Shown here: piece by piece, positions 1 through 64,000 of the stretch
Layout: every line of letters begins with the position of its first letter
Numbering within the stretch: the stretch's first letter is position 1
From: Skermanella pratensis
GTDB lineage: Bacteria > Pseudomonadota > Alphaproteobacteria > Azospirillales > Azospirillaceae
Assembly: GCF_008843145.1 (NCBI RefSeq)
Contig: NZ_CP030265.1
Span: forward strand, 2,714,001 to 2,778,000
DNA length: 64,000 nucleotides
Direction of reading: 5' to 3'
The notes under the pieces: generated by a model
The model's input: only the letters and a program-made list of their open reading frames with translations
What the model was told of the DNA's origin: nothing
Database searches by the model: none
Translations under genes and position numbers: made by a program

Positions 1-1129
1 CCACGTGGTCGCCGACGCTGACGAGATCCAGGTCACGCTCCATGACGACACCGTGCTCGATGCCGAACTGGTCGGGAGCGATCCCCTCACCGACCTGGCG
101 CTGCTGCGCATTAAGAGCGACAAGCCGCTGCCCTCGGCACGCTGGGGCGACTCCAGCCGCCTGCGCATCGGCGACTGGCTGATGGCGATCGGCAATCCGT
201 TCGGCCTGGGCGGAACCGTGACCACCGGCATCCTGTCGGCGCGGGCGCGCGACATCAACCAGGGCCCTTACGACGAGTTCCTTCAGACCGATGCATCGAT
301 CAACCGTGGCAACTCCGGCGGGCCGTTGTTCAACATGGCCGGCGAGGTGATCGGCATCAACACCGCCATCTTTTCCCCGACCGGCGGCAGCATCGGCATC
401 GGGTTCGCCGTGCCGTCGTCCCTGGCCCGGCCGGTGCTGGAACAGATCCGCGATCACGGCAAGCCGCGCCGCGGCTGGCTCGGCGTGCAGATCCAGGCGG
501 TCACCCCGGAAATCGCGGAGAGCCTTCAACTGCCCGAGCCGCGCGGGGCTCTGGTGACGACGGTGACCAGCGGCGGTCCGGCCGAGCAGGCGGGCATCCG
601 GCAGGGCGACGTGATCCTGCGCTTCAACGGCCAGGACGTGGACGCCATGCGCCAGCTGCCGCGCCTTGTCGCGGACACGCCGATCGGCCAGCAGGCCGAT
701 GTGGTCGTACTGCGCGGCGGCGACAACCGCACGATCAAAGTCACGGTCGGCGATCTCGACGAGGCGCAGCAGTCTGCCGCGCTTGGGGCGGAGCAGGTGC
801 CGCCGGGCAGCGAAAGCACGAGCCAGCCGACCACGGAGACGCTCGGCATGACGCTCTCCACCCTGGATGCGACGACCCGCGACGCGTTCAGCATCCCGGA
901 TACCGTCGAAGGCGTCGTGGTGACCGAAGCGGCGCAGGATAGTCCGGCCGCCGGGCAGGGGATCGCACCGGGGGACGTGATCGTCGAGGTCGGACAGGAG
1001 CCGGTCGAAAGCCCGGAGGACGTGACGTCGAGGATCGACCAGGCGCGTCAGGCAGGCCGGAAGAACGTGCTGATGCTGCTCAGCCGGGGCGGCGAACTGC
1101 GCTTCGTGCCGCTGCCCCTGGAGGGCTGA
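1..1129 (+). CDS. DegP/HtrA-type periplasmic serine endoprotease, 5' end cut off
   Basis: This is the C-terminal part of a Do-family periplasmic protease that degrades or refolds misfolded envelope proteins. The reading frame is open from base 2. The first codon, CAC (His), followed by Val-Val, matches the catalytic His of the usual TNNHVV motif, so the upstream signal peptide and N-terminal barrel lie outside the window. Counting from the GTG at base 5, the catalytic Asp is near residue 30 (DPLTDLALL) and the nucleophile is Ser104 in GNSGGP. Two PDZ domains follow, at about residues 160-250 and 275-370. All three catalytic residues are present, so nothing suggests a pseudogene. DegP versus DegQ or MucD cannot be decided without the N-terminus. 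Confidence 0.93.
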   Translation, partial: HVVADADEIQVTLHDDTVLDAELVGSDPLTDLALLRIKSDKPLPSARWGDSSRLRIGDWLMAIGNPFGLGGTVTTGILSARARDINQGPYDEFLQTDASINRGNSGGPLFNMAGEVIGINTAIFSPTGGSIGIGFAVPSSLARPVLEQIRDHGKPRRGWLGVQIQAVTPEIAESLQLPEPRGALVTTVTSGGPAEQAGIRQGDVILRFNGQDVDAMRQLPRLVADTPIGQQADVVVLRGGDNRTIKVTVGDLDEAQQSAALGAEQVPPGSESTSQPTTETLGMTLSTLDATTRDAFSIPDTVEGVVVTEAAQDSPAAGQGIAPGDVIVEVGQEPVESPEDVTSRIDQARQAGRKNVLMLLSRGGELRFVPLPLEG

Positions 1130-1180
1130 GGAAGGGCGGGGCGGGATCGGGAAAGCGCGCGTCCGCCGGCGCCAAGCCGG

Positions 1181-1660
1181 TCAGCTGCGTTTCCGGATGA
1201 TCCCGCCCAGCAGCATTCCGATGCCGAAAGCGATCAGCAGCGCCGCGCCCGGGTTGGAGCGGGCCTGCCGTCCCGCCCGGCGCATGGCGAGCCGCCCCCG
1301 GTGGTCGGCTTCCTCACGAAGTTCCACGACGCGCCGCTGGCCGGCTTCGGTCCGGGAGACGATCTGGCCCGAGGCTTGTTCCGCGAGGTTCCGAATCGCG
1401 GCAGCGGCTTTGGCACGAGCCCGGGCGGCGCGGTCGGCCTGCGTTCCGGCCCTCTCCCTCAGTTCGGCTGCCCAGTCGCTCACATCGCGGAAAGCCTGCT
1501 CACGCGTGATGGCATAGCTTTCCGAGATCGCTTCGATCAGGCGGTCACGGCTACCCTGGAGATCATCAATGATCCACTGGGGAATCCGCCGCCATTTTTC
1601 CCGCGCAAGTTCCTTGTACTTGCCCCAGTTCAGTTCGATGCTGTTCCAGTCCAAGTCCAT
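1181..1660 (-). CDS. CsbD-like / ElaB-YqjD-like helical protein with C-terminal membrane anchor
   Basis: The protein has 159 residues. I chose the ATG at 1660 because GGGAG lies just upstream; a longer frame reaches 1891 but its extra sequence is low-complexity and Arg-rich. Residues 1-40 (MDLDWNSIELNWGKYKEL...) resemble the CsbD stress-protein pattern. The middle is a charged Ala/Arg/Glu helix. The end (NPGAALLIAFGIGMLLGGIIRKR) is a Gly-rich hydrophobic segment followed by basic residues, like the anchors of ElaB/YqjD/DUF883 proteins. The combination suggests a tail-anchored, stress-related inner-membrane protein, but this is inferred from composition only. It converges with the DegP fragment. 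Confidence 0.7.
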   Translation of the reverse strand: MDLDWNSIELNWGKYKELAREKWRRIPQWIIDDLQGSRDRLIEAISESYAITREQAFRDVSDWAAELRERAGTQADRAARARAKAAAAIRNLAEQASGQIVSRTEAGQRRVVELREEADHRGRLAMRRAGRQARSNPGAALLIAFGIGMLLGGIIRKRS

Positions 1661-1761
1661 GGGAACTCCCGATCCGGATTTGCAGGGTAGTCCGGAGTGA
1701 ACAAACATGCGCGGCACCCGGTTCCTGCCGCGACGAAGCATGGAAGATGGGAGAGGCGGCG

Positions 1762-2814
1762 ATGCCGAAGGAGTTGACCCATATCCTGTTCGCGGACGCC
1801 GTCGCGGGCGACCTGGAATCCGGCCGTTGTGCCGGCGTGGCGGACCTGCTGCGTCACGAACGCGCAACGCTTCATTTCGGCTCGATCGCAACCGATACGC
1901 TCTTCTACGGCGTCACGCTTCCGCTGCTGGACCGGGATTTTCGCCCATGGGGCGACATCATCCACGGGGAGGAGGGGGAGGACACCGGCACGCCGGTCCG
2001 CGAGATGCTTCGACGACTGCGCGACGGTACCGCGGCAGGGGCAGGGAGCACTTCGGGCGACGTGAAGTTCGCGTTCGTCTGCGGCTTCCTGACCCATATG
2101 GCGCTGGATATCGTCTTCCATCCCTGGGTCTATGCGGTGACCGGGCAGTATTACGATCCCGATCCGGTGCGGCGGACCGACTCCCAGATGCGCCACCGGA
2201 TGGTGGAGTCCTGGCTGGACCTTCTGATGCTGGGCCGGCAAGGAACCGGCCTGGCGGATTTCGAAGCGTTGGAGGCGGTGCGGCGGAACGGGCCGGCCAA
2301 CCTCGCCTGCCTCGATTTCTTCGCGGACTGTTTCCGGGCGGCGTGGCGGACCGATGGCGATGTCGGGCGCTATGCCCGGCGGTTCTACCGGGTCCAGATG
2401 CTTTTGACGCGGCTGTTCGCATCGTCTGCCGCGATGAGGGCCGTTGCGCTGGCGAACCGGAGGACGGACGGACGCGCGCGCGCCTTCCTGGCCCTGTTCT
2501 ATCCCACGCGTTCGGACCGGATGCCGGCAGACCTGTTCGACTTCCAGGGATACCGCCACCCGGTAACGGGGGAAAGGGTGGCGGCGACGCTGGCGTCGAT
2601 GTGGGAGGACGCACGGCGGCTGGCGGTCGATCTGCTGACCGCCGCCGCCGATATCAGGAATGGCGCGGCTCCGGAAACCCTGGACGCGATTCTGGAAGGC
2701 CGCAGCCTCGATGTCGGGCTGTCCAACTGTCCCGCAGCCAGGGCCGTTCACTTCGATATATATCCGGCCGCCCGGATGTGGGGCTATCCCGGTCCGATCA
2801 CTTCGCCGCGATGA
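1762..2814 (+). CDS. zinc-dependent phospholipase C family protein
   Basis: A 350-residue protein. It opens with PKELTHILFAD and carries FVCGFLTHMALDIVFHPW near residue 110. This H-x3-D-x3-HP arrangement is typical of the bacterial zinc-dependent phospholipase C (Zn_dep_PLPC) family, where His and Asp bind catalytic zinc. No signal peptide is visible, so it is probably cytoplasmic and the substrate is unknown. The ATG at 1762 is preferred because GGGAGAGG (1749-1756) sits at normal spacing; an in-frame ATG at 1747 overlaps that site. Its last 17 bases overlap the convergent ridA gene. The family call is good; the enzymatic activity is inferred. Confidence 0.75.
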   Translation: MPKELTHILFADAVAGDLESGRCAGVADLLRHERATLHFGSIATDTLFYGVTLPLLDRDFRPWGDIIHGEEGEDTGTPVREMLRRLRDGTAAGAGSTSGDVKFAFVCGFLTHMALDIVFHPWVYAVTGQYYDPDPVRRTDSQMRHRMVESWLDLLMLGRQGTGLADFEALEAVRRNGPANLACLDFFADCFRAAWRTDGDVGRYARRFYRVQMLLTRLFASSAAMRAVALANRRTDGRARAFLALFYPTRSDRMPADLFDFQGYRHPVTGERVAATLASMWEDARRLAVDLLTAAADIRNGAAPETLDAILEGRSLDVGLSNCPAARAVHFDIYPAARMWGYPGPITSPR

Positions 2815-3145
2815 CCGCGATCTCGACCTGGTACTTTGGAGCAGCCAGCTTCGCCTCGACGGTCGCGCGGGCCGGCGGGTTGGCGGCATCCACCCATGCT
2901 TCCCAGGCGGCGTTCAGCGCGCCGAAATGGGCCATTTCGCTGAGATAGATCGTGGCCGACAGCAGCTTGCTCTTGTCGGATCCGACGAGGGCCAGCAGTT
3001 CGTCGATCTGGCGCAGGATCTGCTCGGTCTGGCCCTTGGCGTCGGCGGTGGTGTCCTCGGCGACCTGGCCGGCGAGATAGACGGTCTCGTTGTGGACGAC
3101 CACCTGGCTCATGCGCGGGCCGATTTTGAAACGCTGAATGGACAT
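2798..3145 (-). CDS. RidA/YjgF family enamine/imine deaminase
   Basis: A 115-residue protein of the usual RidA length. RidA enzymes hydrolyse reactive 2-aminoacrylate and related enamines made by PLP enzymes. The protein has the GQVAEDTTADAKGQTEQIL segment and the conserved Arg in PPARATVEAKL, which binds the substrate carboxylate in this family. The start at 3145 (MSIQRFKIGP) follows AGGGAAAAG; an upstream extension to 3322 has no family similarity. The sequence is of the YjgH/YER057c-like subgroup rather than closest to E. coli RidA, so deaminase activity is probable but not certain. Confidence 0.85.
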   Translation of the reverse strand: MSIQRFKIGPRMSQVVVHNETVYLAGQVAEDTTADAKGQTEQILRQIDELLALVGSDKSKLLSATIYLSEMAHFGALNAAWEAWVDAANPPARATVEAKLAAPKYQVEIAVIAAK

Positions 3146-3340
3146 CGGTTCTTTTCCCTGGTGGATTTTCAAGGCGAGGGTTGGTGGGAGCGCAGTGTTC
3201 GCATCCCGGACGGCGGGGCGCAACCGGTTATCTCCGGTTCGGCGGTTTTGCCCCGATACTTGTCGGCCTTTGCGCAAATCCATGTATAGGGTGATCGATG
3301 CGCAGTCGCGGCGTCTTGGCACGACAGTAACGCGGCCCCA

Positions 3341-4258
3341 TCACGGTCCCGGGTCTTCCGTAGCGCTCCACAGCCAGGCGGCTCCGCGCACGCCGCTGGA
3401 ATCGCCGTGCCGGGCGGGAACGATGGGGGTGTCCGCCGTGTCTGAGATGCACCAGCGGTTCAGCAGCGGCGGCAGCATCGGATAGAGACGTGCGACGTTG
3501 GACATGCCGCCGCCCAGCACGATCACGTCGGGATCGAGCACGTCGATGATCATGGCCAGGCTGCGCGCCAGCCGGCCGGCGTAGCGCTCGATACTCGCGA
3601 GCGCGCCGGGATCGCCGGCGTCGGCCCTGGCCGCGATCTCCTGGGCCGAAAGCCGCTCGCCGGTGATCCGGGCATGGTCGGCGGCGAACGCCGGTCCGGA
3701 GATCCAGGTCTCGATGCAGCCGGGCCGGCCGCAGTAGCAGGCCGGGCCGGGATGCTCGTCCGCCCCGGGCCAGGGGAGGGAGGTATGCCCCCATTCGCCG
3801 GCGATGCCGTTGCGCCCGGTCAGCACCTTGCCCCCGGTCACGATGCCGGCGCCGGTCCCCGTTCCCACGATCGCCCCGAACACCGTGTCGAAGCCCGCGC
3901 CGGCCCCGTCCGCCGCTTCCGACACCGCGAAGCAGTTCGCGTCGTTCTGTACCCGCACCGGTCGGCCAACGAGGTCGCGGAGATCGTCGCCGAGGGCGTG
4001 GCCGATCAGCCAGGTGGAGTTGGCCTTCCCGACCAGCCCGCCGGGCGGCAGCACGATACCGGGTATCCCGACGCCGACGGTGCCGCGACCGCCCGCCTGC
4101 CCTTCCAGCCAGGATACCAATCCCGCCAGCGACTCGAGGGTTGCTGCATAATTGCCACGCGGTGTGCCGATTCTGCGGCGGGAGAGTTCCCGACCGTTGC
4201 GGTCTATGGCGATTCCCTCGATTTTGGTGCCACCAAGATCGATGCCGATGCGGATCAT
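3341..4258 (-). CDS. mak: ROK-family fructokinase (manno/fructokinase Mak-like)
   Basis: A 305-residue sugar kinase of the ROK family, very close in pattern to E. coli Mak, which phosphorylates fructose (and mannose) at C6. The phosphate-binding DLGGTK lies at residues 7-12. NDAN at 105-108 supplies the catalytic Asp106. GEWGH (His158) with CYCGRPGC (Cys174, 176, 181) forms the structural zinc site. The end, HGDSSGVRGAAWLW, is a Mak/ROK hallmark. There is no sugar operon beside it, so the physiological sugar cannot be read from context. Confidence 0.87.
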   Translation of the reverse strand: MIRIGIDLGGTKIEGIAIDRNGRELSRRRIGTPRGNYAATLESLAGLVSWLEGQAGGRGTVGVGIPGIVLPPGGLVGKANSTWLIGHALGDDLRDLVGRPVRVQNDANCFAVSEAADGAGAGFDTVFGAIVGTGTGAGIVTGGKVLTGRNGIAGEWGHTSLPWPGADEHPGPACYCGRPGCIETWISGPAFAADHARITGERLSAQEIAARADAGDPGALASIERYAGRLARSLAMIIDVLDPDVIVLGGGMSNVARLYPMLPPLLNRWCISDTADTPIVPARHGDSSGVRGAAWLWSATEDPGP

Positions 4259-4450
4259 TGAGTATAACCAGCGGATTGAGCGGTTGACGAATATCAGACC
4301 GGAGCTTAGCCGATGGACCGCCAGTCCTCACCGCCAAAAAATGCGGCAGGCAGACGTTGTATCCCGCGGCATATTCAGGCAATCTGCGCTCAAAGAAGTA
4401 ATTCTTTCGCGCCATCCAACCCATCCGGAATCTCGACAGGGCCGTTTTCC

Positions 4451-5164
4451 ATGAATAGCGCCATCGACCCCCATCGCGAGAAGCCGGCGCGCCGCAGCGC
4501 GCGCCGCATCGTCACCGCCGTCACGGCCGCCTGCGTACTGGCGGCGTCGTCCTCCGCCTGGGCCAAGTCCGCGTGCTATTCTGCGGCGGAATATGACGCC
4601 GAGCAGGCGATGCGGCTCCATACGGAGCTGATGGTCATCGGCCTGACCTGCAACTCGGTCCAGCAGGAACGCAACCTGTTCGCCAAGTACCAGAGCTTCA
4701 CGACCAAGCATCGCACCCAGCTGATGACCTGGGAAAAGGTTCTGATCGGACATTTCCGCCAGACCGACAAGTCCAACCCGACCCGCCGGTTCGACGATTT
4801 CCGGACGATCCTCGCCAACGAGATCGCCCAGCGGGCGGCCTTGCTGACGCCGCCGGTGTTCTGCCAATCCTACAGCGACCGGGTGGACCAAGCGATGGCC
4901 ATGACCGACGGGGACTTGAAGAAGTACCTGTCGACCGAAGACGCCGGGCAGATCGCCGCCGCACCGCCGTGCGGTGTCAAGGTCGCCGAACTGCTGGGTG
5001 ACGACGGTGCGGCGCAGGTGGCCCAGGCCTCCAGCAAGCCGCAGGTCCAGGGTTCCAAGACGGCGGCCGGTTCCAAGGCCAAGCCGGCCAAGGCGGCGAG
5101 CACCGGCAAGTCGGCGCCCGCCAAGCCGAACAAGACGGTCGTCACCGCCGCCAAAGTTGACTGA
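4451..5164 (+). CDS. exported protein of unknown function with Lys/Ala/Pro-rich tail
   Basis: A 237-residue protein. I do not recognise a named family with certainty. The ATG at 4451 begins a twin-Arg-rich n-region followed by the hydrophobic stretch ending AASSSAWA, a likely signal peptide cleaved near residue 40. The mature part (CYSAAEYDAEQAMRLHTELM...) is helical and contains several Cys. The last 50 residues are a repetitive Lys/Ala/Ser/Pro tail, suggesting a disordered, basic, envelope-associated segment. An upstream in-frame ATG at 4313 would add 46 residues in front of the signal peptide and is unlikely. Confidence 0.65.
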   Translation: MNSAIDPHREKPARRSARRIVTAVTAACVLAASSSAWAKSACYSAAEYDAEQAMRLHTELMVIGLTCNSVQQERNLFAKYQSFTTKHRTQLMTWEKVLIGHFRQTDKSNPTRRFDDFRTILANEIAQRAALLTPPVFCQSYSDRVDQAMAMTDGDLKKYLSTEDAGQIAAAPPCGVKVAELLGDDGAAQVAQASSKPQVQGSKTAAGSKAKPAKAASTGKSAPAKPNKTVVTAAKVD

Positions 5165-5193
5165 GGGCGGCGGCGGAGTAATTCTCACCCCGG

Positions 5194-5229
5194 CGGCGGC
5201 CGAACACCATTCCGGAAATCCGGCCGCCG
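5194..5229 (+). promoter_or_regulatory. 9-bp inverted repeat between the exported protein and azlC
   Basis: CGGCGGCCG (5194-5202) and CGGCCGCCG (5221-5229) are perfect complements around an 18-base loop that itself contains TTCCGGAA. There is no U-run, so it is not a classical terminator. It may be a transcript-end stabiliser or an operator; it ends 12 bases before the azlC start codon. Confidence 0.4.
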
Positions 5230-5241
5230 TTCAGGACCCTT

Positions 5242-5979
5242 ATGACTGCCACCGCAACGCCGGCCGGATCCAAGGCCCGGCGCACCATGTTCCTCATCGC
5301 CGCACGCGAAGCCGTCGGCATGCCGTCGATCGTTCTGGGCGCCAGCTACGTGGGCTTCGGGTCGCTGGTCCGGGAAAGCGGGATGGGGCTGTGGCTGGGC
5401 CTCTTCTCGACGCTGTCCGCCTGGGCGCTTCCGGGGCAGGTGGCGCTGGTCGAACTTTACGGCGTCGGAGCCTCGCTCCTGGTGATCGCCTTGGCGGTGG
5501 CCCTGACCAACGCACGGCTGATGCCGATGACGATCACCCTGATGCCGCTGATCCACGACCCGGCGGTGCCGCGCTGGCGATACTACCTCTACTCCCACCT
5601 GGTCGCGGTAACCGCCTGGGCCTTCTCGATGCGCCGGTGCCCGGAGATGCCGCGAGACGTCCGGCTCCCCTATTTCGTCGGTTTCGCCACCGTCCTGTGG
5701 CTGGCCAGCCTGATCGGAACCGCGGTCGGCTTCGTCCTGGCGGACGCGGTGCCGCAGTCGGTCACGCTGGGGCTGGTCTTTCTCAACCCGATCTATTTCA
5801 TGCTGATCTTCGCGACCGACCTGCGCCACCGGGCGCGGGCGATCGCGCTGGGCCTGGGCGCCGTGATGGGGCCGACGCTCCACACCTTTTCGCACGACTG
5901 GGGATTGATGCTGACCGGGCTGATCGCCGGAACGGCCGCGTTCGGGGCCGACAGGCTGCTTGCGAGGCGTCGTGGCTGA
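5242..5979 (+). CDS. azlC: AzlC family branched-chain amino acid exporter, large subunit
   Basis: A 245-residue inner-membrane protein with the AzlC signature. ARLMPMTITLMPLIHD and the SWALPGQ-like TLSAWALPGQVALVELY motif are visible, with several hydrophobic helices and a short basic N-terminus. AzlC pairs with AzlD to export branched-chain amino acids or analogues. The start follows AGGA. The downstream azlD overlaps its end, so the two are translated together. The nearby liv importer may handle the same class of substrates in the opposite direction. Confidence 0.9.
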   Translation: MTATATPAGSKARRTMFLIAAREAVGMPSIVLGASYVGFGSLVRESGMGLWLGLFSTLSAWALPGQVALVELYGVGASLLVIALAVALTNARLMPMTITLMPLIHDPAVPRWRYYLYSHLVAVTAWAFSMRRCPEMPRDVRLPYFVGFATVLWLASLIGTAVGFVLADAVPQSVTLGLVFLNPIYFMLIFATDLRHRARAIALGLGAVMGPTLHTFSHDWGLMLTGLIAGTAAFGADRLLARRRG

Positions 5980-6310
5980 CGGCTGGATCATCGTCGTCCT
6001 GCTGGTGGGAGCGGCCGCAACCTATGTCTGGCGGGCGCTCGGCGTGGCGCTGTCGGGCCGGATCAATCCGGGGGGACCCGTCTTCGAATGGGTCGGGTGC
6101 GTCGCCTACGCGCTGCTCGCCGGGCTGATCGCCCGCATGATCATCCTGCCGGTCGGATTGCTGCAAGAGACCGACCTGGGTTCCCGCCTGCTGTCCGCCG
6201 CCATCGCGCTCGCCGTGTTCTTCATCATGCGCAGGAGCATCTTCTTCGGCGTCTCCGCCGGTACCTTGGCGCTGATCGGGCTGACGGTCGGCGATTTCCG
6301 AATGTTCTGA
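5972..6310 (+). CDS. azlD: AzlD family branched-chain amino acid exporter, small subunit
   Basis: A 112-residue protein with three to four hydrophobic segments and the AzlD features TYVWRALGVALSGRI and VFEWVGCVAYALLAGLIAR. It is the obligate partner of AzlC. I chose the GTG at 5972 because GAGG lies at 5964-5967; a TTG at 5960 is also in frame. The start overlaps the end of azlC by 8 bases, which indicates translational coupling. Confidence 0.85.
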   Translation: MADGWIIVVLLVGAAATYVWRALGVALSGRINPGGPVFEWVGCVAYALLAGLIARMIILPVGLLQETDLGSRLLSAAIALAVFFIMRRSIFFGVSAGTLALIGLTVGDFRMF

Positions 6311-6759
6311 TTGCCGTCGGCGCCGCTTCGGCTCCACCATTCATTGCGGGTTTCAAAAGAACGGCCGGACCTGAAGGTTACAGGCGAAGTGTCGGCCAGG
6401 GGTTTCATTTCGGGCAGGATGCGGGTTTCTTGTGCTGCAGTTGCACAGGGTTCGCTCAAGTCGCTCCGCGTCTCCAGACGGCCGATTTTCCCCGCTTGCC
6501 CGGCCGTGGAGGGTAATATAACGTCGCGTCAAGAATAAGGCCGGCGGGCCGAACCGCCGTGCCGGTGGTTCGAATCGGGAGACTTCCGACTGTTTGCAAT
6601 TCCGTCGGCGCCGCAGAGCTTCGCCACGCCGGCTTTTCGAGCTGTTCGCAAGGGCCTGGGTCCCGGACCTTCCCCTCTGGCCAGCCGGGCGCGTCCCGCG
6701 CCTGGATGGGATGGTGCGTGCCGACTCTGTGACGCAAACGACGTCTGGGTAGCGAGGAC
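6311..6759. other. 449-base gap before livH
   Basis: No convincing gene is present. An open frame on the minus strand (6456-6761) has Arg/Pro/Gly-rich composition without family features. TAATAT near 6513 could be a -10 element but has no good -35 partner. GGCGC-GTCCC-GCGCC near 6690 could form a small hairpin in a long livH leader. The region probably contains the liv operon promoter, which I could not place. Confidence 0.4.
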
Positions 6760-7677
6760 ATGGAATATTTCCTTCAACAATTGATCAACGGGCTGACGCT
6801 CGGGGCGATCTACGGCCTGATCGCGATCGGCTACACGATGGTGTACGGCATCATCGGCATGATCAATTTCGCCCATGGCGAGATCTACATGATCGGTGCC
6901 TTCATCGCGGTGATCAGCTTCATCGTGCTTGGGGCCGCCGGGATCACCTGGGTGCCGGTGATGCTGATGCTGGTGCTGATCATCTCCATGGTGTTCACCA
7001 GCATCTACGGCTGGACGATCGAGAGGCTGGCCTACCGGCCGCTCCGCGGGTCGTTCCGGCTGGCGCCGCTGATCTCCGCGATCGGCATGTCGATCTTCCT
7101 GCAGAATTACGTCCAGCTGGTCCAGGGCGCCCGGGTCAAGCCGATGCCGCCGGTGATCCAGGGCGGCTTCGTGATCATGGAGCGGGCCGACGGGTTCGTG
7201 GTCAGCCTCAGCTACCTGCAGATCCTGATCATCCTGCTGACGACGGCGCTGATGGTCGGCTTCACCCTGCTGATCACCCGCACCGACCTGGGACGCGCCC
7301 AACGGGCGTGCGAGCAGGACAAGACCATGGCCGGCCTGCTTGGCGTGAACGTCGACCGCACGATCTCGCTGACCTTCGTGATGGGTGCCGCGCTGGCCGC
7401 GGTCGCGGGCGTGATGGTGACGCTCTATTACGGCGTGATCGACTTCTTCATAGGATTCCTGGCGGGGGTGAAGGCGTTCACCGCGGCGGTGCTGGGCGGC
7501 ATCGGCTCGCTGCCCGGAGCCATGCTGGGCGGGCTGCTGATCGGCCTGATCGAGGCGTTCTGGTCGGCTTATTTCTCGATCGAGTACAAGGACGTGGCGA
7601 CCTTCGCCATCCTCGTCCTGGTGCTGATCTTCCGCCCGACGGGTCTGCTCGGCAAACCCGAAATCGAGAAGGTCTGA
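6760..7677 (+). CDS. livH: LivH, branched-chain amino acid ABC transporter permease
   Basis: A 305-residue inner-membrane permease. The N-terminus ([36 protein letters not shown]) is diagnostic of LivH, and the C-terminus contains the EAA-like loop and [12 protein letters not shown]. It forms the channel with LivM for leucine/isoleucine/valine or related amide uptake. GAGG precedes the start. It is the first gene of a tightly packed livH-M-G-F set. Confidence 0.95.
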
Positions 7678-7681
7678 TCCG

Positions 7682-9169
7682 ATGACCGCAATCGTTTCCC
7701 ATACCCCCGACCGGCGGCGCCTCGACGTGGGCGCCATGGTGAAGGAGGCCGGCCTCACGGCACTGGTGGCGCTGGCCCTGACATTGCCGCTGGTGGGACT
7801 GCGGACGGTGGACGTCGGCTCTCGCCTGACGGTCACGACCCGCTTCGACGAGGTGCTGATCAGCGTCGTGCTGGTCTTCATCGGCCGGATCGGCCTGATC
7901 CTGACCCGCGAAGGCCATGCCGCCGCGGTGCTGGGCGTCAGCCTCGCCATCGCGGCGGTCTCCTGGTTCGTCCCGTTCCCGAGCGAAATCCTCAAGGTCA
8001 TCACCATCACGGGCGCCGCGGTGCTGGCGATCCGCGCGGCGATCACGGTGCGGCGCGACCGCAGCACGCTGAGCCAGCAGGAACGCGACCGCGCCATGGA
8101 CCGGCTGGGCGCCAGGGTCCAGGACGCCGCCGTCTGGATCGGCCCGATCGCCGTCGTCTTCGCGATCATCCTGCCGTTCCTGCCGTTCGCCAGCCGGTCG
8201 GTCGTCGATATCGGCATCCTGATCCTGACCTACATCATGCTGGGCTGGGGCCTGAACATCGTGGTCGGACTCGCCGGCCTGCTGGACCTGGGCTATGTGG
8301 CGTTCTACGCGGTCGGGGCCTATTCCTACGCGCTGCTGGCGCAGTATTTCGGCTTCAGCTTCTGGCTGTGCCTGCCGCTGGCGGGTATCCTGGCGGCCTT
8401 CTCCGGCCTCGTCCTGGGGTTCCCGGTGCTGCGGCTGCGCGGCGACTATTTCGCGATCGTGACCTTGGGATTCGGCGAGATCATCCGCGTGGTGCTGCTG
8501 AACTGGGCCGTCTTCACGGGCGGGCCGAACGGCATCTCCGGCATTCCGCGCCCCAGCTTCTTCGGGATCGCCGACTTCGACCGACGCCCGCCGGAAGGCG
8601 AGGTCGCGTTCCACCAGCTCTTCGGGATCCCGTTCGACCCGATGCACCGGATCATCTTCCTCTACTACCTGATCCTGGTACTGGCGCTCCTGGTCAACTT
8701 CTTCACCATGCGGATCCGGAAATTGCCCCTGGGGCGGGCCTGGGAGGCGCTGCGCGAGGACGACATCGCCTGCACGTCGCTGGGCATCAACCGGACCAAC
8801 ATCAAGCTGGCCGCCTTCACCATCGCCGCCATGTTCGGCGGCTTCGCCGGCTCCTTCTTCGCGACGCGCCAGGGCTTCATCAGCCCGGAGAGCTTCACCT
8901 TCATCGAGTCGGCGATCATCCTTGCGATCGTCGTGCTGGGGGGCATGGGCAGCCAGATCGGCGTGGTCGTCGCGGCCCTGATCGTGATCGGCCTTCCCGA
9001 GGCGTTCCGCGAATTGGCCGAGTACCGCATGCTGACCTTCGGCATGGGCATGGTCCTGATCATGGTCTGGCGGCCGAGGGGCCTGCTGGCCCACCGCGAT
9101 CCCACCATCCTGCTGCACCCCAAGCGCAGCGCAAGGCAGCAGCAAGCCGATTCGGAGGCGGGGACATGA
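7682..9169 (+). CDS. livM: LivM, branched-chain amino acid ABC transporter permease
   Basis: A 495-residue permease, longer than the roughly 320-residue core because of an N-terminal extension of about 150 residues with extra membrane helices, as in other alphaproteobacterial LivM proteins. The core has [28 protein letters not shown] and [17 protein letters not shown], both LivM hallmarks. It begins 4 bases after livH and ends in an ATGA overlap with livG. Confidence 0.95.
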
Positions 9170-10034
9170 CAGCCATACCCGGAACCCCACTGCTCGAAGT
9201 CGAGCACCTGACCATGCGGTTCGGCGGGCTGGTCGCCGTCAACGACGTGTCGTTCACGGCGATGGAGCGCCAGATCACCGCGATCATCGGCCCGAACGGC
9301 GCCGGCAAGACCACCATGTTCAACTGCCTGACCGGCTTCTACTCGCCGACCGTCGGCCGGCTCGCGCTGCACCGCCCGGACGGCGACTTCCTGCTGGAGA
9401 GGCTGGAAGCCTTCCGGATCTCCCAGCAGGCCGGAGTCGCCCGTACTTTCCAGAATATCCGCCTGTTCGCCCGCATGAGCGTGCTGGAGAACCTGGTGGT
9501 GGCCCAGCACAACAAGTTGATGAAGGCGTCGGCCTTCACGGTCGCCGGCCTGCTCGGCCTGCCCAGCTATCGCAAGGCGGAGAAGCAGGCGGTCGAGCTG
9601 GCGCGCTACTGGCTGGACAAGGTCAAGCTGACGAGGTTCGCCGACTGGGAGGCGGGCAACCTGCCCTATGGCGCGCAGCGGCGGCTGGAGATCGCCCGGG
9701 CGATGTGCACCGAGCCGGTCCTGCTGTGCCTGGACGAGCCGGCGGCGGGCCTGAACCCGCGCGAGTCGGGCGATCTGAGCGAGTTGCTGATCCATATCCG
9801 CGATGAGGAGAAGATCGGCGTGCTGCTGATCGAGCACGACATGAGCGTGGTCATGAAAATCTCCGACCATGTCGTGGTGCTGGACTACGGCCGCAAGATC
9901 TCCGACGGGACGCCGGAGTTCGTCAAGAGCGACCCCATGGTGATTCGCGCCTATCTGGGCGAGGAGGAGGACGAGGAGCTGCCGGTCGAGGTGAAGCAGG
10001 ACCTCCCCGAGGTCGCGGAGCGGGAGGAGGGGCC

Positions 10035-10038
<4 letters not shown>
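9166..10038 (+). CDS. livG: LivG, branched-chain amino acid ABC transporter ATP-binding protein
   Basis: A 290-residue ATPase. Walker A is GPNGAGKTT (residues 42-50). The signature helix is [13 protein letters not shown], the usual LivG variant of LSGGQ. Walker B is [14 protein letters not shown], and the His switch lies in LLIEHDM. The last 25 residues are a Glu-rich acidic tail. The ATG at 9166 overlaps the livM stop as ATGA, with GGAGG just upstream. Confidence 0.95.
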
Positions 10039-10757
<719 letters not shown>

Positions 10758-10763
10758 GAGGTC

Positions 10764-11135
10764 ATGATGGAACAGCTTCTCGGCACCTCGATCCCGGTGT
10801 TCATCGGCCTGACGGTCATCCTGTTCGGCGGCGCGGCCTTCATGACCGGGCAGGGCATGGCGTCGAAATGGCGGCCGATGCGGACCGCCTTCCTCTACAC
10901 GGCGCTGCTGGGAGTGGGCGACCGGTTCCTGGTATACGCGCTGTTCGGGGGAGAGCTGCTCAGCGTGACCGGATACGTCATCCATACCGCCGTGTTGACG
11001 GTGATCTGCGTGGCGGCATACCGGATGACACAGGCGCGCAAGATGGTGAAGCAGTACCCGTGGCTCTACGAGCGCAGGGGTCTGTTCGCCTGGCGCGAGA
11101 AGAGTTCGGCGACCGGCCAGCCCGTCATGTCGTAA
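10764..11135 (+). CDS. small membrane protein in the liv cluster, function unknown
   Basis: A 123-residue protein with three predicted membrane helices and a charged C-terminus (YPWLYERRGLFAWREK). I recall similar small proteins beside liv genes in Rhodospirillales, annotated as an uncharacterised DUF, but I am not certain of the number. AGGAGG (10756-10761) overlaps the livF stop. The ATG at 10767 has better spacing than the one at 10764. Its position between livF and the binding protein suggests an accessory role in the transporter; that is inference from context. Confidence 0.75.
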   Translation: MMEQLLGTSIPVFIGLTVILFGGAAFMTGQGMASKWRPMRTAFLYTALLGVGDRFLVYALFGGELLSVTGYVIHTAVLTVICVAAYRMTQARKMVKQYPWLYERRGLFAWREKSSATGQPVMS

Positions 11136-11152
11136 GTCACCGATGACGGATT

Positions 11153-11183
11153 CTGTCGCACTGCGCGACAGGTCAGATATAAT
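11153..11183 (+). promoter_or_regulatory. candidate promoter with inverted repeat, upstream of the LIV binding-protein gene
   Basis: A perfect TATAAT lies at 11178-11183. Just upstream, CTGTCGC (11153-11159) and GCGACAG (11165-11171) form a perfect 7-bp inverted repeat over the expected -35 region. There is no good TTGACA match, so this could be an activator-dependent promoter with an operator, or alternatively a hairpin ending the previous transcript. Confidence 0.5.
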
Positions 11184-11200
11184 GAAAATACAACAGGGAG

Positions 11201-11236
11201 TGCCGCCCGCTAATCGCACCGCGATGACGGGCGGCA
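11201..11236 (+). promoter_or_regulatory. 9-bp hairpin in the binding-protein leader
   Basis: TGCCGCCCG (11201-11209) is the exact complement of CGGGCGGCA (11228-11236) across an 18-base loop. It lies between the candidate TATAAT box and the start codon at 11293, so it would be in the 5' leader of the mRNA. It could stabilise the abundant binding-protein transcript or take part in attenuation. Confidence 0.45.
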
Positions 11237-11292
11237 ACCGGTTCGGCCTTCCGGCAAGGCATGTAACGGCCAGCTCATGAACAGGGAGCATT

Positions 11293-12417
<1,125 letters not shown>

Positions 12418-12438
12418 AACCGTTTAAGCGGTAAGACG

Positions 12439-12469
12439 AAAAGCCCGGCGCATCGCGCCGGGCTTTTTT
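12439..12469 (+). terminator. intrinsic terminator after the LIV binding-protein gene
   Basis: AAGCCCGGCGC (12441-12451), a 3-base ATC loop and GCGCCGGGCTT (12455-12465) form an 11-bp perfect stem followed by a run of six T. This is a textbook Rho-independent terminator, 22 bases after the stop codon. Confidence 0.95.
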
Positions 12470-12499
12470 CGGGCCTGGACTCCGTCCCGCCGCCGAGTC

Positions 12500-12739
12500 T
12501 CAGTGTGCCGCGAGCTTGCCCTGGTCGGTCGCCGGAGAGCGGGGCTGCAGGACCTCCGGCGCCTTGATGCCGGCCTGTTCCTCGCACAGACGCAGGACGT
12601 CGCGCCAGAAGGCGGCGGCGCGAAGGTTGTTCGCGGCGATTAGTTCGACCAGTTTGACTTTGGCCAGGCGGGCGGCGTCATCGCCCAGTTCTTCGACCAG
12701 ACGAGTCGCTACTAGAAGAATGTCGAGATCGGTTTTCAT
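12500..12739 (-). CDS. small helical protein of unknown function
   Basis: A 79-residue protein from the ATG at 12739 (MKTDLDILLVATRLVEEL...); an ATG two codons earlier is also in frame. I do not recognise it. It is predicted mostly alpha-helical with Leu/Ala/Glu-rich stretches and a Pro-containing tail, with no signal peptide or membrane segment. It converges on the liv terminator and is divergent from the next small gene, with a palindrome between them. Confidence 0.5.
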   Translation of the reverse strand: MKTDLDILLVATRLVEELGDDAARLAKVKLVELIAANNLRAAAFWRDVLRLCEEQAGIKAPEVLQPRSPATDQGKLAAH

Positions 12740-12827
12740 GTCCATCTAACGGTCAAGGTGAGGCATCTGTTCCTTTTTGAACTGTCCCTCTTCAGGCATA
12801 CGACATTCGATAAACGGCGGATCGCTG

Positions 12828-12851
12828 TTGCGTTTCCGTCACAAAACGCAA
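12828..12851. promoter_or_regulatory. palindrome TTGCGTTT-N8-AAACGCAA between two divergent small genes
   Basis: A perfect 8-bp inverted repeat (12828-12835 and 12844-12851) with an 8-base spacer, in the intergenic space of the divergent genes ending at 12739 and starting at 12958. The size and spacing fit a dimeric repressor site. No regulator gene is adjacent. Confidence 0.45.
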
Positions 12852-12957
12852 ACCTGCGATGTGGGATATGCGGAAACTCTCGCAAGGGTACCGCCACTGG
12901 TTTAATCATCTCCCGGTGCCGGCTTGGTTGAATGGTCACAGGTTCTGGAGAATGCCA

Positions 12958-13173
12958 ATGCGGCGAAAGAAACGTGAGATAGCGGAAGGACAGCGTTACC
13001 GCAGGCTCGGTCCCGGAGGCAGCGTGTGGGAAATCGTCGCCGTCCGCAAGGACGTCATGGGGGCGACCCACGCTCAGATGAAGCGGGCCGATGATCCCAA
13101 GACGTTGAAAACCTTGGCGATCGCCGCCCTGCTTGACCCGGAGCAGTTCGAGCGGGTCGGCGAAGAGGCCTGA
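12958..13173 (+). CDS. small conserved-looking protein of unknown function
   Basis: A 71-residue protein. The ATG at 12958 is favoured by CTGGAG at 12945-12950; the frame is open upstream to 12859. The N-terminus is very basic (MRRKKREIAEGQRYRRL). It is followed by GGSVWEIVAVRKDVMG, which could be two beta strands, and a helix (LKTLAIAALLDPEQFERV). It looks like a small SH3- or beta-barrel-like cytoplasmic protein, but I cannot assign a family. Confidence 0.55.
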   Translation: MRRKKREIAEGQRYRRLGPGGSVWEIVAVRKDVMGATHAQMKRADDPKTLKTLAIAALLDPEQFERVGEEA

Positions 13174-13684
13174 CGGAAGATCCGCCAGGCCAGGGTTACC
13201 GGGCCTTGGCGACCCTTGCCGGCAACCGCGGCGAGGGGCTCCACGTGCCGGACCGGATCGCGGCGAACACCTCTTGCAGGGGGGATCAACCCGTTGCCCG
13301 GCCATGGTACTGGCGCAGCGCATGGATGTCATCCCGGCCACCTGCGGTCCACGTGAAGCGGTGCTTTCGAAGTCCGAACTTGGTTGACCGGGCAACAGGC
13401 ATTCCGGGTTGACCTTTGCGGTTCCGCGGATCAAGTCCGCGGAAGACGGGAGAAGCGGTTCCGGCACCTGCGGACATGATCCGCGGGTCCGCCCGCACCG
13501 GCTTTTCATAATCACGTCTGGACGCGCGTCCCGCCCGTGCGCGGTGGCTCCCGGATTGCGGCAACGCGCCTGAAAAGCCATGCGACGGGGTTCCGGTTCG
13601 AGCCTTCCGGGGCCATTTGCGTTAGGCTATGCATTGCCGAAGCCGGTATCCGCAGTGCTGTGTCCGCATCAGAGGAATGAGACG
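13174..13684. repeat. 511-base non-coding gap with REP-like palindromes
   Basis: No convincing gene is present. GTTGCCCGG (13293-13301) and CCGGGCAAC (13388-13396) are perfect inverted repeats about 86 bases apart. TTCCGCGGA-TCAAG-TCCGCGGAA (13422-13444) is a 9-bp perfect palindrome, and GCGGA-CATGA-TCCGC follows near 13477. Short GC-rich palindromes of the form CGCGGAtcaagTCCGCG are common as dispersed intergenic (REP-type) repeats in this group. A minus-strand open frame across it (13286-13564) reads as low-complexity Arg/Gly-rich sequence. Confidence 0.45.
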
Positions 13685-15064
13685 ATGGCGTCCTACGACT
13701 ATGACCTGTTCACCATCGGCGCCGGATCGGGCGGCGTCGCCGCCAGCCGTCGTGCTGCTTCCCACGGCGCCCGCGTCGCGATCTGCGAGGGCAGCAAGGT
13801 CGGCGGCACCTGCGTCATCCGCGGCTGCGTGCCCAAGAAACTGCTGATGTACGGCGGACAGTTTCGCGACGCCTTCGAGGATGCCGTCGGCTACGGATGG
13901 GACGCCACCGTTCCGGATTTCGACTGGCCGAAGCTGCTGGCGGCCAAGGACCGGGAGATCGACCGGCTGAACCATATCTATATCGGAATGCTGGAAAAGG
14001 CGGGCGTGACCCTTATCGAAGGCTTCGGCCGGCTGGTCGACCGGCACACCGTCGAGGTCGCCGGGCGCCGCTACACCGCGCGCACCATCCTGATCGCGAC
14101 CGGCGGGCATCCGGTCGGGCCGAACCTGCCGGGCTTCGAACATGCCATCAGCTCGAACGAGGCGCTGGACCTGAAGCGGCTGCCGTCGGGCATGGTGATC
14201 ATCGGCGGCGGTTACATCGCCGTCGAGTTCGCCTGCATCTTCAACGCGCTGGGTGTCGACATCACGATGATGATCCGCAGCGGCGACCTGCTGAACGGGT
14301 TCGACGACGATATCCGCCAGGCGCTCGCGGTCGAGATGCGCAAGCGCGGCATCACGATCCGGACCGGCGTCCGGCTCGACCGGCTGGAAAAGCTGGACGA
14401 CGGCTATTGCGTCGTCACGCGCGACGGCGAGCGGTTTGAGACGGAGTTGGTGTTCGCCGCCACGGGCCGCGTTCCCAATACCCGCAACCTGGGCCTGGAG
14501 GAGGTCGGGGTCGAGCAGGACGACAGAGGCGGGGTCAAGGTCGATTCCTGGTCGCGCACCAACATCGACAACATCTACTCGGTCGGCGACGTGACCAACC
14601 GGGTGGCGCTGACCCCGGTGGCCATCGCCGAAGGGCGCGCCTTCGTCGAGACCATGTACAACGACAACCCTATGGAGGTCGATTACTCCAACATCCCGAC
14701 GGCCGTGTTCAGCAGCCCGCCGATCGGGACCGTAGGACTGTCCGAGGCCCAGGCCCGGCAGATCTGCGGCGAGATCGACATCTACAAGAGCGGCTTCCGG
14801 CCGATGAAGAACACGCTGAGCGGCCGTGACGAACGGACGCTGATGAAGCTTGTGGTGGACCGCCGGAGCGACCGGGTCATGGGCGCCCACATGCTCGGCC
14901 CCGACGCGCCCGAAATCGTCCAGGGTCTCGCGATCGCCATGAACTGCGGCGCCACCAAGCGGCAGTTCGATCGCACCATCGGCCTGCACCCGTCCGCCGC
15001 CGAGGAGTTCGTCACCCTGCGCGACAAGGTGCCCGACCCGGTCCGTAGCCAGGCGGCGGAATAG
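13685..15064 (+). CDS. gor: glutathione-disulfide reductase
   Basis: A 459-residue FAD flavoprotein that reduces oxidised glutathione with NADPH in the cytoplasm. The FAD-binding GAGSGG is at residues 12-17. The redox disulfide Cys43/Cys48 lies in GGTCVIRGCVPKKL. The NAD(P)-binding GGGYIAVEFA is in the middle and the active-site GLHPSAAEE is near the C-terminus. The start at 13685 (MASYDYDLF) has GAGG upstream; an extension to 13580 lacks similarity. Monothiol glutaredoxin at 39.6 kb uses the same glutathione pool. Confidence 0.95.
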   Translation: MASYDYDLFTIGAGSGGVAASRRAASHGARVAICEGSKVGGTCVIRGCVPKKLLMYGGQFRDAFEDAVGYGWDATVPDFDWPKLLAAKDREIDRLNHIYIGMLEKAGVTLIEGFGRLVDRHTVEVAGRRYTARTILIATGGHPVGPNLPGFEHAISSNEALDLKRLPSGMVIIGGGYIAVEFACIFNALGVDITMMIRSGDLLNGFDDDIRQALAVEMRKRGITIRTGVRLDRLEKLDDGYCVVTRDGERFETELVFAATGRVPNTRNLGLEEVGVEQDDRGGVKVDSWSRTNIDNIYSVGDVTNRVALTPVAIAEGRAFVETMYNDNPMEVDYSNIPTAVFSSPPIGTVGLSEAQARQICGEIDIYKSGFRPMKNTLSGRDERTLMKLVVDRRSDRVMGAHMLGPDAPEIVQGLAIAMNCGATKRQFDRTIGLHPSAAEEFVTLRDKVPDPVRSQAAE

Positions 15065-15226
15065 GGTCAGGATCCGTCGCGGCCGGCTTGACGGCGCCCC
15101 CGAGTCGCGGCCGATTCTTTAACTCTGGAAATGAATCGCTGAAGGAAGTATAGCCAGTTCCCTTGGAATGTCGAAAAAGCGACCGGGGCGGTGGCGACTG
15201 TGCCGGTCAATGTGGAGGATGGTGCA

Positions 15227-16615
15227 ATGGCCGAACGCTGGACCCCGAACACCTGGCGCTCGAAGCCCGTCAAGCAGATGCCCTTTTATGCCGACCAGGA
15301 CAAATTGACGGCGGTCGAGCAGCGTCTGTCCAACTATCCGCCGCTGGTTTTCGCGGGCGAGGCGCGGCGGCTCAAGGCGGCCCTAGCGGACGTGGCCCGC
15401 GGCAACGGTTTTCTGCTCCAGGGCGGCGACTGTGCCGAGAGCTTCGCCGAATTCCATCCCAACAACATCCGCGATACCTTCCGCGTCCTGCTTCAGATGG
15501 CGGTGGTGCTGACCTTCGGCGGCGCCACGCCGGTGGTGAAGGTCGGGCGCATGGCGGGACAGTTCGCCAAGCCGCGCTCGACCGACACGGAGACCATCGA
15601 CGGCACCGAGCTGCCGAGCTACCGTGGCGACATCATCAACGGTTTCGACTTCGACCCGGCCTCGCGCGAGCCCGATCCCGACCGCATGGTCCAGGCTTAC
15701 AACCAGTCCGCGGCCACGCTAAACCTGCTTCGCGCCTTCGCCCAGGGCGGTTATGCCGACCTGCACAAGGTTCACCAATGGAACCTGGGCTTCGTCGAGC
15801 GCAGCCCCGCCGGCGAGCGCTACCGCGACCTGGCCGACCGCCTGGACGAGACGCTGAACTTCATGGCGGCCTGCGGCATCACCGCGGAGACGACGCCCCA
15901 GCTGCGCGAAACCGACTTCTTCACCAGCCACGAGGCGCTGCTGCTCCCCTATGAGGAGGCGCTGACCCGCGTCGACAGCACCACCGGCGACTGGTACGAC
16001 GTGTCGGCCCACATGCTGTGGATCGGCGACCGTACCCGCCAGCCCGACCACGCCCATGTGGAGTTCCTGCGCGGCGTCAAGAACCCGATCGGGCTGAAGT
16101 GCGGACCGACCAGCGACCCCGACGAGCTGATCCGCCTGATCGACATGCTGAACCCGGCGAACGAGCCGGGACGCCTGACGCTGATCGCGCGCATGGGTTT
16201 CGAGAAGGTCCAGGACAAGCTGCCGGCCCTGATCCGCAAGGTCCAGCGCGAGGGGCGCGTCGTCGTGTGGGCGTGCGATCCCATGCACGGCAATACGATC
16301 AAGTCGTCCACCGGCTACAAGACCCGGCCGTTCGACCGCATCCTGTCGGAAGTGAAGGACTTCTTCTCCGTCCACCAGGCGGAGGGGACCCATCCCGGCG
16401 GCGTCCATTTCGAACTGACCGGCCAGGACGTGACGGAATGCACCGGCGGCGCCCAGGCGATCACCGACCACGCCCTTGCCAAGCGCTACCATACCCACTG
16501 CGATCCGCGCCTGAATGCCAGCCAAGCTCTTGAACTGGCGTTCCTTATCGCGGAAGGTCTGAAGCGCAGCCGCCAGCAGCAGGACCGGGAACGCCGGATC
16601 GCCGCGGCGGAGTGA
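15227..16615 (+). CDS. class II 3-deoxy-7-phosphoheptulonate (DAHP) synthase
   Basis: A 462-residue enzyme of the plant-like class II type. It condenses phosphoenolpyruvate with erythrose 4-phosphate as the first step of the shikimate pathway. [10 protein letters not shown] near residue 65, [12 protein letters not shown] and [18 protein letters not shown] near the C-terminus are hallmark active-site and metal-binding segments. GGAGG (15214-15218) supports the ATG at 15227 over the in-frame GTG at 15191. The symbol varies (aroF, aroG or aroH), so I leave it blank. Confidence 0.94.
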
Positions 16616-16630
16616 CCGCACGGAACCAGC

Positions 16631-16657
16631 CCCGGAACGGCCCCCAGCCGTTCCGGG
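16631..16657 (+). promoter_or_regulatory. 10-bp hairpin between DAHP synthase and nicotinate phosphoribosyltransferase genes
   Basis: CCCGGAACGG (16631-16640) and CCGTTCCGGG (16648-16657) are perfectly complementary around a 7-base loop, 15 bases after the DAHP synthase stop. No U-run follows. It could attenuate read-through or protect the upstream mRNA. It also argues that the next gene begins downstream of it rather than at the overlapping GTG. Confidence 0.6.
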
Positions 16658-16677
16658 ACCAACAAGAGCGCCAAATC

Positions 16678-17832
16678 TTGGACAGTCGAGACAACGACCG
16701 CAGCCAGCAATCCCTTCGGCCCTCGGTATCCGACATCGACCGGTGGACCGATACCTATTTCCTGCGGACCAAGGCCACGGTCGGCCGGTTCGGCGACAAG
16801 CGGGTCACCTACGCGATCTTCATGCGCCGCCCCGTCGTCTCGGCGCCCCGCCTCGCGGTGGACTGGCTCCAGGGGGTGGCCCGCGAACGCGGGTTCGAGG
16901 TCGAGGTGGACCTGCTCCACACCGAGGGCCGCTGGATCGGCGCCGGCGAGCCGATCCTGTATATTTCCGGCCCACTCTATCATCTTGTCGACCTGGAAAC
17001 CCTGCTGCTGATGAAGCTGGGTCCCGCCTGCGTCTCCGCCTACAACGCCTTCACCATGTGCGCCGATCTGCCGAAGGTGGCGTTCCTCGCCATGGACGCC
17101 CGGCACTGCGCCGGCACAGAGATGGCGGAGATCATGGCCTATGCGGCCAGCGTCGGCTCGGCCCGCGCCAAGCGGAAGGTCGGTGCCATAGGATTCATCG
17201 GCAACGCCACCGACGCCACGGCCCATTATTTCGGTCGCTCCGCCGGCATGGGGACCATGCCGCACGCCCTGATCGGCTATGCCGGATCGACCGTGCGGGC
17301 GGCCGAGATGTTCCACGAGACCTTTCCCGACCAGAACCTGACGGTGCTGGTCGACTATTTCGGCCGGGAGATCACGGACAGCCTGGAGGTCTGCCGCCGG
17401 CTGCCGCACCTGGCCGAGGCGGGCCGGCTGAGCATGCGGATCGACACGCCGGGCGGGCGCTTCATCGAGGGGCTCGACCCGCCCGGCTCCTACGCGGTGC
17501 TGGAACGGCATGTTCCGGCCGCGATCCGCGGCTATCGCGACGAGACCCAGCTCCGCTACCTGATCGGCACCGGCGTTTCGGCCGCGGCGATATTCCACCT
17601 GCGGGACGCGCTGGACGATGCCGGCTTCGACAAGGTCAAGATCGTCGCCAGCAGCGGCTTCAGCCCGGCGAAGTGCCGTATCATGGCGGAGGCTCAGGCT
17701 CCGATCGACGTCATCGGAACCGGCAGCTACCTGCCGGAGCGATGGACCGAGACCTACGCGACCGCTGACATCATCGAATATGACGGTGAGAAGCGGGTCA
17801 AGGTCGGCCGCGAGTTCCTGTTCCGGAAATAG
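16678..17832 (+). CDS. pncB: nicotinate phosphoribosyltransferase family protein
   Basis: A 384-residue protein of the short archaeal-type NAPRT subgroup. The family makes nicotinate mononucleotide from nicotinate and PRPP in NAD salvage. Visible features are TDTYFLRTKATV at the N-terminus, the FIGNATDATAHYF and GTMPHALIGYAG segments with the family His, and a C-terminal DVIGTGSYLP phosphate-binding loop. The start is uncertain. A GTG at 16612 overlaps the upstream stop, but the first 22 residues would then be encoded by the intergenic hairpin, so I prefer the TTG at 16678. Whether it is a true NAPRTase or a paralogue is not settled by sequence alone. Confidence 0.78.
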   Translation: MDSRDNDRSQQSLRPSVSDIDRWTDTYFLRTKATVGRFGDKRVTYAIFMRRPVVSAPRLAVDWLQGVARERGFEVEVDLLHTEGRWIGAGEPILYISGPLYHLVDLETLLLMKLGPACVSAYNAFTMCADLPKVAFLAMDARHCAGTEMAEIMAYAASVGSARAKRKVGAIGFIGNATDATAHYFGRSAGMGTMPHALIGYAGSTVRAAEMFHETFPDQNLTVLVDYFGREITDSLEVCRRLPHLAEAGRLSMRIDTPGGRFIEGLDPPGSYAVLERHVPAAIRGYRDETQLRYLIGTGVSAAAIFHLRDALDDAGFDKVKIVASSGFSPAKCRIMAEAQAPIDVIGTGSYLPERWTETYATADIIEYDGEKRVKVGREFLFRK

Positions 17833-17845
17833 CGGCCCCCGGCTC

Positions 17846-19813
17846 TCAGCCAGCCCTGACGCGGTCCAGGAAGGCACCGACCTCGCGCCGCATCCGGTCG
17901 GTGTCCCGCGCCAGCCCGCGCGCGGCATCGAGCAACTGGCCCGATGCCGTTCCCGCTTCCGTGGCGGCCGTCATCATGCCGGCTACATTGCGCGAGACTT
18001 CCTGGGTGCCGATCGCGGCCTGCTGGACGTTCCCGGCGATCTCGTTCGTCGCGGCGCTCTGCTCCTCCACCGCGGAGGCGACCGTCGTGGAAATCTCGTT
18101 GATCCGGACGACGGTGGTGCCGATGCCCCTGATGCCCGACACCGCGAAGCCCGCTGATCCCTGAACTTCCGAAACCTTGGCCTGGATCTCCTCGGTCGCC
18201 CTGGCGGTCTGGGCGGCAAGGTTCTTGACCTCGGACGCCACGATGGCGAACCCCTTGCCGGCCTCTCCGGCGCGTGCCGCCTCGATCGTGGCGTTCAGGG
18301 CCAGAAGGTTGGTCTGGCTGGCGATATCGTTGATCAACTGGACCACGTCGCCGATCGACTGCACCGAGTTGGACAGCCCTTCCACCGTGCGGTTCGCCTC
18401 GTCGGCCTCCCGGACGGCCGCCGCGGTGATTTCACCGGACAGGGCGACCTGGCGGCCGATCTCCTGGATGGAGGAACTGAGCTCCTCGGACGCGCCGGCG
18501 ATCATGTTCACGTTCCGCGACGCCTCTTCCGAAGCGCTGGAAGCTGCCGAGGATTGCTGGCGGGTCTGCTCGGACGAGGACGCGACGGTCTGGGCCGCCG
18601 ATTCCACCTGCACCGCTGCCGCCGCCACCGCCTCCACGATCCCCTTGACCTGGGCTTCGAACCCGTCGGCCACCTGAAGCAGCGCCGCCCGCCGTTCTTC
18701 CGCGCCCCTGGCTTCGGCCGCCTGCCGCTCGGCCGATAGCCGGCGCATCTCCAGCCCGTTCGCCCGGAACACCTCGACGGTCCGCGCCATCTGGCCAACC
18801 TCGTCGCGGCGTTCCGCGCCGGGGACGGCCGTGTCCAGGTCGCCGTCCGCAAGCCGGCGCATGATGGTGCCGAGCCCCAGCAGAGGTCCCGTGATGCCGC
18901 GCGAGATCATGAAGCTGAGTAACACCATGGTCGTGACGATACCCGCCAGCGCGATCCAGCCCAGCCGCTCGGCGTCGCGGGCGACCTCCTCGCTCCGGGC
19001 CACCGCCGCGGCCCTCGCGGTCTCCTGGATTTCGGTGGCTTCGGCCAGAACCGGTTCGATGCGGGCATAGGCATCGGACAATTCCTTCAACTGCCCTGCC
19101 AATCCGAGCGTCGCCTCCGCCACGGCGAGGAAATCGCGCTGGTAGGCCGCCATCTTCTCCGTGATTTCCGCCGCGACCTTACCGGGCAGGGTGGAAGCGG
19201 CCAGGGCTGCCGTGAACTCGCCATGCCGCTTCTTCATGTCGTCGACATACTTGGCTTCGACCCGGGCCAGGAAGTCCTTCTCGTGCCGCCGCATCATCAA
19301 CATGTCGATGATGAGCTGGGGTTGGCTCCTGTCCTTCAGCATCGCCTCCACCTCCCGGACCGACGAACGCAGGGAGCCCATGAGACCGTCGGTCTCCTTG
19401 AGTCCGATGCGGATGCGCGTCGCGGCGACCGCCGAAAAGGCGTTGCCGTAAAAGGCCAGTTCGGTTCGGACCTTGCCCAGGTGCCCGGCGATCGCATCCG
19501 CCCCGGGATGCCCGATGGCTGCAAGGAGCAAGCTGTCGGCGAGAGCGACCGTCTCCACGTTGCGCGCGACATACTTCTCGTCGCTCCTCAACAAGAAGTC
19601 CTTCTCGGACCGCCGGGCATCAAGAAGCGACAACCGCAGCGCCACGATCCTGTCGTTCAAATCCGATGCGGACTGCCCAACCGACCAGAAACTGTTTTCT
19701 CGCGCCCGCTCGACGCTCTGAAATCCAGCAAGCAGAAGAAGGGCCGCCGCGCCCACGGCGCCGATCAGGCCGATCTGGATCTTCAAACTGAAACGTGACA
19801 GCAACCCGTCCAC
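17846..19813 (-). CDS. methyl-accepting chemotaxis protein with HBM-like sensor domain
   Basis: A 655-residue transmembrane chemoreceptor. TM1 is at about residues 12-32. The periplasmic region contains two similar helical elements, [19 protein letters not shown] and [19 protein letters not shown], which match the helical bimodular (HBM) pattern. TM2 is at about 283-303, followed by HAMP ([13 protein letters not shown]), then the cytoplasmic signalling domain with its hairpin tip [25 protein letters not shown] domains in other bacteria bind small carboxylates or polyamines; the ligand here is unknown. No che genes are adjacent. Confidence 0.9.
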
Positions 19814-20266
19814 GATACCCTCTTCTGCTGATTCTTCCCGCGGCCGCCGGGCCTGCGTTCACAGGGATCAATCGTGTCGAATAGATATGAAACAAAAGTT
19901 ACCTTTTTTTTAACTGACCGGACGTTACTTGATGATAAGATAATTTTTACTCATACCCTAGAAATTTTCCTTCCATTAATTTAAAGGAATAAATCTTGCC
20001 GGTCGCCGATGACAGGGTGGAATGTCATTTTTTCCCAGGATTATTGGATATTACTGTTACTTTTGGCATATATTTTCTACCCTGCCGGATATGACTTTCC
20101 TCGCTGCGACGATGAGGCAAATGACTACTTGCATCGGCCGGTCCTATCCCGCGCTCTCCCCTAAGTCGGCCTATGTTCCTGTTTCGACACACGCTTTGCG
20201 GTTTGGTAAGCCTTTGGTCATAACACTGAGCTTTCTATTGCAGCATGTCTGTACCTCGGAGGCGGG
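19814..20266. promoter_or_regulatory. AT-rich divergent control region between two chemoreceptor genes
   Basis: This 453-base gap is strikingly AT-rich against the GC-rich neighbourhood, especially 19880-20100. It contains runs such as a T8 tract near 19905 and CCTAGAAATT (19957-19966), a 10-mer also present upstream of the TonB-receptor operon (31549-31558). It must hold the promoters of both divergent MCP genes. I see no protein-coding frame or structured RNA that I can support. Confidence 0.5.
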
Positions 20267-21892
20267 ATGTCGAACGATCTGGATCGCGAAGAAAGGCTTG
20301 AGTTCCTTGGCATCGGTGACGAAACGCGATCGGCCCTGAAGCATTTCGCACCCGTCGTGGAAGCGACGCTGCCGAAGACCCTGGACAGGTTCTACGAGCA
20401 TCTTGCAACCAATGCCGAGATGCGGACGATGCTGGCGGGAGTCTCGATCGACCGCCTGAAGGAGGCCCAGCGCCGCCACTGGACCAGCCTGTTCTCAGGG
20501 ACCTTCGACGAGGCCCAGCTGGAGCGAACCATCCAGATTGGCACCACGCACCAGCGCATCGGCTTGGAGCCGCGCTGGTACATCGGCGGATACGCCCTGG
20601 CGATGGGTGACCTGATGGATGCGGCGGTCACCCGGCATCGCTGGCAGCCGGCCCGGTTGAGGCAGGTGCTCCGGGCGATCGTCCAGACCGTCTGTCTCGA
20701 CATGGATCTGGCGATCTCCTGCTACATCGAGAGCGGCGACCAGAGCCGGCAGAAGGAACTGTGGCGACTGGCCGACATGCTGGAGCGGGAAGTCCATTCG
20801 GTGGTGTCCCAGGTCGCCGAGCGCGGCGGCCACGTGTCCGACATCGCAACCCAGACCTCGGCGGCGATCGACCGCGTGGCGGGGAACGCGACAGCCGTTG
20901 CCTCGGCGGCGGAGCAGGCCACCGCCAGCTTCGAAACCGTTGCCGCGGCGGGCGAGCAGCTTTCCGCCTCGGTGTCGGAGATCAGCCGGCAGGTCAGCGT
21001 CTCGCGCACCGTCACCCGCCAGGCGGTGGACCAGGCGGGATCGGCCAACCAGTCGGTTCAGGGCTTGGCGATGGCGGCGGGGGAGATCGGGCAGATCATT
21101 CGCGTCATCAACGAGATCGCCGGCCAGACCAACCTTCTGGCCCTGAACGCGACGATCGAGGCGGCGCGTGCCGGGGAAGCCGGCAAGGGGTTCGCCGTCG
21201 TCGCCAACGAGGTCAAGGCGCTGGCCGCCCAGACCGCGCGGGCCACGGAGCAGATCTCCGCCCAGATCTCCCGCATCCAGGCGGAAACCGAGAAGGCGGT
21301 CTCCGGTATCCAAAGCATCGTCGGCGTGATCCACGAGGTGGAGGCGATCTCCGCCGGCATCGCCGCCGCGATCGAGCAGCAGACCGCCTCGACGGGAGAG
21401 ATCAGCCGCAGCGTCATGGAGGCCGCCGCCGGCACGCGGCAGGTCGCGGCCAGCATCACCGAAGTGGCCCATGATACCGGCGAGGCGTCGGAACTGATGC
21501 ACGAGGTGCGTTCCGAAACCGGCACCATGACCCAGCATGTCGGTCAGCTTCAGAACGAGATCGACGGGCTGATGAGCACGATGAGGACGCACGAGGTATT
21601 CGACCGCCGGAGACACCGGCGGCACGCCGTTGATTTCTCGGCGACGGTATCCGCTGGCGGTGACAGGAGGCAGGTCGGGCTGGTCAACCTGTCGGCGGGC
21701 GGCGTCGGGCTCGTCGGGACCGTCACCGGTTCGGCCGGCGGGATGGTCGAGCTTGTCCTTCCCGGACTGGAGGGCGCGATCCGGGGGCAGATCCTCTCGA
21801 CCGAGCGCGACATCACCCACCTGAAGTTCGAGCGCACGCTGACGTCGGCCGAACTGACGGGCCTGCTTCGGTCGGCCCGGATGGTGGCATGA
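20267..21892 (+). CDS. globin-coupled soluble chemoreceptor with C-terminal PilZ domain
   Basis: A 541-residue cytoplasmic protein with no membrane segment. Residues 1-160 are a protoglobin sensor. [17 protein letters not shown] contains the proximal haem ligand His95, as in HemAT oxygen sensors. Residues about 165-440 form the MCP signalling coil with tip [22 protein letters not shown]. The C-terminus (about 447-541) carries basic RRRHRR followed by NLSAGG (475-480), the two halves of the c-di-GMP-binding PilZ signature. The protein should couple haem-gas sensing and c-di-GMP to the chemotaxis array. The start at 20267 has GGAGGCGGG immediately upstream. Confidence 0.92.
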
Positions 21893-21975
21893 CGGACGAT
21901 CCCGCCTTGCCGCTTTGAGCGGGCGGGCCGTCTTGGTAGATTGCCCGATCGATCCTTCCTGACGCCGGCATCGCC

Positions 21976-23640
21976 ATGACCGACCGCCTCGCCATCGCCC
22001 TGGCCCAGTTGAACCCGACCACGGGTGCCATCGACCAGAACATCGACCGTATCCGCACGGCGCGGGCGGAGGCGTCCGCGCGAGGGGCGGAACTGGTGGT
22101 CTGCGCCGCCATGGGAGTCTCGGGGCAGCCGGTCGAACAGCTGGTCCTGAAGCCCTTCTTTCTGGACGCGGTCGAGGAGGCGGTCCGGGAGTTCGCCCGG
22201 GAAACGGCAGACGGCGGGCCGGGAGTGCTGGTCGGCGCCCCTTGGCGGATGGATGGGCAGGTCTGCAACGCCGTCCTGCTGCTGGACGGCGGCCGGGTGG
22301 CTACCATCCGGACCAAGCATGTGCTGGCGGACGGGGCGCCGTTCGACGAGCGCCACCTGTTCGCCGCCGGCCCGGTTCCCGGTCCGGTCAATTTCCGGGG
22401 AGTCCGCCTGGGCGTCATGATCGCCGAGGACATGGCGACCGCCGACGTCGCCGAAGCGCTCGGCGAATGCGGAGCCGAAATCCTGGTGGTCGCCGGGGGC
22501 GACGCGGTCGACCTGGACATCCAGGACCGCCGGATCAACCGCGCCGTGGCCCGGGTGGCCGAGACCGGGCTGCCGCTGCTCCATGTCAATCAGGTTGGCG
22601 GGCACGGCGAATTGGTGTTCGACGGCTCCAGCTTCGTGCTCGGCGCCGACCGCGCCCTGCGGATCCATGCGCCCGCCTTCCGGGAGAGCCTGACGGTGGC
22701 CCGGTGGGAACGCGGCGGAGACGATGGCTGGATCTGCCACGAGGGTGAACTGGCGCCGCCGCCGTCCGGGCCGGCCGCCGCATATCAGGCGCTGATGCTG
22801 GGCCTGCGCGACCATGTCAGGAAAACCCGGCGAAACGGCGTTCTGGTCGGCCTGACAGACGGAATCGACAGCGCGCTGACGGCCGCGCTGGCAGTCGATG
22901 CATTGGGGCCGGAGCGGGTCCACTGCGTCCTGCTGCCGTCATCCGACACCGGCCGGGAGACGCTTGAGGATGGGCGGGAAGTGGCGGAACTGCTGGGCTG
23001 CAGGATAGACGAGATCCCGATGGGGCCGGCATTGCGGGCGATCGATGCAATGCTCGCCCCGGCCTTCGCCGGTCGCGACACCGGCAGAGCGGAGGAAGAC
23101 CTTCGGGGGAGCCTGCGCGGCGCCGTCCTGGTGGCCCTCGCGGAGAAGTTCGATGCCCTTGCGCTGTCGGCAGCCAACCGGACCGACGTGGCGGTCGGAC
23201 GGTCGATGCTGCACGGGGACCTTTGGGGCGGTTTCGCGGTGCTGAAGGATGTCTACCGCACCAACGTCGTGGCCCTTGCCAACTGGCGGAACCGGAGTCT
23301 GCCCGACGACGGCAGGGGGCCGGCGGGCCGCGTCGTGCCCGAGCGGGTCATCACCGATACCGCGGCCACCGAACGGCGGGCCGGCAGGGACGGGGATTGG
23401 GCGATGCCGCCGGGCGACCTGCTGGACGATATCCTCCGCTGCCTGCTTGACCAGGAGATGACCGTGGCCGAGATCATCGAGCGCGACCATGATCCGGTGA
23501 TGGTGGACCAGGTCTGGCGGTTGGTGGTCAGGGGGGAGCACCAGCGCCGCCAGCTTCCGCCCGGCGTCAGGATCAGCGGCCACGGTTTCGGATCCGGCCA
23601 CCGGCTGCCGGTCGTCAACGGGTTCACTTCGATCCTGTGA
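21976..23640 (+). CDS. NadE-like protein (glutamine-dependent NAD synthetase fold) with degenerate active sites
   Basis: A 554-residue protein with the full NadE architecture: an N-terminal nitrilase-type amidase (about 1-260) and a C-terminal NAD-synthetase ATP-pyrophosphatase domain (about 270-554). The body is clearly NadE (ETGLPLLHVNQVGGHGELVFDG, HGDLWGGFAVLKDVYRT), but motifs needed for catalysis have changed. The amidase Glu of FPEL is Ala45 (CAAM). The nucleophile Cys of ICED is Ala150 (IAED). Lys114 remains. The P-loop SGGIDS reads TDGIDS (294-299), GNKSE reads ANRTD, and PSAEL/DSLPPYD reads AATER/DWAMPPGD. Glutaminase activity should be lost and synthetase activity is doubtful. The frame is intact, so it is a preserved pseudoenzyme or repurposed paralogue. 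It lies 83 bases after the globin-MCP. Confidence 0.85.
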   Translation: MTDRLAIALAQLNPTTGAIDQNIDRIRTARAEASARGAELVVCAAMGVSGQPVEQLVLKPFFLDAVEEAVREFARETADGGPGVLVGAPWRMDGQVCNAVLLLDGGRVATIRTKHVLADGAPFDERHLFAAGPVPGPVNFRGVRLGVMIAEDMATADVAEALGECGAEILVVAGGDAVDLDIQDRRINRAVARVAETGLPLLHVNQVGGHGELVFDGSSFVLGADRALRIHAPAFRESLTVARWERGGDDGWICHEGELAPPPSGPAAAYQALMLGLRDHVRKTRRNGVLVGLTDGIDSALTAALAVDALGPERVHCVLLPSSDTGRETLEDGREVAELLGCRIDEIPMGPALRAIDAMLAPAFAGRDTGRAEEDLRGSLRGAVLVALAEKFDALALSAANRTDVAVGRSMLHGDLWGGFAVLKDVYRTNVVALANWRNRSLPDDGRGPAGRVVPERVITDTAATERRAGRDGDWAMPPGDLLDDILRCLLDQEMTVAEIIERDHDPVMVDQVWRLVVRGEHQRRQLPPGVRISGHGFGSGHRLPVVNGFTSIL

Positions 23641-23746
23641 CGCGCCGCGGAACTGGCAGGGCTGCAATCCGTCGCATCGCTAATGCGAGTGACTTGCAGT
23701 AAATTTTCGGCCACGGTAACTAGTCCGTTCCGAGGCCTTGAAGCGC

Positions 23747-25078
23747 ATGCGTTCTTCCACGATCACCCCTTCCTATGTCCTGATGGCCCATGCCCTGGTC
23801 GGCAGTCTGGTTTGCAGCCTGCTTGCCGGCGCTCCTGCCCTGGCGGAACAGAAACTCGATCCGGCGGCGGCATCGGTGCTGGCGGACTATGTCAGGCCGG
23901 ATTCAGTGCCTTTTCCGGACGACAATCCCCATAGCCAGGCGAAGGCCGAGCTGGGCCGCAAGCTGTTCTTCGACGCCAGCCTGTCCGGCGCGGGGGACCG
24001 GTCTTGCGCCACCTGCCACGCGCCGGTCTCCGGGTGGCAGGACGGGGTGCCGACCCACCAGGGGCTGGACGGGACGCCGCTGGGACGCCGGACGCCCTCG
24101 GTGCAGGATGCGGCCTGGGGCGAGCTGTACTTCTGGGACGGCCGTGCCGGCAGCCTGGAGGAGCAGGCGCTCGGCCCGGTCCAGAACCCGCGCGAGATGA
24201 ACCAGACGCTGGAAGGGATGGTTCGGACCCTCGAGGCCAACCCGGAGTATCCGCCCCTTTTCGCCCGGGCCTTTCCCGAGGACCCGAGGATCACGCCGGT
24301 CACCGTCGCCAGGGCGCTTGCCACGTTCGAACGCACCCTGGTGTCGGGCGTGACCTCCTTCGACCGCTGGGTCGCGGGCGACAGCGGCGCCGTCAGCGAG
24401 GAGGCGAAGCGCGGATTCGAGGTATTCACCGGACCCGCGGGCTGCGCCTCCTGCCACTCCGGCTGGCAGTTCACCGACCATGCCTTCCATGATATCGGCC
24501 TGCCCGGCGAAGACCTCGGGCGCGGCGCGATCCTGGGCTTGCCTGAACTTAACCACGCCTTCAAGACCCCGCCGCTGCGGAACGTCGCCGACCGCGCCCC
24601 CTACATGCATGACGGCTCGATCGGAACGCTGGAGGGGGTCGTCGAACATTACCGCAGCGGCATCGTGCGCCGGGACACCCTGTCGCCCGACCTGCCGCGG
24701 ATCGACGCCCTGTCCGACCGTGAAAAGTCCGACCTGATCGCCTTCCTGCGCAGCCTCAGCCCGGATCCCGCGACCGCGGCGGACAGCCTCGCCGCCAGTT
24801 CGGCGCCGAAGTCGGAAACCTCGGATACCCTGACGATCGTGCAGAAGAACAAGCAGTTCAGCCACCGCCATGTCCAAGTCAAGGCCGGCGAGGTCCTGAC
24901 GATCCTGAACCAGGACACCCGGGCGCATAATATCCGCGTGTTCGAAGAGAACATGGACTTCAACAGCGGATACCAGGAACCGGGCGAGCATGTCAGCTTG
25001 CCCTTCACCGAGCCCGGCACCTATCATGTGTTCTGCGGCATCCATCCCAAGATGAAGCTTCGGGTGGACGTGAAGTAG
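23747..25078 (+). CDS. di-haem cytochrome c peroxidase/MauG-family protein fused to a cupredoxin domain
   Basis: A 443-residue exported protein with a signal peptide ending near PALA (residue 33). Haem c sites are SCATCH (Cys87, Cys90, His91) and GCASCH (Cys233, Cys236, His237); PYMHDGS near 287 supplies the usual distal ligand region. The family reduces peroxide or performs MauG-like oxidation in the periplasm. Residues about 361-443 are a plastocyanin-like domain with a complete type-1 copper set: His394, Cys430, His433 and Met436 (FCGIHPKM). The copper domain could be a built-in electron donor. A TTG at 23738 is an alternative start. Confidence 0.88.
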   Translation: MRSSTITPSYVLMAHALVGSLVCSLLAGAPALAEQKLDPAAASVLADYVRPDSVPFPDDNPHSQAKAELGRKLFFDASLSGAGDRSCATCHAPVSGWQDGVPTHQGLDGTPLGRRTPSVQDAAWGELYFWDGRAGSLEEQALGPVQNPREMNQTLEGMVRTLEANPEYPPLFARAFPEDPRITPVTVARALATFERTLVSGVTSFDRWVAGDSGAVSEEAKRGFEVFTGPAGCASCHSGWQFTDHAFHDIGLPGEDLGRGAILGLPELNHAFKTPPLRNVADRAPYMHDGSIGTLEGVVEHYRSGIVRRDTLSPDLPRIDALSDREKSDLIAFLRSLSPDPATAADSLAASSAPKSETSDTLTIVQKNKQFSHRHVQVKAGEVLTILNQDTRAHNIRVFEENMDFNSGYQEPGEHVSLPFTEPGTYHVFCGIHPKMKLRVDVK

Positions 25079-25169
25079 GGCAGGAGGCGGTCCGAGTTTC
25101 GGCCGTTTCGCATGAGGCCGCGGTGTGCTATCCGTGCCGGCCCTGTGTTCCCGAAGCCCGAAGAGATCC

Positions 25170-26513
25170 ATGAGCGTCGCCGTCCGTTTCGCGCCGAGCC
25201 CGACCGGCCAGCTCCATGTCGGCAACATCCGCCTGGCGCTGGTCAATTGGCTGTTCGCCCGCAGCCAGGGAGGCAACTTCCTGTTGCGTCTCGACGACAC
25301 CGACCTGGAACGGTCGACCGCCGAATTCGCCGACGGGATCGAGCGCGACCTGCGCTGGCTGGGGCTGGAGTGGGACCGGTTCGCCCGGCAGTCCGACCGG
25401 CTGGACCGCTACGCGGCGGCGGTCGAGCGGCTGAAGGGCGCGAGGCGCCTCTATCCCTGCTACGAGACGGCGGAGGAGCTGTCGCTCAAGCGCAAGAGCC
25501 TGCTCGGCCGCGGCCTGCCGCCGATCTACGACCGCGCGGCGCTGCGGCTGACTGGCGCGGACCGGGCGCGCCTGGAGGCCGAGGGCCGGACACCGCACTG
25601 GCGTTTCCTGCTGGAGCACGAGCCGGTGGAGTGGGACGACCTTGTGCGCGGTCCGCAGCATTTCCACGGGCGGGATCTCGGCGACCCGGTGCTGATCCGC
25701 GAGGACGGGCGGACGCTCTACACGCTGTCCTCGGTCGTCGACGACATCGAGCTGGGCATCAGCCATGTCATCCGGGGCGAGGACCACGTCGCCAACACCG
25801 CTGTGCAGATCCAGCTCTGGCAGGCGCTGGGCGGACCGGTGCCGGGCTTCGCCCACCTGCCGCTGCTGACCGACGCGACGGGTGCCGGGCTGTCGAAGCG
25901 GCTGGGCAGCATCAGCGTCGCCAGCCTGCGCGACGACCAGGGTATCGAACCGATGGCGATCAACAGCCTGCTCGCCAAGCTGGGCACGTCTGACGCCATC
26001 GAGGCCCGCATGAGCCTGGCGGATCTGGCGGCCGAGTTCGACATGGCCAAGGTCGCCCGCGGCGCTCCCAAGTTCGACCCGGAGGAACTGGCCCGCCTGA
26101 ACGCCCGCGTGTTGCACGCCACGCCTTTCGGGACGGTGGCCGGCCGGCTGGAAGCCTTGGGGTTCGGCGGGATCGACGCCATGTTCTGGGAGGCGGTGCG
26201 GCCCAACCTGTCGCGGCTGGCCGACGTGGCGGAGTGGTGGCATGTCGCGCGCGAGCCGATCGAGCCGACCGTCGAGGACGCGGAGTTGCTGTCCGCCGCC
26301 GCGGCGCTGCTCCCGGCGGAGCCGTGGGACGAAACGACCTGGAGCGCCTGGACCGGCGCCGTCAAGTCGGCCACCGGGCGAAAGGGCAAGGGCCTGTTCT
26401 TGCCGTTGCGCCTGGCGCTCACCGGCCGCGACCATGGACCGGAGCTGAAGAATTTGTTACCTCTGATCGGCCGCGAGCGGGCGGAAGCGCGGCTCGCCGG
26501 CCGGGTTGCCTGA
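25170..26513 (+). CDS. gltX: glutamate--tRNA ligase
   Basis: A 447-residue class I synthetase. The HIGH-equivalent is in [12 protein letters not shown] (residues 8-19) and the KMSKS-equivalent is GLSKRLGS. Alphaproteobacteria usually carry two GltX proteins, one of which charges tRNA-Gln for later amidation. This copy, with the short SKRLGS loop, could be either. The start at 25170 has AAGAG upstream. The end overlaps in-frame start options of cysS, so the two are probably co-transcribed. Confidence 0.93.
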
Positions 26514-26538
26514 AGTGGTTTTGTTTAAGGAAAAACCG

Positions 26539-27911
26539 GTGGCGCTGGATCTTTTCAACACGCTGACCCGCCAGAAGGAACGGTTCGAGCCGCTGGTGCC
26601 GGGCAGGGTGGGCCTCTATGTCTGCGGCCCGACCGTCTATGACTACGCCCATATCGGGAATGCGCGGCCAGTCGTCGTGTTCGACGTGCTGTACCGGCTG
26701 CTGCGCCGGCTCTACGGGGAGGTCCGCTACGTGCGGAACATCACCGACGTGGACGACAAGATCATCGACCGGGCACGGGAGAGCGGGGAAGGGATCGACA
26801 GCGTCACCTCCCGCACGACCGAGGCCTATCACCAGGACATGGCCTCCCTGAACGCCCTGCCGCCGGACGTCGAGCCGCGCGCGACCACCCATGTGGCGCA
26901 GATGATCCGGATGATCGGGCGCCTGATCGCGGCCGGCAACGCCTACGAGGCCGAGGGGCACGTGCTGTTCAGCGTGCCGTCGATGGCGGACTATGGCCGG
27001 CTGTCGCGTCGGTCCCGGGACGAGCTGATCGCGGGCGCCCGCGTCGAGGTGGCGCCGTACAAGCGCGACCCCGCCGACTTCGTGCTGTGGAAGCCCTCCG
27101 CCCGGAGGTGCCGGGCTGGGACAGCCCGTGGGGACGGGGACGGCCGGGCTGGCATATCGAGTGCTCCGCCATGGCGGAGGAGCACCTGGGGGAGACCTTC
27201 GACATCCATGGCGGCGGCCTGGACCTGATCTTTCCTCACCATGAGAACGAGATAGCCCAGTCAGTCTGCGCCCATGGCGGCGCCCCGCTGGCCCGCTACT
27301 GGGTTCACAACGGTTTCCTGACGGTCGAAGGCGAGAAGATGTCCAAGAGCCTGGGCAACTTCTTCACCGTCCGGGACCTGCTGGGCGAATTTCCCGGCGA
27401 GGCGATCCGCCTGACCCTGCTCGGAGCCCATTACCGCCAGCCGCTCGACTTCACCCGGGACGGGCTGAAGCAGGCCAAGGCGACCCTGGACCGGTGGTAC
27501 ACGGCGTTGCGCTCGGTCGAGGACGTGCCAGCGTCCGGGGACGAGGTGCCGGCCGAGGTGATAGCGGCGCTGGAGGATGACCTGAACACGCCGCTGGCGA
27601 TCAGCCACGTTCACGCTGTCGTCACGGCCCTGAACAAGGCGGCGGAACCGGCAGAGCGCGCGGCGCTGAAGGGCGCATTGCTGGGCGCCGGCAGCGTGCT
27701 GGGCCTGCTCGGGCAGGACCCGACCGAATGGTTCCGCGGCGGCGATGCCGGCGGACTGGGCGCCGCGGCGATCGAGGACTTGATCGAGCAGCGCAAGCAG
27801 GCCCGCAAGGCCAAGAACTTCGCGTCGGCCGACCGGATCCGGAAGGAGTTGGCCGACCAGGGCATCGTGCTGGAGGACGGTCCCGGCGGGACCACCTGGA
27901 AGCGGGCTTGA
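26539..27911 (+). pseudogene. cysS: cysteine--tRNA ligase, broken by a 1-base frameshift in this sequence
   Basis: Both halves of a normal class I CysRS are present. The first frame runs from the GTG at 26539 (AAGGA at 26527-26531) with [17 protein letters not shown] and [10 protein letters not shown], and ends in frame at FVLWKPSA. The second frame resumes with [24 protein letters not shown], the zinc-ligand segment [11 protein letters not shown] and KMSKSLGN, and stops at 27911. The break falls in GCCCGG at 27100-27105: restoring one C (GCCCCGG) rejoins the frames as KPSAPEVPGWD. Because CysRS is essential, a sequencing or assembly error in a C run is the likeliest cause. A real mutation with a second cysS elsewhere is the alternative. 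Confidence 0.9.
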
Positions 27912-27913
27912 TC

Positions 27914-29518
27914 ATGGGTGAGCGGATTTATCTCTACGACACCACCCTGCGGGACGGCGCGCAGACCCAGGGCGTCGATTTCTCCGTAGCCGACAAGACG
28001 GCCATCGCCCGGGATCTCGACCTGTTGGGGATCGATTACGTCGAGGGCGGCTGGCCGGGCGCCAACCCGACCGACGACGCTTTCTTCGCCGACCCGCCGG
28101 AGTTGCGCAACGCAACCTTCACCGCGTTCGGCATGACCCGCCGGCCCGGCCGGAGCGCCGCCAACGATCCCGGCCTGGCCGGCCTTGTCGGTGCGAAATG
28201 CGATGCGGTCTGCATGGTCGGGAAGACTTGGGACTTCCATGTGGACGTGGCGCTGAACATACCGCGGGCGGAGAACCTGGAACTGATCTCCGACAGCATC
28301 AGGCTGATCCGGGAGCGCAAGGGCGAGGCGCTGTTCGACGCCGAGCATTTCTTCGACGGCTACAAGGCCAACCCGGACTACGCGCTGGATTGCCTGACGG
28401 CGGCATACCAGGCAGGCGCCCGCTGGATCGTGCTGTGCGACACCAACGGCGGCTCGCTCCCCGACGAGGTCGAGCGCATCGTCCGCGCCGTGGCGGAGCG
28501 CATTCCCGGCGGCAACTTGGGCATCCACACCCACAACGACACGGAGAACGCCGTCGCCAACTCGCTGGCCGCGGTCCGCGCCGGAGCGCGGATGATCCAG
28601 GGGACGCTGAACGGGCTGGGCGAGCGCTGCGGCAACGCCAACCTGGTATCGCTGATCCCGACGCTGATGCTGAAGATGGGCTTCGAGACCGGCATCTCGG
28701 CCGATGGCCTGCGCCGCCTGACCCAGGTCTCGCGCGGGCTGGACGAGAGGCTGAACCGGGCGCCCAACCGGCACGCGCCCTATGTCGGGGAAAGCGCCTT
28801 CGCCCATAAGGGCGGACTCCATGTCTCCGCGGTCGAGAAGGACCCCGCGAGTTACGAGCACGTGGACCCAACCAGGATCGGCAACCGCAGATGCATCGTC
28901 GTCTCGGACCAAGCGGGCCGGTCGAACCTGCTCGCCCGTTTCCGCGAGATCGGCATCGAGATCGATCCGCGGGACGAGCGCATCGCCGACCTGGTGGACT
29001 TGGTAAAGCGGCGCGAATATGACGGCTACGCCTACGACGGCGCCGAGGCGAGCTTCGAGCTTCTGGCCCGCCGCGCCCTGGGGGAGGTGCCGGACTTCTT
29101 CCGCCTCCAGAGCTTCCGGGTCATCGACGAGCGGCGCTGGAACGCCCGGGACGAGCTGATCACCCTGTCCGAGGCGACCATCAAGCTGGATGTCGGCAGC
29201 CAGTCGCTGATGACGGTCGCGGAAGGCAACGGCCCCGTCAACGCGCTGGACATAGCGCTGCGCAAAGCGCTGCTTCCCGCCTATCCGGAGTTGGAAGGGC
29301 TCCGGCTGGTCGACTACAAGGTCCGCATCCTGACGCCCAACGACGGCACCAAGGCGGTGACCCGGGTCATGATCGAGAGCATCGACGGGCGGGGCGACCG
29401 CTGGACGACCGTCGGCGTCTCGGCCAACGTGATCGACGCATCCTACAACGCGCTGCATGACAGCATCACTTACCGGCTGTACCGCGCCAGCGCCGCCCCG
29501 GTACGGACAGTGATATAG
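27914..29518 (+). CDS. cimA: citramalate synthase
   Basis: A 534-residue enzyme of the isopropylmalate-synthase family. It condenses acetyl-CoA with pyruvate to citramalate, giving a threonine-independent route to isoleucine. YDTTLRDGAQTQGVDFS at the N-terminus supplies the metal Asp and base Arg. HTHNDTENAVANSLAA provides the metal His pair, and GLGERCGNANL is typical. A LeuA-type regulatory domain occupies the last 120 residues or so. It starts 2 bases after the cysS stop. GGERCGN and the KGGLHVSA segment favour CimA over LeuA. Confidence 0.9.
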   Translation: MGERIYLYDTTLRDGAQTQGVDFSVADKTAIARDLDLLGIDYVEGGWPGANPTDDAFFADPPELRNATFTAFGMTRRPGRSAANDPGLAGLVGAKCDAVCMVGKTWDFHVDVALNIPRAENLELISDSIRLIRERKGEALFDAEHFFDGYKANPDYALDCLTAAYQAGARWIVLCDTNGGSLPDEVERIVRAVAERIPGGNLGIHTHNDTENAVANSLAAVRAGARMIQGTLNGLGERCGNANLVSLIPTLMLKMGFETGISADGLRRLTQVSRGLDERLNRAPNRHAPYVGESAFAHKGGLHVSAVEKDPASYEHVDPTRIGNRRCIVVSDQAGRSNLLARFREIGIEIDPRDERIADLVDLVKRREYDGYAYDGAEASFELLARRALGEVPDFFRLQSFRVIDERRWNARDELITLSEATIKLDVGSQSLMTVAEGNGPVNALDIALRKALLPAYPELEGLRLVDYKVRILTPNDGTKAVTRVMIESIDGRGDRWTTVGVSANVIDASYNALHDSITYRLYRASAAPVRTVI

Positions 29519-29538
29519 ACAGTCAGACGTATAGAGAG

Positions 29539-30312
29539 ATGGCAGGAACCAACCCCCAGCGGGACGCCGTTCTCGGCGGACCGGCGATCATCCTGATCGA
29601 GCCCCAGCTCGGCGAGAACATCGGCACCTGCGCCCGCGCAATGCTGAACTGCGGGCTTACCGACCTACGGCTGGTCCGTCCGCGCGACGGATGGCCGAGC
29701 AGCAGCGCCAGGGCCTCCGCGTCCGGCGCGGACCTGGTGCTCGACAATGCGCGCCTGTTCGACCGGACGGAGGACGCGATCGCCGACCTGTCCCAAGTCT
29801 TCGCGACCACAGCCCGCAACCGCGGCATGATCAAGCGGATCATGACCCCGCGCGAGGCGGCATCGGAGATGCGGGCCCAATCTTCCGCCGGCCTCGCGAC
29901 CGGCGTGCTGTTCGGACCGGAGCGGACGGGGCTGTTCAACGACGACCTGGCGCTGGCGGACACCAGCCTGACGGTACCGCTGAACCCGGCGTTCAGTTCG
30001 CTGAACCTAGCCCAGGCGGTCCTGATCATCGGGTATGAATGGTACCAGACCGGCGACGTGGCTCCTGGGCGCTATCTCCACACCGGAGCGACCCGCCCCG
30101 CCAACAAGGAAGAACTGGTCAACCTGTTCTCCCACCTGGAAGAGGAGCTTGAAAACTCGCGGTTCTTTTCATCGCCCGGGAAAAAGCCGTCTATGATTCG
30201 ATCGATAAGGAACTGCTTTCAGCGGATGGATATGACTGAACAGGAAGTCAGGACCTTCCATGGCATCATTTCCGCATTGACCGGACGCAAGAGATCCACA
30301 CCAAAGGAATAG
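29539..30312 (+). CDS. trmJ: TrmJ-type tRNA (cytidine/uridine-32 2'-O)-methyltransferase
   Basis: A 257-residue SPOUT-family RNA methyltransferase. The N-terminus (IILIEPQLGENIGTCARAMLNCGL) and the SAM-binding knot motifs VLFGPERTGLFNDDL and VPLNPAFSSLNLAQAV are diagnostic of TrmJ/LasT. The C-terminal 80 residues are a basic helical extension typical of TrmJ. It follows cimA by 20 bases in the same direction. Confidence 0.9.
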   Translation: MAGTNPQRDAVLGGPAIILIEPQLGENIGTCARAMLNCGLTDLRLVRPRDGWPSSSARASASGADLVLDNARLFDRTEDAIADLSQVFATTARNRGMIKRIMTPREAASEMRAQSSAGLATGVLFGPERTGLFNDDLALADTSLTVPLNPAFSSLNLAQAVLIIGYEWYQTGDVAPGRYLHTGATRPANKEELVNLFSHLEEELENSRFFSSPGKKPSMIRSIRNCFQRMDMTEQEVRTFHGIISALTGRKRSTPKE

Positions 30313-30344
30313 CGTTTTTGCTTTCTGGATAGACTTGCACAAAG

Positions 30345-30360
30345 TGGCATGAGAGTTGCT
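30345..30360 (+). promoter_or_regulatory. sigma-54 (-24/-12) promoter
   Basis: TGGCATGAGAGTTGCT matches the RpoN consensus TGGCACG-N4-TTGCW at all but one of the defined positions. The invariant GG and GC dinucleotides are exactly 10 bases apart. The predicted transcript start near 30371 leaves a short leader to the small gene at 30391, which has a perfect AGGAGGG. RpoN promoters require an enhancer-binding activator; none is encoded nearby. Confidence 0.75.
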
Positions 30361-30390
30361 GAAGAACTCCTATCTATCGGGTAGGAGGGA

Positions 30391-30654
30391 ATGATGAGTA
30401 TACAGAAGTTCGGCCGGAGCTTGCGTCGCGCGCTTCGTCATTTGCAATTTGCGGGGCAGGGTGCGAGCACGAGAACCAGATTGGCCGAAGCGGGGATTCT
30501 GCTGAGCGATGCGGCGGAGGAGATCGACCTTGCTCTCATGGACATGGAAACCGCGAACAGCAACGAATTAGATCGCGCCGACCTGCGCGAGGCCAATGCG
30601 CAGATCCATGAAGCGATCCACCTGATCGGCGGCGTCTATCGCAGGATCGGATAG
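30391..30654 (+). CDS. small helical protein of unknown function, likely RpoN-controlled
   Basis: An 87-residue protein with no recognised family. The N-terminus is basic (KFGRSLRRALRHLQF); the rest is an acidic amphipathic helix set (ILLSDAAEEIDLALMDMETANSNELDRADLREANAQIHEAI). There are no Cys, membrane segments or signal peptide. The ATG at 30391 is followed by a second ATG with better spacing from AGGAGGG. It has its own sigma-54 promoter and is followed by an inverted repeat, so it looks like a single-gene transcription unit. Confidence 0.65.
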   Translation: MMSIQKFGRSLRRALRHLQFAGQGASTRTRLAEAGILLSDAAEEIDLALMDMETANSNELDRADLREANAQIHEAIHLIGGVYRRIG

Positions 30655-30691
30655 GCGCGAAGGAAAGGCCGCGCGCTCGCCTGCCAGGAGT

Positions 30692-30721
30692 GCCTGACAA
30701 GCGGTATGCCACTTGTCAGGC
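30692..30721 (+). promoter_or_regulatory. 10-bp inverted repeat upstream of the orphan response regulator
   Basis: GCCTGACAAG (30692-30701) and CTTGTCAGGC (30712-30721) are perfect complements over a 10-base loop. No U-run follows, so it is either a dimer operator for the regulator at 30789 or a hairpin ending the small-gene mRNA. CTCGCCTG (about 30676-30683) could instead pair with CAGGCGAG (30717-30724), giving two mutually exclusive stems. Confidence 0.55.
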
Positions 30722-30788
30722 GAGGGTGCCCGGATTATCAATACCGCGGGCAGGACGCCCGTACCGGGGCTGACCAGAGACGAGCGAC

Positions 30789-31508
30789 ATGGATCGGGGC
30801 ACTGAAACCGGTGCGTCCAGCCGGCACGTCATATTGCTGGTGGAAGGGGATGCGTCCGAACGCGCCGCGACGGCCGCGCTTCTGAGGCAGGATGGCCACC
30901 ATATCGTAGAAGCAGCCAGCTTGAGGGAAATGGACCGGGCCTTCGCGGAACGGCATTTCGACATGCTGCTCATGGATCTGACGTTGCCTGACGGCATTGC
31001 GTTCACCCGTCTCGGGCAACTTCGCCGCGACGAATCCCTCGGCATCATCGTCGTCACCGCTCGGACGGAGGAAGTCGACCGCCTGGTCAGCCTGGAACTG
31101 GGGGCCGACGACTTCCTGGTGAAACCCCTCAATCAGCGGGAGTTGGCGTTGCGCGTCCGGAACCTGCTGCGCCGCCTGCGGGTAGGACGGTCGGGCCGCG
31201 GATCGACCTGCCATTTCGACGGGTGGACGCTGGATCTGGCGCGTCGCCATCTGCAGGATCCGGCTGGGCGCAATGTCCGGCTGACCCGCAGCGAGTTCGA
31301 CCTGCTCGCGGCGCTGTCGTCCAACCCCGGCAGCATCCTCGACCGCGACCGCCTGACTGCTGCCGTGAGCAGGCGGCCGGGCTCGCCGGACGATCGCACG
31401 ATCGACGTTCTGATCGGGCGCCTGCGGCGCAAGATCGAAATCGATCCGCAGGATCCGAGGCTGATCCTGACAATCCACGGTCAGGGATACTGCTTCGCGG
31501 CGGTTTGA
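30789..31508 (+). CDS. orphan OmpR/PhoB-type response regulator
   Basis: A 239-residue two-domain regulator. The receiver (about 12-125) has phospho-acceptor Asp63 (MDLTLPDG), Thr90 and Lys112 (VKPL). The acidic pocket reads EGD (19-21) rather than the usual DD or ED pair. The C-terminal winged helix (about 140-239) has RLTRSEFDLLAAL and the DNA-recognition helix RTIDVLIGRLRRKIE. No sensor kinase is adjacent. A 10-bp inverted repeat upstream may be its own operator. The receiver is broadly intact, so phosphorylation is plausible despite the altered pocket. Confidence 0.88.
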   Translation: MDRGTETGASSRHVILLVEGDASERAATAALLRQDGHHIVEAASLREMDRAFAERHFDMLLMDLTLPDGIAFTRLGQLRRDESLGIIVVTARTEEVDRLVSLELGADDFLVKPLNQRELALRVRNLLRRLRVGRSGRGSTCHFDGWTLDLARRHLQDPAGRNVRLTRSEFDLLAALSSNPGSILDRDRLTAAVSRRPGSPDDRTIDVLIGRLRRKIEIDPQDPRLILTIHGQGYCFAAV

Positions 31509-31734
31509 TGCCCGATCTTCAGTCCTCCGGAAGATTATGAAGTAAAATCCTAGAAATTCGATAGTATTCTATTTTCTAATCTGCCGAAACCGTAATGTTT
31601 CATTCCTGAAATTTTCTGTTCAGCTTCATTCACAATATCAAATTAGTTTTTACTAGAGACATTCAAAGGCAAACTATAGTTTTCGAACCGAGAGACATTC
31701 CGAAAACCACCCGCCAATCAGCGAGGACACGCTT
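31509..31734 (+). promoter_or_regulatory. AT-rich control region upstream of the YfiR/TonB/MCP operon
   Basis: This 226-base gap is much more AT-rich than its surroundings and contains no gene. It includes CCTAGAAATT (31549-31558), shared with the 19.9-kb chemoreceptor control region, and two TTCATTC direct repeats near 31600-31630. It must carry the operon promoter, but I cannot place the boxes with confidence. Confidence 0.45.
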
Positions 31735-32259
31735 ATGAAGTGGAAGGCGCTTGTCCTGACGGTTCTGCTTTGCCTGCCCGCAGCCATGGCTCGCGCCGAC
31801 GTGGCGCTGGACGATGTGCAGGTCATCGCCAAGTCGTTGGGCTTCCTGACTGCCAAGCCGGCTACTCCCGCCAAGATGGCAATCGTCTTCGCGCCGGAGA
31901 TCGAAGCTTCCAAGGCGGAGGCGGACCGGTTGGCCGCCATGCTGGGCGGTGGTTTCAAGGAGGGTCCGCTCACCCTCGAGCCGCTGCTGGTGCCGGTCTC
32001 CCAGCTGGACAAGCTCGAGGGGGCCGGCGTCGTCTTCGTGACCACAGGCTTGGCGGCACACCATGGCGCCATCTTCGACTCGGCCAAGGCGAAACGTCTC
32101 CTCACCGTCTCGACCGATTCCAGCTGCGTTCGCGCGGGCCGCTGCGTCATGTCGGTCGCCAGCCAGCCAGCCGTCGAGATCCTGGTGAACAAGCAGGCCG
32201 CCGATCAATCCCAGGTCGCCTTCAGGGCGGCCTTCCGCATGCTCATCATCGAAATCTGA
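31735..32259 (+). CDS. YfiR-like periplasmic protein
   Basis: A 174-residue exported protein with a signal peptide ending near MARA (residue 20). The C-terminal half (RLLTVSTDSSCVRAGRCVMSVAS...VEILVNKQAADQS...FRAAFRMLIIEI) matches the YfiR/DUF4154 pattern. YfiR in Pseudomonas is a periplasmic repressor of an inner-membrane signalling protein and responds to redox. Two Cys (SSC and GRC) could form a disulfide. It is the first gene of an operon with a TonB receptor and a chemoreceptor, so it may relay an outer-membrane or periplasmic signal. The family call is by pattern only. Confidence 0.65.
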   Translation: MKWKALVLTVLLCLPAAMARADVALDDVQVIAKSLGFLTAKPATPAKMAIVFAPEIEASKAEADRLAAMLGGGFKEGPLTLEPLLVPVSQLDKLEGAGVVFVTTGLAAHHGAIFDSAKAKRLLTVSTDSSCVRAGRCVMSVASQPAVEILVNKQAADQSQVAFRAAFRMLIIEI

Positions 32260-32297
32260 TGCCGTTCCCGCCTAGCGTGACGCTCCGAGGATCCGCC

Positions 32298-34352
32298 ATG
32301 AAGACCCTGTTTCCGCTCGCATCCATCGGCATCGCGCTCGCCCTGACCGCAGCCGGACCGGCGCATGCCCAAACGATCAACTACGGAGACCTGGAGGCGC
32401 TGTTCAAGGAACCGGTGACCACCAGCGCCACCGGCAAGCCGCAGCGGCAGACGGAAGTGCCGGTCACGATGGACATCATCAGCGCGGAGGATATCCGGCG
32501 GTCGGGTGCAAACGACATCCCGGAAGTGCTGCGCAGCGTCGCCGGCGTCGATGTCTGGCGGTGGAGCAACGGTTCCTCCGACGTGGGCGTGCGCGGATAC
32601 AACCAAGCCTATTCTCCGCGCCTGCTGGTGCTGGTGAACGGGCGGCAGGTCTATCTCGACCACTATGGCCTGACCACCTGGAGCGCCATCCCGGTCGAAC
32701 TGTCGGAGATCCGCCAGATCGAGGTGGTGAAGGGGCCGAACTCCGCCCTGTTCGGCTTCAACGCCGTCGCCGGCGTCATCAATATCATTACCTTCTCGCC
32801 GCTCTACGACGACGTCAACACGGCGACGCTACGCGGCGGCACCCAGAAATACCGTCAGGCATCCCTGGTCAACACCCTGAAGATCGGCGACCGGGCCGGT
32901 TTGCGCATCTCGGCGGGCGCCTCCAACGCCGATGAGTTCGACACTCCCGCGACTCCGCTCCAGGACAGCCTGCGCCGCAATCCGGAGCGCCGGTCGCTCA
33001 GCATCGACGGACTGTTCCAGGTCTTGGACGACACCCAATGGGGTGTCGAGCTGACCCGCAGCCATGTCCAGCAGTCGGAGATGGTCCCGATCTACACGCC
33101 GATCGCGGCGAAGATCGACACGTACTCGGCGCGGACGACGCTTACCGGCGAAGGGGCCCTCGGGCTTTGGGAAGCCTCGATCTACCGCAACTGGCTCGAA
33201 GCGAAGCTCGACTCCGGCAACGTGCTGCCGACGCTGCCGATATCGAACAACGTCACCGTCGCCAAGCTGCAGGACCTCTTCAAGGTCGGGACCGATCATA
33301 CCTTCCGGGTGTCCGGCGAATACCGGCACAACGCCATGGAAACGGTGCCCTACAAGGAAGCGACGGTTTCCTACGATGTCTACGCCGCCGGGGGCATGTG
33401 GGATTGGGCGGTAACCGATTCGATCTCGCTGACCAACGCGGTCCGGGTCGATCACCTGCGCCTGGACCGGAGCGGACCCGTGACCTTGAGGAACGCTCCC
33501 GGCGCCGTCGGCCCCTTTACCAATGACGACTATGACAAGGCCCTGACGGAATACAGCTTCAACAGCAGCCTCGCCTGGAGGCCGACGCGGCTGGACACTT
33601 TCCGGGTGATGGCATCGCGGGGCGTCCAGCTTCCCTCGATGATCGGCCTTGGGTATCACGACGGCTATCCGGTTCCGTTCGGTCCGATCCCGACGTCGCG
33701 CGTTTCAGGAAGTCCAGACATCGACCCGATGGCCGTGATGAACTACGAAGTCGGGTATGACCGCCGAATTCCCCAGATCGACAGTTTGGCACGCTTCAGC
33801 CTGTACCGGCAGACCTCCAAGAACCTGATCGGCGACGCCGACGCGACGCGCATCACCAACATCTCCCCGGCGGGATACGACTTCCTGTTCCGCAATGTCG
33901 GCAGTTCGAACGCGACCGGAGCGGAGATCGGCATCGACGGGCGCATCGGGTCGGGCTGGAAATGGGGGCTGAACTACTCGTTCGAGATCGTGGACGACGA
34001 CCTGATCGCGGCCTACGACGACGGGAGGGTCAGCGCCATCGCCTACGAGGAAACCACTCCCCGCCACAAGGTCAACGGCCGTCTCGGCTACACCTGGCGC
34101 GGTTTGGAGCTCGACCTCTCGGCCCACTACGTTTCCGGAACGCGCGTGCCCCTGATCCAGGTCGGCAGCAGCGACACCCGGCTGATCGACGTCGAGGATC
34201 GCGTCACGCTGAATGGTCGCATCGGCTACCATCTCAATGACACGATCACCGTGGCGGTCGAGGGATTGTCGTTCAACCAGACGACCCACCGGGAGACCTC
34301 GCTGCCCGAGGTCGAACGAAGGCTCTACTTCTCGGTGCGGGCCGACTACTGA
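32298..34352 (+). CDS. TonB-dependent outer-membrane receptor
   Basis: A 684-residue outer-membrane protein. The signal peptide ends near GPAHAQ (residue 25). The plug domain follows, with VPVTMDIISAEDIRRSGANDIPEVLRSVAGVDV, RLLVLVNGRQVY and IEVVKGPNSALFGFNAVAGVINIIT, all typical of plug segments. The beta-barrel occupies the rest and ends in an aromatic-rich strand (RRLYFSVRADY). GAGG precedes the ATG. The ligand cannot be told from sequence. Its partners are a YfiR-like protein and an MCP rather than a sigma/anti-sigma pair. Confidence 0.92.
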   Translation: MKTLFPLASIGIALALTAAGPAHAQTINYGDLEALFKEPVTTSATGKPQRQTEVPVTMDIISAEDIRRSGANDIPEVLRSVAGVDVWRWSNGSSDVGVRGYNQAYSPRLLVLVNGRQVYLDHYGLTTWSAIPVELSEIRQIEVVKGPNSALFGFNAVAGVINIITFSPLYDDVNTATLRGGTQKYRQASLVNTLKIGDRAGLRISAGASNADEFDTPATPLQDSLRRNPERRSLSIDGLFQVLDDTQWGVELTRSHVQQSEMVPIYTPIAAKIDTYSARTTLTGEGALGLWEASIYRNWLEAKLDSGNVLPTLPISNNVTVAKLQDLFKVGTDHTFRVSGEYRHNAMETVPYKEATVSYDVYAAGGMWDWAVTDSISLTNAVRVDHLRLDRSGPVTLRNAPGAVGPFTNDDYDKALTEYSFNSSLAWRPTRLDTFRVMASRGVQLPSMIGLGYHDGYPVPFGPIPTSRVSGSPDIDPMAVMNYEVGYDRRIPQIDSLARFSLYRQTSKNLIGDADATRITNISPAGYDFLFRNVGSSNATGAEIGIDGRIGSGWKWGLNYSFEIVDDDLIAAYDDGRVSAIAYEETTPRHKVNGRLGYTWRGLELDLSAHYVSGTRVPLIQVGSSDTRLIDVEDRVTLNGRIGYHLNDTITVAVEGLSFNQTTHRETSLPEVERRLYFSVRADY

Positions 34353-34388
34353 GGTCCCGCATCGGAAACCCTGTCCGGAGTATCCACC

Positions 34389-36113
34389 ATGGCGAAGCGC
34401 CCGACGCTGTCAAACCTGCCGTTCTTCTTCAAGTTCGCCCTCGCGCCGGGCTTGGCGGTCTGCCTGATGATGGTCGTCGCCACGGTGGGCTATATGGGGC
34501 TCGGCAGGCTCGTCGGGGATCTCAGGACGATGGTCGAGGCGAACCTGCGGGGCGGCATCGACCTGGCCACGGTCAGCGGCCGGATCGACAGGGTGAACGG
34601 ACAACTCTACCAGACGGTGGTCGCCAAGGTCGCCCAGGGCAACGATGCCCATGTGCCGGAGCGGCTGACGGCGATCCGCAGCGAACTGGATTCGATCATC
34701 CGCGATCTCGCAATCTGGCGCGACCGGTATGCCCAGTCGCAGGAACGCGAAAAGCTGGACGAGGCGGTCGAGGGGCTCGGCACCTACCGGGAGATGATCG
34801 ACGTCGTCGAGTCGATGCTTGAATTCGATTTCCGCGGGATGGTCAAGCTGATCGGGCCGCTGGAGGAGAACTATAAGAAGCTCAATGCGCTGATCGCCGG
34901 CATCATCGATTCCGGAGTGGAGAGCGCCAGGGTGCAGGCCGACCGGTCCGCGACCGCGGCTGACCTGATGAGGCTGGTGTTCCTGGGATCCACCCTGCTC
35001 GCCGCCGTGGCGGTCGCCGGCTTCTCCTGGGGCATCGGCCGGGCGACAACCGGCTCCATCGAGCGGATCGCCGCGGTGACCCGGAAGCTCGCCGACGGCG
35101 AGCGGGAGGTGGATATCGCCGCGCTCTCCCGGAGCGACGAACTGGGGGCCATCGTGGATTCCCTGGCGGTGTTCCGCGACAACGGCATCAAGCTGGACCA
35201 GTCCTGGGAAGAGCAGAAGAACGAGCACGAGCAGCGTGAGCGGCGCGCCCAGGCCATGGAACAGCTCGTCCTGGCGCTCGACGACGAGATTTCCCGGACG
35301 CTTGACCAGGTATCGTCCGCGACCGTCACCCTGGAGAAGGCCGCCGGGTCGCTCTCGGCGGTCGCCCAGCAGACGGAGCATCAGGCCGACTCCGTCGCCG
35401 GCGCCGCGGCCCAGGCTTCCGCCAACGTCGATACCGTGGCGGCCACTGCGGAGCGCCTGTCGATGGCCATCGTGGAGATCGACCGCCAGGTGGGCGAGTC
35501 GACGCGGGTGTCCGGTCAGGCCGTCACGTCGGCCCAGCGGGCAAATGATCTGGTGACGGGGATGGACGACACGACGCGGAAGATCGGCGAGGTGGTGAAG
35601 TTGATCACCAGCATCGCGGTCAAGACGAACCTCCTGGCCCTGAACGCGACGATCGAGGCCGCGCGGGCAGGGGACGCAGGGAAGGGCTTCGCGGTGGTCG
35701 CCCACGAGGTCAAGGATCTGGCGAACCAGACGGCCCATGCCACGGGCGAGATCACGGCCCAGATCGCCGCCGTGCAGGACGCGACCCGCCTGGGGGCGGA
35801 GGCGATCCGCGAGATCACGTCGATCATCGGCCGGATGAACGAGATCGGCGGCATCATCGCCGGCGCCGTCCGGGACCAGAGCGGCGCCACCCACGAAATC
35901 GTCGACAGCGCGCTTCAGGCGGCCGACGGCACCCGCACGGTGTCCCGCAGCATCGAAGGCGTCAGGGACGGTGCCGGCGAGACCGGCAAGGCCGCGGAGG
36001 ACGTCAACGGCGCGGTCGGCACGCTGTCCAGCCAGGCCAGCGACCTGCGCACCATGATCGACCGGTTCCTGGCCGACATCCGCTCGGTCAACGCATCGCG
36101 GAGGGGCGAATGA
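34389..36113 (+). CDS. methyl-accepting chemotaxis protein of the TonB-receptor operon
   Basis: A 574-residue transmembrane chemoreceptor. TM1 is at about residues 15-38. The periplasmic four-helix-like sensor extends to about 195, TM2 is at about 198-218, followed by HAMP and the signalling coil. The tip is [22 protein letters not shown], with Lys in place of the usual Gln at its first position. It starts 36 bases after the TonB receptor in the same direction, so the receptor and chemoreceptor are probably one transcript. This suggests chemotaxis towards a ligand bound or imported by the receptor. Confidence 0.9.
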
Positions 36114-36145
36114 CGCCGCGCACGGGCTTTTCGGGCGACATCCGT

Positions 36146-36173
36146 TTGACTTTCGGCTCCCGGTCCGTATAGT
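36146..36173 (+). promoter_or_regulatory. sigma-70 type promoter of rpsD
   Basis: TTGACT (36146-36151) and TATAGT (36168-36173) each match the housekeeping consensus at five of six positions, with a 16-base spacer. Transcription would start near 36180, giving an rpsD leader of about 120 bases. Confidence 0.75.
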
Positions 36174-36301
36174 GCGGCGCTTCCTCCCAAGAAGGCGGGC
36201 GTGCATGTGGTAACGCCCCGTCCGCGGTCGATCAAGTCCGACAGGACCTTCTGACCGGCAGGACCTATCGGGACAACAAACAGCGTCGAAAGCGATAGCG
36301 T

Positions 36302-36916
36302 ATGAGCAAGCGTCAAGAATCCAAGTACAAGATCGACCGCCGTCTGGGCGTCAACCTCTGGGGTCGCCCGAAGAGCCCGATCAACCGCCGTGAATACGGT
36401 CCCGGCCAGCATGGCCAGCGTCGCAAGAAGCCGTCCGACTTCGGCCTGCAGCTGATGGCCAAGCAGAAGCTGAAGGGCTACTACGCCAACATCGGCGAGA
36501 AGCAGTTCCGCCGTCTCTATGCCGAGGCCGTCCGTCGCCGCGGCGACACCGGCGAGAACCTGATCCAGTTGCTGGAGCGCCGGCTCGACGCCGTCGTCTA
36601 CCGCATGAAGTTCGTCCCGACCCCGTTCGCCGCGCGCCAGTTCGTGAACCATGGCCATGTCCGCGTCAACGGCAAGCGGGTCAACATTCCGTCCTACCAG
36701 GTCAAGGACGGCGACGTGATCGAGGTCAAGCAGAAGTCGAAGCAGATGGCGCTGGTCATGGAAGCGATCGCTTCCGGTGAGCGCGACATCCCCGACTACC
36801 TGGACGTCGACACCTCGGCCCTCAAGGGCACTTTCGTGCGCGCCCCGGCCTTCGCCGACGTGCCGTACCCGGTCCAGATGGAACCGAACCTGGTGGTCGA
36901 GTACTACAGCCGCTGA
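36302..36916 (+). CDS. rpsD: 30S ribosomal protein S4
   Basis: A 204-residue primary 16S rRNA-binding protein of the small subunit. [20 protein letters not shown] at the N-terminus and the S4 RNA-binding domain ([40 protein letters not shown]) are unmistakable. It stands alone with its own promoter and terminator, as in other Rhodospirillales, rather than in the alpha operon. S4 can autoregulate through its leader in E. coli; whether the leader here does so is unknown. Confidence 0.98.
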
Positions 36917-36938
36917 TCTTGGCGGCTTGAAAACGCGA

Positions 36939-36970
36939 GGGGCGCCGGCTCAAACCGGCGCCCCTTTTTT
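36939..36970 (+). terminator. intrinsic terminator of rpsD
   Basis: GGGGCGCCGG (36939-36948), loop CTCAAA, and CCGGCGCCCC (36955-36964) form a perfect 10-bp stem followed by six T. It lies between convergent rpsD and rarD, and its weaker T content on the other strand may let it serve both. Confidence 0.96.
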
Positions 36971-36996
36971 CATGCCCGCCTCGCAAGGAGGAAGAC

Positions 36997-37941
36997 TTAT
37001 CTCCGCGCCCGGTGCGTCAGGAAGGCGTCGGTGCTGTAGATCGCCAGCGCCACCCAGATCAGCCCGAAAGCGATGGCATGGGCCGGAGTGAAGGCTTCTC
37101 CGAACAAAAGCACGCCGATCGCCAGTTGAAGCGTCGGCGAGATGTACTGCATCAGCCCCATGGTCGACAGCTTCAGGCGCTGGGCGCCGAAGTTGAAGAA
37201 GATCAGCGGCAGCGCCGTGACGATGCCGGAGACCGCCAGCAGCGCCGCCAGTCCGGGATTGTCCAGGGTGAAGGTTCCCGTGCCCGCAGCGCCGATCCAT
37301 ATCAGATAGATCGCCGCGAACGGCGTCAGCATCGCCGTCTCGATCAGCAATCCCACGAGCGGATCGATGCCCGCCTTCTTGCGGATCAGGGCATAGAAGC
37401 CGAAGGTGGTCGCCAGGGTCAGCGAAACCCAGGGCAATTCGCCCAGGCTGATCACGAGGCTGGTGACACCGATCGCTGCCAGCGCCACCGAAAGCGTCTG
37501 CTTGACGTTCAGCCGCTCGCCGAGGAACAGCACCCCGAGCACGACATTGACCAGCGGGTTGATGTAATAGCCCAGGCTGGTCTGGACGATATGGTCGGTG
37601 TTGACCGCCCAGATGAACAGCAGCCAGTTCGTCGTGACAAGGCAGGTGGTCAGGGCGAAGACACCGACACGCCGGGCGCTGGACAGGGCGGTCACGACGT
37701 CGCGCGGGTCGCGCATCACCAGCACCAGGGCGATCATCAGCAGCAGCGACCAGACCACGCGGTGCGACAGGATCTCTACCGGAGTGGCCGGCTGGAGCGC
37801 CTTGAAGAAAATGGGGGCGACGCCCCAGACCAGGAAGGCGCCGAGCGCGTACAGGATGCCGGAAACGGCGGGATCGACGGGAGCGCGCGCGTCACGGGCC
37901 ACGCGAGGGCTTCCGGGTGTGGTGAGGGGCGAATCGGACAT
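36997..37941 (-). CDS. rarD: RarD, EamA/DMT-family permease
   Basis: A 314-residue inner-membrane protein with about ten hydrophobic helices in two EamA repeats. Residues 30-60 (LYALGAFLVWGVAPIFFKAL), EILSHRVVWSLLL and TNWLLFIWAVNTDHIVQTSLGYYINPL are specific RarD signatures. The transported compound is not established for the family, though RarD has been linked to chloramphenicol sensitivity. It is convergent with rpsD. Confidence 0.92.
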   Translation of the reverse strand: MSDSPLTTPGSPRVARDARAPVDPAVSGILYALGAFLVWGVAPIFFKALQPATPVEILSHRVVWSLLLMIALVLVMRDPRDVVTALSSARRVGVFALTTCLVTTNWLLFIWAVNTDHIVQTSLGYYINPLVNVVLGVLFLGERLNVKQTLSVALAAIGVTSLVISLGELPWVSLTLATTFGFYALIRKKAGIDPLVGLLIETAMLTPFAAIYLIWIGAAGTGTFTLDNPGLAALLAVSGIVTALPLIFFNFGAQRLKLSTMGLMQYISPTLQLAIGVLLFGEAFTPAHAIAFGLIWVALAIYSTDAFLTHRARR

Positions 37942-38029
37942 GATCGCTGCTTAACACGCCAGCGGACCAACCGGTGCATCCGACGCCCTGCATCGCCGGC
38001 ATGACTGACCTGCGACAGGTCGGAACGGG

Positions 38030-39397
38030 TCAGGCGCTACGCAGTTTCTGCAGGAAGCTGTCCACGGTCGAGCGGAGATCCCTGGCCTTGTCGTTCACCG
38101 AACGGGCCGACGACATGACCTGGTCGGCCGTCCGGCCGGAATTCTCGGTAGCGGAGGCAACCCGCTCGATATCGCTGTAGACCCGCCGCGTTCCATCGGA
38201 AGCGGTATCCACGTTGTGGGCGATCGTCCGGGCTGCGGTGCTCTGGCGCTCGACGGCCGACGCGATGTCGGTGACGATGCCGCCGATCTGCTCGATGGTC
38301 TGCGCGACGCTGGTCATGGTCGCGACCGCCCTGCCGGTGACTTCCTGGATCTGATGGATCTTCTGGGTCACTTCCTCGGTCGCGCGTCCGGCCTGTCCGG
38401 CCAGGTTCTTCACCTCGCTCGCGACGACGGCGAAGCCCTTCCCCGCCATGCCGGCCCGGGCGGATTCGATGGTGGCGTTGAGCGCCAGCAGATTGGTCTG
38501 GGCCGCGATCTCGCCGATCATGCCGACCACTTGGCCAATCTCCCGGACGGTATCGTTCAGCCCCGTCACCACCTCGTTGGTCGCGGCGACCTGATCCATC
38601 CCGGTGCGGGCGATGCTGGTGGCCTGACCGGTCTGACGCTCGATGTCGGCGATGCTGTCCGACAAGGCATTCGCGGCAGAGGCCAGGCTTTCGACGCTGG
38701 CGGACGAGGTCTTCGAGGTCGACGCGATGGCGGACGAACGCTGGCGGGCGTCATCGCAGGAACTCAGCATGAGCTGCGCGTTGGACTGGAGCGCGGTGGC
38801 CGCCCCCGACAGTGTCTCGACGACCTGGCCGATGCTCTCGTCGAGGTGGCCGGCAAGGTCACCCAGCACGCGCCTGCGCTCCGCCTCCGACTGCTGCTTG
38901 AGCGCGGCCTGTTCGGCCTCCAGACGGAGCTTCTCGACGGTGTTCTGCTTGAGAACCAGAACGGCGCGCGCCATGACCCCGATCTCGTCCTGCTGGGCGG
39001 CATAGGGGATCGCGACCGTGGACTGCCCGCCGGCGAGCTGGTCGATGGCGCCGGTCAGCCGCACCAGCGGATTGACGACCCGGCTGCGCGTGAACCACAG
39101 GAAGAACAGGCCGACCGATATCAGGGTGCTGATGGTCGCGACGCTGCCCCAAGTCACCAGGAAGGACATCAGGGAGACTGTGGAGGTCAGGCTCTCGGCG
39201 CCCGGGAGCCGGGCTTCGGCCACGAGCGCCGCCCAGTCCTGCGAGAATCGGCGAAGTCCCATGAGGACGAGAACCGACATGGAGGCGCCGACGACCCCGA
39301 TGCCGAGCAGGGCATAGGCGACGGCCGATCCCACGAACCGCAGCGTCAGGCGTCGAGCGAATCCGCCGGTGGCAGCCGTAGTCGAACCGCGTGCCAT
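38030..39397 (-). CDS. methyl-accepting chemotaxis protein with a short periplasmic loop
   Basis: A 455-residue chemoreceptor. TM1 is at about residues 25-48 and TM2 at about 80-102, leaving a periplasmic segment of only about 30 residues, too small for a standard sensor domain. HAMP ([18 protein letters not shown]) and the signalling coil with tip [22 protein letters not shown] follow. The short loop suggests it senses through the membrane or cytoplasmic region rather than a periplasmic ligand. It has no adjacent che genes. Confidence 0.9.
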
Positions 39398-39527
39398 GAC
39401 AAGGTCCTTTTCACTTCACTTCTTCTTCGGTCAGGACTTTCGCGTGCTAAGGATTACCGACCGCTTAACGAAGATATATGCAAAAAGGCGGCACTTGGCG
39501 GTTCGGGATCTGGGATGCGGAGATGAG

Positions 39528-39553
39528 AAAGGACCCCGCGAGCGGAGCCCTTT
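39528..39553 (-). terminator. probable terminator of grxD
   Basis: Read on the minus strand, GGGCTCCGC-TC-GCGGGGTCC folds into a stem of about eight pairs including two G-U, followed by TTTCTC. It lies about 30 bases past the grxD stop. The short U-run makes it weaker than the liv and rpsD terminators. Confidence 0.55.
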
Positions 39554-39582
39554 CCCTGAAGTCTCTGTCGGACGAAGAGCAA

Positions 39583-39921
<339 letters not shown>

Positions 39922-39987
39922 CTCTCGATATCCTCGTGAATTCGACCGTTCGGGGCGACGGCGGTGGGAACCGGTATTGGAACCTGT

Positions 39988-40227
39988 TCAGGCGTCTTTG
40001 GGAATGCTGGTCTGCAGGGCGAGGGCATGAAGCTCCCCGCCCATGCGGCCCTGCAGGGCGTCGTAAACCATTTTGTGCTGCTGGACGCGCGTCTTGCCCT
40101 TGAAAGCGGCGGATTCGACATAGGCGGCGTAATGATCGCCATCACCACGCAAATCCTCGATGCGAACCTCGGCATCGGGGATGCCTTCCCTGATCAAGCT
40201 CTCTATGAGAGCCGCGTCCATCGCCAT
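39988..40227 (-). CDS. BolA family protein
   Basis: A 79-residue protein of the BolA/IbaG class. DAEVRIEDLRGDGDHYAAYVESAAFKGKTRVQQHKMVYDAL contains the conserved FxGxxxxxxHxxV core with the His that ligates the shared Fe-S cluster with Grx4. GGAAGG lies 6 bases upstream of the start. It sits between purL and grxD, the usual order in this group. It is closer to IbaG/BolA2 than to E. coli BolA in length and sequence. Confidence 0.93.
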   Translation of the reverse strand: MAMDAALIESLIREGIPDAEVRIEDLRGDGDHYAAYVESAAFKGKTRVQQHKMVYDALQGRMGGELHALALQTSIPKDA

Positions 40228-40255
40228 TTTCAGCCTTCCCGCTCAGCTTGTGGGG

Positions 40256-42467
<2,212 letters not shown>

Positions 42468-42493
<26 letters not shown>

Positions 42494-43157
42494 CGAACAT
42501 GGGCTTGCCGTCGGTGTTGCCGTGCAGCGGCTCGTTGGCCCGCTCGGGATGCGGCATCATGCCCAGCACGGTGCGGGTCTCGTTGAACAGGCCGGCGATG
42601 GCGTTGGCCGAGCCGTTGGGGTTGCCCGACGCGTCGATCACGCCGCCGGGGCTGACATAGCGGAAGGCCACCATGCCGGCGTCCTCGATCTGCGCGAGGG
42701 TGTCGGCGTCGGCGAAATAGTTGCCATCATGGTGGGCGACCGGGAAGCGGACGACCTGCCCCTTGGAAAAGGCCGAGGTGAAGGCGCTGTCCGTGTTCTC
42801 GACCCGAAGGTCGACGGTCCGGCAGATGAACTTCAACCCGGCGTTCCGCATCAGCGCGCCTGGCAGGAGGCCGGCCTCGGTCAGGATCTGGAAACCGTTG
42901 CAGATCCCCAGCACCCTGACGCCGGCCCTGGCGCGGGCCACGACCTCGCGCATCACAGGGGACCTGGCTGCCATCGCGCCGCTGCGCAGATAGTCGCCGT
43001 ATGAGAATCCGCCTGGAACGGCGATCAGGTCGACCGGGGGAAGGTCGCTGTCGCGGTGCCAGACCATGGCGGGCTTTGCGCCCGTGGCGTGCTCCAAAGC
43101 GACGCTGACGTCGCGGTCGCAGTTGGAGCCGGGGAATACAATGACGGCGGCCTTCAT
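42468..43157 (-). CDS. purQ: phosphoribosylformylglycinamidine synthase, PurQ glutaminase subunit
   Basis: A 229-residue class I glutamine amidotransferase that supplies ammonia to Pur[10 protein letters not shown] at the N-terminus, the nucleophile Cys in GICNGFQIL and the HPERANEP His/Glu pair are intact. The start at 43157 ([10 protein letters not shown]) fits the family; the open frame extends upstream to 43214. purS, which normally precedes it, lies 6.6 kb away. Confidence 0.96.
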
Positions 43158-43294
43158 GAGGCGCTTCAGCAACTTCCTTGGAGATGATGCCCCAGCGGCA
43201 ATTGCGGCAGACACTAAAGAGCCGGCCCCCCTATTGCAAGCCCATGGACGCGGGGCAGCCCTGCCGAAGCGTGCCGCCGCCGCTCAGTCCGGGG

Positions 43295-43474
43295 TCACCC
43301 CCGGCCATACCGCTTCTTGGCGATCTCCTGGGCGAAGTCGAATGCCGTCATCGCCACGCAGGCGACGAAGATGACGATCAGCACCGGCTCCGTCACATAG
43401 ACCGCGATGATGGCGAGGAACCCGGCGAAGCCGGCCAGTCCCAGGAAGGCGAGAAGGCTGTCGATGATCCTCAT
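43295..43474 (-). CDS. 59-residue membrane protein coupled to the amidase gene
   Basis: A short gene read directly from the sequence: MRIIDSLLAFLGLAGFAGFL, then AIIAVYVTEP, then VLIVIFVACVAMTAFDFAQEIAKKRYGRG. It has two hydrophobic segments (about residues 7-26 and 30-45) and a basic C-terminus, so it is a small inner-membrane protein with both ends probably cytoplasmic. GAGGATCGGG precedes the ATG, and the gene starts 10 bases after the amidase stop, which supports translation. I do not recognise the family. It may be an accessory subunit of the TRAP/amidase unit, by position only. Confidence 0.6.
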   Translation of the reverse strand: MRIIDSLLAFLGLAGFAGFLAIIAVYVTEPVLIVIFVACVAMTAFDFAQEIAKKRYGRG

Positions 43475-43484
43475 GTCCCGATCC

Positions 43485-44834
43485 TCAAATGGGTGTTGCC
43501 ATGCCGAAGCGGCGCATCAGCCAGCTCGCGGTTCGAAGCAGCCGGGCGTCGCCGCCGCGCCGGCCGACCAGCTGGACGCCGATCGGCAACCCGTTCTCCC
43601 CCTGGAGTAGGGGCAGGGTGATCGCCGGGACGCCGCAATAAGTCCAGATGGTGCAGAAAACCGGGTCGCCGGTCGTTGTGAGTCCGACCGGGGCCTCGCC
43701 GGTCGTCGCGGGCGTCACGATCGCGTCGTACCGGTCGAAGATGCGGTCGAGCGCGCTGTTGAGGATCTCCACCCAGTCCTGGGCCAGCGTGTAGTCGACA
43801 GCCAGCAGGGTGCGGCCCTCGTCGATCATGCCGCGCAGCAGGGGGCTGAGCTGGTCGCGGCCCCGCTCGGCATAGCGGGCGAAGTTGCGGGCGATGTCGG
43901 CCAGCATGATCGTGCGGTGCAGCTCGTGGGCCCGGTCGAACGGCTCCGGCAAATCGATCTGGTCGAAGCCGCCGTTCAATTCGTCGCGGAGTTCCCCGAA
44001 AGCCTCGCGGGTGGCCGGCTCGGCCCGGTCCCAGACGGGAGACGGCACGAAGGCCAGCACGGGGGTGAGCGGCGGCGTCGCCGTCGCCCCGTCGAGGAGT
44101 TGCGGCCGGGCCACCGGCCGCATGGCGGGATCCGCCTCGTCGTAGACCGCCAGCACGTCGGCCAGCAGGGCCGCGTCTTCGACGGAGCGGGCGAACACGC
44201 CGACGCTGTCGAGTGTCGGCGACTGGGTCAACACGCCGCGCCTTGATATCGTGCCGCGGCTCGGCTTGTAGCCGACCACGCCGCAGAACGAGGCCGGGCG
44301 GATCACCGATCCGTTGGTCTGGGTGCCCAGGGCCAGCGGTACCATGGATGCCGCGACCGCCGCCGCCGAGCCGGAGGACGAGCCGCCCGGCGTCCGCCCG
44401 GGATCGTGCGGGTTGCGGGTTTCGCAGGGATTCATGACCGCCAGTTCGGTCGTGGCGGTCTTGCCCATGACGATCGCACCGGCTTCGCGCAGCCGCGCGA
44501 CCGTGAAGGCGTCGGTCTGCGGCCTTCTGCCGGCATCCAGCGGCGTACCGTTGCAGGTTGGCATGTCGCGCGTGTCGATGATGTCCTTCAGGCCGACCGG
44601 GATGCCGTGGAGCGGCCCAGTCGGCCGCCCGGAAGATCGAAGGCTGTCGAGCATCCGGGCCTGGAGCATGACATGATCGGGATCGAGGAAGGTCCAGGCG
44701 CGGACCTCCTCCTCCCGCGCGGAAATGGCTTCCAAATGGGCTTCCGCGACCTCGACGGCCCGGACCTCGCCCCGGGCGATCCGGTGGCGGAGGTCGCTGG
44801 CCGCGAGGCGCGTCAGTTCCGGGTTCGCAGTCAT
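43485..44834 (-). CDS. amidase (amidase signature family)
   Basis: A 449-residue hydrolase with the Ser-cisSer-Lys triad: Lys83 (GLKDIIDT), the Ser cluster 152-154 in PGGSSSGSAAAVA, and the nucleophile Ser176 in GTQTNGSVIRPASFCG. The usual GTDTGGS is here GTQTNGS. The family hydrolyses amide bonds of small molecules. It follows the TRAP transporter genes with almost no gap (an alternative ATG at 44849 would overlap dctM), so its substrate is probably what the transporter imports. Confidence 0.88.
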   Translation of the reverse strand: MTANPELTRLAASDLRHRIARGEVRAVEVAEAHLEAISAREEEVRAWTFLDPDHVMLQARMLDSLRSSGRPTGPLHGIPVGLKDIIDTRDMPTCNGTPLDAGRRPQTDAFTVARLREAGAIVMGKTATTELAVMNPCETRNPHDPGRTPGGSSSGSAAAVAASMVPLALGTQTNGSVIRPASFCGVVGYKPSRGTISRRGVLTQSPTLDSVGVFARSVEDAALLADVLAVYDEADPAMRPVARPQLLDGATATPPLTPVLAFVPSPVWDRAEPATREAFGELRDELNGGFDQIDLPEPFDRAHELHRTIMLADIARNFARYAERGRDQLSPLLRGMIDEGRTLLAVDYTLAQDWVEILNSALDRIFDRYDAIVTPATTGEAPVGLTTTGDPVFCTIWTYCGVPAITLPLLQGENGLPIGVQLVGRRGGDARLLRTASWLMRRFGMATPI

Positions 44835-44838
44835 TCGG

Positions 44839-46194
44839 TTACTGACCATAGATCAGGTTAGGCAGGAAATAGGCAATCTGCGGGAACACGTAAAGGAGGA
44901 TCATCGACAGGAACACCAGGAAGAGGAACGGCATGCATCCTTTGAAGATCTGGACGAGCTGGACATGCGGTGGCGCAATCCCCTTCAGGTAATAGGCCGA
45001 CATCGCCATGGGCGGCGTCAGGAACGAGGTCTGGAGGTTGAGCGCGATCAGGATGCCGAAGAACAGTGGGTCGATCCCGAAATGCGGCAGCAGAGGCAGG
45101 AAGATCGGCACGAAGATGATGATGATCTCCGACCATTCCAGCGGCCAGCCGAGCAGGAAGATGATCAGCTGCGCAAGCAGCAGGAACTGCAGCGGCGTCA
45201 GATCCAGGCCGGTGACGAACTCCGTGATGACCCCTTCGCCGCCGAGATAGGAGAAGACGGAGGAGAAGGTCCAGGAGCCGACGAACAGCCAGCACACCAT
45301 CGCCGAGGTGCGGACCGTCAGGTAGACCGATTGCCTCAACCGGTCCCAGGTCAGCGATCCGTAGGCGGCCGCCAGGATGAGGCCGCCCAATGCGCCGATG
45401 GCGGCCGCCTCGGACGGAGTCGCCAGCCCGAACAGGATGGCTCCCAGGACCGACAGGATCAGCACCGCCAGGGGAAGGAACGACGTCGCCAGCATGACCA
45501 TCAGCTTGCCGACCGGCACGTCGCCGATGTCCTCGTCCCGCGGCTTGGGCGCGATGCTCGGCTGAAGGACTGCGCGGATCACGACATAGACGAGGTATAG
45601 CCCAGCCAGCATCAGTCCGGGCAGCAGCGCGCCGGCATACAGCCGGACGATCGAGACGCCCGATGTCGCGGCATATACGATCAGCATGATCGACGGCGGG
45701 ATCAGGATGCCGAGCGTGCCGCCCGCACAGATCACGCCGGAAGCGAAGCTGGTGTCGTAGCGCGCCTTGAGCATGGCCGGGAACGCCAGCAGGCCCATCA
45801 GCGTCACGACCGCGCCGACGATGCCGGTGGCGGTCGCGAACAGCGCGCAGGTGATCAGCGCGGCGACGGCCATGGAACCCGGAACCCGGCGCGCCGCGAT
45901 GTAGATCGTCTGGAACAGGCGGTCGACGATGTTGGCGCGTTCGACGACGTACCCCATGAACAGGAACAGCGGCACGGCGGTCAGCACGTCGTTCGCCATG
46001 ACCGAGTAGGTCTGGTTGACGAACAGGTCGAAGATGCGGTTGTCGAAGATCGTCCGCATCCGCTCCGCGTCGAAATAGGCGTAATAGCCGAAACCGACGC
46101 CCATTGCCATGAGGGTGAAGGCGATCGGAAAGCCGAGGAGGATCACGAAAAGGAACGAGCCCAGCATCAGCAGGGCTACTTGTGGGTCGGACAT
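44839..46194 (-). CDS. dctM: TRAP transporter large permease (DctM type)
   Basis: A 451-residue inner-membrane protein with about 12 helices, the sodium-coupled transport subunit. FLFMGYVVERANIVDRLF, ITCALFATATGIVGAVVTLMGLLAFPAML and the GILIPPSIMLIVYA segment are DctM hallmarks. It starts 3 bases after dctQ. With the small permease and binding protein it forms a complete tripartite transporter. Confidence 0.94.
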   Translation of the reverse strand: MSDPQVALLMLGSFLFVILLGFPIAFTLMAMGVGFGYYAYFDAERMRTIFDNRIFDLFVNQTYSVMANDVLTAVPLFLFMGYVVERANIVDRLFQTIYIAARRVPGSMAVAALITCALFATATGIVGAVVTLMGLLAFPAMLKARYDTSFASGVICAGGTLGILIPPSIMLIVYAATSGVSIVRLYAGALLPGLMLAGLYLVYVVIRAVLQPSIAPKPRDEDIGDVPVGKLMVMLATSFLPLAVLILSVLGAILFGLATPSEAAAIGALGGLILAAAYGSLTWDRLRQSVYLTVRTSAMVCWLFVGSWTFSSVFSYLGGEGVITEFVTGLDLTPLQFLLLAQLIIFLLGWPLEWSEIIIIFVPIFLPLLPHFGIDPLFFGILIALNLQTSFLTPPMAMSAYYLKGIAPPHVQLVQIFKGCMPFLFLVFLSMILLYVFPQIAYFLPNLIYGQ

Positions 46195-46197
46195 GGA

Positions 46198-46839
46198 TCA
46201 GCCCCGCCTGTCGCCGTTGGTCTTGTTATGCATGGGCGTGACGATATCCACCGCCTCGGATCCATGGGGAAGGCTGCCGGTGGCGAGAGACTTCGCCAGC
46301 GCGGTTTCGGTTTCCTCGACATCGTCGCGGGCCCGCATCCATTCGCCGGTCCGGATGCAGATGATGCAGCGGAAGACCTGGGCGATTCCCTGGATCAGGA
46401 GAAGGACGCCGGCGGCGACGATGATCGACTTGAACTGGAAGATCGGGATGCCGGCCGGGCTCATCACGCTGACTTCGGCGTAGCGCCAGGATCGCGAAGC
46501 GTATTTCCAGCCCGCCAGGATAAGGGCGATGATCCCCGGGAAGAAGAACAGGAAATAAAGCACCAGTTCGACCTTCGCCTGGGTGCGGGGACGCCACAGC
46601 CGGTAGATGAAGTCGCCGCGCACATGCCCGTCGCGGGACAACGTATAGGCGCCACCCATCATGAACAGCGTGCCGTACATCATGTAGGTGATGTCGAACG
46701 CCCAGGTCGTGGGATTGTCGAGGAAGTACCGGACGAAGACTTCGTAGCTGACGCCGAATGTCATGACGACGATCGCCCAGGCGAACGCCTTGCCGATCCA
46801 TGCGGACAGGCGGTCGGCGAACTCGATGTACCGGATCAT
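46198..46839 (-). CDS. dctQ: TRAP transporter small permease (DctQ type)
   Basis: A 213-residue protein with four hydrophobic segments, longer than the usual 160-180. RYFLDNPTTWAFDITYMMYGTLFMMGGAYTLSRDGHVRGDFIY matches DctQ of the mannitol/chloroaromatic-type branch. I chose the ATG at 46839 because GGGAG lies 6 bases upstream; the frame reaches 46869. The Thr/Glu-rich cytoplasmic tail of about 40 residues after the last helix is extra. Confidence 0.88.
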   Translation of the reverse strand: MIRYIEFADRLSAWIGKAFAWAIVVMTFGVSYEVFVRYFLDNPTTWAFDITYMMYGTLFMMGGAYTLSRDGHVRGDFIYRLWRPRTQAKVELVLYFLFFFPGIIALILAGWKYASRSWRYAEVSVMSPAGIPIFQFKSIIVAAGVLLLIQGIAQVFRCIICIRTGEWMRARDDVEETETALAKSLATGSLPHGSEAVDIVTPMHNKTNGDRRG

Positions 46840-46920
46840 GGAATTCTCCCAAGCCTCAAGGTCAGACAAGCGCCGGCGCGGTCAGGACCGCGCCGGCGTG
46901 AAAACCCAGGGCCTTCCCGG

Positions 46921-48054
46921 TCAGAGGGCGATCTTGCTCGGGAAATAGTGGCTGTACGCCAGCTTGTAGTCGGGGTCGTTCATCAGCTGATAGAACACGG
47001 TGCGTTCGGTCCAGGCGCGCTGGCTGTCCATCACCCGCTTCATGAACGCGTCGCCTTCCAGTTGCGGGATGAGCTTGTCCCACGCCTCAAGCTGCTTGGC
47101 GAGGACGTCGGCCGGGGTGCGGACCACCTTGACGCCCGACTCCTTCTGCAGCTTCTGCAGGTCGGCGGAGTACTGGTCCAGGGCGAGGGCGGTGTTGGCC
47201 GTGCTCGCCGACTCGACCGCGTACCGCAGGATGGCCTGGAGATCCTTGTCCAGTCTCTCGAACCGGTCCTTGTTGAAGATGAACTCGAACGACTCGCTGG
47301 CCTGATGGTACGACGACAGCAGGTAGTTCTTGGCCACGTCCTGGGCGCCGAACCGCATGTCGGAGGTCGGGTTGTTGAATTCGAAGGCGTCGATGACGCC
47401 GCGCTCCATCGCCGGGACGATCTCGCCTCCCGGGAGCTGGGTCACCCGCATGCCCATCGCCTGCATCAGGTCGGCGGCCAGGCCGACCGTCCGGTACTTC
47501 AGGCCGTTCACGTCGGAAGCGCCGGCGATCTCCTTCTTGAACCAGCCGAGCGGCTGGGCCGGCATCGGGAAGCCGAAGAAACCCACCACGTTGAGCCCCA
47601 GGATGTCCTGGGTCAGCTCCCGGTAGAACTCCTGCCCGCCGCCCTTGTGGATCCAGGCCAGCAGGTTGGTGGCGCTGCCGCCCCAGACCGGCCCGGTGCC
47701 GAACAGGGACGCGGCCTTGTGCTTGCCGTACCAGTAGACGGGAACAGTGTGGGCGGCGTCGATGATGCCGTCATGGCAGGCATCCTGGACCTGGAAGGCA
47801 CCGACCACGGCGCCCGCGGGCAGCAGGTCGATCCTGAGTCGTCCACCGGACATGGCCTCGACCCGTTCGACGTACTGCTTGGCCATATCCTGGAAGATAT
47901 CCGAGGACGGCCATGACGACTGCATCTTGAGCACGACCGGGGATTGGGCAGTCACGACGGCGGGAGCGGCAAGCGCTCCGGCGGCGGCACCCGCCCCGAT
48001 TGCACTGGTGCGCAGAAACTTGCGGCGCGAAACCGTGGTCTCGTCGGTTTTCAT
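46921..48054 (-). CDS. TRAP transporter substrate-binding protein (DctP/TakP-like)
   Basis: A 377-residue periplasmic binding protein. A twin-arginine signal (SRRKFLRTSAIGAGAAAGALAAPAVVTAQ) precedes VLKMQSSWPSSDIFQDMAKQYVERVEAMSGGRLRIDLLPAGAVVGAFQVQDA. GLKYRTVGLAADLMQAMGMRVTQLPGGEIVPAMERGVIDAFEF contains the carboxylate-binding Arg of the family. The pattern is close to TakP-type proteins that bind 2-oxo acids. The ATG at 48054 has GGGAGG at good spacing. Export as a folded protein (Tat) is inferred from the signal. Confidence 0.92.
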   Translation of the reverse strand: MKTDETTVSRRKFLRTSAIGAGAAAGALAAPAVVTAQSPVVLKMQSSWPSSDIFQDMAKQYVERVEAMSGGRLRIDLLPAGAVVGAFQVQDACHDGIIDAAHTVPVYWYGKHKAASLFGTGPVWGGSATNLLAWIHKGGGQEFYRELTQDILGLNVVGFFGFPMPAQPLGWFKKEIAGASDVNGLKYRTVGLAADLMQAMGMRVTQLPGGEIVPAMERGVIDAFEFNNPTSDMRFGAQDVAKNYLLSSYHQASESFEFIFNKDRFERLDKDLQAILRYAVESASTANTALALDQYSADLQKLQKESGVKVVRTPADVLAKQLEAWDKLIPQLEGDAFMKRVMDSQRAWTERTVFYQLMNDPDYKLAYSHYFPSKIAL

Positions 48055-48378
48055 GTTCATCCTCCCTACATCAAGTTTTTGTCTGGCTGATTATTCTTTT
48101 GCTGCACAAGCGAAGAGCCCGCCGAGCGGTATCGCCTATACTGGACGAGGACAGCCAGAGCGGGATTCATCCTTGGTCGTTAGCATAAACGAAGGTCTGG
48201 GACCGTCAACAAGTATCGCATCTACACATTCAAAACTGGCATAGTGATACAATACTTAAGATAACATTAACGCCCAGGGGTGAATTACACGCGACGGGAC
48301 CGCCTGCTCATTCTTGCCGAGCAAGCCATCCTGGATCGTGCCGGGGGAAAGGAAATCCCATCGGCGGCCGGGTGATTC
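48055..48378 (-). promoter_or_regulatory. control region of the TRAP operon
   Basis: A 324-base gap that is AT-rich in part. On the minus strand TTGACG (48204-48209) and TATGCT (48182-48187) have a 16-base spacer and are a plausible sigma-70 promoter, leaving a leader of about 120 bases. Upstream, GTATC (about 48213) and GATAC (about 48247) are inverted and could be part of an operator for a ligand-responsive repressor. No regulator gene is adjacent. Confidence 0.45.
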
Positions 48379-49011
48379 TCAGTTCTGCCGGATGCCCTCG
48401 AACTCTATGATCAGTTGCACGTCGTCGCCGACCCAGCCGTTGTCCGTCCCGTACACCATGCCCCATTCGCTCCGTCGAATGGTGCCGCGGGCGGAGACCC
48501 CGGCGACGTAGTTCGGTTTGCCGAACAGCCCTCCTCCGAAGGGGTACTCGCCGACCTTGTTCAGGACGACGTCGAAAGTTACCGGCCGGGTGACGCCGCG
48601 CAGGGTGAGGTCCCCTGTCATCTTGCCGGCACGGTCGCCGGTCTTCTGCGCCGATGTCATGGTGAAGGTCATCTCCGGGTGCTGGTCGGCCCAGAAGAAA
48701 TCTTCCTTGCGCAGGTGTTCGTCGCGTTTGTCATGATTCGTGAAGACGCTGGCGGTCTTGACCGTCACCTTGACGTCCGAGATGGCTTGGGTCTCCTCGT
48801 CGAAGCGGAAGGTCCCGGCGATGTCCCTGAACATGCCGAGCACGTCGGCATAGCCGATGTGGGAAACGAGGAATCCGAACGAGGCGTGCTCCGGATCGAT
48901 CCGGTAGTCGCGCGGGGCGGCGCCGGCCGGCAGCGACATGGACATGAAGGCCGAAAGCGCGAAGGCGCCGATTGCCCAGCGTCGGACGTTCCGGGTGGTG
49001 GAGCCGATCAT
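48379..49011 (-). CDS. YceI family periplasmic lipocalin-like protein
   Basis: A 210-residue exported protein with a signal peptide ending near PAGAA (residue 32). YRIDPEHASFGFLVSHIGYADVLGMFRDIAGTFRFDE and DLTLRGVTRPVTFDVVLNKVG are YceI signatures. The family binds isoprenoid or other amphiphilic molecules in a long beta-barrel, with uncertain physiology. GGGAGG lies 6 bases before the ATG. It is a stand-alone gene by spacing. Confidence 0.92.
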   Translation of the reverse strand: MIGSTTRNVRRWAIGAFALSAFMSMSLPAGAAPRDYRIDPEHASFGFLVSHIGYADVLGMFRDIAGTFRFDEETQAISDVKVTVKTASVFTNHDKRDEHLRKEDFFWADQHPEMTFTMTSAQKTGDRAGKMTGDLTLRGVTRPVTFDVVLNKVGEYPFGGGLFGKPNYVAGVSARGTIRRSEWGMVYGTDNGWVGDDVQLIIEFEGIRQN

Positions 49012-49052
49012 CTTGTTCCTCCCTGGCTGTTGTACCGCGGGGTTGCTCGAAG

Positions 49053-49724
49053 CTATTTAGGAGAAATGCAGTCGGGTGCCAGTGCCGATGCACTGCGCGC
49101 ACGACGCCGGCGTCCAGGCGCGACGGCAAGATAGTAATGCCACACCAGACGGGCCGCCGTGCTGCGATAGGGGCGCCAGGGGTCGCCCAACGCCATCAGT
49201 TCGTCCCGCGGCGGTCGACGGTCGCGGCCGAGCATCCATTGCAGCCCCACGGCGACCGCAAGGTCGTCCACCGGCCAGACATCGGGCCGGCAGAGCACGA
49301 GCAGGAGGTAGATCTCCGCGCTCCAGCGGCCGATGCCTTTCACCCGCACCAGCGCCTCCAGCGCTTCGTCGTCCGGCATGCGGCCGACCGCGTCTATGTC
49401 GAGCTGGCCGGAAGCCACCTGGTCGGCCAAGCCGCGGGCATAGACCATCTTCTGGCGGCTGAAGCCGCAGGCCTTCAGCGTGTCGTCGGGCAGCGCCAGC
49501 ACCGCGTCGGGCGTCAGCGGACCGGCCGCCGCGCACAGCTTGCGCCACATGGCCTCGGCCGCCAGCGTCGAGACCTGCTGCTCCAGGATGATGCGCAGCA
49601 GTCCCGGAAATCCGGCGGGAGTCCGAGGGACGGGTTCGGCCAGGGGTCCCCCGGCCTCCAGGCACCGGTGGAACAAAGGGTCCCGGGAAAGCAGGGACCC
49701 GACCGTGGCCTCGTGAGAGGTCAA
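49053..49724 (-). CDS. AlkA-like DNA-3-methyladenine glycosylase
   Basis: A protein of about 223 residues in the HhH-GPD superfamily that removes alkylated purines from DNA. LLRIILEQQVSTLAAEAMWRKL begins the domain. VKGIGRWSAEIYLLL is the helix-hairpin-helix, and the catalytic Asp is in WPVDDLAVAVGLQWM. The start is uncertain. A TTG at 49724 overlaps the purS stop as TTGA, and the frame extends to 49781 inside purS. There is no N-terminal AlkA beta domain, as in compact bacterial homologues. Confidence 0.88.
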   Translation of the reverse strand: MTSHEATVGSLLSRDPLFHRCLEAGGPLAEPVPRTPAGFPGLLRIILEQQVSTLAAEAMWRKLCAAAGPLTPDAVLALPDDTLKACGFSRQKMVYARGLADQVASGQLDIDAVGRMPDDEALEALVRVKGIGRWSAEIYLLLVLCRPDVWPVDDLAVAVGLQWMLGRDRRPPRDELMALGDPWRPYRSTAARLVWHYYLAVAPGRRRRARSASALAPDCISPK

Positions 49725-49963
49725 CCGACGAGGTCGATGCGGTAATCCTCGATCACGGTGTTCGCCAGAAGCTTCTGGCACATGGCCTCGACCGCCTTGC
49801 GGGCGGCTTCCGGGTCGGTCTCCGTCAGGTCCAGTTCGATGAACTTGCCCTGACGGACCTCGTCCACACCGTCGAAGCCCAGAGACTGCAGCGCGTGGCC
49901 GATCGCCTTGCCCTGGGGGTCGAGAACGCCACGCTTCAGGGTGACGTGAACATTTGCCTTCAT
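49721..49963 (-). CDS. purS: phosphoribosylformylglycinamidine synthase subunit PurS
   Basis: An 80-residue protein of normal PurS length. It bridges PurL and PurQ in the FGAM synthase complex. KANVHVTLKRGVLDPQGKAIGHALQSLGFDGVDEVRQGKFIELDL is diagnostic. AAGG precedes the start. It lies directly after purC, but its expected downstream neighbour purQ has been displaced. Confidence 0.97.
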   Translation of the reverse strand: MKANVHVTLKRGVLDPQGKAIGHALQSLGFDGVDEVRQGKFIELDLTETDPEAARKAVEAMCQKLLANTVIEDYRIDLVG

Positions 49964-49994
49964 GATCGATCTGCCTTCGAGAACGCGTGAGCTG

Positions 49995-50759
49995 CTACTG
50001 CATCAGCTTCGGTGTGTTGAAATCGCCGGGACCGCCCTCCGGCAGAATACCCAGCCGGCGCGCCACTTCCTGGTACGCCTCCTCGACCCGGCCGAGGTCT
50101 TCGCGGAACCGGTCCTTGTCCAGCTTCATGTTGGTCTTGACGTCCCACAGCCGGCAATTGTCGGGGCTGATCTCGTCGGCCAGCACGATCCGCATCTCGT
50201 CGTTCTCCCACAGGCGGCCGAACTCGACCTTGAAGTCGACCAGCTTCAGGCCGATGCCGAGGAACAGGCCGGATAGATAATCGTTGATCCGCAGGGACAG
50301 GGCCATCATGTCGTCCAGGTCCTGGGGCGTCGCCCAGCCGAACGCGGTGATATGCTCCTCCGATACCATGGGGTCGTTCAGCTCATCGGATTTGTAATAA
50401 TATTCCATGATCGAGCGCGGGAGCTGGGTGCCTTCCGGAATTCCGAAACGCTTGGACAGGGAACCCGCGGCGACGTTGCGGACCACCAGCTCGATCGGAA
50501 TGATCTCGACCTCGCGGACCAGCTGCTCGCGCATGTTGAGGCGCCGCACGAAATGCGTGGGGACGCCGATCTCCCCCAGCTTGGTCATCAGGTATTCCGA
50601 GATCCGGTTGTTCAGGACCCCCTTGCCCGTGATGATGCCTCGCTTCTGGTTGTTGAAGGCGGTCGCGTCGTCCTTGAAATACTGAACCAGAGTGCCAGGC
50701 TCCGGTCCCTCGAACAGAACCTTGGCCTTGCCCTCGTAGATCCGCCTGCGTCGCGTCAT
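49995..50759 (-). CDS. purC: phosphoribosylaminoimidazole-succinocarboxamide (SAICAR) synthase
   Basis: A 254-residue enzyme joining aspartate to CAIR in purine synthesis. [54 protein letters not shown] and [13 protein letters not shown] are all conserved. The start at 50759 ([13 protein letters not shown]) fits the family; extra upstream frame to 50834 does not. It is probably the first gene of a purC-purS unit. Confidence 0.97.
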
Positions 50760-50910
50760 GATGGGCTTCCGGAAGTGGCAGGACCGGATTGTACGGACCG
50801 GTCCAGGTAATATGGTTGCTGATATAGCAAGCAACTACGTTTAGCACAATGGAGGCGGCGTGCGGAGCCTCCGCGTGCGGCTTGCACCGGCAACCGGTCG
50901 AAATGGATTT

Positions 50911-51666
50911 TCAGGAGAGATCGACCTCCTCCCACGGTGTCTCGTCGGGGCGTCCGGAGCAGAACCGAAAGACCGGCTTGACTTCCGGATGGTCGGCCGA
51001 CGGCAGCGCCAGCAGCGTGCTGCTGGTGGTCCCGAATCCGGTCGGGGTGACCACGCACATGGCGCCCCGCGGTCCCGCGTCGCCATCCCAGATCCGGCTG
51101 CCCAGCAATTCCTCCCACGCCTTCCAGTCGCCTCCCGCGGGGTCCGGCGTCCGGGCATGGGCGAACAGGGGACGGTAGAAGCGGATCCGGCTGCTCGAGT
51201 CGTCATTGAGGTCTTGCGCGGTCACCATCGACACCCCTTCGGGAATCCGTTCGATCCCGATGCGGGCGCCGTCCTCGCGCCGGCTGAGGCAGAAGGCATC
51301 CCGGTTGTCCGCGACAACCAGGTTGAACGGCCGGTAGGCCGCCGGATCGAGATGTGCCAGCGCCTGCGCGGCGTCGGCCGCGTCGGCATGGTCGAGGGCG
51401 TCGAGCACCAGCTCGCCCCGGCTGCGCTTGCCCTGCTCGGGACCCAGGGTTCCCATGCGGTTGAGCACTACCGCGACCACGCCGGTGTCATTCAGCGCAA
51501 GCCAGCTGCCCCCGGCCAGCTCGTCGATTCCGCCCAGCACGTCGGGCCGGTCGGGCCAGTGGCGTGACGGCGGTTTCCAAGGGCGTCCTGCCATTTCGTC
51601 GCGGTTGCCGCCGATGATCAGCGGGAATGTCGCGCCCGGCTGGCGTAGAATGACGATAGAGCACAT
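50911..51666 (-). CDS. NRDE (TANGO2-like) family protein
   Basis: A 251-residue protein starting MCSIVILRQPG, with GGNRDEMAGRPWKPP at about residues 19-33, the NRDE motif that names the family. The N-terminal Cys resembles Ntn-hydrolase nucleophiles, which is why an Ntn-type fold has been suggested. TANGO2 homologues have been linked to haem trafficking and lipid metabolism in eukaryotes; the bacterial role is not settled. It stands between purC and the divergent zeta-subunit gene. Confidence 0.88.
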   Translation of the reverse strand: MCSIVILRQPGATFPLIIGGNRDEMAGRPWKPPSRHWPDRPDVLGGIDELAGGSWLALNDTGVVAVVLNRMGTLGPEQGKRSRGELVLDALDHADAADAAQALAHLDPAAYRPFNLVVADNRDAFCLSRREDGARIGIERIPEGVSMVTAQDLNDDSSSRIRFYRPLFAHARTPDPAGGDWKAWEELLGSRIWDGDAGPRGAMCVVTPTGFGTTSSTLLALPSADHPEVKPVFRFCSGRPDETPWEEVDLS

Positions 51667-51774
51667 GGTCGTCCGTCCGCTTTGCCATTATGTAGGGTAG
51701 GGAACAGCCACCGGCAGGGCAGTGAGCCAACCGTTGCCAGTCACCTGGTGCCAGTCAACTGGGGAGAAGGTCGA

Positions 51775-52095
51775 ATGACCACGTTTGAAGAGCGCGAAAG
51801 AGCATTCGAGAACAAGTTCAAGCATGACGAGGAGTTGCTGTTCAAGATCCAGGTCCGCCGGGCGAAGCTGCTTGGCCTGTGGGCGGCCGAGCAGATGAAG
51901 TTCGAGAAGCCGGAGGCCGACGCGTACGCCCGCGTCATCGTCGACGCCGACTTCGAGGAGGCCGGCTCCGCCGACATCGTCCGGCGGGTCTGCGGCGACC
52001 TGGAAAAGCACGGCATCGACATCAGCCGGCACCGGGTGGAGAAGGAAGCCGAACATCTGCTCCAGGTCGCGCGCGACCAGATCACCTCCCAGTAA
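51775..52095 (+). CDS. F1Fo-ATPase inhibitor zeta subunit (DUF1476)
   Basis: A 106-residue helical protein found in alphaproteobacteria. MTTFEERERAFENKFKHDEELLFKIQVRRAKLLGLWAAE is the diagnostic N-terminus; in Paracoccus this segment blocks rotation of the F1 motor in the hydrolysis direction. GGGGAGAAGG precedes the ATG at 51775. Its location beside purC and purB is conserved in the class. Confidence 0.93.
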   Translation: MTTFEERERAFENKFKHDEELLFKIQVRRAKLLGLWAAEQMKFEKPEADAYARVIVDADFEEAGSADIVRRVCGDLEKHGIDISRHRVEKEAEHLLQVARDQITSQ

Positions 52096-52186
52096 CGCCG
52101 CCCGGTACACCCGCCGGCAATCCCGGCCGCCCTGCGGAATGCCGCCCGCCGCCCCGCCTTCCCCGGCCGGCGGCGGGCGGGATCCG

Positions 52187-53482
52187 TCACCCGCCGAACA
52201 CGCGCTTGAAGATCGTGTTCACGTGCTTGGTGTGGTAGGCCATGTTGAACAGGGCGGCGAGCGCATCCGCATCGATGTGCTTCGTGACCTCGGCGTCGCC
52301 CTGAAGGTTCTGCAGGAAGCTGCCGCCGCTCTCCCACACCTTCATGGCGTTGCGCTGGACGGCGACATAGGCGCCCTCGCGGCTCATGCCGGCCTGGGTC
52401 AGGGCCAGCAGCACCCGTTGCGAGAAGACGAGGCCGCCGAGGTCGTCCAGGTTCCGGCGCATCCGTTCCGGATAGACCACCAGCTTTTCCATCATGCCGG
52501 TCGTTCGTGCGAGCGCGAAGTCCAGCGCGACGGTCGCGTCGGGGCCCATCACCCGCTCCACGGAGGAATGCGAGATGTCGCGCTCGTGCCAGAGCGCCAC
52601 GTTCTCCAGGGCCGGCGTCACGGCGGCGCGGACCAGCCGAGCAAGGCCGGTCAGGTTCTCCGACAGGACGGGGTTGCGCTTGTGCGGCATCGCCGAGGAG
52701 CCCTTCTGGCCCGGCGAGAAATACTCCTCCGCCTCCCGCACCTCGGTGCGCTGGAGATGGCGGATCTCGACCGCGAGGTTCTCGATCGAGGAGGCGATCA
52801 CCCCCAGCGTCGCGAAGAACATGGCGTGGCGGTCGCGAGGAATGACCTGGGTGGAGACGGGCTCGACCGCCAGTCCCATCTTGTCCGCCACATACTTCTC
52901 GACGAAGGGGTCGATGTTCGCGAATGTGCCCACCGCGCCGGAGATGGCGCAGGTCGCGATCTCCGCGCGCGCGGCGACCAGCCGTTCCCGGTTGCGCGCG
53001 AACGCGGCGTAGTGCCCCGCCAGCTTCAGCCCGAAGGTCGTCGGCTCGGCATGGATGCCGTGGCTGCGGCCGATGGTCGGCGTGTCCTTGTGCTCGACGG
53101 CGCGGCGCTTGAGGGCCGCCAGAAGCGCGTCGAGATCGGCCAGCAGCAGGTCGGAAGCCTGGGCCAGCTGGACCGCCAGCGTGGTGTCCAGCACGTCGGA
53201 GGAGGTCATGCCCTGGTGCACGAAGCGCGCGTCCGGACCGACATATTCCGCGAGGTTGGTCAGGAAGGCGATGACGTCGTGCTTCGTCTCGCGCTCGATC
53301 TCGTCGATCCGGGCGATCTCGAACTTGCCCTTCTGCCACACCGCTTCGGCGGCGGAACGGGGGATCACGCCCAGTTCGGCCTGGGCGTCACAGGCATGCG
53401 CCTCGATCTCGAACCAGATGCGGAACTTGTTCTCGGGCTCCCAGATACGGGCCATTTCCGGGCGGCTGTAGCGCGGAATCAT
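52187..53482 (-). CDS. purB: adenylosuccinate lyase
   Basis: A 431-residue fumarase/aspartase-superfamily enzyme acting twice in purine synthesis. MIPRYSRPEMARIWEPENKFRIW at the N-terminus, TSSDVLDTTLAVQL, the signature loop SSAMPHKRNPVLSENLTGLAR with the catalytic Ser, and the GRSHGIHAEPTTFG base region are intact. It is convergent with the zeta-subunit gene and separate from purC. Confidence 0.97.
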   Translation of the reverse strand: MIPRYSRPEMARIWEPENKFRIWFEIEAHACDAQAELGVIPRSAAEAVWQKGKFEIARIDEIERETKHDVIAFLTNLAEYVGPDARFVHQGMTSSDVLDTTLAVQLAQASDLLLADLDALLAALKRRAVEHKDTPTIGRSHGIHAEPTTFGLKLAGHYAAFARNRERLVAARAEIATCAISGAVGTFANIDPFVEKYVADKMGLAVEPVSTQVIPRDRHAMFFATLGVIASSIENLAVEIRHLQRTEVREAEEYFSPGQKGSSAMPHKRNPVLSENLTGLARLVRAAVTPALENVALWHERDISHSSVERVMGPDATVALDFALARTTGMMEKLVVYPERMRRNLDDLGGLVFSQRVLLALTQAGMSREGAYVAVQRNAMKVWESGGSFLQNLQGDAEVTKHIDADALAALFNMAYHTKHVNTIFKRVFGG

Positions 53483-53648
53483 CGTTCATCTCTCAGGGCA
53501 GCGGCAAGGGCAGCGGGTGATGGGGCGACCATAGCGGGCGCGGCCGGAATTCGCCATAGGGCGAAGTCCGAATCGGCTTGACGGAGAAAGGCAACAAACG
53601 GGCTTGCCGAGGGTTTGGTCCTCATCGAACGAACCAAGGGGATCTAAG

Positions 53649-53813
53649 ATGAATCGGGACCAGATCGCCGGCACGGCAAAGGACATCAAAGGCGACGTCA
53701 AGAAGGGAATCGGCGATTTGGTCGGCAACCCGGCCCTGAAGGACGAAGGAAACCTGGACAAGGCCGAGGGGAAAATCCAGAAGGGTGTCGGAAACCTCAA
53801 GGACAAGCTGTAA
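53649..53813 (+). CDS. CsbD family stress-response protein
   Basis: A 54-residue hydrophilic protein, MNRDQIAGTAKDIKGDVKKG..., with the repeated GK/GN-rich pattern (AEGKIQKGVGNLKDKL) typical of CsbD. The family is induced by general stress and is intrinsically disordered; its molecular role is unknown. AAGGGGA precedes the ATG at 53649. It is convergent with the receiver/kinase gene. Confidence 0.92.
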   Translation: MNRDQIAGTAKDIKGDVKKGIGDLVGNPALKDEGNLDKAEGKIQKGVGNLKDKL

Positions 53814-53862
53814 ACAGGGCGCGGCCGCGGGTCGGGCAGCGCTCCGCTCTCCCGGTCCACCA

Positions 53863-55053
53863 TCATTCCGGCGTCAGCCTGATGCGGTAGACGGCGCCCT
53901 CGCTCGTTCCGGCGATCTCCAGTTCCGAACCCATCATCTGGGTCAGCGCCGTGGCGATCGCGAGGCCGAGGCCGGTGCGCGCGTCCCGCGCCGCCGGCTG
54001 GACGCGCCTCACGTCGAACGGCATCGCGAGCTCCCGCGGCTGTGCCGGGACAACCGGAGAGCCGCCGTCGGTGACCGACAGCCATCCGGGACCGCCGGAT
54101 CCGTCCCACGAAACCTTCACGGCGCCCGACGGGGGCGTGCAGTCGATCGCTTCTGCCAGCACCCGCTGGAGCGCCACGCCAAACCAGCTCTTGTCGATAA
54201 TCACGGCGGCCGGCGCCGACACCAGATCCACCGATATGGCAACCTTGCGGGCTTCCGCGGTTCCGGCGATCGCGGCAACGGCCCCGTTGACGGCCCCTTT
54301 CAACTCGACCCGCTGGCGCGACACCGTCAGGTCACGGCGCTCGGCATCCGCGATCAGTTCGATCTCCTCCGCGGTCAGCTTGATCCGCTCGGCGATCCCG
54401 CTGACCGCCAGCCATTCCGGTGTTTCGCTGGCATTCGCCAAGCTGGTCTCCATGATGGTATCGGCCAGGGCGGCGAAACTTCGGGCGCCCCGGGAAGCCA
54501 GGTTGCGCATCAGGGTCTTCGATTCGTCGGCGGCGCTGACCTTTGCCGAGAGGGCCGATTCGGCGGTGCGCAGGATCTCGACCATCTGCTCCAGCTTGGC
54601 CGTCCGCGCCCGCACCGCCTCGTCCAGGCGGCGGTTCTCGTCGGCGATGCGGCGCGACATCATGCCCAGGATCGACATGTTCCGCGCCCGGCCGATGACT
54701 TCCATCCCGTCGAACGGCTTGGTCAGGAAATCGCTGGCCCCGGCGTCGATCGCCTTCAGCCGCACGGCCTGTTCGGTGTGGGCGGTCAGCACGATCACGG
54801 GTATCATCACGTCGGGACTGATCGCCCGGATCCGGGCCAGCACGCCGTAACCGTCGAGTCCGGGCATCTCGATGTCGAGCAGCACGAGGTGGGGTGCGAT
54901 CCGTTGGAACATCTCGATCCCCACGAACGGGTCGTTCGCCGAGAAACGCTGGCGGAACCCGTGCTTCTTCAGCATGCCCGACAACATCGCGATATTCATT
55001 TCCTGATCGTCTATGATCAGCACGCGGGCATCGCGGAAATCCAGTTCGCTCAT
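53863..55053 (-). CDS. response-regulator receiver fused to a degenerate histidine-kinase module
   Basis: A 396-residue cytoplasmic protein. The receiver (about 8-125) is complete: Asp15/Asp16, phospho-acceptor Asp60, Thr90 and Lys112. A coiled coil (about 135-170) follows. The region that should be the dimerisation/phospho-acceptor helix (DESKTLMRNLASRGARSF...) has no His where SHELRTP would be. The ATPase-like domain (about 280-396) keeps a G2-like TGLGLAIA but has LAEAIDCTP in the N-box and VTDGGSP in the G1 box, so the Asn for Mg-ATP appears absent. It is most likely a phosphorylation-switched scaffold, not an active kinase. It is divergent from the aldolase gene. Confidence 0.85.
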   Translation of the reverse strand: MSELDFRDARVLIIDDQEMNIAMLSGMLKKHGFRQRFSANDPFVGIEMFQRIAPHLVLLDIEMPGLDGYGVLARIRAISPDVMIPVIVLTAHTEQAVRLKAIDAGASDFLTKPFDGMEVIGRARNMSILGMMSRRIADENRRLDEAVRARTAKLEQMVEILRTAESALSAKVSAADESKTLMRNLASRGARSFAALADTIMETSLANASETPEWLAVSGIAERIKLTAEEIELIADAERRDLTVSRQRVELKGAVNGAVAAIAGTAEARKVAISVDLVSAPAAVIIDKSWFGVALQRVLAEAIDCTPPSGAVKVSWDGSGGPGWLSVTDGGSPVVPAQPRELAMPFDVRRVQPAARDARTGLGLAIATALTQMMGSELEIAGTSEGAVYRIRLTPE

Positions 55054-55201
55054 ACCGGGGGCCTTGTGGCTATGCCGAAAGGTGTAGTGGCACGCCTTAT
55101 AGCAGAGTTGGTCAGTGCGCGGTTTCTCAATTACTGCTGCCCGGGAGAAATGACCGCAGCCCGGGAGGGGCGGCAGTACAACGGGGAGGAGAGAGACAAC
55201 C

Positions 55202-55930
55202 ATGGAAAACGATGAAGTTCGGCGCCTGCGCGTGGAACTGGCCGCAGCCTTCCGCTGGGCCGCGAGACTGGGCTTCCATGAGGGCGTGTGCAACCACTTC
55301 AGCGTCGCGGTCAGCGATTCCGGAGACCGTTTCCTGGTCAACCCGCACGGCATGCATTTCTCGGAGATCCGGGCGTCCGACCTGCTGCTGGTCGAGCCGG
55401 ACGGCTCCGTCGCGGGCGGCGGCGAGCCGCCCGAGCCGACCGCTTTCTTCATCCATTCCAGGCTGCACCGCGGCGTTCCGCAGGCCCGCTGCATCCTGCA
55501 CACCCACATGCCCCACGCGACCGCGCTTACCACGCTGGAAGGGGGACGGCTGGAGCCGGTGAACCAGAATGCCCTGCGCTTCTACGACCGCATCGCCTAC
55601 GACGACGATTACAACGGGCTGGCCCTGGACGAGGAGGAGGGCGACCGGATCTGCGGCGCGCTGGGCAACCGCCAGATCATGTTCATGGCTAACCACGGGG
55701 TGACGGTGATCGGCCACAGCGTCGCCTTCGCCTTCGACACCATGTACTACCTGGAGCGGGCCTGCCGGAACCAGGTACTCGCGATGTCCACCGGCCGGCC
55801 GCTGAAGCGGGTGCCCGATGAGCTGGCGCGCAAGGTGGCACTCCAGATCGCCGGCGAGGACAATTCCGAACGGCACTTCGCGGCGCTGCTGCGGATCCTC
55901 GACCGGGAGGAGCCGGACTACGCCTCCTGA
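55202..55930 (+). CDS. class II aldolase/adducin family protein
   Basis: A 242-residue zinc enzyme fold (L-fuculose-phosphate aldolase family). VCNHFSVAVSD near residue 30, the metal His pair in HTHMPHATAL and a third His in MANHGVTVIG are present. The catalytic Glu is plausibly in EPPEPTAFFIHS (about residue 78). The substrate could be a sugar phosphate or a methylthioribulose-like compound, but no pathway gene is adjacent. GGGAGGAGAGAG precedes the ATG. Confidence 0.88.
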   Translation: MENDEVRRLRVELAAAFRWAARLGFHEGVCNHFSVAVSDSGDRFLVNPHGMHFSEIRASDLLLVEPDGSVAGGGEPPEPTAFFIHSRLHRGVPQARCILHTHMPHATALTTLEGGRLEPVNQNALRFYDRIAYDDDYNGLALDEEEGDRICGALGNRQIMFMANHGVTVIGHSVAFAFDTMYYLERACRNQVLAMSTGRPLKRVPDELARKVALQIAGEDNSERHFAALLRILDREEPDYAS

Positions 55931-55934
55931 AGGA

Positions 55935-56672
55935 TCAGAGCAGCCCCATCGCCTTGAAGCTGCTGTGCTTGCCCCTGCCGATCACGAGATGGTCGTGGAT
56001 CTGCATGCCGAGCGCCGCCGCGGCCCGGGCGATCTCCTTCGTCATCTCGATGTCGGCCCGGCTGGGGGTCGGGTCGCCGCTCGGGTGGTTGTGGACCAGG
56101 ATGATCGCCGACGCGCCCAGTTCCAGCGCCCGCTTGACCACCTCGCGCGGATAGACCGGCGTGTGGTCGACGGTGCCGTGCTGCTGCACCTCGTCGGCGA
56201 TCAGCACGTTCTTGCGGTCCAGGAACAGCAGGCGGAACTGTTCCGTCGGCAGGTTCGCCATGGTGCCCTGGCAATAGTCGAGCAGGCGCTGCCACGTGCT
56301 GAGAACCGGCTTGTCCATGATCTCCTGCCGGGTCATGCGAAGCGCCGCCGCGCCGACCACCGTGAGCGCGGCGATGGTGCCGTCGGTCAGCTTGGGAAAC
56401 TGGCGGCGCAGGGCCTCCGGCGGGGCGTTCAGGACTCCCCACAGGCCGCCGAAGGCGCGCAGGAGGCTTTTGGCGAGCGGCTTGACGTCCCGACGGGGGA
56501 GCGCCGCGAACAGCAGAAGCTCCAGCAGCTCGTAATCCTGGAGCGCGTCGGCGCCTGCCGTCAGGAAACGGCTGCGCAGGCGGTCGCGGTGGCCGAGATG
56601 GTCCGGCCCCGCGTCCTCGAGGGTCCCGGCCGCCAGGGCGTCTTCGATTCTGGCCGGTTCTGTATCGGTCAC
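55935..56672 (-). CDS. radC: RadC family JAB/MPN-domain protein
   Basis: A 245-residue protein. An N-terminal helix-hairpin-helix-like region (DYELLELLLFAALPRRDVKPLAKSLL) is followed by the JAMM metal-binding domain with VHNHPSGDPTPSRADIEMT. RadC was named for repair but its true biochemical role is unresolved. The GTG at 56672 has GAGGATCGC upstream and gives MTDTEPARIEDAL; the ATG at 56696 is an alternative. It converges with the aldolase, leaving 4 bases between them. Confidence 0.93.
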   Translation of the reverse strand: MTDTEPARIEDALAAGTLEDAGPDHLGHRDRLRSRFLTAGADALQDYELLELLLFAALPRRDVKPLAKSLLRAFGGLWGVLNAPPEALRRQFPKLTDGTIAALTVVGAAALRMTRQEIMDKPVLSTWQRLLDYCQGTMANLPTEQFRLLFLDRKNVLIADEVQQHGTVDHTPVYPREVVKRALELGASAIILVHNHPSGDPTPSRADIEMTKEIARAAAALGMQIHDHLVIGRGKHSSFKAMGLL

Positions 56673-56737
56673 GCGATCCTCGCGACAGTTCTGCATGCAC
56701 TGGAATGCAGGACTATAGGCGTGTCGCGTGGCGGTTG

Positions 56738-57568
56738 TCAGCCGGTGATATAGGGCGGCTTTGTGTACCCGGCGGGCGAGAGCGTGAAGATCTCGCAGCC
56801 GTCCCTGGTGACGCCTATGGAATGCTCGAACTGGGCCGACAGGCTCTTGTCCTTGGTGACAGCGGTCCAGCCGTCGGACAGGATCTTCACGTCGAAGCGG
56901 CCGGCGTTGATCATCGGCTCGATCGTGAAGAACATGCCCTCCCGCAGCACGGTGCCGCGGCCGGGCTGTCCGAAATGCAGCACGGACGGCGCGTCGTGGA
57001 AAACGCGGCCCAGACCGTGGCCGCAGAAGTCGCGCACGATCGAGAACCGGTGGGATTCGGCGAACTTCTGGATCGCGTATCCGATGTCGCCCAGGGTGGC
57101 GCCCGGCTTGACCGCCGCGATGCCAAGCATCAGCGAGTCGTAGGTGACGTCAACCAGCTTGCGTGCCTTGACGCTGACGGCGTCGCCGGCCAGGAACATC
57201 CGGCTGGTGTCGCCGAACCAGCCGTCCAGGATGACGGTGATGTCGATGTTCAGGATGTCGCCGTCACGCAGCCGCTTGTCTCCGGGAATGCCGTGGCAGA
57301 CCACGTGGTTGATCGAGATGCAGGTTGCCTTGGGATAGCCGCGGTAGCCAAGCGGCGCCGGCACCGCGCCATGGTCGCGGATGAAGGTCTCGCACAGGGC
57401 GTCGATCTCGCCCGTGGTGACGCCGGGGACGACATGGGGCGTGATGAAGTCCAGCGTCGCCGCGGCCAGATGACCGGCCTTGCGCATGCCGGCGAAATCC
57501 TCGGGTCCATGCAGACGGATCCGGTTGGAGTCAAGGTCGTCGGTCTGGGCCGCTTCAGCTCTGGTCAT
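56738..57568 (-). CDS. map: type I methionine aminopeptidase
   Basis: A 276-residue metalloprotease that removes the initiator Met. The metal ligands are visible in [19 protein letters not shown] (Asp pair), [12 protein letters not shown] (His), FTIEPMI (Glu) and [10 protein letters not shown] (Glu). [16 protein letters not shown] carries the catalytic His. An N-terminal extension of about 20 residues precedes the core. The start overlaps the sfsA stop as ATGA, so the two are coupled. Confidence 0.96.
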
Positions 57569-58356
57569 TCTGGTTCCGTAGGGTTTTCAGCAAGTTCAAG
57601 ACGCACCGGGAGAGGCCGCTCCAGCAGGATCGCCTCCGGCGAGACGGTGCAGGAATAGCACAAGGTCTCGACACCGGCATTCCTCGCACCGACCAGACCC
57701 CGATGGTAGGCCGGGTCGATGTCCTGTGCGACTCGGAAGTGGTCGCAATCCGTGCGTTGGACAAGGTACAGCATGACCGCCCTGCATCCCAAGGCAACCA
57801 TGTCCGCAAGCTCGACGAGGTGCTTGGCGCCCCGCGCCGTGACGCAGTCGGGAAACTCGGCGGCCGTTCCGCCGTAGCGGTCCGGGCGGCGCAGATGGAC
57901 GTTCTTGACCTCGACATAGGCGCTAGGGCGGCCGTCTCCCTCCAGCAGCAGGTCGATCCGGGAATTGCGGCCGTACTTGACCTCGCGCCGGACCGTAGGG
58001 TAGCCGGCCAGATCCGGGATCGCGCCGGCACGGATGGCGGCCGCGGCGATCGCGTTGGGATGGCCCGTGTTGACGCCGATCAGGTGCCCGTCGGCCTCGA
58101 CCAACTCCAGGGTGTAGGGCAGCTTCCGCGACGGATTGTCCGACCGGGACAGCCAGACGCGGGACCCGGGAGCGTTCAGGCCGAGCATGGCGCCCGAGTT
58201 CGGCACATGGGCGGTCACCACCCCGCCGTCCGCCAGGGTCACGTCCGCCAGGAAGCGCTTGTACCGCTGGACGAGCCGCCCCTCGGTCAGCGCGGCGGCG
58301 AAACGGATGCCTGGCGGGGGCGGGAAGGGGGCTGGCGTCGCGGTGGGGAGCGTCAT
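57565..58356 (-). CDS. sfsA: SfsA family protein
   Basis: A 263-residue protein. [66 protein letters not shown] and [16 protein letters not shown] are SfsA signatures, with Asp/Glu/Lys residues of a nuclease-like PD-(D/E)xK core. SfsA was named for maltose regulation in E. coli, but a nucleic-acid enzyme role seems likely. It is the first gene of a map operon. Confidence 0.95.
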
Positions 58357-58521
58357 GATCCCGACCTTTTAGCCGCCCCGGCCGGGGAACGGCAAGGATC
58401 GGCGAGACGCGGCATGTTCGTTTTCGCACATCCATGCCGTTCGAAAGTTTCGGAACGGAACGTAAACCTGATCGCGCTGTTAGACCGCTGCCGCGCTGGA
58501 AGCGGCTTCTCGGAGTTGAGT

Positions 58522-58731
58522 ATGTCTACAGCACCCGCCTTCATCATCGAGACGGCCGGAACCGCCGTCGGAGTCGTCGTCCTCCAGGACGGCGGATATC
58601 GATTCTTCGCTTCGGATGCCGCGGCACGGGCACTGGACGGCCGTATCTTCAAGAGTCCCGCCCATGCCGAGCGCGAGGCGCGCCGCCTGGAGACGTCGCT
58701 GCGGTCCGGCCGTGCCATGATGCGCGCTTGA
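58522..58731 (+). CDS. 69-residue protein of unknown function
   Basis: Starts MSTAPAFIIETAGTAVGVVVLQDGGYRFFASDAAARALDGRIFKSPAHAEREARRL. I do not recognise a family by name. It looks like a small alpha/beta domain (two strands then a helix), cytoplasmic, with a basic C-terminus. GGAG lies 7 bases upstream. It is followed by a strong hairpin and then the rhodanese gene in the same direction. Confidence 0.6.
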   Translation: MSTAPAFIIETAGTAVGVVVLQDGGYRFFASDAAARALDGRIFKSPAHAEREARRLETSLRSGRAMMRA

Positions 58732-58754
58732 CCGTCCGCTCGAGCGTCCGGAGA

Positions 58755-58782
58755 GTGACGGGCCGGCCCGCCGGCCCGTCAC
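58755..58782 (+). terminator. GC-rich hairpin between the 69-residue gene and the rhodanese gene
   Basis: GTGACGGGCCGGC (58755-58767) and GCCGGCCCGTCAC (58770-58782) are perfect complements with a 2-base loop, giving at least 11 pairs once the tip opens. There is no U-run. It may act as a terminator or mRNA-end stabiliser; it lies about 25 bases before the rhodanese start. Confidence 0.5.
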
Positions 58783-58807
58783 GAACCCGAAGGGGGAGCT
58801 TGGAACA

Positions 58808-59227
58808 ATGAGCGAAGACATCCCGAACGAGCAGCCGAAGGACGTATGGGAGGTGCTGAAGACAGATCCCTCCGCCAAACTGGTGGATGTCCGGACGGCG
58901 CCCGAATGGTCGTTCGTCGGACAGCCGGACATGGCCTCGATCGGCAAGGCGCCGGTCAGGATCCAGTGGCAGGTGTATCCCGGCATGGAGGTGGAGTCGG
59001 ATTTCATCCACAAGCTGCGGGTGGAAGGGGTCGAACCGGAGGACAAGGTCTATTTCCTCTGCCGTTCCGGCGTGCGCAGCACGGCCGCCGCGAAGCTGGC
59101 CGCCCAACACGGTTATACCCGGGTATTCAACATCGCCGACGGCTTCGAAGGGCCGAAGGATGAGCAGGGCCACCGGGGCACCGTCGCCGGCTGGAAGCGG
59201 TCCGGCCTGCCCTGGAGCCAGGGTTGA
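58808..59227 (+). CDS. rhodanese-like domain protein
   Basis: A 139-residue single-domain sulfurtransferase. VDVRTAPEWSFVGQPDM holds the conserved Asp/Arg of the family. The active-site loop is FLCRSGVRS with Cys85. CRSGVR is the six-residue loop length typical of thiosulfate or persulfide-type rhodaneses. It is cytoplasmic (no signal). GGGGGAG precedes the ATG. The physiological sulfur donor is unknown. Confidence 0.92.
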   Translation: MSEDIPNEQPKDVWEVLKTDPSAKLVDVRTAPEWSFVGQPDMASIGKAPVRIQWQVYPGMEVESDFIHKLRVEGVEPEDKVYFLCRSGVRSTAAAKLAAQHGYTRVFNIADGFEGPKDEQGHRGTVAGWKRSGLPWSQG

Positions 59228-59244
59228 CAGCCTGTCCGGGCGTC

Positions 59245-59742
59245 TCACCGGTCGAGCAGGCCGTGGCGCCGATGCCAGTCCTCCAGCGATAAGTCGGGAT
59301 ACCGGGCGAAATGAACCTCGCCCGGTCCCGAGGGTACCGTCACCCACGGCGCCTTGAAGTCCAGCATGATATGGACCCGCTCCGGGGGCACCGGCAGCGG
59401 GGTGTCGATCGCCGACGCGAAGGGATGGACCAGGTCCGGCCAGGCGGGGTCCTCCGCCCACAGGGCGGACCCGCACTTGCCGCAGAAGTGCCGGTGCGAG
59501 GGACCGAGGCAGGTCTGGCCGGGGCGGTCGGGATCCTCGGTCGGGGCCCGCCACATCGCCACCGCCTCCTTGCCCTGCAGAATCCGCAGGGTATCGGCGT
59601 CGCCGCCGAGATTGACGGCGCAACCGCCGCCGCCGGCGCTTTTCCGGCAGATCGAGCAGTAGCAGTACATGAAGGGAACCGGCGTGGGCGAGTTCAGGGA
59701 GAACTTGACCGCACCGCAGCGGCATGAACCGTCGAGCTTCAT
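59245..59742 (-). CDS. GFA (CENP-V/GFA domain) family zinc protein
   Basis: A 165-residue protein with the GFA zinc-ribbon pattern: CRCG (Cys7, Cys9), CYCSIC (Cys27, Cys29, Cys32) and HFCGKCGS. Some members accelerate the glutathione-formaldehyde adduct, but most are of unknown role. A GGACAGG-like weak ribosome site lies upstream. It is downstream of and in the same direction as the MBL-fold gene, 37 bases away, so the two may be co-transcribed. Confidence 0.9.
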   Translation of the reverse strand: MKLDGSCRCGAVKFSLNSPTPVPFMYCYCSICRKSAGGGGCAVNLGGDADTLRILQGKEAVAMWRAPTEDPDRPGQTCLGPSHRHFCGKCGSALWAEDPAWPDLVHPFASAIDTPLPVPPERVHIMLDFKAPWVTVPSGPGEVHFARYPDLSLEDWHRRHGLLDR

Positions 59743-59779
59743 GAGGTCCTCCCGTTCCCGTCCGGGCCCCGGGGGCCGA

Positions 59780-60775
59780 TCAGAGGGTTTGAACGTAATT
59801 CAGCGGAACGAATTCGTATCCCGAACCTGCGCGGCGGATATGGCCGGCGTTGGGCAGGCCCCAATGGTAACCGAACGCCAGGGCCCGGTCAGCCGCGATT
59901 CGGTCCAGCAACCTACGGCGCGTCGCCCGGGCCATGTCGGCATCCATGTCGAACACCGCCGACCAGTCGGGATTCCGGACGAACAGGAAGGGGACGTTGG
60001 TGGTGTCGGCCAGCGCCATGACCGTTTCGTTGCCGGACGAGATCTGGAGCGCGGTATGGCCGGGCGTGTGCCCATGGGCCTCGACCGCGGTGAACCCCGG
60101 GATGATCTCCTCTTCGGCCTTGTAGCGCCGCACCCGGTCGCCGAGATCGCCGAAGGTGGAACGGACCAGTTCGAACGCCGACTGGCGCGCTGCCGGCGCG
60201 CGGCTCATTTCGCCCTCGTCCATCCAGTAGGCCCATTCCGCTTCCGGAACGAGGATCTCGGCGTTGGCGAAGGCCAGGCTGTTGTCGGTGCCCTTGATCC
60301 CTGAGATATGGTCGCCGTGGAAGTGCGAGATCACCAGGGTGGTGATCGAGGCCGGATCGATCCCGGCCACGGCCATGTTCCGGCTCATCATCCCGGTGGT
60401 CGGCCCCAGCTTTCCGCCGGACCCGGCGTCCAGCAGGACGATCTGGCTGCCGGTGTGGACGACCGCCGGAGTGTAGGTGATGCGGAGACTGTCGGTCGGC
60501 CGGAACGCGTCCTTCAAGGCTCCCTGCACTTGGTCGAGCGGAGCATTGACTACGAACTTGTCGTCCATGGGCCGGGTGCCGTACCCGTCGAACAGCGACG
60601 TCACTTCGAACGACCCGACCTTGTAGCGGAAGGCTCCCGGAAGCTGCGCGTTCGCCTGCGGCGGCGCGCCCTGGGCATGGGCCGCCCCGGAACCGAGCGG
60701 GCCAGCCGCCGCCGTCGCGGTCACGGCCGCTGCGGTGCCGAGAAGAGCGCGGCGATTCATTCCTGCTTCTGCCAT
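59780..60775 (-). CDS. exported MBL-fold metallo-hydrolase
   Basis: A 331-residue protein. MNRRALLGTAAAVTATAAAGPLGSGAAHAQ is a Tat-like or Sec signal, cleaved near residue 35. HFHGDH (His151, His153, Asp155, His156) is the di-zinc site of the metallo-beta-lactamase fold. GHTPGHTAL and the later DTTNVPF supply the remaining ligands. Related exported MBL proteins include lactonases and many of unknown substrate. AGGAGG lies 10 bases before the ATG at 60775. It is divergent from the penicillin-acylase gene. Confidence 0.88.
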   Translation of the reverse strand: MAEAGMNRRALLGTAAAVTATAAAGPLGSGAAHAQGAPPQANAQLPGAFRYKVGSFEVTSLFDGYGTRPMDDKFVVNAPLDQVQGALKDAFRPTDSLRITYTPAVVHTGSQIVLLDAGSGGKLGPTTGMMSRNMAVAGIDPASITTLVISHFHGDHISGIKGTDNSLAFANAEILVPEAEWAYWMDEGEMSRAPAARQSAFELVRSTFGDLGDRVRRYKAEEEIIPGFTAVEAHGHTPGHTALQISSGNETVMALADTTNVPFLFVRNPDWSAVFDMDADMARATRRRLLDRIAADRALAFGYHWGLPNAGHIRRAGSGYEFVPLNYVQTL

Positions 60776-61041
60776 GGCTTCGTTCCTCCTGTCTGCTGGC
60801 TGCCGTTTGCCGGCCGATACCGTCATTTAGGTCGATGCACGCGAAAGTCTTCGCCGCCCGTTCAAGCAGGACAGCTTTGTGAAATGCATCAGCCGCCAGG
60901 CTGTTCCCACGCGACCGGCCGAAAGTCGGGCATGCCTGCCATGAAGGCATTCCAGCCGGGAAACCTGTTCCGGCATCGAAGGTGCCGAATAGACTGCGTT
61001 CAACCGAAAGTTCAGCAGTTATAGGGACAAAGGGAGGATAC

Positions 61042-63495
61042 ATGGAGAAGTTCACGAAGCGGGCGCTGGGAGCCTGCTCGCTCCTGGCGCTGATGGTGAC
61101 GGCCGCCACGGCGCAGACCGGGTCGCCCGCACGGGTGACGGAGACGACATACAGGGTCGCGGGCCTGACCACCCCCGCCGAAATCATCGTCGACCGCTGG
61201 GGCGTTCCGCACCTTTATGCGGAAAACACTTACGACGTTTTCTTCGTTCAAGGCTTCAACGCGGCGCGCGACCGGCTCTGGCAGATCGACCTGTGGCGGA
61301 AGCGCGGCCTGGGCGAACTCGCCCGCGACTTCGGCCCGGCCTATGTCGAGCAGGACCGGATGGCCCGGCAGTTGCTGTACCGTGGCGACATGTACCGGGA
61401 ATGGCTGGCGTACGGGTCGGATTCGAAGCGGATCGCCCAGCGGTACACCGACGGGGTGAATGCATTCGTCACCCTGGCGCGGCAGAACGCCGACCTGCTG
61501 CCCATGGAGTTCAAGCTTCTGGGATACCAGCCGTCCTACTGGCTGCCGGAAGACGTGGTGCGCATCCGCAGCCACGGCCTCACCCGCAACCTCGACAGCG
61601 AGATCGAGCGCGCGGCCGTTGCCTGCGCCGCCGACCTCAAGACCGACCTCATGCGCCGCACCCTGGAGGTCGACGCCGAGACGACGGGTTGGGATACGAA
61701 GGTGCCGGAGGGGCTCGATCCCTGTGCGATCCCGCCCCAGGTCGCGCAGGCGTACAAGCTCGGTACCGGAAGCGTAAGCTTTACCAAGGAGAAGCTGGCC
61801 GGCGGCCAGCGCGCCAACCTCGAGCCCGGGCGGGAGCCGGAGATCGAGCCGACGGCGCTCGGCAGCAACAACTGGGCGATCGCCCCGGAAAAGACCACGA
61901 CCGGCAGGGCGATCCTGGCCAACGATCCCCACCGGGCCCACGGGGCGCCCTCGCTGCGTTACATCGCGCACCTGAATGCGCCGGGCTTCAGCGTGATCGG
62001 CGCGGGCGAGCCTTCGCTTCCCGGCATCTCGATCGGCCACAACGGCAAGATCGCCTTCGGCCTGACGATCTTCTCGATCGACCAGGAAGACCTCTACGTC
62101 TACGACCTGAACCCGGCGGACCGGTCCCAGTACAACTACCAGGGACGATGGGAGCCGATGACGACGGTCTCCGACGAGATCCCGGTCAAGGGGCAGTCCG
62201 ATCGCAAGGTGGGTCTCCGCTATACCCGGCACGGCCCGGTGCTTTACGTGGACGAGACGAACAACAAGGCCTACGCCGTGCGCGCCGCTTGGCTGGAGCC
62301 GGGGATGGCACCTTATTTCGGCAGCATCGACTATATGCGCGCCGAGAACTGGGACGAGTTCCTGGGCGCCATGAACCGCTGGGGCTCCCCGTCGGAGAAC
62401 CAGGTCTACGCCGACGCCGACGGCAATATCGGCTGGAAGCCGGGCGGGCTGACGCCCGTGCGGCCGAACTGGGACGGGCTGCTGCCGGTGCCGGGCGACG
62501 GCCGCTACGAATGGGCCGGCTACCGCGACATGGACGAGTTGCCGGTCGAGTACAATCCGCCGCGCAACTGGGTCGGAAGCGCCAACCAGAACAACCTGCC
62601 GCCGGGATATCCCAACGCCGAGAAGAAGATCGGCTTCGAATGGACCGATCCTTCCCGCTTCGACCGGATCAGCGAGGTCCTGGGCGCCGACCGCAAGTTC
62701 GGGCTGGAGGACTCCATGGCGCTCCAGGCCGACACGACCTCGATCCAGGGCCGGCGCGTCACCGCGCTGCTCGACGGGCTTCAAAGCGCCGAACCGGAGG
62801 TGGGCCAGGCGCTCCGGCTGCTGACGTCCTGGAACGGCGTGCTGACCGCCGACAGCGCCGCCGGCGCGCTCTACGAAATCTGGTTCATGAAGCACCTGCG
62901 GCCCGCGGTTGTCCGTGCGACGGTGCCGAAGGAAGCCGTGGAACTGGTCGACAAGGGTGGTGTCCAGAGCGGGGAACCGGCGGCGATCATCGCGGTGCTT
63001 GAACAGCCGGACCAGCGGCTCGGCAGCGATCCCGCCGAGGCCCGAAACGCCCTGCTGCTGGACACCTTGAAGCCGGCGATATCGGAACTGAAGGCGAAGC
63101 TGGGACCGGACATGCAGGCGTGGCGTTGGGCAAGCCTGCACCACGGCTATTTCGAGCATCCCCTGGCCGCGGTCGTCGGGACGGAGGAGAAGCGCCTGCT
63201 GGATGTCGGGCCGTTCCCCAAGGGGGGCAGCGGCTTCACGCCGAACGCCACGACCTATCGGACCAGCGATTTCCGGATCACCGCCGGGGGCTCGTTCAAG
63301 ATGGTGCTCGACGTCGGCAACTGGGACGCCTCGCGCGCGGTGAACACGCCGGGCCAGTCCGGCAACCCGAACAGCCCCCATTACCGGGATCTCGCTCCGC
63401 TCTGGCAGCAGGAACAGTATTTCCCGCTGCTCTACAGCCGCAAGGAGATCGAAGAAGCGGCGGCGGAGCGGATCCGTCTGATCCCGTCCAATTGA
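61042..63495 (+). CDS. penicillin acylase family Ntn-hydrolase
   Basis: An 817-residue periplasmic precursor with a signal peptide ending near ATAQ (residue 25). The alpha-chain begins at ITPAEIIVDRWGVPHLYAEN-like VDRWGVPHLYAEN with GFNAARDRLWQIDLWRKRGLGELA. Ser275 in GSNNWAI becomes the N-terminal beta-chain nucleophile after self-cleavage; NDPHRAHGAPS and GISIGHNGKIAFGLT follow. The family removes acyl groups from amides, including beta-lactams and acyl-homoserine lactones. It is followed by an M20 amidohydrolase. Confidence 0.92.
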   Translation: MEKFTKRALGACSLLALMVTAATAQTGSPARVTETTYRVAGLTTPAEIIVDRWGVPHLYAENTYDVFFVQGFNAARDRLWQIDLWRKRGLGELARDFGPAYVEQDRMARQLLYRGDMYREWLAYGSDSKRIAQRYTDGVNAFVTLARQNADLLPMEFKLLGYQPSYWLPEDVVRIRSHGLTRNLDSEIERAAVACAADLKTDLMRRTLEVDAETTGWDTKVPEGLDPCAIPPQVAQAYKLGTGSVSFTKEKLAGGQRANLEPGREPEIEPTALGSNNWAIAPEKTTTGRAILANDPHRAHGAPSLRYIAHLNAPGFSVIGAGEPSLPGISIGHNGKIAFGLTIFSIDQEDLYVYDLNPADRSQYNYQGRWEPMTTVSDEIPVKGQSDRKVGLRYTRHGPVLYVDETNNKAYAVRAAWLEPGMAPYFGSIDYMRAENWDEFLGAMNRWGSPSENQVYADADGNIGWKPGGLTPVRPNWDGLLPVPGDGRYEWAGYRDMDELPVEYNPPRNWVGSANQNNLPPGYPNAEKKIGFEWTDPSRFDRISEVLGADRKFGLEDSMALQADTTSIQGRRVTALLDGLQSAEPEVGQALRLLTSWNGVLTADSAAGALYEIWFMKHLRPAVVRATVPKEAVELVDKGGVQSGEPAAIIAVLEQPDQRLGSDPAEARNALLLDTLKPAISELKAKLGPDMQAWRWASLHHGYFEHPLAAVVGTEEKRLLDVGPFPKGGSGFTPNATTYRTSDFRITAGGSFKMVLDVGNWDASRAVNTPGQSGNPNSPHYRDLAPLWQQEQYFPLLYSRKEIEEAAAERIRLIPSN

Positions 63496-63555
63496 CGGCA
63501 TATTACGGCCCGCCGCCCATCGAGCGGAAGGCGGGCAAAGTCTTGGAGAAGTGAA

Positions 63556-64000
63556 ATGAAGATCGACGACCGCATCAGGGAAATGCACGGCGAACTGACC
63601 GAGTGGCGGCGTGACCTTCACGCCCACCCGGAACTGGGTTTCGAAGAGCACCGGACGAGCGACTTCGTCGCCCGAAAGCTGGAAGAGTTCGGCCTGGAGG
63701 TCCACAGGGGCATCGCCAAGACGGGCGTGGTCGGCGTGCTGCGGGCAGGGCGCGGCGGCAACCAGGCGATCGGCCTTCGGGCCGACATGGACGCCCTGCC
63801 GATCAACGAGGCCAACGACCTGCCGTACAAGTCGACTGCCCCGGGAAAAATGCACGCCTGCGGCCATGACGGCCATACCACCATGCTGCTGGGTGCCGCC
63901 CGCTACCTCGCGGAGACCAAGCGGTTCGACGGTACGGCCTACTTCATCTTCCAGCCCGCGGAGGAAACCGCCGGCGGCGGCCGGGTGATGGTCGAGGAGG
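63556..64000 (+). CDS. M20-family amidohydrolase, 3' end cut off
   Basis: The first 148 residues are in the window. DLHAHPELGFEEHRTSDFV, ADMDALPI, MHACGHDGHTTMLLGAARYL and IFQPAEETAGGG are the metal-binding and catalytic signatures of the hippurate hydrolase/N-acyl-amino-acid amidohydrolase branch of M20. The start (MKIDDRIREMHGEL) has GGAG 13 bases upstream. The gap to the acylase stop is 60 bases. Together they could cleave acyl amides in sequence. Confidence 0.9.
   Translation, partial: MKIDDRIREMHGELTEWRRDLHAHPELGFEEHRTSDFVARKLEEFGLEVHRGIAKTGVVGVLRAGRGGNQAIGLRADMDALPINEANDLPYKSTAPGKMHACGHDGHTTMLLGAARYLAETKRFDGTAYFIFQPAEETAGGGRVMVEE

Follow-up and report, generated by a model that had tools for sequence, protein, structure and literature searches.

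NadE makes NAD+ and is pursued as an antibacterial target. Within the window, the whole stretch of 64,000 nucleotides from Skermanella pratensis that was analysed, lies a gene of this family with changes at both active sites, and the question it raises is whether such a gene is still an enzyme, a relic or something kept for another purpose. The original prediction described a protein that retains the NAD-synthetase fold over 554 residues, and the family assignment held, with a match to the curated NAD+ synthase model PRK13981 spanning residues 2-551 (510.9 bits against a cut-off of 479). The frame opens with ATG and contains no internal stop (Table 1), and an orphan or chance frame was ruled out by the model scores and the orthologues. 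Descent within NadE2 (PRK13981) is indicated by this full-length match above the cut-off, by placement in the tree with the NadE2 proteins of the bacterial family and by orthologous position, while the NadE1-type model PRK02628 gave 89 bits, far below its cut-off of 473. The best matches among solved structures were 4f4h, which we take to be the B. thailandensis protein, and 5kha, both glutamine-dependent NAD+ synthetases. PMC7196632 places A. brasilense AbNadE2 among type 2, dimeric NadE, where it clusters with the B. thailandensis enzyme. The window protein corresponds to this published type, sharing with it (AbNadE2, PRK13981, 4f4h, 5kha) the domain order, the length and a locus that is often near gltX, whereas the octameric type 1 NadE1 (M. 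tuberculosis type, PRK02628, 3dla) forms a separate, longer family, of which the window genome holds an intact copy.

Table 1. Features of the nadE2 locus and of the second NAD synthetase gene; coordinates are window positions unless a genome contig is named.
Feature	Position	Strand	Basis or remark
Putative NadE2-type pseudoenzyme gene, 554 aa, full-length open frame	21976..23640	+	ORF, profile matches, dN/dS
Nitrilase-like glutaminase domain, residues 7-242, catalytic residues lost	21994..22701	+	Pfam CN_hydrolase PF00795
Residue 45, Ala for catalytic Glu	22108..22110	+	Alignment to intact relatives
Residue 114, catalytic Lys kept	22315..22317	+	Alignment to intact relatives
Residue 150, Ala for nucleophile Cys	22423..22425	+	Alignment to intact relatives
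NAD synthetase (ATP pyrophosphatase) domain, residues 270-526	22783..23553	+	Pfam NAD_synthase PF02540, 131 bits
TDGIDS (294-299) for ATP-pyrophosphatase P-loop SGG[IVL]DS	22855..22872	+	Alignment
ANRTD for GNKSE	23173..23187	+	Alignment; R-T-D form also in the degenerate Azospirillum clade
Presumed P2-loop segment, residues 461-480, motif K.P[ST]AEL..Q.DQD[ST]LPPY lost	23356..23415	+	Alignment
gltX-like gene, marks the ancestral locus	25125..26513	+	Neighbour at many Azospirillum nadE2 loci
Nicotinate phosphoribosyltransferase-like gene, 4.1 kb upstream	16612-17832		Six NCBIfam NAPRTase models, all below curated cut-offs
Type 1 NadE1	G000:C1:4906522-4908558	-	NF002730, 1093.7 bits

Alignment to intact relatives agrees with the original prediction that Glu45 and Cys150 have both become Ala, that the P-loop SGGIDS reads TDGIDS and that the GNKSE and PSAEL/DSLPPYD segments are changed, and it adds a point missing there, the retention of Lys114. 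The segment at residues 461-480 is, on our assumption, the P2 loop. Section 10 of PMC6946656 describes this loop as a lid on the ATP site and mentions a Tyr that packs against the nicotinic ring; the window-type rows have other residues in place of Y409 and Y413, one of which might be that Tyr. PMC6946656 gives the glutaminase triad of the family as Cys-Glu-Lys, for which the window protein has A150, A45 and K114. It thus differs from type 2 NadE2 in lacking the triad Cys and Glu, the SGGxDS P-loop, GNKSE and the P2-loop motif P[ST]AEL...LPPY, every catalytic signature checked being changed except Lys114; within the P-loop an Asp was gained at 295, and Asp298 and Ser299 are kept. The 3sdb chain of a NadE1 structure shows the same Cys-to-Ala change. 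A45, A150, TDG[IV]DS and A[NT]RTD recur in orthologues from three more genomes (88, 89 and 74% identical), and since these genomes share the changes, sequencing error was excluded as their cause. The protein has the make-up of a pseudoenzyme, an enzyme homologue without essential catalytic residues, and to judge from its residues it is very probably not an NAD synthetase. That it passes the curated NAD+ synthase model despite its changed active sites is a warning for annotation; the Pfam cut-offs were also passed by three further degenerate copies that were scanned.

The window genome, a single contig of 5.87 Mb that is 99.8% complete, contains three PF02540 matches, namely the window gene, NadE1 and a weak match in the frame of a presumably guaA-like gene, and no ammonia-only NadE was seen among them. 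A canonical nadE elsewhere in the genome, on which the original prediction depended, was found in NadE1, which matches 3dla over its entire length (1025 bits) and has intact PEL, Lys, VCED, SGGLDS and GTGDLSE motifs; the absence of any other nadE is ruled out by this intact copy. NadE1, judged by its motifs, is likely the working NAD synthetase of the window genome.

Relatives were surveyed in 82 genomes of the bacterial family (5 of the window genus, 45 of Azospirillum and 32 others). All five genomes of the window genus have an altered NadE2 at the same locus, four of them with A/K/A at the triad positions, TDG[IV]DS and A[NT]RTD (the window-type rows), and the fifth (G003) with Q/R/G at the triad positions, SGGLDS, LNRSD and most of the P2-loop motif. 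Intact NadE2 proteins of Azospirillum share 55-59% identity with the window protein. Judged by the five motifs checked, the orthologue is intact in 19 of 45 Azospirillum genomes and changed in 23; of the latter, 18 were fully changed and full-length, two (G072 and G097) were changed in Cys alone among the motifs checked, one (G060) was partly changed and two encode shortened proteins (440 aa in G080, which has an in-frame stop, and 491 aa in G093), these last two looking like decay in progress. Two Azospirillum genomes (G073 and G095) gave no NadE2 match at E 1e-30, and a third (G069), whose sole NadE2 is an intact one of another type, was counted as being without an orthologue. Among the 32 other genomes one (G010) lacked a NadE2 match at the same threshold and 31 were intact at the motifs, seven of these, from genus g2, being of a more distant type (~600 aa, SGGADS and SNKSE). 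NadE2 is dispensable in the family, as G010, G073 and G095 have no match and G069 only the other type.

NadE1 is present in 47 of the 82 genomes, and NadE2 was altered or missing in 32 of these 47 compared to 0 of the 35 genomes lacking NadE1 (Fisher 1e-11, a value that is only descriptive, because the genomes are related and the independent events few). The four Azospirillum genomes without NadE1 (G068, G071, G074 and G084) all have an intact NadE2, and an intact NadE2 is kept in 15 of the 41 that carry NadE1. Across the wider class NadE1 is uncommon, occurring in 19 of 289 genomes, and among the NadE1 genomes outside the family (n = 17) four had an intact NadE2 and 13 gave no match at E 1e-30. 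Since an intact NadE2 stands beside NadE1 in some genomes, NadE1 permits the change and does not force it.

Selection on the frame was measured as omega with a pairwise Goldman-Yang codon model (our own code) and an LRT against omega = 1. Purifying selection was evident in all three pairs formed by the window genome (G000) and its two nearest relatives (G001 and G002), with omega values for G000-G001, G000-G002 and G001-G002 of 0.090, 0.090 and 0.087 (dS 0.66, 0.60 and 0.45; LRT 231, 232 and 178, respectively); the seven pairs with G003 or G004, in which dS is saturated (2.5 to 52), were left out. Controls in the same three pairs gave 0.032, 0.034 and 0.029 for NadE1, 0.060, 0.039 and 0.045 for gltX, and 0.042, 0.061 and 0.044 for cimA. 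Codon changes between G000 and G001 numbered 130 at the third position compared to 45 and 31 at the others. The degenerate Azospirillum clade showed omega of 0.09-0.17 over ten pairs (LRT 84-214) and the intact Azospirillum clade 0.017-0.061 over eight, the two pairs with G072, which has lost the Cys only, giving 0.052 and 0.061. Degenerate NadE2 has an omega that averages two- to threefold the value of the intact genes, so constraint is relaxed and still far from neutral. This constraint extends to both domains of the protein. A preserved frame under selection, as originally proposed, is borne out by a dN/dS of about 0.09, by the same changes in four of the five genus genomes and by the second occurrence in Azospirillum.

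The raised dN/dS could also be taken as a sign that a redundant gene is slowly decaying, having become dispensable after the arrival of NadE1 and keeping an open frame because loss takes time, and the Azospirillum copies form a gradient that suits such a course, from loss of the Cys only (G072 and G097) through partial (G060) and full change to shortened (G080 and G093) and absent genes (G073 and G095). Nevertheless, omega = 1 was rejected in 13 of 13 degenerate pairs with unsaturated dS (LRT 84-232), all five genus genomes have the frame at full length, and in a simple neutral simulation started from the window gene stop-free runs made up 9.2%, 3.2% and 0.8% at 0.2, 0.3 and 0.6 changes per site, which together make decay an unlikely account.

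Another reading retains catalysis in altered form: the synthetase domain would still adenylate an acid, be it NaAD or a different one, for instance using free ammonia, or the protein would have acquired a new substrate. The synthetase half has a low omega in the three genus pairs (0.09-0.10, with 0.06-0.08 for the glutaminase half), Asp298 and Ser299 are kept, the replacement of KSE by RTD is conservative and was repeated in both degenerate clades, and G072 and G097 have lost the Cys alone among the motifs checked. G003 may be ammonia-dependent, because SGGLDS and most of its P2-loop motif are kept, and G003, G072 and G097 could all still be ammonia-using enzymes. The window protein, however, has Asp at 295, no P2-loop motif and replacements at Y409 and Y413, and 56 of the 218 positions that are near-invariant in 42 intact NadE2 rows were lost in all four window-type rows (136 of the 218 being kept in all four), while an unaltered NadE1 is present in the same genome; we therefore give altered chemistry little credence for the window protein. 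In G072 (L080) and G097 (L094) the glutaminase Cys has become Gly, which makes these two copies candidates for an ammonia-only NadE2 and for the first step on a path of decay.

Whether the two genera lost the active sites once or twice was addressed with a 71-row tree, in which the window genus stands apart from the degenerate Azospirillum rows and two state changes are counted if G060, G072 and G097 are taken as intact. The AU test of a single degenerate clade gave p = 0.078 with all columns, and the single clade was rejected (p = 0.002) when 40 shared-loss columns were removed, a run that also omitted G080, G093 and two rows of the other type. Losses were counted at the 218 near-invariant positions between the 4 window-type rows and 17 Azospirillum rows with Lys-to-Gln, with G003, G014, G060, G072, G080, G093 and G097 placed neither in these two sets nor among the 42 intact rows; 56 positions were lost in the window-type rows, 66 in the Azospirillum rows and 40 in both (hypergeometric 5.6e-14), and 103 were kept in both. 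Part of this overlap of 40 is to be expected, given that it is catalytic positions that are freed. At 12 of 35 ungapped shared losses the same major replacement was found, against 3.98 expected from a BLOSUM-based null (p = 3e-4) and 3.79 from the empirical spectrum (p = 2e-4); these nulls are only approximate and some of the excess may come from GC-biased drift, yet slow decay does not readily explain it. Derived residues shared by both clades are E45A, S294T, K402R, S403T, E404D, E492D and K532R.

So many shared derived residues, together with an all-column test that does not reject one clade at 5%, would also follow if the degenerate forms all went back to a single old paralogue that both genera inherited or that passed from one to the other, which is compatible with the other readings. 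We consider this distinctly unlikely: without the shared-loss columns it is rejected, stepwise intermediates (G097 and G060) lie beside the Azospirillum clade on the tree, and the window genus shares the gltX-cysS neighbourhood with many Azospirillum copies, as vertical descent predicts and from which we infer vertical descent of NadE2. The degeneration in Azospirillum is, on these alignments, most likely independent of that in the window genus. A conserved neighbour common to both degenerate clades was also sought, and only gltX and cysS, among the window genes compared, lie near both; they are common to many intact copies.

The reading that we prefer, and hold to be probable from the sequence comparisons, is that NadE2 of the window genome is a pseudoenzyme kept by selection for a non-catalytic role, in line with the original prediction in that the catalytic residues are lost, the frame is under purifying selection and NadE1 is encoded elsewhere. 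Because the protein is preserved in several species beside an intact second gene, it probably has another job, perhaps regulation. The gene would be a vertical descendant of the family's ordinary type 2 (dimeric) glutamine-dependent NAD synthetase; with a type 1 NadE1 present and able to make NAD+, NadE2 would then have lost the glutaminase Glu and Cys and parts of the synthetase P-loop, KSE and P2 loop, and the folded protein, presumably still a dimer, would have been retained by purifying selection. Its role may be that of a regulatory partner which has kept what NadE2 does apart from catalysis, and which binds PII (GlnB/GlnK/GlnZ) through the glutaminase-like domain and perhaps senses NAD+ or adenine nucleotides, so that the dead NadE2 would buffer or report the PII/NAD+ state instead of making NAD+.

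This PII-linked role is a tentative proposal by analogy, made because published work identifies A. brasilense NadE2 as a target of PII. A 2020 paper (PMC7196632) describes how PII controls NadE, and PMC7646526 reports that the A. brasilense PII protein GlnZ binds both NadE2 and NadE1, that a glutaminase-less NadE was not fished, and that its authors speculate on contact between PII and the glutaminase domain. An allosteric NAD+ site on A. brasilense NadE2, separate from the NaAD site, is deduced by the authors of PMC7196632. The A. brasilense protein is active and inhibited by NAD+ (PMC7196632), whereas the window NadE2 is predicted to be inactive. Two PII genes are present in the window genome (PF00543, above the cut-off), as a PII-regulated NadE would need; against such a role, neither is linked to the NadE2 locus. 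More far-reaching, and likewise only a possibility, is the idea that twice in the family the gain of a second NAD synthetase released NadE2 for a non-catalytic part in signalling. The apparent convergent signature consists of Ala in place of the glutaminase Glu, Thr as first residue of the P-loop and R-T-D for K-S-E, and, if true, a two-fold convergence would imply that both clades acquired the same new function, such as that of a sensor or decoy which responds to PII or NAD+ and is made from a dead biosynthetic enzyme.

A comparable non-catalytic copy of a cofactor-synthesis enzyme is PDX1.2 of plant vitamin B6 synthesis, an unrelated protein in an unrelated pathway, which PMC6829848 presents as a demonstrated regulator, whereas a regulatory role of the window NadE2 is our proposal. 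The NadE2 fold and family are already known; no published NadE pseudoenzyme was found among the matches listed in the open-licence literature, where no paper on Skermanella and NAD synthetase was found either, and the accessible portion of PMC3376133 contains nothing on inactive NadE. NadE2 has apparently lost catalysis twice beside active relatives that are PII targets, a natural separation of catalytic from regulatory roles, and because Azospirillum offers a graded series within one genus, the route from an essential enzyme to a pseudoenzyme is directly testable.

At the place of the nicotinate phosphoribosyltransferase gene said to lie 4 kb away there is a gene resembling one (Table 1), and it is in place at the locus in all five genus genomes. 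Its suggested functional link to NadE2 fared less well and is unsupported beyond the genus, because no copy occurs in the fetched Azospirillum nadE2 loci (mostly ~15 kb); with the gene near NadE2 in the genus and in G006 as well, its closeness is a weak functional clue. Directly upstream of nadE2 (window 20267-21892) lies a Protoglobin-MCP chemoreceptor with a C-terminal PilZ domain, which holds this position in all five genus genomes, and directly downstream (23641-25078) a di-haem cytochrome c peroxidase of the MauG type fused to a cupredoxin-like domain. An inverted block, TCGCAT...ATGCGA, lies within 60 bases past the NadE2-like stop and is conserved in four of the five genus genomes. The sole cysS (cysteinyl-tRNA synthetase) found in the genome (window 26506-27911) is split between two frames, with model positions 1-187 in one and 191-465 in the other, while four relatives have both parts in a single frame; an essential gene may have been misassembled here, or the gene may really be broken.

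An additional NadE2-type gene, whose product has 40-42% identity to that of the window gene, occurs in eleven Azospirillum genomes (L113, L111, L130-L134 and others); the motifs were intact in the seven copies read, and all but one of the eleven genomes carry the degenerate NadE2 too. In Azospirillum sp. B510 this additional gene sits on a plasmid record, and a NadE2-type match was located at 517977-519659 of plasmid NC_013858.1. A scan of genome contigs for close relatives yielded one distant homologue with intact motifs. In a scan of viral contigs (IMG/VR), 20 relatives were found; the 19 whose frames were read (L135-L153) resemble glutamine-dependent NAD synthetases, with SGG[IV]DS present in all 19 and exact GNKSE in 17, and six of these 19 lie on contigs exceeding 400 kb.
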